From positions 1 through 43,545 of the forward strand of contig JACNJF010000095.1 of NCBI GenBank assembly GCA_014382695.1: DNA of 43,545 nucleotides. Direction: 5' to 3'. This stretch comes from Gammaproteobacteria bacterium (GTDB taxonomy: Bacteria > Pseudomonadota > Gammaproteobacteria > GCA-001735895). Every line of letters starts with the position of its first letter. Positions within the stretch are counted from its first letter, which is position 1. Positions 1 to 43,545 of the stretch are shown here, one piece after another. A program made the translations under genes and the position numbers. Below the pieces are notes generated by a model, which was given only the letters and a program-made list of their open reading frames with translations, was not told where the DNA came from and ran no database searches.

Positions 1-130
1 CTAATTACTGGTTAGTGCTTAAGATGAGTATTTAAGGCTGTAAAAATATAATTATTTTTTTACTGCCCTTCTGCCAATTTCCGCTGAAGTTCAGCTTTTC
101 AATAAATAAATTTTAAAGGATTCATTAAGG

Positions 131-718
131 ATGAAAAAAATTATAATTTTTGTGTGGAGCGTTGTGTTTGTTACTAGTACTACACAAGTTCTAGGAAGTG
201 ATGAGGATTGGTATAGTTATTGGAGTGTTGGTATTTCAGATAATACGTACCCATCAGGGTTACAAAGCACATTTGACCTGGCTGAAGAGATTGGGTTTGA
301 CCGGATAGAACTTTCAATAGATGCATTTGGATTTTATTGGCCTATAGGTAAAGATGAAACAATCAATGGGTTTGTAGTGAGTGGCACTAATGACACTATT
401 TCATTCAATGGCTCTGAGTTCTCGCTCAAAACATATTTATATTCTTACAGTGTGATGCATTATTTTGGCCAGGAACCAGGCGATGGATTTTATTTAAGAG
501 GAGATGTTGGTTTCACAAGGGGCGTTGCAACAACTGTTACCTCAAGTGGTACTTCTTCAAGCACAAGTGACTGGGGTAATGGTTTCCTGCTTGGAGTAGG
601 ATATGGAATTCCTGTGTCTTCAGGCAGCAGGGTGATTTTGGGCTTTAGCTATACCAGTAAGACAATAGAGGATGAAAAATATACTGCCACAATGTTTTCT
701 ATTGGAGGGTTATGGTGA
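131..718 (+). CDS. Small secreted protein, probable outer-membrane beta-barrel
   Basis: I do not recognise a named family. The 195-residue product starts with a clear Sec signal peptide (MKK, hydrophobic core, likely cleavage near residue 22 before SDEDW). The mature part is rich in alternating polar/aromatic strands, Gly, Ser and Thr, and ends in an aromatic residue (GGLW), as small outer-membrane barrels often do. No cysteine pairs, lipobox or enzymatic motif is visible. A purine-rich stretch (aaagga, about 115-120, and aagg just before the ATG) fits a ribosome binding site. The gene is clearly more AT-rich than everything after about position 900, and its codon choice (many ATA, TTA, AGT) differs from its neighbours, which hints at recent transfer or a different selective history. 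The barrel assignment is inference; a periplasmic beta-rich protein is possible. Confidence 0.6.
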   Translation: MKKIIIFVWSVVFVTSTTQVLGSDEDWYSYWSVGISDNTYPSGLQSTFDLAEEIGFDRIELSIDAFGFYWPIGKDETINGFVVSGTNDTISFNGSEFSLKTYLYSYSVMHYFGQEPGDGFYLRGDVGFTRGVATTVTSSGTSSSTSDWGNGFLLGVGYGIPVSSGSRVILGFSYTSKTIEDEKYTATMFSIGGLW

Positions 719-852
719 ACATGATATTGCGTAAGAATATTTTTTAATGCCTGTTGAGACTGTAAATTATATGGAAATTAAATCCAGACCAGGATCAATT
801 TTCAATTCAACCATCTAACGACACACCACTGCAATACCCCCTGTAACTTCAC

Positions 853-881
853 TGCTTTGCCATTGGCTAATTTGTTACAAT
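853..881 (+). promoter_or_regulatory. Possible sigma70 promoter for trhO
   Basis: A good -10 match (TACAAT, 876-881) lies 17 bases after a weak -35-like TGCTTT (853-858), about 70 bases before the trhO start. A short hairpin (CCAGAT/ATCTGG, 907-923) falls in the predicted leader. Only the -10 box is convincing. Confidence 0.3.
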
Positions 882-953
882 GGCTCTGCCTGAACTTAAA
901 CATGCGCCAGATTTACGATCTGGAACCGCTGAACAATGAAACCAGAGTTAATT

Positions 954-1949
954 ATGTCTACTCAATACGTCACCTGTGCGTTGTATAAATTTGTCACCCT
1001 GCCTGATTTTGCGGCTCTGCGCGCCCCGCTGTTAAAAACCATGACCGATAACCATGTGTTTGGCACGCTGTTACTGGCCGCCGAGGGTATTAATGGCACC
1101 GTATCTGGCAGTAGACAAAATATCGATGCGCTGCTGAACTGGATCGCTCAGCAGCCGGGGCTGGATAATATTGACTGCAAAGAGTCCTTCGATGATCAAA
1201 TTCCGTTTTACCGTAGCAAGGTCAAGCTGAAAAAAGAAATCGTCACCATGGGGGTCGAGGGCATAGACCCGAAACAGGTGGTAGGCACCTATGTAAAACC
1301 ACAAGACTGGAATGCGTTAATCGCTGATCCGGATGTGGTGCTGGTGGATACCCGCAATGACTATGAAGTGGCGATTGGGTCGTTTAAGAATGCGATCGAT
1401 CCCGGTACAAAAAGCTTTCGTGAATTTCCGGCCTGGGCAAAACAAAATCTGGATAGCAGCAAGCATAAGAAAATAGCGATGTTTTGCACCGGCGGTATCC
1501 GCTGTGAAAAATCCACCGCCTACCTGAAACAACAGGGTTTTGATGAAGTCTATCACCTGGACGGCGGCATTTTAAAGTACCTCGAAGACGTCCCCAAACA
1601 ACAGACCCTGTGGCAGGGTGAATGTTTTGTGTTTGATAATCGTGTTGCTGTCGACCACGATTTAAAAAGAGGCTCCTATGATCAGTGCCATGCCTGCCGC
1701 ATGCCCATTACCACGCAGGAAAAAACCCTGGAAAGCTATGTCGAAGGTGTTTCCTGTGATCATTGTATTGGCAGCGTCGATGAACAGCACAAGCTGCGTT
1801 TTGCCCAGCGCCAGAAACAGGTAGAGCTCGCCAGAGCGCGGGGTGAACAGCATATAGGTCATAGTGCTCAGCAAGCTGGTGAGCGCCGTAGAACCGCCAA
1901 AAAGCAGAAAAAAATAAACCCGCCAAACCGTCAAAAATCATCGCGTTAA
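954..1949 (+). CDS. trhO: tRNA uridine(34) hydroxylase TrhO (YceA/UPF0176, rhodanese-like)
   Basis: TrhO catalyses oxygen-dependent 5-hydroxylation of uridine 34 in certain tRNAs, the first step toward cmo5U/mo5U wobble modification; it is cytoplasmic. The protein shows the family layout: an N-terminal UPF0176 domain (about residues 1-110), a rhodanese domain (about 120-220) with the active-site loop [10 protein letters not shown] whose cysteine is near residue 178, and a Cys-rich C-terminal part with CHAC and CDHC pairs. A basic tail follows. About 331 residues is normal for the family. An in-frame ATG exists 18 bases upstream (936), but the start at 954 (MSTQYVT) matches where homologues usually begin; the choice is uncertain. 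It is a single gene with no operon partners. Confidence 0.9.
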
Positions 1950-2223
1950 ACGTGCTGCGCCCGGGTGTACTCACCACCACCAGCTAGAAATGATAGCGAA
2001 AAGCTCAGAGTTAATCAGAGCTGCCAACGATTAAATCTGGATCAATCTATTCTGCAAATCCACACTGCGGCCATTCAGTTTAAACACTCAAACTCTACGC
2101 TATACCTGCAGCCGATGATGAAGCATTCAGTCTATCGACACTGTTTGCAGTGCACGTTGAGGCATGATGACAACAGCCATATCTGTAAATACGTTCAAGC
2201 TCCAGCTTCAACTCCAGGATGCA

Positions 2224-2784
2224 TTAAATATTACTCATTTCGGTGAGTGCAATAATCTGTCCAACACAGTCTTCGATTGACTGGTCATTGTTGATCAGCA
2301 CACAGTGTTTAGGCCGTAACGATTCCAGCTGCCGGTTACGCAAGATTCGTTGCTCAATCTGCTCAGCAGTTTCCCGCCCTCTGCTGATTAAACGTTGGCG
2401 CAAGATCTGTTCAGAAACGCTGATCCATATCGGTACCAGAGCAGGTAGTATTTCTCGTGCAACAGGAAAATACTCACGCGAGCCATTGATAATCACATTG
2501 TGTCCAGACTTGACCCATTTTTTTACTTCTCGGCCTATCGCATATTGATAGCCATGCGATTCCCAGTTGAACAGAAACAGACCTGCTTCCAGTCGTCGGT
2601 TAAAATCAAACGGGCATAGCTCGACATGGTTTTCATCACCCTCACGCGGATCACGGGTGATATAACGATGGGCAACCAGTGGCTGCGTTTCGGCGTATTG
2701 ATTTTTTTTCAGCTCGCGTAGCAGTGTATCTTTGCCAGCACCTGATGGCCCCACCAGGAAGTACAGTCTTGCAATTGTTGACAT
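2224..2784 (-). CDS. phnN: Ribose 1,5-bisphosphate phosphokinase PhnN-like
   Basis: PhnN phosphorylates ribose 1,5-bisphosphate to PRPP, the last step of the C-P lyase phosphonate pathway; it also offers a minor route to PRPP. The 186-residue protein has the guanylate-kinase-like fold signature: P-loop GPSGAGKDT at residues 12-20, RYITRDPREGDENH in the substrate-binding region, and a C-terminal R-rich lid (ISVSEQILRQRLISRGRE). The open frame extends 35 codons further upstream, but MSTIARLYFLVGPSGAGKD is the family-typical N-terminus, so the start at 2784 was chosen. The C-P lyase core (phnG-M) is absent nearby; the only related gene is the phnC-like ATPase upstream on the same strand, about 470 bases away. 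The role without C-P lyase is unknown; PRPP supply is one possibility. Confidence 0.8.
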   Translation of the reverse strand: MSTIARLYFLVGPSGAGKDTLLRELKKNQYAETQPLVAHRYITRDPREGDENHVELCPFDFNRRLEAGLFLFNWESHGYQYAIGREVKKWVKSGHNVIINGSREYFPVAREILPALVPIWISVSEQILRQRLISRGRETAEQIEQRILRNRQLESLRPKHCVLINNDQSIEDCVGQIIALTEMSNI

Positions 2785-2939
2785 AAATTTACCCTGGCCC
2801 GAATGCCATTTATTTAAGAAAGCCCTGAATAATTCATCCGTGAATTCTCTGAGCACGGAATTCGAAAATGTGATTTTCGAGTCCCTCACAAAATCAATGA
2901 TTTGCAGTCATCAATTTTGGCGGTACATCCTTTTGCCAC

Positions 2940-2968
2940 AGGAACCTCTGAATTGATCAGAGGTTCCT
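2940..2968. repeat. Perfect 12-bp inverted repeat
   Basis: AGGAACCTCTGA (2940-2951) pairs perfectly with TCAGAGGTTCCT (2957-2968) around the loop ATTGA. It lies between phnC and phnN. No T-tract follows on either strand, so it is a poor intrinsic terminator. It could be a protein-binding palindrome, an mRNA-stabilising hairpin after phnC, or a boundary of the adjacent repeat. Confidence 0.6.
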
Positions 2969-2983
2969 TAAGTTGAAAGCTAT

Positions 2984-3115
2984 TGTCATCCCTGCGAATG
3001 CCCGGATCAAGAGTTCCCAGTTGTGCTAGTTTCTCTGGATTCTGACCTCGGCTCTGGCTTCCTGCTTCGCTCTACCTACTGAATCCCTTCAGTCATGCGT
3101 TGGAAAGACGAGTAA
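2984..3115. repeat. Decayed dispersed intergenic repeat (MITE/REP-like)
   Basis: The block begins with GTCATCCCTGCGAATGC, continues with TTTCTCTGGATTCTGACCTC and ends with TGGAAAGACGAGTAAACGCC. These are degenerate forms of the CGTCATTCCCGCGAATGCGG...GGAATGACGA elements widespread between genes of beta- and gammaproteobacteria. The two ends are imperfect inverted repeats. No transposase is present. The call rests on recognising the motif; only one copy is in this window. Confidence 0.45.
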
Positions 3116-3257
3116 ACGCCATATTGAGCTTAACTAAGTGCATTTCGCACCCTGACCCCGTTGTACCAGACCTGCCGAATGACAGGCAGCTTGTGATACA
3201 AAGTAGTAACCCTTAATAATAGGACGGCTATAGTATTGATCAAAATATCGAATCAAG

Positions 3258-4094
3258 CTAGACCTCCACAAGCGCAATATTCTGTTTTTGTCGCGATTGT
3301 GCGAACGCCAGCTGCTCTTCATCCTCGACTTCCTCTGCATAAAATTTACTGCCATACAGTTGAATTAGAATATCATCGCTTAACTGTTTTACCGGGCCGT
3401 CGTAAACAACTCTTCCGTTCACCAGCGCAATCGCGCGCTTACAGTATTTACGTGCGTAATCAAGTTGATTCAGTGACACGATGACGGTTTTTCCATCCTG
3501 TTTACGCAGGCGTCTTAGATTACGCATTACCGTTTTGGCTGACTTTTTATCGAGAGCCGTAATCGGCTCATCGGCCAGTACAATATTGGCCTGTTGCATC
3601 AGGGTTCGAGCGATAGCCATGCGTTGCCGCTGTTCACCAGACAGGGCAGAAGCTCGTAGTCGGGCCAGCTGTTTCAGCCCAACCTGGTCGAGAGCACTTA
3701 ACGCACGATTTTTTTCTTCCCGGCGATACAACCCCAGCGTTATTCGCCAGCGCGGGACACAGCCGAGTAATATATTCTGCATCAGCGTCATGCGCCTGAT
3801 CAGATTAAACTGCTGAAAAATAACCCCCACACCGCTGCGGATCTGTGGTGACGAACGGCTACTAAATCGCCCTTTCTGCTGAATAGATTGTCCGTTTAGC
3901 ATGATACCTGCTGCCGAGTCTTTATCGGGCTCTTCGAGTCCGGCGATCAGGCGTAACAGGGTTGACTTGCCCGATCCAGTGGGGCCGATCAGGGCAACCA
4001 TTTCGCCTGCGGAGATATTGATCGTGACGGCATCCAGCGCCCTGGTTCGTCTGAATGTTTTTGAAATCGATCGGATGCTGACGGCATAAGTCAT
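3258..4094 (-). CDS. ABC transporter ATP-binding protein, PhnC-like (orphan)
   Basis: This is a cytoplasmic ATPase subunit that would energise import of phosphonate or a related anion. The 278 residues contain Walker A GPTGSGKS (37-44), a Q-loop in VGVIFQQFNLI (about 90-98), the signature LSGEQRQRMAIA (151-162) and Walker B with DEP (171-177). FQQFNL followed by an ILLG...WR segment is characteristic of PhnC. Two things are odd. The signature is LSGEQ rather than LSGGQ, and the usual H-loop histidine is replaced: the segment reads VIVSLNQLDYA, where PhnC proteins usually have SLHQ. No permease (PhnE) or binding protein (PhnD) is adjacent. The C-terminal tail is acidic, then Gln-rich. Transport activity is therefore uncertain; it may be a remnant or may pair with membrane partners elsewhere. 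Confidence 0.7.
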   Translation of the reverse strand: MTYAVSIRSISKTFRRTRALDAVTINISAGEMVALIGPTGSGKSTLLRLIAGLEEPDKDSAAGIMLNGQSIQQKGRFSSRSSPQIRSGVGVIFQQFNLIRRMTLMQNILLGCVPRWRITLGLYRREEKNRALSALDQVGLKQLARLRASALSGEQRQRMAIARTLMQQANIVLADEPITALDKKSAKTVMRNLRRLRKQDGKTVIVSLNQLDYARKYCKRAIALVNGRVVYDGPVKQLSDDILIQLYGSKFYAEEVEDEEQLAFAQSRQKQNIALVEV

Positions 4095-4344
4095 GGCGTT
4101 CTCATAAAAGTAGAGTTAGAACGCAGTGTAATCGTCGAATATTACAGCATGATGATGATTGTATTAAATTCGACTTATCAGGCAGGTTATCCTCTGCTAA
4201 AAGCACACCTCAGCGACGCGAAACCGGCTAAACGTGCTCTGGCACTGTTCAACGTAACCGGGTGACAGGATTACTCAATAATGGAGTATCAGGTCTTTTT
4301 GGAAACGTGTTGAACAGCTGCCCTTGTTTGGAGATAGCCCTGAA

Positions 4345-5268
4345 TTAAAGTCTCTTACCGTTCAATCTACCAAGAACGCGATCAATCGCAGCGATGAGCT
4401 TTACCTTATCGTGGCGTAACGGTGCGTTCTGGTCGGCTACATCGGTCACCAGGGTCGTGATCCAGTCACAATCAGGGCGACCGCGGGAGCGCGGCCAGAT
4501 GATCGCATCAATGATATTTTTACCGAGTATTTGCTCCATCCAGCGACATTGTTGCGCGAGCGTCAGCGCGCCGATGGCATCGTCAATGGGGAGCATATTG
4601 GCGATGTAGATGACTGGCGCATTGCTGCTGACAATCGCTTCAAATAATTTGGTGACCAGTAAATTCGGCATCAGGCTGGTGACCAGGCTGCCGGCAGACA
4701 GGATGATCAGATCGGCCTGCTGGATCGCTGACACCGCTTCCGGAGTCGCAACCGGGTCAGGGTCCAGCCAGATTTTGTCGGGTAATGACTTGAGCTCTTC
4801 TACGGCCAGTTCACCAAACTGGGTCACCTCTTCCGCATCGTGGGCAGCAAGATGAACCGGTTGTTCGGACATCGGTATCAGCTGGGTGTTTATTTTGAGG
4901 ATCTCTCGGGCATGGGTAATGGCGTCTAACGGCCTGCCGCTCAATTGATTCAACGCATAGAGCATCAGATTCCCCAGATTCTGATTCTCCAGCGCCTTAA
5001 ATTCTGCAAAACGGTACTGGAACAGGGCTCCCTGGATGCAATCTTTGCCCGACATCTGGTTCAGGCAATTTCTGATATCACCCCAGGCGATCGAATTGGT
5101 TTGCTCTCGAATCCAGCCTGTCGAGCCACCGGTATCTGTGGTCGCTACAATACCCGTGGTGTTAACCTTAATCGCTGCCAGAGATGAGAGCAGCCGGCCT
5201 AACCCGGTTCCACCGCCGATGGCACAGATATTTTTATATTTTACCAGGTTGTTATAGTTCGAATTCAT
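4345..5268 (-). CDS. YvcK/CofD-like protein (gluconeogenesis factor family)
   Basis: The family resembles 2-phospho-L-lactate transferase CofD. Bacillus YvcK binds UDP-sugars and affects carbon flux and cell-wall synthesis, while E. coli YbhK is of unknown function. The 307-residue protein shows the N-terminal Rossmann loop IGGGTGLGRLLSSL (17-30), then TDTGGSTG (about 43-50) and WGDIRNCL, all typical of the family. A long beta/alpha body contains LIILSAGSLVTSLMPNLLV, where the Gly-Ser-Leu segment forms part of the nucleotide-sugar site in relatives. Start ATG at 5268 follows a GAG-containing weak Shine-Dalgarno. It is isolated, with no whiA or rapZ neighbours as in Gram-positives. Cytoplasmic; substrate unknown. 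Confidence 0.82.
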   Translation of the reverse strand: MNSNYNNLVKYKNICAIGGGTGLGRLLSSLAAIKVNTTGIVATTDTGGSTGWIREQTNSIAWGDIRNCLNQMSGKDCIQGALFQYRFAEFKALENQNLGNLMLYALNQLSGRPLDAITHAREILKINTQLIPMSEQPVHLAAHDAEEVTQFGELAVEELKSLPDKIWLDPDPVATPEAVSAIQQADLIILSAGSLVTSLMPNLLVTKLFEAIVSSNAPVIYIANMLPIDDAIGALTLAQQCRWMEQILGKNIIDAIIWPRSRGRPDCDWITTLVTDVADQNAPLRHDKVKLIAAIDRVLGRLNGKRL

Positions 5269-5616
5269 GTCTCAATACTAAGCGTTAGTGCAGTGAATAG
5301 AAATCATCATTGCTTCAGGTTGAAGGTGGCATGATAATGAATTCGGGGCTATTTTTTAAATAAGATCTTGAATTAATACGCATATTCATAAGGTATTTTT
5401 AGCTGGCCACCATCACGGACAAAAATAACGGACGCTGGGCCTGCCCCGATCTACAACCGGTTTGCGAGTGAGTGAGCGGTAATGGGCAGAACCGGGTAGC
5501 GTAGCAGTTGGAATTTGCGAAGAAGAGAACTTAAACGATGAGCCTCATACTCGACCGGCCTAAAGACAGTTACATCCCTAACGCCGCTGAAATATTCAGA
5601 GGCGTTAGGGTAATCG
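5269..5616. other. Intergenic stretch between pntB and the YvcK-like gene
   Basis: No gene is seen. The only structure recognised is the strong hairpin just after pntB (5576-5610). The rest, including the region upstream of the YvcK-like gene, shows no clear promoter by eye. Confidence 0.5.
5576..5610 (-). terminator. Long hairpin after pntB, without U-tract
   Basis: CCCTAACGCC (5576-5585) pairs with GGCGTTAGGG (5601-5610). Inside, after one G/A mismatch, CTGAA (5587-5591) pairs with TTCAG (5595-5599) around ATA. It starts 6 bases past the pntB stop. The sequence after it on the minus strand is not U-rich, so it may end transcription with help or protect the pntAB mRNA 3' end. Confidence 0.5.
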
Positions 5617-7011
5617 TTAACTCAAAGCCTTCACCAGCTCATCCATATTGGTTTTGGCATCGCCAAACAACATGCGCGTATTCTCCTTGTAGAACAGTGG
5701 ATTATCGACCCCGGCATAACCGGTGGCCATACTGCGCTTAAGCACCACGGTCATCTTGCTTTTCCACACTTCGAGTACCGGCATGCCGGAGATCGGGCTA
5801 CCGGGATCGTCCAGTGCGGCCGGATTGACCGTGTCATTGGCACCGATTACGAGGGTCACGTCGACGTTCGGAAAGTCATCGTTCACCTCGTCCATTTCAA
5901 ACACCACATCGTAGGGCACCTTGGCTTCCGCGAGCAATACATTCATATGCCCCGGCATCCGTCCGGCCACCGGATGGATACCAAAGATAACGTTGACCCC
6001 TTTCCCCATCAGGATACGCGAGACATCGGAGACTGCGCGCTGGGCCTGAGCCATCGCCATGCCATAACCGGGTACGATCATGACTTTTTTGGCGCTGGAT
6101 AGAAACATCGCGACCTCTTCGACCGAGGTGGCAACAGATTCACCAACAATCGCGGATGAGCTGCTCGATGCCTTTTTGCTGGTGCCAAAACCACCGGAGA
6201 TGACGCTGAAGAAGTTGCGGTTCATTGCACGGCACATGATGTAACTCAGGATCGCGCCACTACTGCCGACCAGTGCCCCGGTCACGATCAGAAGATCATT
6301 CGCCAGCATGAATCCGGTCGCCGCTGCGGCCCAGCCGGAGTAGCTGTTGAGCATTGAAATCACCACCGGCATGTCGGCCCCGCCGATCGCAATCACCATA
6401 TGCACACCGAAGATCAGCGCAATGATGGTCATGATGATTAACGGCGTATAGGCGTCGCTCAGGGTTGGCGCATTGATGAAGATCACTGCATAGATGATCA
6501 CGATGATCAGCATGATCAGGTTGATCAGATGACGCGCCGGCAGCAGCACCGGACGACTGGTGATCATCGCGCTCAGTTTGCCGAACGCAATCACCGAACC
6601 GGAGAAAGTCATCGCACCGATATAGATGCCGAGATAAACCTCGATGTCATGGATAGTTTTTTCAGCACCGCTGAAATGCAGCTCCGGATCGAGATAGGTA
6701 GCATAGCCGACGCTGACCGCAGCCAGACCGACCAGGCTGTGCAGCAATGCCACCAGCTGCGGCATCTGCGTCATCCTGACCCGACGCGCAAGCACTATGC
6801 CGAGTACCGAACCGGCCGCCATACAGACCAGGATCACCCAGTAACTGGTGACGGCATCACTGAATACGGTGGCGATAATCGCCAGCCCCATACCCAGCAT
6901 GCCGTAAAGATTGCCGCGCCGTGCATTTTCATTACTGCTTAAGCCGCTTAACGCGAGGATAAACAGAATCGCAGCGCCCAGATAGATCGCATTTACCAAA
7001 CCTGCTGACAT
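5617..7011 (-). CDS. pntB: NAD(P) transhydrogenase subunit beta
   Basis: PntB, with PntA, forms the inner-membrane enzyme that moves hydride between NAD(H) and NADP(H), coupled to proton translocation; in growing cells it mainly makes NADPH. The 464-residue protein has an N-terminal multi-helix membrane domain (dII, about residues 1-260, helices such as [17 protein letters not shown]) and the C-terminal NADP(H)-binding domain dIII. dIII shows [12 protein letters not shown] (about 315-326), [14 protein letters not shown] and [10 protein letters not shown], all diagnostic. Length is that of E. coli PntB (462). It begins 2 bases after pntA, with a GGAG ribosome site inside the end of pntA, so the two are translationally linked. 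Confidence 0.97.
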
Positions 7012-7013
7012 CG

Positions 7014-8585
7014 TTATTCTCCAAACATTTTTAACATGCGCTGGGTCACTGCAAACCCGCCAACGATGTTAATGGTAGCGATTAAAATGGCGACGGCCGA
7101 CAGCAGCGTGATCAGTATACTCTGCGAAGACACCTGCATCAGTGCGCCGATAATAATGATACTGCTGATCGCATTGGTTACACTCATGAGTGGCGTATGC
7201 AAAGACGGTGTAACATTCCAGATCACCATGTAACCAATAAAACAGGACAGCACGAAAACCGTAAAATGGCCCATAAACGATGCTGGAGCGACTGCCCCCA
7301 TACTGAATAACAGCACCCCGGCGAGCGCAATCGGCATCAGGCTGGTGAGCGCTTTTCTGAGCACCGAAGGCTCTTCATCGGCATTCACTTCAACATTCGC
7401 TTCGGGCACCGACTGTTCGCTGTAGCCCGGCTGACGGGCGACTTCTATCACCGGTGGTGGCCAGGTGATTTCACCTTCCTTGACCACGGTAGCCCCGCGA
7501 ATCACATCATCTTCCATATCCAGCTGTAGTGGCGCCTGTGCATCCTGCACCAGTTCATCCAGCATGTTGAGTAGATTAGAAGAGTAAAGTTGACTGGCCT
7601 GTGCCGGTAGACGACTCGGCATGTCGGTATAGCCAACGATCTTGACCCCATATTTTTCGGTCACCCGATGCGGTTCGGTGAGTTCACAGTTACCGCCCTG
7701 CTCTGCCGCCAGATCGATGATCACACTGCCGTGTTTCATCGATTTAACCATCGCTTCGGTAATCAGCTTGGGCGCAGGCTTGCCCGGTATCAGCGCGGTA
7801 GTGATAATGATATCGACGTCCTTTGCCTGCTCAGCAAACAGCGCCATTTCAGCATCGATAAAGGCCTGGCTCATCTGCTTCGCATAGCCACCGGCACCGC
7901 TGCCATCTTCTTCGAAATCGAGTTCCAGAAACTCGGCATCCATACTCTGGATCTGCTCCTTAACTTCGGGTCTGGTATCGAACGCACGCACGATCGCACC
8001 CAGCGACTTCGCGGTTCCGATCGCGGCCAGTCCGGCCACACCGGCACCGATGACCATCACCTTGGCGGGTGGTACTTTACCGGCGGCGGTAATCTGCCCG
8101 GCGAAGAAACGACCAAACTGATTGGAGGCTTCCACCACCGCTCGATAACCGGCGATATTCGCCATCGAGCTAAGCGCATCCAGTTTCTGCGCACGAGAGA
8201 TACGCGGAATCGAATCCACCGACAGCGCATTGATACCTTTTTCCGCCAATGCCTGCAGCATGGCCGCATTTTGCGCCGGCCACAGGAAACAGATCAGCAA
8301 CGCACCGCGCGGAATCAGATCCAGTTCATGCACACCGGTTTCGCTGTTGGTTTGTGGAGCACGCACCTTCAGAATGATATCCGCCTGCGCATACAGTTCT
8401 TTGCAATCGGTAATGACTTCAGCACCGGCTTCACGGTAAGCGTCATCCGCATAACTGGCGGCCAGCCCGGCATTCGATTCGACCAGCACACGAAAGCCTT
8501 TCTGCACCAGTTTTTCGGTGATATCGGGGGTGGTCGCGACACGCTTCTCTCCCGACTGAATTTCTTTAGGAACTACTATTCTCAT
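7014..8585 (-). CDS. pntA: NAD(P) transhydrogenase subunit alpha
   Basis: PntA binds NAD(H) and contributes membrane helices of the proton channel. The 523-residue protein is the single-chain form, not the split alpha1/alpha2 form. Residues 1-380 are the NAD domain dI, with an alanine-dehydrogenase-like N-terminus ([20 protein letters not shown]), the [10 protein letters not shown] loop carrying the conserved Arg, Gln and Asp of the RQD loop, and the nucleotide-binding [19 protein letters not shown] linker leads to four hydrophobic segments (about 415-510). Start ATG at 8585 has a strong AGGAG ribosome site. It is first gene of pntA-pntB, divergent from the ABC exporter. Confidence 0.97.
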
Positions 8586-8966
8586 TTCTTACTCCTGTGT
8601 TCGTTAGCGACACAAGTCATTGGCTTTGGCTGATAGCGGGTAAGCTTCTGCCAAACCCGATTCCCAGTTATTTAGAATCACGGTATTCAGGAAAAACAAC
8701 AACTTATCATAAACGAGCCTCGATTGAGTTTATCCCTGTAAAACATCGGACAAAGTGCTGTCAACCCGATTGAATCAGGTATATTAATGTTCCCTTATAA
8801 AGATATCCAGACGTAAAGCAGTAAAAAGCGGCGCATCGCCCGATTACACCCGTGTTTTTATCCGGATAGTGACAATTCAGGTTTTATAATCCTGCTGGCT
8901 TGTCTGAGCGCCTGAAAACTGCGAGGATGCCTTTTCCAATTCCAGCCCGGATTTCTTCGTCAGCTC
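8586..8966. other. Divergent intergenic region, pntA / ABC exporter
   Basis: This 381-base gap must hold the promoters for pntAB (minus) and the exporter (plus). Apart from the pntA ribosome site, no promoter or operator was recognised with confidence and no small gene is supported. Confidence 0.4.
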
Positions 8967-10772
8967 GTGACCATTCCCAACTCTACAATTGATCCGCACA
9001 GAATAAGCTGGAAACGCATCTATGCCCTCGCCAGACAGCATAAAGACACCCTGATTCAGGCCCATATCATCGCTATTTTTGCGGCCGCTATTCTGGTGCC
9101 GGTGCCGATGCTGATGCCGTTGCTGGTGGATGAAGTGCTGCTCAAGCAGCCCGGCTTTCTGGTGACGCAGATTGACAGCCTGTTCCCCGTCGGCTGGCAT
9201 GGCCCGGTACTTTACATTCTCAGCATCATGGCGCTGACCCTGCTGTTGCGTTTTAGCGGGACCCTGCTGTCGGTCTGGCAAACCCGTGAATTCACCCTGA
9301 TCGGCAAGGACATCACATTCCGCCTGCGCGCCGATTTACTGCAACGCCTGCAGACCATCTCGATGGCCGAGTACGAAACCCTCGGCAGCGGTGCCGTCGC
9401 TTCGCATCTGGTGACCGATATCGACACTATCGATTCGTTTATCGGCAATGCACTGAGCAAGTTCGTGGTGGCAGTGCTAATCATCATCGGGGTGGCGATC
9501 ACCCTGCTGTGGATACACTGGCAACTGGCGCTGTTTATCCTGATCATGAATCCGATCGTGATTTACTTTACCACCGTACTCGGCAAAAAAGTAAAGCATC
9601 TGAAAAAACAGGAAAACTCGGCGGTCGAACTGTTTCAGCAATCGCTCACCGAAACGCTGGATGCGATTCAGCAGATCCGCGCCAGCAACCGCGAACGCCA
9701 TTACCTGCTACGGGTAATCGATCGCGCACGCGGCGTGCAACAGAGTTCGGCCAGCTTCAGCTGGAAAAGTGATGCGGCCAACCGCCTGTCGTTCTTTATC
9801 TTTCTGATGGGCTTCGAAGTGTTCCGTGCGGTGAGTATGCTGATGGTGGTTTTTTCCAGCCTCAGTATCGGCCAGATGTTTGCGGTGTATGCCTATCTCT
9901 GGTTCATGATGACGCCGGTGCAGGAAATCCTGTCGATTCAATACAGTTATTTTTCCGCCAATGCGGCTCTGCAGCGCCTTAACCGCCTGCTCGGTTTACA
10001 GCAGGAACCTTTATACCCGGCCAACATCAACCCCTTCTCACAACAGACGACCGCCTCACTGCGCATTGCCGATATCCATTTTTCCTATACCCAGGGTGAA
10101 GCGGTACTCGATGGCGTTTCACTAACCATTCAGGCTGGCGAGAAAATTGCGCTGGTGGGTGCCAGTGGTGGTGGCAAATCGACCCTGATTCAGGTCATCC
10201 TCGGACTCTACCCGGCCGCGCAGGGACAGATCTACTTTAACGAGGTGCCGATAACCCAGATCGGGCTGGCCACCGTACGCGAAAACATTGCCACCGTGCT
10301 GCAGCAACCGGCGTTGTTTAATGACAGCATCCGTAATAATCTGACCATGGGTCGCCAGATCGATGATCAACAGCTTTGGCAGGCTCTCGAAATAGCCCAG
10401 CTTAAGCAGACCATTCAGGATCAACCGGCCACTCTGGATACCATCGTCGGGCGCAACGGCATTCGCCTGTCCGGCGGGCAACGCCAGCGTCTGGCGATTG
10501 CGCGCATGATACTGACGAATCCTAAAATCGTTATCCTGGATGAAGCAACCTCGGCACTGGATACCGCCACCGAAGAAAAACTGCATCAGGCGCTGGGGCG
10601 CTTTCTGCAGGGTCGTACCACACTGATCATTGCGCATCGTCTGAGTGCGATCAAACAGGCCGATCGTGCGTATGTCTTCGACGGCGGAAAGATTATCGAT
10701 CAGGGGCAGCATGGTGAACTACTGCAGCGTGATGGTCTGTACCAGCAGCTATATGGTGAACGCCAGCAATAA
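8967..10772 (+). CDS. ABC exporter, fused permease and ATPase (MsbA/LapB-like type)
   Basis: This is a half-transporter expected to work as a homodimer in the inner membrane and export a lipid, peptide or drug; the substrate cannot be told. Residues 1-330 form a type I exporter membrane domain with six hydrophobic segments (e.g. AHIIAIFAAAILVPVPMLMP, VLIIIGVAITLLW). The C-terminal nucleotide-binding domain has Walker A GASGGGKST (about 397-405), signature LSGGQRQRLAIA (about 500), Walker B ILDEATSALD and H-loop IAHRL. The start is GTG at 8967; the nearest upstream ATG (8927) is out of frame, and no strong ribosome site is present. No accessory MFP or peptidase domain is adjacent. 601 residues is normal. 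Confidence 0.88.
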   Translation: MTIPNSTIDPHRISWKRIYALARQHKDTLIQAHIIAIFAAAILVPVPMLMPLLVDEVLLKQPGFLVTQIDSLFPVGWHGPVLYILSIMALTLLLRFSGTLLSVWQTREFTLIGKDITFRLRADLLQRLQTISMAEYETLGSGAVASHLVTDIDTIDSFIGNALSKFVVAVLIIIGVAITLLWIHWQLALFILIMNPIVIYFTTVLGKKVKHLKKQENSAVELFQQSLTETLDAIQQIRASNRERHYLLRVIDRARGVQQSSASFSWKSDAANRLSFFIFLMGFEVFRAVSMLMVVFSSLSIGQMFAVYAYLWFMMTPVQEILSIQYSYFSANAALQRLNRLLGLQQEPLYPANINPFSQQTTASLRIADIHFSYTQGEAVLDGVSLTIQAGEKIALVGASGGGKSTLIQVILGLYPAAQGQIYFNEVPITQIGLATVRENIATVLQQPALFNDSIRNNLTMGRQIDDQQLWQALEIAQLKQTIQDQPATLDTIVGRNGIRLSGGQRQRLAIARMILTNPKIVILDEATSALDTATEEKLHQALGRFLQGRTTLIIAHRLSAIKQADRAYVFDGGKIIDQGQHGELLQRDGLYQQLYGERQQ

Positions 10773-10794
10773 CTTGAATGTCGGAGGGGGTATT

Positions 10795-10811
10795 GTATAG
10801 TCATACTATAC
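10795..10811. promoter_or_regulatory. Perfect 7+3+7 palindrome upstream of the sensor diguanylate cyclase
   Basis: GTATAGT (10795-10801) and ACTATAC (10805-10811) are perfect inverted repeats around CAT, set within a larger GGGG/CCCC-flanked block (10787-10814). It lies between the exporter stop and the GTG start at 10829. It could be an operator for a dimeric regulator or a weak hairpin. Confidence 0.35.
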
Positions 10812-10828
10812 CCCTGCCATGAGTAGAT

Positions 10829-13117
10829 GTGTTTGTGCGGTTTACGCCTTCTTATTTTGTTTGTTTATTGAGCCTGTTATTGCTAGCCGTGCTGACACCG
10901 GCAGTAGCGCAGACCACCCGGCCTGCTCTCGAAAAAATTAATCTCAGGCTGGTCTGGAAGCATCAGTTTCAGTTTGCAGGCTATTACATGGCCAAAGAAA
11001 AAGGCTTTTATGCGCAGAGAAATCTGGATGTAACCATTGCCGAGTTGAATCCTGTCAATAATAACCTGCAGGCGGTACTCAGTGGTCGCGCCGATTTTGC
11101 GGTGGGACGCTCATCACTACTCATCGATAAAATTAAAGGTCACGATATCGTGGCACTGTTTGCCGCCTTTCAACATTCCCCGTTCATGCTGTTGACGAAA
11201 GCCTTTACCGGCATCCAACAGCCCGCCGATCTGGCCGGAAAACGCATCATGATCGAAGCAGAGACTGAAAACATGGGCGAGCTGGTCTCGATGCTGGTCA
11301 AGGCCGGTCTCAACAAGGATGACTATCTGCGACAGAACCACAGCTACAACATCGATGACCTGATCAACGACCACACGGATGCGATGGCATCGTATGTTTC
11401 GAACGAACCCTATAAACTGATTCAGCAGGGTATCGCCTATAATATTCTGCACCCGGCGGATTACGGCTTTGAGATGTACTCCGACATTCTGTATACCAGT
11501 GGCAAGCTGCTGCGTGAAAACCCGCACCAGGTCGAACGCTTTTATCAGGCCAGCATCGAAGGCTGGCAATATGCCTTTACCAATATTGCGGAAACCGTAG
11601 CGGTCATCCATCGCAAATACAATTCACAGAATCGCAGTCGTGAAGCCTTGCTGTTTGAAGCGCAGGAACTAAAGCGACTGGCGTTTGACGAAAACAAAAT
11701 CTTTGGCCGCCTGCTTCCCCATCGGTTTCGTGAAATGGCCCAGGTCTACCTGCTCACCGGCGCGATCGATCAGGTGCCGGGGCTGGAGGACTTTGTGTAT
11801 CGACCACCGATGGACAGCCTCCAGCTGACCTTTGAAGAGCTCGCTTATATCAAAAACAAGAAATCAGTCAGGCTCTGTGTACAGCAGAACTGGCCGCCCT
11901 ATGAACAGATTGTGGAACAGAAATACCAGGGCCTTGTGTCCGACTTTATTCACCTGATCCGGGATAAAAGCGGTCTATCGATCAAGACCGTCCAGACCGA
12001 GTCCAGCCAGCAGGCAATAACCCTGACCCGCCAGGGACTGTGCGATCTGACTAGCGTTGCCTCTCGACCGCAATCGGGAGATGCATTGAGCGCCTCGTAC
12101 CCCTATCTTAATATCCCGCTGACCCAGGTCAGTAGAGACGCCATCGAGCCATCGAAAATACTCAGTGGCCGCATCGGACTGTCGACCGAGGCGCCCTACT
12201 ACGAAGACGTATTGCACGATTATCCGCAGATTCAGGTCATCGATGTCGGCTCGGTTCTGAATGGTCTGAAGATGTTGCAGCAGGGTCGTCTGGATAGCCT
12301 GATCGCGTCACTGGCTCATATCCGTTATCTGATGTCGCGACATGACATCAATAATCTGCTGATTAACGAACAGGCACATATCAACTGGAATCCCGGCTTC
12401 CTCATCAACGCCCAACAGCCGTTGCTGGGCAGCATCCTGAATAAGAGTATCGAGTTGATCAGCAAACAGGATCATGATCGAATCATGAGTCGCTGGGTAG
12501 TCCCGCTGCCTGGAGGCAGCATCAGCGTAACCACCTTCTGGGTACTGATGGCCAGCGCGTTCATCATCGTACTATTCGTAATGTATCGACACTTTAAAGC
12601 CCTGATACGCAGCCGCATCCTGCAGGAACTGGCAGACACCGATCAACTCACCGGAATTGCAAACCGGCGAAAGACCCTCAACGCCATCGAAAATTTCTGT
12701 CAGATGGCGAATCGCTATGGGTATAACTTTTCACTGATTTTTTTCGATATCGATGACTTCAAGGAGATTAACGATGAATACGGTCATGCCGTCGGGGACA
12801 GAGTACTGTGCCAGCTGTCTGAGCTGGTCAACAGGCAGACCCGCAAGACCGATACCTTCGGGCGTTGGGGAGGGGAAGAGTTTATCCTCGCCTGTCCGCA
12901 TGCCGATCTTGCTGAAACAGAACAAAAGGCCCGCTTGATCCAGAAAAAGCTGAGCACGTTTAACTTTAAATTAGCTCGGCCAGTGAGTTGCAGCTTTGGC
13001 ATCACCGAATATCTTAAACATGAGTCTGTGGATGATTTTATCCGGCGTGCCGATCGCGCAATGTATCAGGCCAAGCAGTCCGGCAAGGACTGTATCCACA
13101 GCATTGAAAAGGAGTAA
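10829..13117 (+). CDS. Diguanylate cyclase with two tandem periplasmic substrate-binding domains
   Basis: This is a membrane sensor predicted to make c-di-GMP in response to a periplasmic ligand. In order: signal/anchor (residues 1-28, cleavage-like AVAQ); an NMT1/THI5-like binding domain (about 34-335, beginning LRLVWKHQFQFAGYYMAKEKGFY, as in pyrimidine-precursor/ABC binding proteins); a family 3 solute-binding domain (about 345-560, starting VRLCVQQNWPPYEQ); a membrane helix (about 568-588); and a GGDEF domain (about 595-760). The GGDEF shows DTDQLTGIANRR, FFDIDDFKEINDEYGH and the active-site form GGEEF near residue 678, so it should be catalytic. No RxxD inhibitory site is evident directly upstream of GGEEF (residues there read FGRWGGEEF). 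The start is GTG; an ATG two bases earlier is out of frame. Confidence 0.9.
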   Translation: MFVRFTPSYFVCLLSLLLLAVLTPAVAQTTRPALEKINLRLVWKHQFQFAGYYMAKEKGFYAQRNLDVTIAELNPVNNNLQAVLSGRADFAVGRSSLLIDKIKGHDIVALFAAFQHSPFMLLTKAFTGIQQPADLAGKRIMIEAETENMGELVSMLVKAGLNKDDYLRQNHSYNIDDLINDHTDAMASYVSNEPYKLIQQGIAYNILHPADYGFEMYSDILYTSGKLLRENPHQVERFYQASIEGWQYAFTNIAETVAVIHRKYNSQNRSREALLFEAQELKRLAFDENKIFGRLLPHRFREMAQVYLLTGAIDQVPGLEDFVYRPPMDSLQLTFEELAYIKNKKSVRLCVQQNWPPYEQIVEQKYQGLVSDFIHLIRDKSGLSIKTVQTESSQQAITLTRQGLCDLTSVASRPQSGDALSASYPYLNIPLTQVSRDAIEPSKILSGRIGLSTEAPYYEDVLHDYPQIQVIDVGSVLNGLKMLQQGRLDSLIASLAHIRYLMSRHDINNLLINEQAHINWNPGFLINAQQPLLGSILNKSIELISKQDHDRIMSRWVVPLPGGSISVTTFWVLMASAFIIVLFVMYRHFKALIRSRILQELADTDQLTGIANRRKTLNAIENFCQMANRYGYNFSLIFFDIDDFKEINDEYGHAVGDRVLCQLSELVNRQTRKTDTFGRWGGEEFILACPHADLAETEQKARLIQKKLSTFNFKLARPVSCSFGITEYLKHESVDDFIRRADRAMYQAKQSGKDCIHSIEKE

Positions 13118-13123
13118 ACGCGA

Positions 13124-13366
13124 ATGATCAGTTGCGCGCTGCATGACTATATTGAGATTGCCTGTCTGTATCACTACCGCATCAAACTACAGCTCCGCAC
13201 CGGGCAGAGCGTAGATGCAAAAGCCATCAGTACCGAAACCAGTGCCGATAAAAAAGAGTATCTGCTCGTCGACAGTGGCAGCCAACGCCAGCGCATCGAG
13301 CTAAGCCTGATTCAATCGATGCAGGCACTCAGCGCGAACCCGCACTTTGATATTATCCATTTTTAA
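13124..13366 (+). CDS. rof: Rof/YaeO-like Rho-binding antiterminator
   Basis: Rof binds Rho and inhibits Rho-dependent termination. The 80-residue product matches the family in size and pattern: an N-terminal ISCALHDYIEIACLYHYRIKLQL segment (E. coli Rof has a comparable D/E-rich start before an AC-x-HH strand), then a small beta-barrel with GQSVDAKAIS and KKEYLLV, and a final QRIELSLIQSMQAL. A strong GGAG ribosome site overlaps the end of the diguanylate cyclase gene 7 bases upstream, so the two are likely co-transcribed. The 3' end overlaps the convergent aminotransferase by 14 bases. Assignment is by pattern and length; similarity to E. coli Rof is modest. Confidence 0.75.
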   Translation: MISCALHDYIEIACLYHYRIKLQLRTGQSVDAKAISTETSADKKEYLLVDSGSQRQRIELSLIQSMQALSANPHFDIIHF

Positions 13367-14483
13367 GCAGCTGCTGAATCACGTCCAGGGCCTGTTCCAG
13401 CTGCGCACGCGGGGTATAAAAATGGGGCGACAGGCGCACACCACCGCCGCGTGGAGCGCATAAAATATTTTCTGCCAAAAGGCGCTGGTAGAGTTTTTCC
13501 GCTGCCAGCTTTTCACTGTTAAAGGTGACAATGCCAGACAGCCTGCTCGCACTGGCATCACTGATTATCTGAACCCCATCGATAGCCGATAAACCCTGCA
13601 GCAGAAAACGGCTGTTATCGAGAACCTGACGCTCAATGTCATCCAGACCGGTCGTCAGCAACAGTTCCAGACTCGCCTGCATGGCATGAATACCGAGCAT
13701 ATTCGGGCTGCCACACTCAAACCGCCGCGCACTCGCTGCCAGCTCAAAATGCTGTGCCGAATAATCGGACAGGGGCTGCGTCATATGCCAGCCATACTGC
13801 AACACCTGCAACCGATCCATCACTGCAGCGCGTACATAAAACAGCCCCAGACCCTCGCCAGAGAGCATCCATTTATGCCCATCCGCAATCACGAAATCAG
13901 CGCCAATGCTCTGTACATCAAACTGTAGTGCTCCCAGCTGCTGGATCGCATCCACACAAAACAGGATATTCTGTTCACGACAAAACCGACCTATTTTATG
14001 CAGATCCATCCTCAAGCCATTGTGAAACTGCACCGCACTGATCGAGATCAGCCGGGTATTCGCATCGCATAAGGCCATCAGTGACTGCTCGGGGTCGGTA
14101 CTGCTGTCCAGATCCAGTTTACGGAACTCAACCCCCTGACTGGCGAGTGACTCCCACACAAAGCGATTGGATGGAAATTCCTGCTCTATCCCGACCACGT
14201 TATCGCCCGGCTGCCAGGGCAGACCATAGGCCACCAGCGACAGGCCTTCGGAAGTATTTTTAACCAGCGCGATTTCATCCACCGAAGCGGCATTAATCAG
14301 TTCCGCCAATTGCTGACGTAGCTGCTTCTCCAGCGCCAGCCAGCGCGCATAATGGAGCGAGCCGAACTGTACATTTTCCTGCGCGAACGCGCTCACTCTA
14401 TCGGCGGTCAGCTGGGGCCAGGGGCCAACGGCCGCATGGTTAAGGTGAATAAGATTGCGGCACACCGGAAATTGATTCGACAT
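13353..14483 (-). CDS. Class V aminotransferase-fold PLP enzyme
   Basis: This is a cytoplasmic fold type I PLP enzyme related to cysteine desulfurases and isopenicillin-N epimerase-like proteins; the substrate is unknown. The PLP lysine sits in IADGHKWMLSGEGLGLFYV (Lys about residue 204 from the chosen start). The N-terminal LNHAAVGPWP, the phosphate-binding NTSEGLSLVAYGL and the cofactor-stacking VDAIQQLGAL segments are all present. The catalytic persulfide cysteine loop of SufS/IscS is not seen; the C-terminal region instead reads NILCAPRGGGVRLSPHFY, typical of the epimerase-like/kynureninase-like branch. The start at 14483 (MSNQFP) is preferred over the ATG at 14495; neither has a strong ribosome site. 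Divergent from the binding-protein gene at 14578. Confidence 0.8.
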   Translation of the reverse strand: MSNQFPVCRNLIHLNHAAVGPWPQLTADRVSAFAQENVQFGSLHYARWLALEKQLRQQLAELINAASVDEIALVKNTSEGLSLVAYGLPWQPGDNVVGIEQEFPSNRFVWESLASQGVEFRKLDLDSSTDPEQSLMALCDANTRLISISAVQFHNGLRMDLHKIGRFCREQNILFCVDAIQQLGALQFDVQSIGADFVIADGHKWMLSGEGLGLFYVRAAVMDRLQVLQYGWHMTQPLSDYSAQHFELAASARRFECGSPNMLGIHAMQASLELLLTTGLDDIERQVLDNSRFLLQGLSAIDGVQIISDASASRLSGIVTFNSEKLAAEKLYQRLLAENILCAPRGGGVRLSPHFYTPRAQLEQALDVIQQLLKNG

Positions 14484-14577
14484 AAGATAAACCATTATTG
14501 AGACATCGCCATTATTACAGAATATTTACTATACTAGGCGGCATACCTATAAAAAATAAATAAGGGAAGCTCTCATC

Positions 14578-15306
14578 ATGCGTGACTTTAATCCAGGATT
14601 CAGATCAGGCTATTTTATTTTTCTTATCAGCCTGTTGTTCAATAACATGGCAAACGCGCAGCCGCTGAATGTGAATACCGGCTTTACCTCACCCGTGTCC
14701 GATCTGTTAGAGCAGATTATGCTGCTTACCTTCCGTCAGGCCGGACTCGAGATCAACTTCACTCCGCATCCGGCAGAACGCTCGATTGCACTGGTAGCAC
14801 TCGGCATCGACGATGCTGAATGCTGTCGTATTCCCACAGCGATCCAGAAAGACTATCCGGATCTTATCCAGGTTCCCGAGGTTATCTATCTCGCCAAATT
14901 CAGTGCCTTCGCCAAAAAGCCGGTGCCTCGTATCAACAGTTTTGAAGACCTGAAGCCCTATACGGTTGCCAGTGTGGCCGGCTGGAAGATTCTGGTTAAT
15001 AACATCAGCCGGGTTGAACCTTCGGTTTTCCATATCCTCGATGATTCCGAAAGCATGTTTAAAGTCCTGCAGCTGGAGCGCATCGATATCGCCACCCTGG
15101 ACTACCTTGGCGGGCTGGAAGTGATCTCCAGACTGGGTCTGCACGATATAGCACCGATCCAGCCGCCTTTAGCAACCGCCGCTTTATATCTGTATCTCAA
15201 TAAACATCAGGCAAAACTGCTGCCGGTATTAACATCAGCCATTCGCGAATTAAAAAAACAGGGTAAGATCGACCAAATCATCTCAAAATTTGAATCGCCT
15301 GAGTAA
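14578..15306 (+). CDS. Periplasmic solute-binding protein, family 3-like
   Basis: This is a predicted secreted ligand-binding protein. The 242 residues begin with a signal peptide (about 1-28, FNNMANAQP cleavage region) and contain a two-lobed SBP_bac_3-like fold. Visible features are LLEQIMLLTFRQAGLEINFTPHPAERS near the N-terminus, hinge-like INSFEDLKPYTVASVAGW in the middle, and the final KLLPVLTSAIRELKKQGKIDQIISKF, which is typical of this fold. Usual amino-acid-binding residues cannot be verified by eye. A good -10-like TATACT (14530-14535) lies about 45 bases upstream. No ABC permease or ATPase follows; the next gene, 13 bases away, is a GGDEF-EAL protein, so the protein is more likely a sensory partner than a transporter subunit. 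Confidence 0.8.
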   Translation: MRDFNPGFRSGYFIFLISLLFNNMANAQPLNVNTGFTSPVSDLLEQIMLLTFRQAGLEINFTPHPAERSIALVALGIDDAECCRIPTAIQKDYPDLIQVPEVIYLAKFSAFAKKPVPRINSFEDLKPYTVASVAGWKILVNNISRVEPSVFHILDDSESMFKVLQLERIDIATLDYLGGLEVISRLGLHDIAPIQPPLATAALYLYLNKHQAKLLPVLTSAIRELKKQGKIDQIISKFESPE

Positions 15307-15319
15307 CTCTGAGCCATCT

Positions 15320-17389
15320 ATGAATAAGCCAGATGTCGTATCATTCCGCAGAAACAAGGTCGCCAGAAGGCTGGTCACCTATATCGTCATCTTCAGCTCC
15401 ATCGTCACCCTGATGTTAACGGCGGCTCAACTGTATCGCGAATACAAATACGATCTTTCCCTGATCGAAGCACGCTTCAATGAAATAGCCGCCACTCATA
15501 AAGAGTCGATGGAGAAAAATCTGTGGCTGCTTAACACCGAGTCGATGAGGCTGTTACTGGAGGGTATCCTGCGCCAGCAGAATATTGCTTATCTGGAGAT
15601 CGTCGATAATGCAGGCAAAAAATTTATCGCCAAAGGGGTCAATGTGTCGGGTGATTTCAGGCAGCGTATCATCCCACTAAATTATTTCTACCGAGGAGAA
15701 ATTCATCCGCTCGGCCAGTTCAAGGTGGTTGCGACCCTTGAGTATGTGTATCAGAGATTGCTCGACTCAGCACTCATCATTCTGATCACGCAGGCCTTAA
15801 AAACCTTTCTGGTCACAATCTTTATCGTTTTTATTGTGTGGAGACTGATTACCCGCCATCTGGAAACCATCCGCGAATACGCCGAGAGTCTGGATATAGA
15901 AGACGCACCGGAAAATATCTTGTTAAAGCGTAATGAAAATCACTGGACGCAGAATGATGAACTCAGTCAGGTGATCTATTCACTGAATCAGATGAGTCAG
16001 AAATTACGCCATTCTTACCGCAAGATTGAACACCAGTCCTTTCATGACCACCTGACCGGTCTGCCCAACCGGCGTCTTCTGGAAGACCGTCTACAGCATG
16101 AAATGATGCAGACTGAACGCTTTGATTGTTATGGCGCCATACTGTTTGTCGACCTGGATCACTTTAAGTTACTCAACGATTCACTGGGCCACTCGATTGG
16201 CGATGAGTTGCTGTGTGAAATCTCGCTTCGCCTGCTATCGGTCGTACGTCAGGGAGACACAGTAGCGCGTATCGGTGGAGATGAGTTCATTATCCTGCTA
16301 TGTATGCTATCTGCGGATAACGCCAAAGCGAATCAGGAGGCGCGCCAGATTGGTTATAAAATTCAGCAGCAGTTGAACAAGCAGTTCCATCTCAAAGGTC
16401 ATGATTACCGCGTTACCAGCAGTATTGGTATCACCCTGTTCAAGGGGCGTGATGAAGAATACGGCTCGATACTCAAACACGCCGATAACGCGATGTACCA
16501 GGCCAAGGCAGCCGGGCGCAATGCCGTCAAACTGTATCAGTCAAAAATGCAGGAAAAGGTAGATCTACGCCTGAGCACCGAGCGCAAACTGAATAAGGCC
16601 ATCGAAAACCACGAGTTCGTGCTGTTTTATCAGCCCAAATATAATCAGCAGCGCAAAATTGTTGCGGCCGAAGTTTTGATACGCTGGCTCACCCCGGAGG
16701 GTGAACTGATTTCCCCGCTGACTTTTATTCCGGTCGCGGAAGAGTCCGGGCTGATCGTTCCGATCGGGCATCAGGTATTAAGCATGGCGTTTGAGCAGGT
16801 CGCACAGGAGCGCAAAAATATGGAGCTGGCTGGAATTCAGAACATTTCGATCAACATTTCCCCGCGTCAGTTCAATGAAGCCAATCTGACCGAGGTTATT
16901 ATCCATGAGATTGAAAAGTATGACATCGAGCCTGATTTTTTCATTTTCGAGCTAACCGAGGATGCGATGGTCAGGAATATCGACAAAACCATCGCCAAAA
17001 TGAAACTGCTAAAAAACTATGGCTTCAATCTATCCATCGATGATTTTGGAACCGGCTATTCATCGATGCGTTATCTGAAGGACTTTCCGCTCGATGAACT
17101 CAAGATCGATCAGTCTTTTGTGAGCAATATTGAACACCGCCGAGAAGATCAGGCAATCGTTTCCAGCATCATCTCGATGGCAAGAAACCTGGGGCTGCAG
17201 GTGGTCGCAGAAGGCGTTGAAACCGAACAACAGCTGGCAATTTTGCTCAACGATGGCTGTCAGCTGTTTCAGGGCTATCTATTCTCCAAACCGGTGCCCC
17301 TCACCGAGTTTATCCGCCTCTATTCAAATCAGATCGAGCGGCCTGCTGATGATACCGTACTCACCCCGCTGCAAAATCCTGGGCTATAA
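15320..17389 (+). CDS. Membrane GGDEF-EAL c-di-GMP enzyme
   Basis: This is a bifunctional-type protein for c-di-GMP turnover. From the ATG at 15320 it has 689 residues: a membrane helix (about 15-35), a periplasmic segment of some 130 residues, a second helix (about 155-180), a HAMP-like linker, GGDEF (about 240-405) and EAL (about 415-670). The GGDEF core is intact (LTGLPNRRLLEDRL, ARIGGDEFIILL near 318). The EAL motif reads EVL (AAEVLIRW, near 448), but the metal and catalytic positions NIS, FELTE, IDDFGTGYSS, K in LKIDQSF and AEGVE are all present, so phosphodiesterase activity is plausible. An in-frame TTG at 15290 overlaps the previous gene; the ATG is the better start. Likely co-transcribed with the upstream binding protein. 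Confidence 0.9.
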   Translation: MNKPDVVSFRRNKVARRLVTYIVIFSSIVTLMLTAAQLYREYKYDLSLIEARFNEIAATHKESMEKNLWLLNTESMRLLLEGILRQQNIAYLEIVDNAGKKFIAKGVNVSGDFRQRIIPLNYFYRGEIHPLGQFKVVATLEYVYQRLLDSALIILITQALKTFLVTIFIVFIVWRLITRHLETIREYAESLDIEDAPENILLKRNENHWTQNDELSQVIYSLNQMSQKLRHSYRKIEHQSFHDHLTGLPNRRLLEDRLQHEMMQTERFDCYGAILFVDLDHFKLLNDSLGHSIGDELLCEISLRLLSVVRQGDTVARIGGDEFIILLCMLSADNAKANQEARQIGYKIQQQLNKQFHLKGHDYRVTSSIGITLFKGRDEEYGSILKHADNAMYQAKAAGRNAVKLYQSKMQEKVDLRLSTERKLNKAIENHEFVLFYQPKYNQQRKIVAAEVLIRWLTPEGELISPLTFIPVAEESGLIVPIGHQVLSMAFEQVAQERKNMELAGIQNISINISPRQFNEANLTEVIIHEIEKYDIEPDFFIFELTEDAMVRNIDKTIAKMKLLKNYGFNLSIDDFGTGYSSMRYLKDFPLDELKIDQSFVSNIEHRREDQAIVSSIISMARNLGLQVVAEGVETEQQLAILLNDGCQLFQGYLFSKPVPLTEFIRLYSNQIERPADDTVLTPLQNPGL

Positions 17390-17394
17390 CGCAT

Positions 17395-17425
17395 AAAAAA
17401 GCCGCGTACAGGACGCGGCTTTTTT
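17395..17425. terminator. Bidirectional intrinsic terminator
   Basis: GCCGCGT (17401-17407) pairs with ACGCGGC (17413-17419) around ACAGG, with six A before and six T after. It lies between two convergent genes and can end both the GGDEF-EAL transcript (plus) and the nhaD transcript (minus). Confidence 0.92.
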
Positions 17426-17450
17426 GCATTCAGGTGATTTCGCCTGTAGC

Positions 17451-18902
17451 CTAGAATCTGGCCGCATTCACCAGAAAATGGGCATAGATACTGGCGCCAT
17501 AGCCAAGTGCAATCACCGGTGTCCATTTCAGGTGACCGAAAAAGGTATAGTAACCACGCGCCTGACCCATCAGTGCCACACCCGCCGCCGAACCAATCGA
17601 CAGCATGCTACCACCAACCCCTGCGGTTAAGGTGGCGAGTAACCACTGGCCCTGTGACATTTCCGGGTTCATTGTCAGTATCGCAAACATGACCGGAATA
17701 TTATCAACGATGGCTGATAGTACACCGACCATTATGTTAGCGGTGGTGGCACCCAGGCCTACATACATAAACTCCGATACCAGCGACAGATAACCAATCA
17801 GGCCCAGGCCACCGACGCACAGGATGACGCCGTAAAAGAAAAACAGGGTGTCCCATTCTGCTCGTTTCACCTTATTGAAAATATCGTAATTATCATCAAA
17901 TTCCGCATCGTTATGGGCGGCAATACTGTGCTCATCGGTACACTGGGCTAGTGCAGCCTGTTTTTTCCCATTAGCGGATTTTTTCAGGTAATAGCCATAA
18001 AACATCAGATAGCTTAAACCGGTCATCATGCCGGCTACCGGAGGCAGGTGGGCAAAATTATGGAAGCTGACTGCGGTGGCGATCGTCATAATAAACATAC
18101 CGACGATCACCAGTGCACCTTTTTTCATCGGCACCGCGTTATCGATCACATCCGGCTTGTCTTTGGAAACTGCAAACGACATGATCGCAGCCGGTACCAC
18201 AAAGTTAACCACGGCAGGAATAAACAGGGTGAAAAAGGTCCAGAAATCGATCAGGCCTTTCTGCCACACCATCAGGGTGGTGATATCACCAAACGGGCTG
18301 AACGCACCGCCGGCATTCGCCGCCACCACAATATTGATGCAGGCCAGCAGGATAAATTTTTTGTTTTCTCCACCCACTGCCATCACCACCGCACACATCA
18401 ATAGTGCAGTCGTCAGGTTATCAGCGACCGGTGATACAAAGAAGGCGATGATACCGGTGATCCAGAACAGCTGACGCAGGGTAAAGCCTTTCCTGACCAG
18501 CCAGGACTTGAGCGCATCAAACACCAGCCGTTCTTCCATCGCGTTGATATAGGTCATCGCGACCAGCAGGAACAGAAATAGCTCACCAAACTCAAGAATA
18601 TTATGCCGAACTGCGGCTTCAGCCGTGTGATTATCACCATGCTGGCTATAAACCAGTGCCACCAGTAACCAGATAATACCGGCAGCAAGCACGACCGGTT
18701 TCGATTTTCGCAGGTGCATGAACTCTTCGGCCATTACCAGCATATACGCCAGCACGAAGATGGCAATTGCGGTATAGCCGACCCAGTGCTGGGTTAAGTC
18801 CAGAGTCTGGCCTGAACCCATTTCGGCAAAGCTATTGAAGGGAAGCAGCAATCCCGCTGCCAGTGTAAAGAGTGCCCATAGTGGATTGATTTTTGTTTTC
18901 AT
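17451..18902 (-). CDS. nhaD: Na+/H+ antiporter NhaD
   Basis: NhaD exchanges cytoplasmic Na+ (or Li+) for external H+ across the inner membrane; the family is typical of marine and halophilic gammaproteobacteria. The 483-residue protein starts with a hydrophobic, signal-like segment (LWALFTLAAGLLLPFNSFAEM) followed by about 12 membrane helices. Family-typical segments include FFVSPVADNLTTALLMCAVVMAVGG, ANAGGAFSPFGDITTLMVW and VDNIPVMFAILTMNPEMSQGQWLL, which carry the conserved Asp, Asn and Thr/Ser of the ion path. A hydrophilic loop of some 50 residues (NGKKQAALAQCTDEHS onward) divides the protein. An AGGAT ribosome site precedes the ATG. It is a single gene ending at the bidirectional terminator. 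Confidence 0.93.
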   Translation of the reverse strand: MKTKINPLWALFTLAAGLLLPFNSFAEMGSGQTLDLTQHWVGYTAIAIFVLAYMLVMAEEFMHLRKSKPVVLAAGIIWLLVALVYSQHGDNHTAEAAVRHNILEFGELFLFLLVAMTYINAMEERLVFDALKSWLVRKGFTLRQLFWITGIIAFFVSPVADNLTTALLMCAVVMAVGGENKKFILLACINIVVAANAGGAFSPFGDITTLMVWQKGLIDFWTFFTLFIPAVVNFVVPAAIMSFAVSKDKPDVIDNAVPMKKGALVIVGMFIMTIATAVSFHNFAHLPPVAGMMTGLSYLMFYGYYLKKSANGKKQAALAQCTDEHSIAAHNDAEFDDNYDIFNKVKRAEWDTLFFFYGVILCVGGLGLIGYLSLVSEFMYVGLGATTANIMVGVLSAIVDNIPVMFAILTMNPEMSQGQWLLATLTAGVGGSMLSIGSAAGVALMGQARGYYTFFGHLKWTPVIALGYGASIYAHFLVNAARF

Positions 18903-19008
18903 AGGTTATCCTGGAGTAATTAAAGTAATAACACTGCTTATTATTAGTATGTTGTTTTGTAACAGAAAATTTCCAAAAGTGCTGGAATAATATCGTTCCA
19001 GCCCGGCA

Positions 19009-19983
19009 TTATGAAGAAAACTCACCTCCGAATGCACCACTGGCCTGCAGATCGGCATGATAGGATGAACGCACCATGGGGCCGCTCGCGACCTGATCAA
19101 AGCCGAGCGAATACGCCAGTTGCTCCAGCTGTTTGAACTCTTCCGGGGTCACAAAACGATCTACCGCCAGATGATCACGGCTGGGCTGCAGATATTGTCC
19201 CAGCGTCAGCATATTCACATCATGTGCGCGTAAATCCCTTAATACCTGCTCCACTTCATCCAGCCCTTCACCCAGTCCCAGCATCAGACCGGATTTACTC
19301 GGTACATCAGGGTGTAACTGCTTGAACTGTTTGAGTAAATCGAGTGACCACTGATAATCCGCACCCGGACGGATCTTTTTATACAGGCGTGGCACCGACT
19401 CCAGATTGTGGTTAAACACATCCGGCGGCGACTGACGCAGGGTTTCCAGCGCGATATCCATACGCCCTCTAAAATCCGGCGTTAGAATCTCTATCTTGAT
19501 GTCCGGATTGAGGCGACGCGTTTCATCGATACAGTTGACAAAATGCAGAGCCCCGCCATCGCGCAGATCATCACGATCCACTGAAGTAATCACCACATAG
19601 CGTAACTTCATATTCTGGATGGTTTTAGCCACGTTATAGGGCTCGGCCTGATCCAGCGGATTGGGACGACCATGGCCGACATCGCAGAATGGACAGCGTC
19701 GGGTACAGATATCACCCATGATCATGAACGTTGCGGTCCCTTTGGAGAAGCATTCGCCCAGATTAGGACAGTTCGCCTCTTCACAAACGGTATGCAGCTT
19801 GTTTTCACGCAGGGTCGCCTTTAACTGTTTGACCAGATCACTGGAGGGCGCTTTGGCGCGTATCCAGGCAGGCTTTTTTAACAACTGGGTCGATGGAATG
19901 ACCTTGATCGGGATGCGCGCTACTTTGTCCGCCCCTTTGAGTTTTACACCCTGCTCTACTTTATCTGGTTTGCTCATAGCCAT
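19009..19983 (-). CDS. lipA: Lipoyl synthase
   Basis: LipA is a radical-SAM enzyme that inserts two sulfur atoms into octanoyl groups on lipoyl domains (PDH, OGDH, GcvH). Both iron-sulfur sites are visible: the auxiliary-cluster [12 protein letters not shown] and the radical-SAM CTRRCPFC, plus the C-terminal RSSYHAD that supplies the serine ligand of the auxiliary cluster. The SAM-binding and core strands ([24 protein letters not shown]) are intact. The start is taken as MAMSKPDK (19983); MSKPDK at 19977 is equally possible. The longer frame to 20046 lies inside lipB and is not used. The 5' end overlaps the lipB stop, indicating coupled translation. Confidence 0.96.
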
Positions 19984-20590
19984 TGATCGTAATAAGTTGA
20001 GAACAGAGTTGCTGTTTAACCTGTTCAGTGGAGAAGTGTGAAACATGGTCCGCCAGCCGGGTCACTTTCAGATCTTTATACCCACAGGGATTAATCCCTG
20101 CGAAAGGCTTCAGATCCATATCCAGATTCAGACTCAGGCCGTGATAACAGCAACCTTTGCGAATCCTCAATCCCAGCGCGGCAATTTTAGCGGCGCCGAT
20201 ATAGACACCCGGCGCATCCTTTTTAGCATAGGCTTCCAGCTGGTAACACTCTAAAAGATTAATAATCGCCATTTCGATATTTGTCACCAGCTGGCGAATT
20301 CCGATACCCAGCCGATTCAGATCGAGTAAACAGTAGATCACCAGCTGGCCCGGACCGTGATAGGTCACCTGGCCGCCACGATCGACCTGCACCACCGGAA
20401 TATCATCGGTTGCCAGCAGGTGTTCCTTACGACCGTTCAAGCCCTGGGTGTATACCGGAAAGTGTTGCGTAACCCATAATTCATCGTCGGTTGTCGCATC
20501 ACGATCCTGGGTAAACCGCTTCATCGCCTGCCACACAGGCTCATAGTGTGTGGTGCCAAGATCTTTGATGACGGCGGGTTTAACCGACAT
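19961..20590 (-). CDS. lipB: Octanoyl-[ACP]:protein N-octanoyltransferase
   Basis: LipB transfers octanoate from acyl carrier protein to the lysine of lipoyl domains, giving the substrate of LipA. The 209-residue protein shows [16 protein letters not shown] (about 71-86), the catalytic lysine in GAAKIAALG (Lys135) and the catalytic cysteine in INPCGYKDL (Cys169), at the same numbers as in E. coli. It starts 11 bases after ybeD and overlaps lipA at its 3' end, so dat-ybeD-lipB-lipA read as one operon. Confidence 0.96.
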
Positions 20591-20601
20591 GGTGCAGGAA
20601 T

Positions 20602-20898
20602 TTAGAGTGACATGACGACATGTTCTGAATCCGTTAGCGCCTGATAGATCGCATCCATCTGCTTGCGACTGTGTGCGGTAAAGGTAATCGTCAATGATAG
20701 ATATTTACCCTTCTTGCTGTTATTTTTCTTCACCTCGAAGCGGGTATCCGGCGCGCAGTGCTGGCGTATCAAGTCGAGCACGATCGACTCAAACTCGACC
20801 CGATTGAGGCCAATCACCTTGAGCGGAAACTGGCAAGGGAATTCCATCAGCTCAGTTACGTCTGGAGTTTCTAATGAACCTTCCGATAGATCAACCAC
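20602..20898 (-). CDS. ybeD: YbeD/DUF493 family protein
   Basis: This is a small cytoplasmic protein of unknown function nearly always found beside lipB. The 98 residues fit the ferredoxin-like fold of the family: [15 protein letters not shown] at the start, a long helix ([15 protein letters not shown]), [27 protein letters not shown] and a final strand before MSL. The start codon is GTG at 20898, inside the last codons of dat (8-base overlap); no later ATG precedes the conserved part. A role linked to lipoylation is suggested only by the gene order. Confidence 0.9.
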
Positions 20899-21751
20899 GC
20901 ATCACCGACTGTTTATAGGCCTGATACAGGTCAATCAGCTGATGCCATTTGGGGCCGGGAACACCGCCTCCCACCTTATGCTGATTGAGGGTTGTCACCG
21001 GCACGATTTCCTTGGTTGATGAGGTTAACCAGACTTCGTCGGCATCATGCAGATCATCTTCGCTAATCAGCTTCTCCTGCGCCACGATCTTATTTTTGGC
21101 ACAGATTTTTATGATCAAATCGCGCGTAATCCCGCCGAGCATGTTACGACCCTTCGGTGGGGTACGGATGGTATCGTTCTTTACGATGAATAAATTACTC
21201 ACAGAGCCCTCTATCACATAGCCATTGCGAATTAAAATCGACTCTGCAGCCTTCTGATCCACCGCGTATTGCTTGAGCAACACATTCGGTAACAGATTAA
21301 TCGATTTGATATGGCAATCGCCCCAGCGGTTATCTTCCTGCGTAATCGCTTTCACTCCCCGGGTATTTTTATCCTGCGAGGGGAATTCAACCGGACGGCA
21401 CATCACCAGCACGGTTGGTGTCATCTCGCGTGAATATACGTGATCACGTTTTTCCATCACCCCACGCGTAATTTGCAGATAAATCGCCGCATCCTGAGCG
21501 CCGGTATTGATCTCGATCAGGTGCTGAATAATCCCCTGCCAGTCCGCCAGCGCAAACGGGTTTTTGATTTCCACCGCATCCAGACTTTGCTGTAACCGCT
21601 CCAGATGTTCCTCCAGTGCAAACGCTTTTCCAGAGTACACCGGAATCACTTCATACACGCCATCACCAAACATAAACCCTCGGTCCAGGATCGATACCTG
21701 GGCTTCAATGGCTGGAGGGTATTTTCCATTTAAATAAACAAAATCTGACAT
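20891..21751 (-). CDS. dat: D-amino acid aminotransferase (class IV), D-alanine transaminase
   Basis: This fold type IV PLP enzyme is expected to interconvert D-alanine and D-glutamate with their keto acids, a supply route for peptidoglycan; branched-chain or aminodeoxychorismate-type activity cannot be excluded. From the chosen start (MSDFVYLNGKY) it has 286 residues. Family marks are QVSILDRGFMFGDGVYEV at the N-terminus, the PLP lysine in CHIKSINLLPNVL (about residue 149), SNLFIVKNDTIRTPP and the phosphate-binding GGITRDLII. The open frame extends 8 codons upstream but MSDF is the typical start. It sits between dacA and ybeD, which supports a cell-wall role. Confidence 0.88.
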   Translation of the reverse strand: MSDFVYLNGKYPPAIEAQVSILDRGFMFGDGVYEVIPVYSGKAFALEEHLERLQQSLDAVEIKNPFALADWQGIIQHLIEINTGAQDAAIYLQITRGVMEKRDHVYSREMTPTVLVMCRPVEFPSQDKNTRGVKAITQEDNRWGDCHIKSINLLPNVLLKQYAVDQKAAESILIRNGYVIEGSVSNLFIVKNDTIRTPPKGRNMLGGITRDLIIKICAKNKIVAQEKLISEDDLHDADEVWLTSSTKEIVPVTTLNQHKVGGGVPGPKWHQLIDLYQAYKQSVMRG

Positions 21752-21799
21752 ACTGTTACCAAATTTAACCTGCATTGTTAATGAATCTATTCACGTTGA

Positions 21800-21821
21800 G
21801 CTTTGCCCTCAATAGCAAAGC
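21800..21821 (-). other. Hairpin between dacA and dat
   Basis: GCTTTGC (21800-21806) and GCAAAGC (21815-21821) are a perfect inverted repeat with an 8-base loop, directly after the dacA stop. It lacks a U-tract, so it may tune read-through or mRNA stability rather than end transcription. Confidence 0.4.
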
Positions 21822-21823
21822 CT

Positions 21824-22963
21824 TCACTCAAACAGCAGCTTCACGCTATCGATGACGCGCTGCACGATGCCACCATCATTCACGGCCTGAGTAGCGACCA
21901 ACGGCTCCGCAACGATAATCTCATCGTCCAGCTTGACCACCAGACGCCCTAACTCCTGCCCCATTGCAACCGGTGCAGAAATTTTCGGATCAATCTCGAC
22001 CACCGCATCCAGGTCCTTGTAACGCCCGCGCGCTATGGTCACAAATATGTCTTTAGCCACGCCCAGTGTTACCTGTTCCTGCTCGCCATACCAGACCCGC
22101 GCCGTTTTCAGGGTTTCATTCGCCTGATACAGTCGATTCGACTCAAAGAAACGGAATCCATAGTTGAGCAGGGTCTGGCTATGCCGGGTTCTCGCCTTGT
22201 CGGAATCGGTGCCGAGCACAACGGCGATCAGACGCATACCATCCTTCAGCGCCGAACTGGCCAGACAATAGCCTGCCGCTTCGGTATGACCAGTTTTTAA
22301 GCCATCCACCGACTCATCGCTCCACAACAGACGATTCCGATTAAACTGGCGGATCTCGTTGTAGGTATATTCTTTTTCACGGTACAGGCGGTATGAGTCC
22401 GGGTAATCACGGATGATAGCCTGACTCAGTAGTGCGATATCGCGAGCGGTACTGTAATGTTCATTATCCGGCCAGCCGGTAGAGTTCCTGAAACTGGTGT
22501 TCTTCATCCCCAGTAATGCCGCCTGATGATTCATATACTCGGTAAATGCATTTTCAGAACCAGCAACATGTTCCGCCAGCGCCACCGTCGCATCATTGCC
22601 GGATTGAATGATCATACCTTTAATCAGCTCTTCTACCGATACCTGCTTGCCCACTTCGACAAACATCTTGGAGCCTTTCATGCGCCAGGCCTTTTCACTG
22701 ATGGTCACTTCATCGGTCAGATGAATATCACCGGATTCGAGCGCCTTATCCACCAGATAAGCGGTCATCAATTTGGTGATGCTGGCCGGCTCGACTTTTT
22801 TATCCGGGTTTTTTTCAGCCAGAATCTTGCCACTGTTAAATTCCAGCAGAATATAACTGCTGGCATCGATTTCAGGAGCATTGGGAATGGGCTTCGGCAC
22901 CGCCCATAAGGCAGGAAGAGTCAAACTAAACAGGATGAAAATAAGGGATTGTATAAAAGTCAT
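21824..22963 (-). CDS. dacA: D-alanyl-D-alanine carboxypeptidase (PBP5/6 type)
   Basis: DacA removes the terminal D-Ala from peptidoglycan pentapeptides in the periplasm. The 379-residue protein has a signal peptide (about 1-21), the SxxK motif SITK at 61-64, SGN at 121-123 and KTG at 223-225, then the PBP5-type C-terminal beta domain. It ends in a short amphipathic helix (VQRVIDSVKLLFE) that would anchor it to the inner membrane face. The length fits PBP5/6. It lies downstream of rlpA and upstream of dat. Confidence 0.95.
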   Translation of the reverse strand: MTFIQSLIFILFSLTLPALWAVPKPIPNAPEIDASSYILLEFNSGKILAEKNPDKKVEPASITKLMTAYLVDKALESGDIHLTDEVTISEKAWRMKGSKMFVEVGKQVSVEELIKGMIIQSGNDATVALAEHVAGSENAFTEYMNHQAALLGMKNTSFRNSTGWPDNEHYSTARDIALLSQAIIRDYPDSYRLYREKEYTYNEIRQFNRNRLLWSDESVDGLKTGHTEAAGYCLASSALKDGMRLIAVVLGTDSDKARTRHSQTLLNYGFRFFESNRLYQANETLKTARVWYGEQEQVTLGVAKDIFVTIARGRYKDLDAVVEIDPKISAPVAMGQELGRLVVKLDDEIIVAEPLVATQAVNDGGIVQRVIDSVKLLFE

Positions 22964-23086
22964 TGGGTCAATATCTTGGATGAAAACAGCGGAAAAACGC
23001 AGGAATTGTACCTTAGCTACGGCCTAAAAGACCACATTATAGCCTTGAGTCCGATTATTAACCAATATCACAGGGGAGGCACCCCG

Positions 23087-23842
23087 CTAATCATCAAACA
23101 CAATTTTTGCATTGCTATAGCCCTTACCCACCAGGCGAGCGTGTATCTCATTCGCCTCATTGATACTCAGTAAAGGCCCTAATCGTACCCGGTAAAAATC
23201 TCCTTTTTCAGTATTAACCTGCTGGATTACGACAGACTCTTCCTGGTTGTCGTTCAGGTCATTCAGCAGATTCTGTGCATTGGCTACGCTACCAAACGAT
23301 CCCAGCTGAATAAACACACTGGTTTCTGGTAGTTTTGGCTGTTGCTGTAGCGGAATACTACGTACCGTCTTGCGAGGCGAGTCCTTGTGCGTATCGAGTG
23401 CCTCGATTTCAACTTCGGCCGTTCCGGGACCGACCACTCCCAGCTTTTTCGCTGCTGCATAGGAAAGATCAATAATCCGATTATCCACAAAAGGCCCACG
23501 ATCATTCACCAGCACGACCGCCGATTTTCCATTGGATAGATTTCTGACCCTGACATACACCGGAATTGGCAGGGTTTTATGCGCAGCCGTCATCGCATGC
23601 ATATTGTAGACCTCACCGCTGGAAGTTCGCTTGCCATGAAAGTCAGATCCATACCAGGAGGCCAGGCCGCGCTCGATAAATCCATGCGCCGACTCCATCA
23701 CATGGTAGCGCTCGCCCATCACCACATAGGACGAAGGATTGCCATACCTGGATTTGCTGACAGCTGGCAGCTTATTGGAGGATGACTCATGGGCACCGCC
23801 GACGGGTACACCAAAGGTACAGGCCGATACGCCCAGTATCAA
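23087..23842 (-). CDS. rlpA: RlpA-like septal lytic transglycosylase / lipoprotein (5' end uncertain)
   Basis: RlpA is an outer-membrane lipoprotein that cleaves denuded glycan strands at division sites. Residues show a double-psi beta-barrel (GLASWYGSDFHGKRTSSGE through VLVNDRGPFVDNRIIDLS, with the conserved DRGP) and a C-terminal SPOR domain (about 180-251, VFIQLGSFGSVANAQNLL). The lipobox is LGVSAC, with Cys at residue 8 from the TTG start at 23842. That leaves almost no signal peptide, yet the frame stays open upstream and encodes a fitting one (RVIPVRLIGAGLLILGVSAC), with no ATG or GTG between the upstream stop and the TTG. The true start is therefore a rare codon (CTG, ATT, ATC or ATA) or a base error is present. 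It follows mltB closely. Confidence 0.88.
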   Translation of the reverse strand: MILGVSACTFGVPVGGAHESSSNKLPAVSKSRYGNPSSYVVMGERYHVMESAHGFIERGLASWYGSDFHGKRTSSGEVYNMHAMTAAHKTLPIPVYVRVRNLSNGKSAVVLVNDRGPFVDNRIIDLSYAAAKKLGVVGPGTAEVEIEALDTHKDSPRKTVRSIPLQQQPKLPETSVFIQLGSFGSVANAQNLLNDLNDNQEESVVIQQVNTEKGDFYRVRLGPLLSINEANEIHARLVGKGYSNAKIVFDD

Positions 23843-23898
23843 AAGGCCAGCTCCAATCAGACGTACCGGGATAACTCGAGAATGCTCAGCGAAGGCGC

Positions 23899-24897
23899 TT
23901 ATAGCTTCATACCTGCTTTAATTTCCTGACTGAGCTGATACACCGCCATCGCATACAGCTCGCTGTGGTTGTATCGAGTGATCACGTAGAAATTTTTCTG
24001 TCCCGCCCAGTAATCAGCGCCATCCTGTTGTAATAGTTTAATCAGCGCTACCGAGGCATCCTGCGGCAGGATTCGGCTCGATGAAAAGCCAGCCTTGGAT
24101 AGCTCAGACCAGCTATAACTCGGCTTTACCCCGGCCTTGATCTGGCTGATATTATTGTGCTGAGAAACCGACAGCGGGTGTGTGACCTCAGCACCCGGCT
24201 CCCAGCCATGGCGCTTGAAATAATTCGCCACACTGCCCAGCACGTCGGGCAGGCTATCGAACAGATTGGCCTCTCCATCACCATCGAAATCCACCGCATA
24301 ACTGCGATAACTGGAAGCGATAAACTGTGGCATCCCCATCGCCCCGGCGTAGGAACCTTTCACCTCTCTCACATCAAATTTCTGGGAGGCCGACAATAAC
24401 AGGAAATGCTCCAGCTCACTGGTAAAAAACTTCGCCCGCTTAGGGTAGTCAAACGCAAAAGTCACCAGGGTATCGAATACCGGCACCTTGCCTTTGTAGG
24501 CACCATAAAACGTTTCAACCCCTACAATCGCCACAATAAACTCGGCCGGAACCCCATAACGCTGCTCAACCTGCTGCAGTAAATCACGGTTATTTTTCCA
24601 GAACTCGATGCCCTTATTGATACGCTTGTCGGTCAGGAAAATCTTACGGTACTGATGCCATTCCAGCTTTTCGGCAGGTTTATCCATACGCTCGAACAGA
24701 TGGCGCTGATGCTTTACACTGGAAAAAAGATCCAGCAGCTGCTGCTCGTTGTAATCACTGCTCGCCGCAATTTTTTCGATGAAGGCTTCAACATCTTCTC
24801 GGTAGCGATAATCGCCTTGCTGTAACTTAACCGCCTGTGCGGAAAAGGAAACCACATTGAGCAACAGCAACAACAGTATAAAAGGTTTTTTAATCAT
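23899..24897 (-). CDS. mltB: Lytic murein transglycosylase B
   Basis: MltB cleaves peptidoglycan glycan strands to 1,6-anhydro products in the periplasm. The 332-residue product has a signal peptide (MIKKPFILLLLLLNVVSFSAQA) without a lipobox cysteine, so it is a soluble variant rather than the lipoprotein of E. coli. The catalytic glutamate is in VAIVGVETFYG (about Glu128); GAMGMPQFIASSYRSYAVDFDGDG follows, where the DFDGDG loop is the EF-hand-like calcium site of the family. The frame stays open far upstream into rodA, but the start at 24897 has a good AGGAAA ribosome site and the signal peptide. Part of the elongation cluster. Confidence 0.94.
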   Translation of the reverse strand: MIKKPFILLLLLLNVVSFSAQAVKLQQGDYRYREDVEAFIEKIAASSDYNEQQLLDLFSSVKHQRHLFERMDKPAEKLEWHQYRKIFLTDKRINKGIEFWKNNRDLLQQVEQRYGVPAEFIVAIVGVETFYGAYKGKVPVFDTLVTFAFDYPKRAKFFTSELEHFLLLSASQKFDVREVKGSYAGAMGMPQFIASSYRSYAVDFDGDGEANLFDSLPDVLGSVANYFKRHGWEPGAEVTHPLSVSQHNNISQIKAGVKPSYSWSELSKAGFSSSRILPQDASVALIKLLQQDGADYWAGQKNFYVITRYNHSELYAMAVYQLSQEIKAGMKL

Positions 24898-24911
24898 TCT
24901 TTTTCCTGAAC

Positions 24912-26033
24912 TTATCTTAAAAATCGTTTGGCAGAGCGGATAGCCATTATCATTCCAAAACCAACCATCAACGTCACCATCGATGTCCCGCCATAACTCA
25001 CCAGAGGTAACGGAACCCCCACCACCGGTAGCAGCCCGGTCACCATTCCAGTATTTACAAACAGGTAGACAAAAAATGTCAGGCTGAGTGCCCCTGCCAG
25101 CAATCTTCCATAGGTTTCTTCTGAACACGCTGCAATATACAGCCCGCGGTAGATGATGAGCAGGTAGAGTAATACCAGCAGTAAAGCTCCAAACAGCCCA
25201 AACTCTTCGCCAAACACCGAAAAAATAAAATCGGTCGAGCGCTCAGGGATAAAATCGAGCTGAGACTGGGTGCCGTTTAACCAGCCTTTACCATACATCC
25301 CGCCCGAACCAATAGCGATTTTCGACTGGATAATATGATAACCGGAACCGAGCGGGTCATTCTCCGGATTGAGCATCGTCAGAATTCGACCGCGCTGATA
25401 ATCATGCAGCGCAAACTTCCACAGCAGAGGCGTCATCAGTGAAACCAGCAAACCGAGGACCATTAAAATCTTCCAGCGCACACCTGCCAGAAACAGCACA
25501 AAAAACCCCGCGCTGCCCACCAGCAATGCAGTCCCCAGATCCGGCTGTTTTGCAATCAGCAAAACCGGCAGCATAATCAATCCCGCTGAAATCAGCAGAT
25601 CTTTCCAGCCCACAGGCAATACCTTGTCGGAGAGATAGGCCGCCAGCATCATCGGCATGGCCAGTTTCATAAACTCAGAGGGCTGAAACCGGATAATGCC
25701 CAGGTCCAGCCAACGCTGCGCGCCCTTGCCTACTTCACCAAAATAAATCACACCCAGCAGCAACACTACCCCACCCAGATAAAAACCAATGGACATTTTT
25801 TTCAACAGCCGGATCGATATATTGGCGAGTAAAATCAGAAAAAAAGATGCCAGAGCAAGCCGTGTCAACTGACGCAGCATCAGATCCATATTGCCACCAC
25901 TGGCGCTATACAGTGTTAGCAGGCCAAATGCCGTCAGGATCAGCAGCAACATGACCATCACCGGATCGAGACGGAATGCATCCAGAATACGACGCGATAT
26001 GGAGGATTGATCGGATTCGATGAGCCTGCTCAT
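24912..26033 (-). CDS. rodA: Rod-shape peptidoglycan glycosyltransferase RodA
   Basis: RodA is the SEDS-family polymerase that builds glycan strands for cell elongation with PBP2. The 373-residue protein has about ten membrane helices and the SEDS marks GKGAQRWLDLGIIRFQPSEFMKLA, KQPDLGTALLV, FIPERSTDFIFSVFGEEFG and, near the end, VPLPLVSYGGTSMV. The putative catalytic Asp lies in the large periplasmic loop region near the FIPERSTDF segment. It overlaps the mrdA stop by the ATGA arrangement, so translation is coupled. Confidence 0.97.
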   Translation of the reverse strand: MSRLIESDQSSISRRILDAFRLDPVMVMLLLILTAFGLLTLYSASGGNMDLMLRQLTRLALASFFLILLANISIRLLKKMSIGFYLGGVVLLLGVIYFGEVGKGAQRWLDLGIIRFQPSEFMKLAMPMMLAAYLSDKVLPVGWKDLLISAGLIMLPVLLIAKQPDLGTALLVGSAGFFVLFLAGVRWKILMVLGLLVSLMTPLLWKFALHDYQRGRILTMLNPENDPLGSGYHIIQSKIAIGSGGMYGKGWLNGTQSQLDFIPERSTDFIFSVFGEEFGLFGALLLVLLYLLIIYRGLYIAACSEETYGRLLAGALSLTFFVYLFVNTGMVTGLLPVVGVPLPLVSYGGTSMVTLMVGFGMIMAIRSAKRFLR

Positions 26034-27910
26034 AAAGCCTTTTCATCCACTATTTTATCCACTTTCGGTGTCTTCAATAAATACGCATCCATCAGGCGAC
26101 GTGCGATAGGAGCCGCAACCGAGCTACCATGACCACCATTTTCGACAATAACGGCTAACGCGATGCGCGGATCATCGGCAGGCGCAAACGCCATGAACAG
26201 GGCATGATCACGTAACTTTTTCCTCACCGTCTCTTCATCGTATTCTTCATCCTGTGCGATACTAAAAACCTGTGCGGTACCTGTTTTACCCGCAATTCTA
26301 TAGCTTAGACCTTGTTCAATCCGATGCGCGGTACCGCGCACATTGTGCACCACATTTTCCATCCCTCTGACAATATGTTGCCAGTTAATTTCTTTTTTCA
26401 GCTGGTAGTCACCCACTATCTCAGGTTCTACACTCACAATCTTATGTGATGGCTGCAGATTGATGCTACTGACCAGATGAGGTTTGAAGCGCCGGCCTTT
26501 CATCGCCAGTGCACCAGTGGCATTGGCGAGCTGTAACGGCGTTGTCAGTAGCGCCCCCTGACCAATACCGGTAATCAGCGTTTCCCCCGGAAACCAGGGC
26601 ATACCTTTGGTACGCCGTTTCCATTCACGTGACGGCAACAACCCGGGTTGCTCACTGGTACTATCAATTCCGGTACGCTCACCAAAACCAAAATGCTGCA
26701 TAAACTCCGCCATCCGGTCTATCCCCAGACTGTAGGACAGGCTATAGAAGTACACATCACAGGACTGAGTTATCGCATCATCCAGGTCCATTTTTCCATG
26801 CCCGGTCTTCTTCCAGTCACGATATTTTCGCTCTTCATTCGGTAACAGATAGTAACCACCGCAAAACACCGTATTTTTGTGCCCGATCACACTATTCTCC
26901 AGACCCGCCAGTCCAAAAAAAGGTTTGGTCGTTGAACCGGGTGGATATTGACCGGTTAAAGCGCGATTGAACAAAGGCCGGCTGCTGGAGTCGCGGAGTT
27001 CGTTGTAATCTTTATAACTGATCCCGTCCACAAACAGGTTGGGATCGAAACTCGGCATACTGACCAGAGCTAAAATTTCACCGTTACGTGGATCAATCGC
27101 AACCACCGATCCGTTTTCATCGCTAAACAACTCTTCCGCCAGGCGCTGCAGACTGGAATCGATGGTCAGATGCAGATTATTGCCTGACACCGGCGGATGC
27201 TCATCCAGCACGCGCAGAGTGCGCCCGGAAGCATTCACTTCAACGCGCTGAAAACCGACTTCTCCATGCAGATCACTTTCGTAATACTTTTCCAGCCCGA
27301 GTTTGCCGATATAGCTGGTGCCTGCATAATTGGCGTCATCCAGCTGGCTCAGATCGCGCACATCGATATGCCCCACGTAACCCAGCGCATGTACTGCATG
27401 TTTGCCCAGCGGATAGTTGCGGGTTAATCGCGCATTAATCTCGACGCCTTCAAACTTATGCAGATTGACTGCCAGCTTAGCGAGCTCTTCGTCACTCAGG
27501 TTTAGTAACAAAGGAATCCCTTCAAACGGGCGTCGACGCTCGGAAGACTGACGAAATTTTTTAATCGCATAATCCGAAATTTCAACATACTCAGACAATC
27601 TTTTTAAGGTATCGTCCAGATCGGCCACCTGTTCGCGAATGATCTCCAGCCGATAAGCAGGCAGATTATCCGCCAGCACCACACCGTTACGGTCATAAAT
27701 CAGCCCACGCGTCGGTGGCAGCGCCTTCAACCTGACCCGGTTAGAGTTCGACAGAGTCGAAAAATGATCATGCTCGACCACCTGAAGCACATACAGGCGC
27801 ACCAGAATGATCGACATTAATATCAGTACAATGACAGCGGACAGGACGATACGGCGCTGTATCAGCCGTGTTTCCAGGAAATTGTCTTTTAATTGTTCAC
27901 GGTAGGCCAT
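26030..27910 (-). CDS. mrdA: Penicillin-binding protein 2 (elongation transpeptidase)
   Basis: PBP2 crosslinks peptidoglycan in the elongasome, working with RodA. The 626-residue class B enzyme has an N-terminal membrane anchor (about 20-45), the pedestal domain with LPPTRGLIYDRNGVVLADN, and a transpeptidase domain with SxxK STTK at 326-329, SxN-equivalent SCD at 383-385 (as in other PBP2) and KTGT at 542-545. The length matches E. coli PBP2 (633). It is the first gene of mrdA-rodA-mltB-rlpA; the promoter should lie between 27911 and the terminator near 28003, but no clear boxes were found. Confidence 0.97.
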   Translation of the reverse strand: MAYREQLKDNFLETRLIQRRIVLSAVIVLILMSIILVRLYVLQVVEHDHFSTLSNSNRVRLKALPPTRGLIYDRNGVVLADNLPAYRLEIIREQVADLDDTLKRLSEYVEISDYAIKKFRQSSERRRPFEGIPLLLNLSDEELAKLAVNLHKFEGVEINARLTRNYPLGKHAVHALGYVGHIDVRDLSQLDDANYAGTSYIGKLGLEKYYESDLHGEVGFQRVEVNASGRTLRVLDEHPPVSGNNLHLTIDSSLQRLAEELFSDENGSVVAIDPRNGEILALVSMPSFDPNLFVDGISYKDYNELRDSSSRPLFNRALTGQYPPGSTTKPFFGLAGLENSVIGHKNTVFCGGYYLLPNEERKYRDWKKTGHGKMDLDDAITQSCDVYFYSLSYSLGIDRMAEFMQHFGFGERTGIDSTSEQPGLLPSREWKRRTKGMPWFPGETLITGIGQGALLTTPLQLANATGALAMKGRRFKPHLVSSINLQPSHKIVSVEPEIVGDYQLKKEINWQHIVRGMENVVHNVRGTAHRIEQGLSYRIAGKTGTAQVFSIAQDEEYDEETVRKKLRDHALFMAFAPADDPRIALAVIVENGGHGSSVAAPIARRLMDAYLLKTPKVDKIVDEKAL

Positions 27911-28002
27911 CAGTAAATGATGCCCGACAGGATGGTCATATAGGGAGTAATCTAAGAATTGTTTGCACGGTCTATTAAACCATTGATAGGGTAACTTTTA
28001 AA

Positions 28003-28035
28003 TCAAAAAAAAGCCTGCTTGAAGCAGGCTTTTTT
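28003..28035 (-). terminator. Intrinsic terminator of hppA
   Basis: AGCCTGC (28012-28018) pairs with GCAGGCT (28024-28030) around TTGAA, flanked by an A-run on the left and a T-run on the right. It starts 17 bases past the hppA stop and separates hppA from the mrdA operon. The hairpin is symmetric enough to work on either strand. Confidence 0.9.
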
Positions 28036-28051
28036 GTATCACCGTAAGAAC

Positions 28052-30076
28052 TTATAACAGTGGGATCATCATCAGCGCAACAATGTTGATGATTTTGATC
28101 AGCGGGTTAATCGCTGGACCGGCCGTATCCTTGTAGGGGTCACCCACGGTGTCACCGGTAACAGCCGCTTTATGCGCATCGGAACCTTTGCCACCATGAT
28201 TACCATCTTCAATGTATTTTTTCGCGTTATCCCAGGCGCCACCACCGGTGGTCATGGAAATAGCCACGAATAGACCCGTTACTATAGAACCAATCAGCAT
28301 GCCCCCCAGCGCTTCAGCCCCCAGCAGCAGTCCCACCAGGATGGGCATGGCTACCGGTAACAATGACGGGATAATCATTTCCTTGATCGCCGCACGGGTC
28401 AGCATATCAACAGCCTTGGAGTAGTCCGGCTTTTGTGAGCCATCCATAATGCCCGGCATTTCACGAAACTGACGACGCACTTCATTCACGATTCCACCGG
28501 CAGCACGGCCCACGGCTTCCATCGCCATCGCACCAAACAGATAGGGAATCATACCGCCGATAAACAGGCCAATGATCACCATGTGATTGGACAGCAGGAA
28601 TTCCGTCGCCTTACCGGCTGCCGCCAGGGAACTGGTAAAATCGGCAAACAGAACCAGCGTGGCCAGACCGGCAGAACCGATGGCATAGCCCTTGGTCACG
28701 GCCTTGGTGGTATTACCGACTGCGTCCAGCGCATCCGTGGTATTACGTACGTCTTCCGGTAGATTTGCCATCTCGGCAATACCACCCGCGTTATCGGTAA
28801 TCGGACCATAGGCATCCAGTGCAACGATAATACCGGTCATCGATAACATGGCGGTCGCGGCAATCGCGATACCATATAAACCCGCCAGATGATGTGCACC
28901 CCAGATCGAGATACAGACCGCAATAACCGGCAGTGCGGTTGAACGCATGGAAACACCCAGACCGGCAATAACGTTGGTGCCATCACCGGTGGTTGAGGCT
29001 TCTGCGATACGACGCACCGGACCGTATTCGGTGGCGGTGTAATATTCAGTGATGACAATCATCGCAACGGTCAGTACCAGACCGATCAATGCCGCACCAA
29101 ATAGTGCATCGGTAGAATACAGGCCATTATTCGCCATCATGGAGTTGGTAATAAAGTAAAAACCGACAGCTGACAGAATCGCGGAAACACCGGTTGCCAT
29201 ATACAGAGCCGTCATGATCTTGCCGCCTTCCTTGTACTTCACAAAGTAAGTACCGATAACCGAACAGATGATCGAAATACCACCCAGCACTAACGGGTAA
29301 GTAACCGCCATTTCCAACGCCTGAGCGCCTTGTTTGGCGAACAACAGACCACCCAGTATCATGGTGGCGATGATGGTTACCGCGTAGGTTTCGAATAAAT
29401 CCGCGGCCATACCCGCACAGTCACCCACGTTGTCACCAACATTGTCAGCAATAACCGCCGGGTTACGCGGATCATCTTCAGGGATGCCGGCTTCAACCTT
29501 ACCAACGATGTCGGCACCTACGTCAGCACCCTTGGTAAAGATACCGCCGCCCAGACGGGCAAAGATGGAGATCAGTGATCCACCGAAGGCCAGGCCGATC
29601 ATGGCATGCAAAGGGTCTGGTGCATCGATCGCCAGTAACACACTGTAATAACCCGCTACACCCAGTAGTCCGAGGCCAACTACTAGCATACCGGTGATCG
29701 CGCCACCTTTAAAAGCAACTGCCAGTGCCGGGTTGATACCCTCTCTGGCAGCTTCAGCAGTACGGGAATTGGAGCGAACCGATACGTGCATACCGATATA
29801 ACCGGCCGCACCCGACAGCAACGCACCAACCGAAAAACCAATCGCGGTATACCAGTCAAGGAATATACCAATTGCTGCAAAAAGAATGATGCCGACGACA
29901 GCAATTGCGGTGTACTGACGCTTCAGGTAGGCAATTGCACCTTCCTGTATGGCACCAGCAATCCGTTTCATCTCATCATTACCCTGCGATTTAGCCAGAA
30001 TGCTGTAAATTGAGATAACCCCGTAGGCAATACCTACAAAAGCACAAATAAGTGCCATTATTAATCCAGAAGTCAT
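28052..30076 (-). CDS. hppA: H+-translocating membrane pyrophosphatase, K+-independent type
   Basis: HppA couples PPi hydrolysis to proton pumping (or the reverse) across the membrane. The 674-residue protein has the length and about 16 helices of the family, with catalytic loops [13 protein letters not shown] (184-195) and [19 protein letters not shown] (211 onward) and the C-terminal [18 protein letters not shown]. The segment [17 protein letters not shown] has Lys at about residue 458; K+-dependent members have Ala there (GNTTAA), so this is the K+-independent class, normally H+-specific. It is downstream of adk on the same strand but behind the adk terminator. It neighbours pfp and ppa, which also handle PPi. 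Confidence 0.97.
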
Positions 30077-30103
30077 TTTTAGCCCTGTGTAAAATTAAAA
30101 ATA

Positions 30104-30137
30104 TAAAAAAAGCCGTTAACTTTTCAGGTTAACGGCT
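30104..30137 (-). terminator. Intrinsic terminator of adk
   Basis: AGCCGTTAAC (30111-30120) pairs perfectly with GTTAACGGCT (30128-30137) around TTTTCAG. On the minus strand it is followed by a U-run (the A-run at 30104-30110). It begins 5 bases past the adk stop and lies just upstream of hppA. Confidence 0.88.
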
Positions 30138-30142
30138 CTCAT

Positions 30143-31230
<1,088 letters not shown>

Positions 31231-31590
31231 ATGAGTACAATTCCTGACATTACTGATACTGAAAAGTGGTCTGTTCGAAGCACCCTGGATGAACGCTGGG
31301 GTAAGGATAAGGTTGAGCTGCAAATCGTCGATGTCGAAGCCAGGCTTAGCCCTGCAGACAGGGAATTGACCGAATGCCCGTCACTGTACTGGGAACAGGG
31401 AAAGTGTCACTTTGTTATTATCAAGACGGATGTTAAGCGCTATAGAACCCAGTTCTATTATGGCAACCGCGAACAATTCGGCACCAGCATACCCGAATAT
31501 AACAATCTGGCAGACTGCGTTCTGTCACTGCTACGACTACAGGCTGATCACGAACTTAGCCTGGCTGAAAAAACAGGATTCTTAAGTTAA
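31231..31590 (+). CDS. Conserved-looking small protein of unknown function, upstream of pfp
   Basis: I do not recognise a family. From the ATG at 31231 the product has 119 residues, acidic, with no signal peptide or membrane segment, so it is cytoplasmic. Codon use and composition are like those of neighbouring real genes (e.g. WGKDKVELQIVDVEARLSP, then CHFVIIKTDVKRYRTQFYYG). It contains a likely alpha+beta domain with alternating strands in the middle and a helical end (LADCVLSLLRLQADHELSLAEK). An earlier in-frame start (30952) is unlikely. It ends 44 bases before pfp on the same strand, without a terminator between, so co-transcription is likely; a link to PPi or glycolytic regulation is only contextual. 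Confidence 0.65.
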   Translation: MSTIPDITDTEKWSVRSTLDERWGKDKVELQIVDVEARLSPADRELTECPSLYWEQGKCHFVIIKTDVKRYRTQFYYGNREQFGTSIPEYNNLADCVLSLLRLQADHELSLAEKTGFLS

Positions 31591-31634
31591 AACTTTCTGG
31601 CCCACTGGGCCATTTATTATGGAGACCTTCTGAT

Positions 31635-32891
31635 ATGACAAAGAAAAATGCATTCTATGCACAGTCTGGCGGCGTAACCGCCGTGATTAACTCATCAGCC
31701 TGCGGAGTTATCGAAACCTGTCGCAAACATAGCGACAAAATCGGTAATGTACTGGCTGGCAAAAACGGCATTATCGGCGCTTTAACCGAGCAATTGATCG
31801 ACACCTCCCAGGAGTCAGATGCGTCTATCGCCGCGCTCAAGAAAACCCCATCCGGCGCCTTTGGCTCGTGCCGTTTCAAGCTTAAAAGCCTGGAACACAA
31901 TAAACGTGAATACGAGCGTTTGATCGAAGTTTTCAAGGCCCATAATATCGGTTACTTCTTTTATAACGGCGGCGGTGACTCGGCTGACACCTGTTATAAG
32001 GTTTCACAGCTTTCTGAAAAGATGGGCTATCCGGTACAGGCGATACACGTGCCTAAAACCGTCGATAACGACCTGCCGATTACCGACAACTGCCCTGGCT
32101 TTGGCTCGGTGGCTAAATATATCGCGGTTTCGACACTCGAAGCCTCCTATGATGTGCGCTCAATGGCGGCCACCTCGACTAAAATATTTGTAATCGAAGT
32201 AATGGGACGTCACGCCGGCTGGATCGCCGCTGCCGGAGCACTGGTTGAAGATTACGGAATTCCGGTCATTACCCTGTTCCCGGAAATTGAATTCAACAAG
32301 GAAAAGTTCACCGCTGCGGTAGATGCCAAGGTAAAGGAATACGGTTACTGCACGATCGTGGTTTCCGAAGGTGCGCATTATCCAGATGGTACCTTTCTGG
32401 CCGAACAGGGCACCCGTGACTCTTTCGGTCATGCCCAGCTGGGCGGTGCAGCACCCGTGGTTGCGAATATGATCAAGGATGCATTAGGACATAAGTTCCA
32501 CTGGGCGGTTGCCGATTACCTGCAGCGCGCTGCACGTCACCTGTCTTCCGAGTCAGACGTGGAACAGGCTTATGCTTTAGGTCAGGCTGCGGTTGAAAAA
32601 GCGCTCGAAGGTAAAAATTCCATCATGCCAACCGTTGTACGCGAATCCTCTAATCCGTATAAATGGAGCATCGGTGAAGCCCCCCTAAGCGAAGTTGCCA
32701 ATGTGGAAAAAATGATGCCGATGGATTTTATCACCGAAGATGGTTACGGCATTACCGCCAAGTGTAAGGAGTATCTCTACCCACTGATCAAGGGCGAGGC
32801 CTACCCGGATTATGATGACAACGGCATGCCGAAATACGTCACCTTGAAAAACCAGCTGGTAGCCAAGAAACTGCCTGCTTTTGAAATTTAA
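31635..32891 (+). CDS. pfp: Pyrophosphate-dependent 6-phosphofructokinase
   Basis: This enzyme reversibly phosphorylates fructose 6-phosphate with PPi instead of ATP, serving glycolysis and gluconeogenesis; some relatives also act on sedoheptulose 7-phosphate. The 418-residue protein shows the PPi-type active site. In YNGGGDSADTC (110-120) an Asp stands where ATP-PFKs have Gly, and PKTVDND (140-146) carries the Lys typical of PPi enzymes. The sugar-binding MGRHAGWIAAA (190-200) and SEGAHYPDG are intact. A GGAGA ribosome site precedes the ATG. It is followed by a strong terminator. From established knowledge, in some methanotrophs and sulfur-oxidiser symbionts pfp is linked to a membrane pyrophosphatase gene; here hppA lies 1.6 kb away, divergent. 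Confidence 0.94.
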   Translation: MTKKNAFYAQSGGVTAVINSSACGVIETCRKHSDKIGNVLAGKNGIIGALTEQLIDTSQESDASIAALKKTPSGAFGSCRFKLKSLEHNKREYERLIEVFKAHNIGYFFYNGGGDSADTCYKVSQLSEKMGYPVQAIHVPKTVDNDLPITDNCPGFGSVAKYIAVSTLEASYDVRSMAATSTKIFVIEVMGRHAGWIAAAGALVEDYGIPVITLFPEIEFNKEKFTAAVDAKVKEYGYCTIVVSEGAHYPDGTFLAEQGTRDSFGHAQLGGAAPVVANMIKDALGHKFHWAVADYLQRAARHLSSESDVEQAYALGQAAVEKALEGKNSIMPTVVRESSNPYKWSIGEAPLSEVANVEKMMPMDFITEDGYGITAKCKEYLYPLIKGEAYPDYDDNGMPKYVTLKNQLVAKKLPAFEI

Positions 32892-32916
32892 TTGCATTTC
32901 AAAATCGACTACAAAA

Positions 32917-32941
32917 GGGCTGCTGATGCAGCCCTTTTTTG
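32917..32941 (+). terminator. Intrinsic terminator of pfp
   Basis: GGGCTGC (32917-32923) pairs with GCAGCCC (32928-32934) around TGAT, followed by seven T. AAAA before the stem extends the pairing. Confidence 0.93.
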
Positions 32942-32954
32942 TTATTCTGTTTGC

Positions 32955-33144
32955 ATGACGCCAGAAAGCGCTTACCAACTTGTATAGACGCAGGTATATA
33001 TATCGGACAGGGCAATAAGCTCGTCTTATACTGGCCGAAATCCAGCGTGAGCACGGACAGGCAGCCATCTATCAGCTGATCACCGATCTAAATATGCAGG
33101 AAATTTTTGGCTTTTCGATCGGACAGCCGTTTAATCCACCCTGA
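32955..33144 (+). pseudogene. Decayed small gene between pfp and ppa
   Basis: Three plus-strand pieces in different frames read as one broken short protein. An ATG at 32955 gives MTPESAYQLV, then a stop. A second frame gives AGIYIGQGNK. A third gives ARLILAEIQREHG, continues through QAAIYQLITDLNMQEIFGF and ends SIGQPFNPP before the TGA at 33142. The last 40 codons have clear coding character and a natural stop; the whole would be some 60 residues. At least one in-frame stop and two frameshifts are needed to join them, so it is a remnant or carries sequence errors. The family was not recognised. Confidence 0.55.
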
Positions 33145-33258
33145 TAATAACTTTACTAGAGCCCTGCGCCAAAGCTGTGTATTAAGATAGGCAATACAAC
33201 AGACCGGCAAGACCCTGATATAATCGACTGATTTTTACCCTGTGGACAATAAAAAACT

Positions 33259-33807
33259 ATGAATCTCGACCGTGTAACCTCTGGCCAGAACTGCCCTAAT
33301 GACATCAACGTCATCATTGAAATTCCCTCACACAGTGACCCGGTAAAATACGAGGTTGATAAAAAAACCGGCGCCATGTTCGTCGATCGTTTCATGGGGA
33401 CTTCCATGCATTACCCCTGTAACTATGGCTATATTCCGCACACACTATCCGATGACGGCGATCCGGCAGACGTGCTGGTAGTCACACCAGTGCCCCTGAT
33501 CAGCGGCTCGGTAATCAGAGTACGTCCACTCGGCATGCTGAAAATGACCGACGAATCGGGTGAAGATGCCAAGATACTCGCGGTTCCTGTCGATAAACTA
33601 TCCCGCATGTACCGCGATATTAACAATATCCGTCAGATGCCCAGACCATTACTCGACTCCATTTCTCATTTCTTTGAGCACTATAAGGATCTGGAAGACG
33701 GCAAATGGGTCAGAATTGAAGGCTGGCTGGATGTGGACGATGCGAAGAAAGAAATCATGGACAGCATTGATCGCTATAACAATGCCAAGGACAAGCCCTG
33801 CTTTTAG
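33259..33807 (+). CDS. ppa: Soluble inorganic pyrophosphatase (family I)
   Basis: Ppa hydrolyses PPi to phosphate in the cytoplasm. The 182-residue protein has the family I active-site residues in order: [31 protein letters not shown], then the metal-binding signature [11 protein letters not shown] (about 65-75), followed by [19 protein letters not shown] and the C-terminal FFEHYKDLE. The length fits bacterial hexameric enzymes. Its presence beside pfp and hppA means PPi can be wasted or conserved, so one would expect tight control of one of these enzymes. It ends in a hairpin shared with the convergent diguanylate cyclase. Confidence 0.97.
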
Positions 33808-33815
33808 TTTAAATC

Positions 33816-33844
33816 GGTGTCGGAGTTAGAATCGCTCCGGCACC
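33816..33844. terminator. Hairpin between convergent ppa and GGDEF gene
   Basis: GGTGTCGGAG (33816-33825) pairs with CTCCGGCACC (33835-33844) with one G-U wobble and a 9-base loop. It lies 8 bases after the ppa stop. There is no proper T-run, so its terminator role is uncertain. Confidence 0.5.
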
Positions 33845-33899
33845 TCATAAAATAAAGTACGCTGAACAAAACCCCGCGCAAACTTTGCCGCATTCTCTA

Positions 33900-34577
33900 T
33901 CAGTCATCTGAATTATTAAATAACGCCGATTTTTCTTCCGCACTGACCGTGGTTTCCTGTTTCAATGTCGAGAGATCCACATGGCAGACACGGTTGCGTC
34001 CCTGTTGCTTGGCCTGATACAGATACTGATCCGCCGAATCGACAAACGACTCCAGCGTTACCGGCGTCTCTCCGCTGTAGGTTCCGACGCCGAAACTCGC
34101 CGTCAACTGAAAGCTCTCATCGTCATACTGCACCGTACTCTGCTGTAAATAGTCACGCATCCGCTCTGCTACATTAATCGCTATGTGCAGCGTGGTTTGC
34201 GGCAGCACCACGACAAACTCTTCGCCGCCATAGCGGCACACCACATCGGATGACCTGACCGCCTGGCGAAAAACATTCGCGGCCAGAATCAATGCCTGAT
34301 TACCAGCCTCATGCCCTCGCTCATCGTTGACCGATTTAAAGTGGTCCAGATCGATCATGATGATACAGGTGGTCCGCCCGGTTCGCTGCGTGCTATCCAT
34401 CTCCCTGCTCAGCAGATCACGAAAATAGCGGTAGTTGTAGAGCTGGGTCAGGGTATCCGTCGTTACCAACAGCTCTAATGCCTGATTCTGCTGCCGCAGA
34501 CTGGCCAGTTCATGCAGCCATGCGCAGTCGTATGCCTGCAGCGGACAGTTTTCCAGTTGCAACGTGGTCTCGATCAT
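33900..34577 (-). CDS. Single-domain diguanylate cyclase (GGEEF)
   Basis: This is a cytoplasmic enzyme predicted to make c-di-GMP from GTP. The 225-residue protein has a short N-terminal helix (about residues 20-40, LHELASLRQQNQALELLV, coiled-coil-like, probably for dimerisation) and a complete GGDEF domain. DTLTQLYNYRYFRDLL, MIDLDHFKSVNDERGHEAGN and the active GGEEF in CRYGGEEFVVVLP are present, as is the closing ADQYLYQAKQQGRNRV. An RxxD inhibitory site (RSSD) lies just upstream of GGEEF (QAVRSSDVVCRYGGEEF), which predicts product feedback inhibition. There is no sensor domain or membrane segment. Single gene, convergent with ppa. Confidence 0.92.
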   Translation of the reverse strand: MIETTLQLENCPLQAYDCAWLHELASLRQQNQALELLVTTDTLTQLYNYRYFRDLLSREMDSTQRTGRTTCIIMIDLDHFKSVNDERGHEAGNQALILAANVFRQAVRSSDVVCRYGGEEFVVVLPQTTLHIAINVAERMRDYLQQSTVQYDDESFQLTASFGVGTYSGETPVTLESFVDSADQYLYQAKQQGRNRVCHVDLSTLKQETTVSAEEKSALFNNSDD

Positions 34578-34703
34578 TGAGTGAAGTCTTATTTATTATT
34601 GTTTGCTGGTACAGATAGAAACCGCCCTTGGGTAGCACGTAATGCGATCAAAAGCGGTTCCTGTGTTGCAGTCTGCGGGAAGCGAAAAAGCACTACCCGT
34701 TTG

Positions 34704-36059
34704 TCAGAAGCGGAAACCAAACTGAAATGCAGCACCCACCTCGTTTTCGTTTCCGGCCACTGCCAGATCAAAGTGCACACCGAATGGAGAAAACCCGATA
34801 CCGGCTGAAACCACACTGCGATCACTGTTTACCGTGTCGGCACGATAGCCCAGTCTGAGCTGGGTGATATCAAACACATTCAGCTCAACACCCAGAGCCA
34901 CATACTGGCTTGCATTACCGACAACACCTAATGGGTCATTTTTCGTCAGATCAACATCCAGTGCAATCGTGCTCCAATCATTGGTATGTGACACACCAGC
35001 CCGGGCCTGAGGCTTTAATGACACGGTTCCAGTAACGGTTTCAGCCCCGGTAGCCGGATCGGTGTATATGGCATCATAATCCTGACCGATAATATTTTTA
35101 ATCACAAAACCGCTGCGCCAGCCGTTGCCATGATCCCTTGCCACACCTATATCCATATTAAAATCGCTGTACTCAGCCGTATAGTTATCCCCGTCAAAAT
35201 CATCCGTATCGGCTTCATCTGCATCAGCCGTGTAATCGAATACTGTCACTGCAACCATTTTTGGCGTAATACCGACAGCAACCTCGGTACCAAAAAGAGA
35301 CATTTCTCTGGAAAAAGTCAGTCCGACTTCAGCCATGGCCACGCCAACAACACGGACTTTGGAATCCAGGTTTGTATTGGTATCAAAGGTAATGACGGGA
35401 GCGGTAGGATTTGCAATATTCACATCAACATAATTAAACCCCGATTGAAGGCAGCTTGCTGTAAATACCGGATCAGCTGGAGTAGGGAAGCAATTAGGCA
35501 GAGCATTCATGTCAGCAGTCAGATCGCTTACCTTGGCAGAGTCCTTATATTCAAATATGCCGGAAAAGTTGACAGATCCAGAGATTGAAAGCGCCATACC
35601 GAAGCTTTCACCGGGTATCCCGACTACCATTCCGCCGCCCGCTTCAAACTCCATCGGTTTGTCGCTGATGGTCTGGACTTCCTGATCCATTGCCGTTATT
35701 GCACTCGTAACAGGGGTTACATTGCGGAAATCAGTCCCGGTCTCGTAGGCATTGATCGCCGCATCCAGGTTATCAAATGCATTTTGATCAAAATTATCCA
35801 CCGCATCTACGAAGTCATCCGGGTCATAAATCCTGACCCCCAGTATCGGTAGCTCGATCGCAAAATCATCTTTGGTATCGGCGATCGACAGCAAAGCCGG
35901 GTTAAAGAACGGTGCAGTAGCCGGATTGGCAACCGCAACACCGGCACCACCCATCGCCATCGACTTTGGATCGAAAGAGTTAAAAGGTACCGCCAGAAGA
36001 GTAGTCGTTGTTAGCATTAAGGCTGAGCCCACAGCCACAGTTAGCAGATTTTGTTTCAT
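34704..36059 (-). CDS. TraF-like outer-membrane beta-barrel protein
   Basis: This protein belongs to the group often labelled 'conjugal transfer protein TraF' (TraF_2), which resembles FadL/OMPP1-type barrels; there is no conjugation gene nearby, so the label is probably misleading. The 451-residue product has a signal peptide (about 1-23), then FNSFDPKSMAMGGAGVAVANPATAPFFNPAL, the FadL-like N-terminal signature, followed by barrel strands with aromatic girdles and a C-terminal Phe (FGFRF) as the BAM signal. An acidic loop (ADADEADTDDFDGDN) could bind cations. It might carry hydrophobic compounds, by analogy only. Single gene with its own upstream region (36060-36319). Confidence 0.75.
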   Translation of the reverse strand: MKQNLLTVAVGSALMLTTTTLLAVPFNSFDPKSMAMGGAGVAVANPATAPFFNPALLSIADTKDDFAIELPILGVRIYDPDDFVDAVDNFDQNAFDNLDAAINAYETGTDFRNVTPVTSAITAMDQEVQTISDKPMEFEAGGGMVVGIPGESFGMALSISGSVNFSGIFEYKDSAKVSDLTADMNALPNCFPTPADPVFTASCLQSGFNYVDVNIANPTAPVITFDTNTNLDSKVRVVGVAMAEVGLTFSREMSLFGTEVAVGITPKMVAVTVFDYTADADEADTDDFDGDNYTAEYSDFNMDIGVARDHGNGWRSGFVIKNIIGQDYDAIYTDPATGAETVTGTVSLKPQARAGVSHTNDWSTIALDVDLTKNDPLGVVGNASQYVALGVELNVFDITQLRLGYRADTVNSDRSVVSAGIGFSPFGVHFDLAVAGNENEVGAAFQFGFRF

Positions 36060-36319
36060 TGTTATTGCCCCTGAATGTTTAGCGAATAAATAAGACTATA
36101 GTGCAATCTAGTTTTTTATGATGGGAAAATTGCCCTGGTCCAGTGGGATTGAATGACTTATCCCTTGTTTCTATGTTGAATACTATTTTTAAAATGATCA
36201 GGAATCCAGCCCAATCACCGATTCCGCGCAGCTGACTTGCCAGCAGACCGTAAAATTCTTCTATCCAGCCCGTCATTAACCTTATAATCCAGCGTGTCTT
36301 AGCCGTATTACAGAATTTT

Positions 36320-37342
36320 ATGCCTGAACCAGTATTTCACTCAAGCCAGCAGTTTAAACAGCACTTCATCCAGCAATTACAGGCCATGACCGCTCAGCAG
36401 GAACTGGGCGTGTTTATTCTGGCACTGGCGAATGCGATTTCCAACGCACACATTTACCAGGCTTTAGCTGGAGCCCTGGCCGCTCAGTTTGAGCACATAA
36501 AGAAACAGCTAGCCCAGTCGTCATCAACATCGATGCAGGCACTACCACCCGATGATCTGTCCGTCTTTAATGCGCTGAGTCAGCTCGATCTATCGGCACT
36601 TCCTCTGGCCAGCTCAAAAAAGCTGCAGCACTGGCAACTGCAGTTTAATCCGTTACGTGGTTTCAGGCCTGCACGCAATTCGCAATCCAGAGTTGACTCA
36701 ATCTATCAACCGTTTTCACACCACGGCTTCCATTTCAACAAGCCTTTTCTGGCCAGGGAAACCCTGTGGCAGGGAACTCTGGCCAGCGCCAGGGTTCGCA
36801 TTCTCTATAACAAATTCCCATTTGCTGACTACCATGGTCTGCTGCTGATCAACCCCGAACTAAATAAACCGCAATTTTTGCAGCAGCAGGATTGTGTGGA
36901 AGTGCAACAGGCGATGCTGGAGATGGCTGCGGTTGAGGATATCGGTCTGGCGTATAATTCACTGGGCGCTTTTGCATCCGTTAATCACCAGCATTGGCAA
37001 CTGTTTGTATCCGAGCGGGATTACCCTGTTGAGCATATACGCTGGTCCCATAACAACGGATCACAGGCCTATCCGCTGAGTGTCCACTGCTTTCCTTCGC
37101 TTATTGAAGCATGGCCGGTCATCGACCACTATCAGCAAACGCAGCAGAGTTTTAATATTCTGCTCAGAGCGCATAAAGTTTACCTGCTTGAGCGCAAAAA
37201 ACAGGGTGAATACCCGCACAGTGACTGGACCAGTGGTTTCGCCTGGTCAGAAGTGATGGGTAATATCATGACCACCCGCGAGCGTGATTTTCAACAATTA
37301 ACGGCGCAGGCTATTGAAGACGAGTTTCAGTTATTACGCTGA
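36320..37342 (+). CDS. HIT-superfamily phosphorylase/nucleotidyltransferase-like protein (DUF4922/GalT-like)
   Basis: This looks like a distant relative of GalT, Ap4A phosphorylase and GDP-hexose phosphorylase. The 340-residue protein has the catalytic-type histidine motif NHQHWQ at about 222-227 (compare HPHxQ in GalT) and a preceding RILYNKFPFADYHGLLLINP, which is the nucleotide-sugar/phosphate-binding strand region of these enzymes. The N-terminal helical part (residues 1-115) is unlike known members. No signal peptide; cytoplasmic. The 3' end lies 14 bases from the convergent VTC gene. Likely chemistry is nucleotidyl transfer or phosphorolysis, but the substrate is unknown. An NTP-sugar or dinucleotide polyphosphate substrate would fit the phosphate theme next door, but that is inference. 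Confidence 0.6.
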   Translation: MPEPVFHSSQQFKQHFIQQLQAMTAQQELGVFILALANAISNAHIYQALAGALAAQFEHIKKQLAQSSSTSMQALPPDDLSVFNALSQLDLSALPLASSKKLQHWQLQFNPLRGFRPARNSQSRVDSIYQPFSHHGFHFNKPFLARETLWQGTLASARVRILYNKFPFADYHGLLLINPELNKPQFLQQQDCVEVQQAMLEMAAVEDIGLAYNSLGAFASVNHQHWQLFVSERDYPVEHIRWSHNNGSQAYPLSVHCFPSLIEAWPVIDHYQQTQQSFNILLRAHKVYLLERKKQGEYPHSDWTSGFAWSEVMGNIMTTRERDFQQLTAQAIEDEFQLLR

Positions 37343-37356
37343 AACGGAAGACCACT

Positions 37357-38175
37357 TCAATAGCCCATGCGATCACCGACCATATAGTTATAACCATTAT
37401 CAAAGTGTGAAACCAGCATACTGCTCATGTATTTGGAAAATCCGGTCTGCTTCAGTTCAAAGCGGGTAATCAGATCCAGCATCCACATCGGCACCTCGCC
37501 GATATTGCACTTCAACTCCAGCACTACGTTGGTAAGGTTCTGATTAAACTGGTTGGTGGTATAGATATTTTCATTATCGTAATTCAGCATGTCGTTTCCC
37601 GGCACCAGCGTCAGCATCGACTCATTACGGTATTTCATGTCTATATCCAACGTTACACGCGCATAATTATCCACCGTAGAAAAAAATGCACGGCGCCGAT
37701 ACTGGGTCAAAATTTTAGGCTCTAGCGCATAACTATGGACCAGCCTGAGGAATAACTCTTTATTCCGACGCTCCATCTTAAATTCATTCGGGTCTATCCG
37801 ATAACAGGGATCCTGTAATATTTGTGGCCACTGTTTATCGGTTGCAGTCGCGCGGTACTTTTTAACGATTGAACCTATCTTGTGCTTAATTTCCATAAAG
37901 TACGGTGCCTTATCGCCATCCGCATAGGCCCGTACCCGCATATTAAAACGGCTATCCTTGCCATTCATACGTTGCTGCAACAACTCCAGCCCTCGGGTAT
38001 CAAAATACAGGCTGTTAACCACGTAAAAATGATCCTCTGCCAGACTGGAGTAATGATCCAGAGAACAATAAGGCGAGATAAAGCGGGTGATTGGCTCAAC
38101 CAGTTCATATGGGACCAGATACTTCAACTCATGCCGTTCGAGTACCGGGGGGAGATTACTGAGGACGGCAGACAT
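37357..38175 (-). CDS. VTC-domain polyphosphate polymerase
   Basis: VTC domains (from yeast VTC4) are tunnel-shaped triphosphate-tunnel-like enzymes that make polyphosphate from ATP. The 272-residue protein consists of the domain alone. Basic and acidic tunnel residues are visible: RHELKY (14-19), YFDT (57-60), FNMRVRAY (77-84), MEIKHK (94-99), QYRRRAF (158-164), ELKC (220-223) and GFSKYMSS (245-252, the C-terminal tunnel Lys). There is no membrane segment, so it would need a membrane partner to move product, as in yeast. An AGGAG ribosome site precedes the ATG. It follows the Pit transporter by 51 bases and ends the operon. Bacterial VTC genes are often near DUF4956, as here. Confidence 0.9.
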   Translation of the reverse strand: MSAVLSNLPPVLERHELKYLVPYELVEPITRFISPYCSLDHYSSLAEDHFYVVNSLYFDTRGLELLQQRMNGKDSRFNMRVRAYADGDKAPYFMEIKHKIGSIVKKYRATATDKQWPQILQDPCYRIDPNEFKMERRNKELFLRLVHSYALEPKILTQYRRRAFFSTVDNYARVTLDIDMKYRNESMLTLVPGNDMLNYDNENIYTTNQFNQNLTNVVLELKCNIGEVPMWMLDLITRFELKQTGFSKYMSSMLVSHFDNGYNYMVGDRMGY

Positions 38176-38226
38176 CTTGGACTCCTGCTGATTTGCGTAG
38201 CTTGTGGGTATTAAGAGCCAGCCTGT

Positions 38227-39804
38227 TCATGTCAGCATAAACCCTCGGATGGTGTAAAAAATAAACGCCGCCATCAACGCGGATGCTGGCACAGTGATCA
38301 GCCAGGCCGCAATAATGCGGTAGAGTGAGGTGCGCTTTACCAGCACATTGGTGAAATATTTTTTTAATCGTTTACGTTCTTTATTGCTCAGCTTTGCTTT
38401 GGCAGAATGATGTTTCAGCTGCTTCAACATGTCTGATTTTTTGGCCACAGAAGCGCGTTTGAAGTTTTCCAGAAACACCTTCACCGCCTGTGGATCATTA
38501 TCCTGATGATGATGAATAATATCGATCACCATATTGTCGTAGCCTGACTTAATCGATTCGCGCAGGAAGCCAACCCCAAATATCGCGCCTAATGCTATAT
38601 GCGTGGAGCTAACCGGCAAACCAAACTGGGTCGCGATCAGTACCGTAATCGCCGCGGACATAGCGATGCAAAATGCACGCATCTGATCCAGCTCGGTAAT
38701 TTCAGAGCCGACTTTCTTGATCATTCTGGGGCCATACAACATCAATCCAAGAGCAATGCCGGCTGCGCCCACGATCATCACCCACAAAGGTATTCCGGCC
38801 TTCCCGTTAGTATGGTTACCGACCTGTGACACCGCGTCATTGATGGCGGCAAGCGGCCCCACCGCATTGGCTACATCATTCGCACCATGCGCAAAACTCA
38901 ATAAGGCCGCCGATACGATCAACGGTATCGTAAACAGCCGGTTAATCGCCCGCTTGGTGTTACTTAAGCGACCCGCCGCTCTGGCAAATAACGGGCGGAC
39001 CAGAATAAAAACCAGCAGCGCGATCATGAAACCGGTCATTAGTGCCATAGAAAAATCCACTTTCCAGATTTTTTTCAGCCCTTTCAGTATCAGATAACTG
39101 GAAAAAGCCCAGCTCATCAGCATGATCAACCAGGGAACCACTCTGACCGCAGCCTGCAACCGGTCTTCCTGATAGGTAATCTGACGTTTGATAAAATATA
39201 GAAAGGCAGCAGCGATCACTCCGCCCATCAATGGAGAAATAACCCAGCTGGCAACGATCGCAGCAAGCTGTGCCAGATTTGCTACTTGCCAGCCACCCGC
39301 CGCAACCCCGGCACCGAGGATTCCGCCGACGATAGAATGCGTGGTCGAAACAGGGGCGCCCGACCAGGTCGCAATGTGCAGCCACAGGGCCGCAGCAAAC
39401 AGGGCGGAGATCATCAACCAGATAAAGGTATTGTTATCAGCGATCAGCGCAGGATCGATAATGCCATTTTTGATGGTGGTTACGACCGATCCACCGGCAA
39501 TCAGTGCCCCGGCAGACTCGAACACGACTGCAATCAGGATGGCCCCGGTCAGCGTTAAAGCACGGGCGCCAACCGCTGGCCCGACATTATTGGCCACATC
39601 ATTAGCGCCTATATTCATCGCCATATAACCACCAATCATAGCGGCGATCATCAGTGTGACGCTATGTTGCGAATAAAAAGATGTCAGATACATAAACAGC
39701 ATAATGCCGACAATGAACAAAAATGCAGTCCCATTGCGGAACACCCTGTATTGATTATTATTAATCGTAATTTTCAGGGTATTAAACTGACTGGTATTTG
39801 ACAT
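38227..39804 (-). CDS. Inorganic phosphate transporter, Pit family
   Basis: This is an inner-membrane low-affinity phosphate (metal-phosphate/H+) symporter. From the ATG at 39804 (after GAGAG) the protein has 525 residues, with the two inverted Pit signatures GANDVANNVGPAVG (about 66-79) and GANDVANAVGP (about 307-317), and GAPVSTTHSIVGGILGAG and GLPVSSTHIALGAIFG after each. Between the last repeat and the final helix there is a hydrophilic, Lys-rich insert of about 70 residues (roughly 418-490) that includes HHHQDNDP and NKERKRLKKYF. A GTG 15 bases upstream would overlap the TolC-like gene. It is part of the VTC operon, where it could supply phosphate or respond to its level. Confidence 0.93.
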   Translation of the reverse strand: MSNTSQFNTLKITINNNQYRVFRNGTAFLFIVGIMLFMYLTSFYSQHSVTLMIAAMIGGYMAMNIGANDVANNVGPAVGARALTLTGAILIAVVFESAGALIAGGSVVTTIKNGIIDPALIADNNTFIWLMISALFAAALWLHIATWSGAPVSTTHSIVGGILGAGVAAGGWQVANLAQLAAIVASWVISPLMGGVIAAAFLYFIKRQITYQEDRLQAAVRVVPWLIMLMSWAFSSYLILKGLKKIWKVDFSMALMTGFMIALLVFILVRPLFARAAGRLSNTKRAINRLFTIPLIVSAALLSFAHGANDVANAVGPLAAINDAVSQVGNHTNGKAGIPLWVMIVGAAGIALGLMLYGPRMIKKVGSEITELDQMRAFCIAMSAAITVLIATQFGLPVSSTHIALGAIFGVGFLRESIKSGYDNMVIDIIHHHQDNDPQAVKVFLENFKRASVAKKSDMLKQLKHHSAKAKLSNKERKRLKKYFTNVLVKRTSLYRIIAAWLITVPASALMAAFIFYTIRGFMLT

Positions 39805-39811
39805 GCTACTC

Positions 39812-41020
39812 TCAGCCACGACTATTCTGCGTCACTGGTGGTATTAGCCAGTTGGTATCAAGCTCGCGGCCGAGCACAGAGTAATGCGCCAGCAGCTCAA
39901 TATATAGCTTTCTGAAACTCTGACGCTCCCGCATGATACTTTTCAGTTGCGCTAAATGCTGCTGACGTAATTTAATGATGAGACGGGAATCAGTAGCTTT
40001 TTTGATACGGCTATCGATACTTTTGGCCAGTCGCTCAAAAGCCAGAATGGAAATCTGACTCTGTTCCATCTTTTGAACCAGCTGTGCGGCTTTTAAAGCA
40101 GCGCTCTGCTGTAACCGATGCAGGCGATAAGTGACTTCAGACACATCCTGCTGCCTGACCCCACTGTTAAATGCAGGCCGTGCAAAAGGAATCCGCAAAT
40201 CGACCTGAATACCGGTTACGGTATCCTTATTATGATTAAACTCCTGCGACAGCTGAACCGCCGTTAAAGCAAACTTTTCGCCACTTTGTTCATGTTTCAA
40301 TTTTTTTTGTTGCAGCATTAAATCGAGTTGAGCGTGCTCAACCTCAAGCGTTGTCCTATCGCTATATTGCGCCACCACATCCAGCATCATTTTTTCTGTT
40401 AACGTTAACTGTGGTAGTTTTGCATCAAATTTTAAGGCTTTGGTCAGGGCATTGATCTGACGCACCTGTAACTCGATCTGAAACCTGTGCTGCTCATGCT
40501 CCAGTTCATTTTCAAGTAGATTTTCCGGGTGAAAGTCATTTGACAGCACCAGGTTACGATAGTATTTGATCGCGGCCGCATGCATAGAGGAGACAACCTG
40601 CAGGTGATCGAGCTGTTCCTGTTCGGCAATCAGGTCGAGCAATTCAGAATAAGCCCTTTGCAGCCGATCATTCAGTGCCTGTTGATGATCCAGTTGACGC
40701 TGCTCCTGCGTCAGTTGAAGAATGTCCTGCTCGATACTGTGTCGTGGAGCATTCTTTAATTTAACCCGCAGTGCTATCGAACGCTTATTATCATCATCGT
40801 TTTCAGCACTTAAACGCAGCTCAGTTCCATCAACCCAGCCTCGCACATTTTCCACAAAACCATCATTTGCCGATGACATGATCAAATCACTTTGTAGCGC
40901 GGATTGCTGCTCATCGATAATCTGCTGAAAATACTGGCGCAAATCTTCATTATTGGCATAGCCGCTGGAAGTGAAGCAGACCAGCGCAAGCACGCTCAAC
41001 CAACGGTAATTTTTTATCAT
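39812..41020 (-). CDS. TolC-like secreted coiled-coil protein, partner of the membrane fusion protein
   Basis: This is probably a periplasmic/outer-membrane channel subunit. The 402 residues start with a signal peptide (IKNYRWLSVLALVCFTSSGYA), then an N-terminal region with beta-like segments (RGWVDGTELRLSAENDD), followed by long helical stretches rich in Gln, Leu and Glu (RLQRAYSELLDLIAEQEQL; MLQQKKLKHEQSGEK; ALKAAQLVQKMEQSQISILAF) as in TolC-type helical hairpins. LRIPFARPAFN resembles the conserved RIPLF-type strand before the second hairpin of TolC-like proteins. The start at 41020 follows GGGTGA; an ATG 12 bases earlier overlaps the stop of the preceding gene. Similarity to TolC is structural in impression, so a different helical-hairpin protein is possible. 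Confidence 0.68.
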   Translation of the reverse strand: MIKNYRWLSVLALVCFTSSGYANNEDLRQYFQQIIDEQQSALQSDLIMSSANDGFVENVRGWVDGTELRLSAENDDDNKRSIALRVKLKNAPRHSIEQDILQLTQEQRQLDHQQALNDRLQRAYSELLDLIAEQEQLDHLQVVSSMHAAAIKYYRNLVLSNDFHPENLLENELEHEQHRFQIELQVRQINALTKALKFDAKLPQLTLTEKMMLDVVAQYSDRTTLEVEHAQLDLMLQQKKLKHEQSGEKFALTAVQLSQEFNHNKDTVTGIQVDLRIPFARPAFNSGVRQQDVSEVTYRLHRLQQSAALKAAQLVQKMEQSQISILAFERLAKSIDSRIKKATDSRLIIKLRQQHLAQLKSIMRERQSFRKLYIELLAHYSVLGRELDTNWLIPPVTQNSRG

Positions 41021-41031
41021 CGGTTCACCCA

Positions 41032-42987
41032 TTACAGTGTTAGCGGCAGAAAACGTGATGCATTTTTACCATCGCCATCAAATACCACGACGACTTCTCC
41101 ATCTTTTGAAGTTGCACTGATGCCCTCCGCTCTCAGTCGATCAAAGGTCTTGAGTGAACGTAGAGCCGAAGTTTCGGGCTGATACGACCACAGATGACTA
41201 CTGATAGACCCCTGACCCTTGCTAACCCCTAATAACAACAGTCTGCCATTATAAAACAGCATGTCGGATAGTAATGCAGGGGAACCGGTTTCTGGATTGA
41301 GCAGGGATACACTGCGCCAGATTCTGCCCTTCACGGGCTCACCCAGGAACAGACCTTGAATATTTTCCAGTTTCAGGATAACCGTTTCATCGCGTGAATT
41401 AAGCGGTGTTTTAAAGCCCAGATACAGATCATTCTGATACACATTATGGGCCTCGAGTTCGATCGACTTGTTGCGCAGAGCCGTCTTCAGAAACTGACGC
41501 GTATCCAGATCTTCTGCCGTTTTTGACAGCCCTTCGAGCACATCATACATATTCACCTGCCCGTCGCTGATGACACTGTTGCCATCGGTGCTCAGGCGTA
41601 ACAGATGACGCCGCTTCTTTTTACTTTTATCCAGTGACGACAGTACATACACGCTATCACCTTCACGACTGATACTTTCCAGATCATCCACAGCCTCACT
41701 CGTCTGAATCCCAAGACGTGCCACCAGCTCACCCTGGGAATTGATCTTGAATAGCTCCGGCTTATCGTTTTCAGACTCATCACTAACGATTAGATAACTG
41801 TCATCGCGTAACGCTGAAATAATGCCGGAAGCTTCGATCTGATGATCTTCCAGACCGTTCACCAGAGAACGAATAGGATAGCCCTCAAGACCCGCTGGAT
41901 CGCTCGACAGGCTGGCGGCCTGAGTTTGCCCGATACCGTTCGAAATAAATCCGAGAATACTGCTCAGCAGGCCTTTCTCATTCTCCGGATGATCCAGCGT
42001 CACGATCACTTTTTCACCCAGCAACAGGTTATTTTCCTCGGTCAGACGTATTACCGCTTCACGACCCCAGGCCGATACCATCATGTTTTTCTTCAGGCGC
42101 ATCGGGTATTCCACTATTCGACTTCCCAGACTTTCCACTACTGCAGCGATCGGAACATTATTATTCGTGTTGGTATTCGACTTGACCCACACCTGTTGGC
42201 CGATAGCGACCTGATTAAACACGTTTTCATGGATATAGCCCTTAACGAACTTAGGAGAAAGCCCGTGCACCGTCAGAATTGTTTCAAAAGGAGCGACTGT
42301 TTCACCCGGCTTGACGTTAACGCTACCGACCCGGCCATTGAACTTGGCAACCACACGTAAATCCGTGATTTGACGTAAAAACTCCGTTCTACGTTCTTCC
42401 AGCTCGGCTAATTTCGAATCAAACGGGCGCACCGTGGCACTCAACTGACTCTCCAGGTTACTGATCTGTGCAGCCAGCGATTTCTCGATATGCCCACGCT
42501 GTTCCAGCATGCCCTGAATTTCTGTGTCAATCGGGCTGGAAGACGTAACCCGGGTTTTGGAGCCCGAGATTTCTTTCAGTAACTTCTCATTTAAACGTTG
42601 CTGCGAACGCAGATTTTCAATCTTGGAATCGATCGCGGACAGCTCTGCAGCCTGTTGCGCACGTAGACTATCCAGCCTTGCCTGAGTAGACGCCAGATCT
42701 TCATCCGAAGTCGCTTTCAGAGCCTGAATCTGGTCTTCGATGATCACCAGTTTAGTGCCCAGATCACGCCGCCGCACTTCAAGAATCTGCATACCCTGCG
42801 ATACTTCGCCACCTTCTACCGCAAAGATTTGCACGATTTCAACGGGGTAGCTGAAGCTGATCGTTTGCTCATGATCATCCGCAATCCCAAAGAAATGGGT
42901 CGACTCAAGCTTTAACAGGCTCACCAGAAATGCCAGAGAAACAATGGCCACCAGCCAGACCAGGGGTAATAATTTTTTACTCATCAT
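41032..42987 (-). CDS. HlyD-type membrane fusion protein fused to a propeller-like C-terminal domain
   Basis: This inner-membrane-anchored periplasmic adaptor has an extra domain. Of 651 residues, 8-26 form the anchor. Residues about 45-75 are the first half of the lipoyl/barrel part (FSYPVEIVQIFAVEGGEVSQGMQILEVRR), 80-205 are coiled-coil (Gln/Glu/Leu-rich helices), 210-250 are the second half (VVAKFNGRVGSVNVKPGETVAPFETILTV), and the beta-barrel region runs to about 340. The C-terminal 280 residues carry repeated strand units with DLESI, IELEAH and AEGISA motifs, as in phytase-like or DUF3616-type propellers. The typical MFP length is 300-450, so this is a fusion. An AGGTGA ribosome site is present. 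Its stop overlaps the TolC-like gene start region. Confidence 0.75.
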   Translation of the reverse strand: MMSKKLLPLVWLVAIVSLAFLVSLLKLESTHFFGIADDHEQTISFSYPVEIVQIFAVEGGEVSQGMQILEVRRRDLGTKLVIIEDQIQALKATSDEDLASTQARLDSLRAQQAAELSAIDSKIENLRSQQRLNEKLLKEISGSKTRVTSSSPIDTEIQGMLEQRGHIEKSLAAQISNLESQLSATVRPFDSKLAELEERRTEFLRQITDLRVVAKFNGRVGSVNVKPGETVAPFETILTVHGLSPKFVKGYIHENVFNQVAIGQQVWVKSNTNTNNNVPIAAVVESLGSRIVEYPMRLKKNMMVSAWGREAVIRLTEENNLLLGEKVIVTLDHPENEKGLLSSILGFISNGIGQTQAASLSSDPAGLEGYPIRSLVNGLEDHQIEASGIISALRDDSYLIVSDESENDKPELFKINSQGELVARLGIQTSEAVDDLESISREGDSVYVLSSLDKSKKKRRHLLRLSTDGNSVISDGQVNMYDVLEGLSKTAEDLDTRQFLKTALRNKSIELEAHNVYQNDLYLGFKTPLNSRDETVILKLENIQGLFLGEPVKGRIWRSVSLLNPETGSPALLSDMLFYNGRLLLLGVSKGQGSISSHLWSYQPETSALRSLKTFDRLRAEGISATSKDGEVVVVFDGDGKNASRFLPLTL

Positions 42988-43004
42988 AAGTCACCTGTTC
43001 CTGA

Positions 43005-43545
43005 TCAAAGATCTACCGTGGCTTCTTGCATCATCAAATTCACACCCTGTAATGACCCCAGCGTCTTCAGATCAGCAAGCAGTCCTTCATGCGTTTTGCC
43101 TCTTCTCATTTTTATATGATAGGCATAGTCCAGACGCTGTCCCTGCTCAATTTCACGCAGGGTTACCAGCGCGAATGCCTTGCAGTACTGGCTCATAATT
43201 TTCTCTAGTCGGGAGCGGTCTTCACTCACATTCGGCAGATTAAAGCGCAGCATGCCGTCAAAAAAGTTATTCGGCCCGAGCGGAGAGTAATACAGCAGCA
43301 TTGCCGCCAGAGAAAATGCCAGCGTACCAACGATGGCAACGGTAAAGGCATAGGCTCCACAGGCAATACCGGCTGCCAGCGAGGAAAACAGAAAAAGCGT
43401 ATCGCGCGGGTCTTTCAGGTTGGTACGAAAACGAATGATGGCCATCGCGGCCATGATCCCTATACCCCTCGCCAGACTATCACCTACGGCCTGAATAATG
43501 ACCGATGAAATAATCGAAATCAGTACGATAGCCTGTACATAATTA
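43005..43545 (-). CDS. DUF4956 membrane protein (5' end beyond the window)
   Basis: The frame is open from 43005 to the right edge, so the gene starts outside. The visible 180 residues begin with a membrane segment (AIVLISIISSVIIQAVGDSLARGIGI), then AAMAIIRFRTNLKDPRDTLFLFSSLAAGIACGAY, which is the signature of DUF4956, another helix (AFTVAIVGTLAFSLAAMLLYY), and a soluble alpha+beta C-terminal domain (RFNLPNVSEDRSRLEKIMSQYC onward). The internal ATG at 43454 would truncate a conserved helix and is not the start. The family is of unknown function and commonly sits beside VTC-domain genes. It is 17 bases from the membrane fusion gene, first seen gene of the operon. Confidence 0.85.
   Translation of the reverse strand, partial: NYVQAIVLISIISSVIIQAVGDSLARGIGIMAAMAIIRFRTNLKDPRDTLFLFSSLAAGIACGAYAFTVAIVGTLAFSLAAMLLYYSPLGPNNFFDGMLRFNLPNVSEDRSRLEKIMSQYCKAFALVTLREIEQGQRLDYAYHIKMRRGKTHEGLLADLKTLGSLQGVNLMMQEATVDL

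Follow-up and report, generated by a model that had tools for sequence, protein, structure and literature searches.

How polyphosphate comes to be placed in the bacterial periplasm or on the cell surface is, to our knowledge, not explained by the cytosolic enzyme PPK. Five minus-strand genes at one end of a 43,545-nucleotide gammaproteobacterial contig, the whole of which was analyzed and is referred to here as the window, raise the question of whether synthesis of the polymer can be coupled to its passage through the envelope. The assembly that holds the window (3.99 Mb in 238 contigs) is estimated to be 95.9% complete. In their order of transcription, the genes encode a DUF4956 protein (43005..43544; 179 aa; PF16316, E 5.9e-11), a periplasmic adaptor of the MFP/HlyD family (41032..42987; HlyD_3, E 3e-7), a TolC-shaped secreted protein that is probably an outer-membrane channel (39812..41032), a Pit-family phosphate transporter (38227..39804; PHO4, PF01384, E 2.5e-107) and a VTC-domain polyphosphate polymerase (37357..38175; PF09359, E 3.7e-44). 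The contig end cuts the 5′ end of the DUF4956 gene, so the readable sequence stops there and the N-terminus of the protein is cut. From DUF4956 to VTC, the genes are spaced by 17 bases, a 1-base overlap (TAATG), 7 bases (to the Pit start codon, ATG 39804; an alternative upstream GTG at 39819 is possible) and 51 bases. The end of a convergent gene with weak similarity to Ap4A phosphorylase lies 14 bases past VTC and thus places the end of the operon at VTC. An earlier, sequence-only reading had described five packed genes with these spacings, and both the open reading frames and the gaps were confirmed. The five genes are a real operon, and their spacing and conserved order point to a single transcript. 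The parts had also been named correctly: Pfam identifies four of the five proteins (DUF4956, HlyD_3, PHO4 and VTC), and a low-confidence fold model of the fifth resembles TolC-type proteins. Elsewhere in the window, a membrane H+-pyrophosphatase near a phosphofructokinase gene (28052-30076 and 31635-32891) suggests a pyrophosphate-based energy metabolism.

The VTC protein (272 aa) is soluble and consists of the VTC domain only, with no SPX domain and no hydrophobic segment. It matches the Pfam family at 151.5 bits (cut-off, 23) over profile positions 1-234 of 235. A phmmer search of solved structures with the single sequence returned chance matches only and a broader profile was needed; this profile, built from nine bacterial VTC proteins, found yeast Vtc4 (3g3q) with an E-value of 1e-20. 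Residues R80, R82 and E220 of the window protein align with Vtc4 R264, R266 and E426, whose joint replacement impairs the yeast enzyme (PMC9911596), and Vtc4 K200, K281 and K458 are kept as K18, K97 and K248. The conservation of these active-site residues suggests that the window protein is probably an active polyphosphate polymerase. The homology with the yeast VTC complex (Vtc1/3/4) thus includes the polymerase domain and its R264, R266 and E426 equivalents, and in the window operon, too, the polymer may plausibly be made at a membrane protein that carries basic residues. However, the window protein lacks both the SPX domain and a VTC1-type membrane domain of its own, and its constant partner is a different membrane protein, DUF4956. 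The gene for PPK1 is present in the window genome and in that of a relative of the same genus (G001), and was not found in a more distant genome carrying related genes (G137). VTC is therefore not merely a storage enzyme in the window's lineage.

The membrane partner is best described from the sister genome G001, where the DUF4956 protein is full-length (L033:535-1218; 227 aa) and 89% identical to the window copy. An AlphaFold2 model of this protein (pLDDT 79.5) has five membrane-length helices followed by a beta-alpha-beta-beta-alpha-beta domain. Almost all fold-search matches fall on this C-terminal domain, which resembles ACT/ferredoxin-like domains (Z up to 10.3; rmsd 2.1 over 79 residues); a search of solved structures with the DUF4956 profile gave no match. 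In hhalign comparisons, a broad DUF4956 alignment matched MgtC, represented by two sequences, over the membrane and C-terminal parts (92.3% probability, E 5.6e-7), and a narrower DUF4956 profile did so with a probability of 28%. DUF4956 is therefore modeled as, probably, an MgtC-like membrane domain joined to an ACT-like domain that probably faces the cytosol. The same description has been published for the Streptococcus relative SIR_1592 (PMC12345266). The order of domains and the profile similarity thus recall the MgtC/SapB family, yet the window protein matches only its own Pfam family, DUF4956, with no match to MgtC/SapB (PF02308), and is set apart by an RFRT motif and by its linkage to VTC. 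Residues R86 and R88 are invariant in 12 of 12 diverse family members and sit, with K92 and R95, in a loop (RFRTNLKDPR) that the positive-inside rule places in the cytosol and where an anionic polymer could plausibly dock. The proposed membrane partnership of DUF4956 with VTC is strongly supported by an obligate gene linkage and by the conservation of these basic residues on the predicted cytosolic face. DUF4956 may also be a channel, whereas the role described for MgtC is to regulate ATP synthase and phosphate signaling (PMC12345266 and references there). The patterns used retrieved no DUF4956 relatives in viral contigs, and plasmids contained only five distant DUF4956 proteins.

The two proteins encoded after DUF4956 could form an envelope-spanning pair. 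The adaptor has the barrel-sandwich and hairpin region of the HlyD family, matching HlyD_3 at 31.6 bits (cut-off, 22.2), and profile positions 40-273 match the EmrA structure 4tko (E 1.6e-5). Its only hydrophobic stretch (residues 1-30) is an N-terminal membrane anchor, followed by a helical hairpin region and a C-terminal DUF3616-like domain of about 290 aa. DUF3616 was recognized in the C-terminal half of two adaptor relatives below the cut-off (E 0.0029 and 0.033), and the domain is probably a beta-propeller. A free DUF3616-like protein akin to it (26.9 bits; cut-off, 20.6) is encoded in a genome of the same family (L013:3-866). A kinship of the domain with a phytase-like neighbor in locus L058 was also considered and gave no signal. 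The next protein (406 aa) has a signal-peptide-like N-terminus. Membership of the OEP family (PF02321) by sequence was rejected, as Pfam gave no match and hhalign against six OEPs of the same genome returned a probability of 2.4%; its profile had no match among solved structures. The AlphaFold2 model, built from three sequences and with a pLDDT of only 49.5, shows two repeats of a beta-hairpin plus long helices. At that pLDDT and with TM-scores of 0.3-0.4, the top 32 Foldseek matches are all of the TolC/OprM/CusC type (best E 8.3e-6). Judging from this model, the protein probably works like TolC even though it lies outside the OEP family by sequence. As in EmrAB-TolC and HlyBD-TolC, an MFP-family adaptor and a TolC-shaped protein stand side by side after an inner-membrane protein. 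Unlike those systems, the operon has no known pump, the adaptor carries a DUF3616-like domain and the outer protein is not a recognizable OEP. The Pit protein, a putative phosphate transporter by family, matches PHO4 at 359 bits over profile positions 1-350 of 350.

Among 143 relatives, full-length counterparts of the adaptor were found in two genomes only, G001 (62% identity) and G137 (31%, from another family); samples of 369 members of the class and 398 of the phylum, which overlap, contained no others, and none were found on plasmids. The sister locus (L033; its genome, G001, matches GenBank record JABHSO010000213.1 from the gammaproteobacterial metagenome bin SI039_bin4) has DUF4956, MFP, TolC-like, Pit and VTC genes in the order seen in the window and, as there, all on one strand, with an 18-base gap, a 1-base overlap and gaps of 1 and 43 bases. 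Protein identities between the two are 89% for DUF4956, 62% for the adaptor, 35% for the TolC-like protein, 57% for Pit and 75% for VTC, and all five genes have pN values (0.07-0.43) far below pS (0.72-0.84). In G137, the only genome of its order, a CotH gene and a lamin-tail-domain gene precede DUF4956, MFP, TolC-like and VTC genes in that order; Pit is conserved in the sister and absent from this copy and is, therefore, an optional part of the operon. The same order in three genomes and the low pN show that the operon is not due to chance; this recurrence and purifying selection also rule out an assembly artifact. By these comparisons, the cassette is real, old and rare among the sampled genomes. 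The co-occurrence of the five families that the sequence-only reading proposed to look for was therefore found, albeit rarely, with the MFP-TolC version confined to three genomes. The neighborhoods of the two relatives differ. Upstream of the G137 cassette (L035:11260-15883), the CotH protein has lamin-tail and cadherin-like domains and is followed by the second lamin-tail protein. Downstream of VTC in G001 (L033:6993-13180) are genes for a LuxR-type response regulator, a histidine kinase, a TPR protein with a barrel-like C-terminal half and a GT2 glycosyltransferase; the region resembles an exopolysaccharide locus, and such genes are not beside VTC in the window.

The link between VTC and DUF4956 is much broader. 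In the sample of 369 genomes of the class, DUF4956 is present in 12 and VTC in eight, all of them among the 12, and the two genes lie within 6 kb of each other, their matches within about 5.5 kb, in 8/8 VTC genomes (hypergeometric P for co-occurrence about 6e-14, phylogeny ignored), as expected from the recurrent neighborhood that had been suggested earlier. The two occur together in the window, G001, G137 and six more genomes. The third partner varies: it is the MFP-TolC pair in the first three and CotH or a CotH-like protein in G106, G151, G253, G257, G344 and G137 (below the Pfam cut-off in G106 and G344), so that G137 has both. In G144 (L053:2-7438), a single run combines a Cthe_2159 carbohydrate-binding protein, VTC, DUF4956, a phosphate-selective porin O/P, a histidine kinase and a response regulator. 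In G206 (L061:8510-11076), Pit, DUF47 (PhoU-like) and a DUF4956-like gene stand in a row without VTC, which, by gene order, is an independent tie between the DUF4956-type membrane family and phosphate transport. Genomic comparisons thus describe DUF4956-VTC as a constant core, already known, with an outer module that varies; here, the core has gained an outer-envelope module and Pit.

The core is known from the CotH-VTC-DUF4956 accessory genes of Gram-positive Pel clusters, such as SIR_1592-1594 of Streptococcus intermedius (PMC7112168, PMC12345266). Those clusters share with the window the VTC and DUF4956 (MgtC-like plus ACT) core in one operon and a suspected role in phosphate metabolism and a surface polymer. 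By contrast, the window is Gram-negative, its genome has no recognizable CotH, no Pel genes were seen in the window and its operon adds the adaptor, the TolC-like protein and Pit. One study (PMC12345266) reports no CotH-VTC-DUF4956 arrangement of this kind outside the Pel locus. Groups of DUF4956, VTC and CotH(-like) genes are nonetheless present in five gammaproteobacterial genomes (L054:6449-10590, L056:2732-9300, L057:8737-12817, L058:7840-11829 and L059:8647-12766), and no Pel genes were recognized among the neighbors scanned; these groups seem to contradict the restriction. The L059 group sits among glycosyltransferases. The sequence-only reading had expected CotH to the right of the window operon. 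This was not upheld: although G137 has CotH, neither G001 nor the 95.9%-complete genome of the window gave a match. A CotH gene beyond the contig end was rejected, as the search of the window genome returned none, and CotH next to the operon is unlikely.

The reading we favor, while giving it somewhat less than an even chance, is that the operon encodes a polyphosphate-making envelope machine in which synthesis is coupled to passage through the envelope. The cytosolic VTC protein would make polyphosphate from ATP, as its conserved active site strongly suggests, and would work with DUF4956 in the inner membrane, a partnership to which the obligate gene linkage points. The ACT-like domain, probably facing the cytosol, could sense a small molecule or dock VTC. 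A DUF4956 oligomer would probably guide the nascent chain across the inner membrane, past the conserved arginines, in a manner comparable to the yeast VTC complex. The adaptor, with its probable propeller, and the TolC-shaped protein could then continue the path across the periplasm as far as the outer membrane and bring polyphosphate, or a polymer made with it, to the cell surface, while Pit would import phosphate and replace what is spent. No known pump (RND, MFS or ABC) is encoded in the operon, although one may be encoded elsewhere in the genome; several membrane helices occur in just two of the operon's products, DUF4956 and Pit. Of the inner-membrane proteins, DUF4956 alone is shared by the three copies with MFP-TolC; hence, DUF4956 is the likeliest inner partner of the pair. 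Phosphate-transport genes also recur near DUF4956, as the L053 porin and the L061 Pit-DUF47 genes illustrate. Polyphosphate synthesis and its link to DUF4956 are well supported; export is what we infer, and the MFP-TolC pair may plausibly be its route. The most specific version, a dedicated export machine in which VTC synthesis feeds a pore formed by an MgtC-like DUF4956 oligomer and a duct of adaptor and TolC-like protein to the surface, is rather doubtful.

Against an envelope conduit, the MFP-TolC pair is missing from most DUF4956-VTC loci, and the core can thus do without it; the substrate of the pair could also be a different one, and MgtC, the relative of DUF4956, has been described as a regulator rather than a channel. 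In a somewhat less probable explanation, VTC and DUF4956 would be a cytosolic and inner-membrane unit for polyphosphate or phosphate sensing that controls the envelope, with the ACT-like domain sensing the nucleotide or phosphate state much as MgtC acts on phosphate signaling. The merely co-regulated MFP-TolC pair would then export a polysaccharide, a protein or a small molecule. The resemblance of DUF4956 to MgtC plus ACT (PMC12345266), the DUF4956-VTC-CotH loci at Gram-positive Pel polysaccharide clusters (PMC7112168) and the two-component system, TPR protein and GT2 glycosyltransferase just downstream in the sister genome are all consistent with such a unit. However, the MFP and TolC-like genes lie between DUF4956 and VTC in 3/3 genomes, which suggests physical coupling, and neither the window nor G137 has a pump or a synthase alongside them.

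The adjacency of Pit and VTC in the window and G001, and of Pit and DUF47 to the DUF4956-like gene in L061, would also fit an operon for intracellular phosphate storage, with Pit importing phosphate, VTC storing it as cytosolic polyphosphate, DUF4956 regulating the process and MFP-TolC serving as an accessory efflux for chelated metals or waste. Yet both Pit-bearing genomes already have PPK1, and G137 keeps MFP-TolC without Pit, so that phosphate uptake is less constant than the envelope parts; we regard storage as improbable. Still less probable, though suggested by CotH or CotH-like proteins being the commonest third partner (in the six genomes listed above), is that polyphosphate, once exported, donates the phosphate with which envelope polymers or proteins are modified outside the cytosol, where it would work even with ATP scarce. 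CotH-type kinases would act in most loci, and the MFP-TolC version would deliver polyphosphate to another acceptor. Known CotH activity uses ATP, however, two of the matches (G106 and G344) fall short of the Pfam cut-off, and neither the window genome nor G001 yielded a CotH match. We therefore rank the envelope conduit ahead of regulation, storage and phosphate donation, in that order.

The earlier claim that this set of genes is undescribed agrees with our searches, which retrieved no description of VTC with an MFP-TolC pair. Many journals and preprints were outside the coverage of the literature searched, so the missing description is weak evidence; the combination of VTC, DUF4956, Pit and MFP-TolC seems undescribed. 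With a conserved operon that joins a VTC polymerase to a constant membrane partner and a putative outer-envelope conduit, the question of polyphosphate placement becomes testable. In the sampled Gammaproteobacteria, VTC is always accompanied by a nearby DUF4956 gene, so a clear, testable role can now be proposed for a family whose function is unknown. If the export-machine reading is true, the operon would encode a tripartite system driven by polymerization rather than by a pump.
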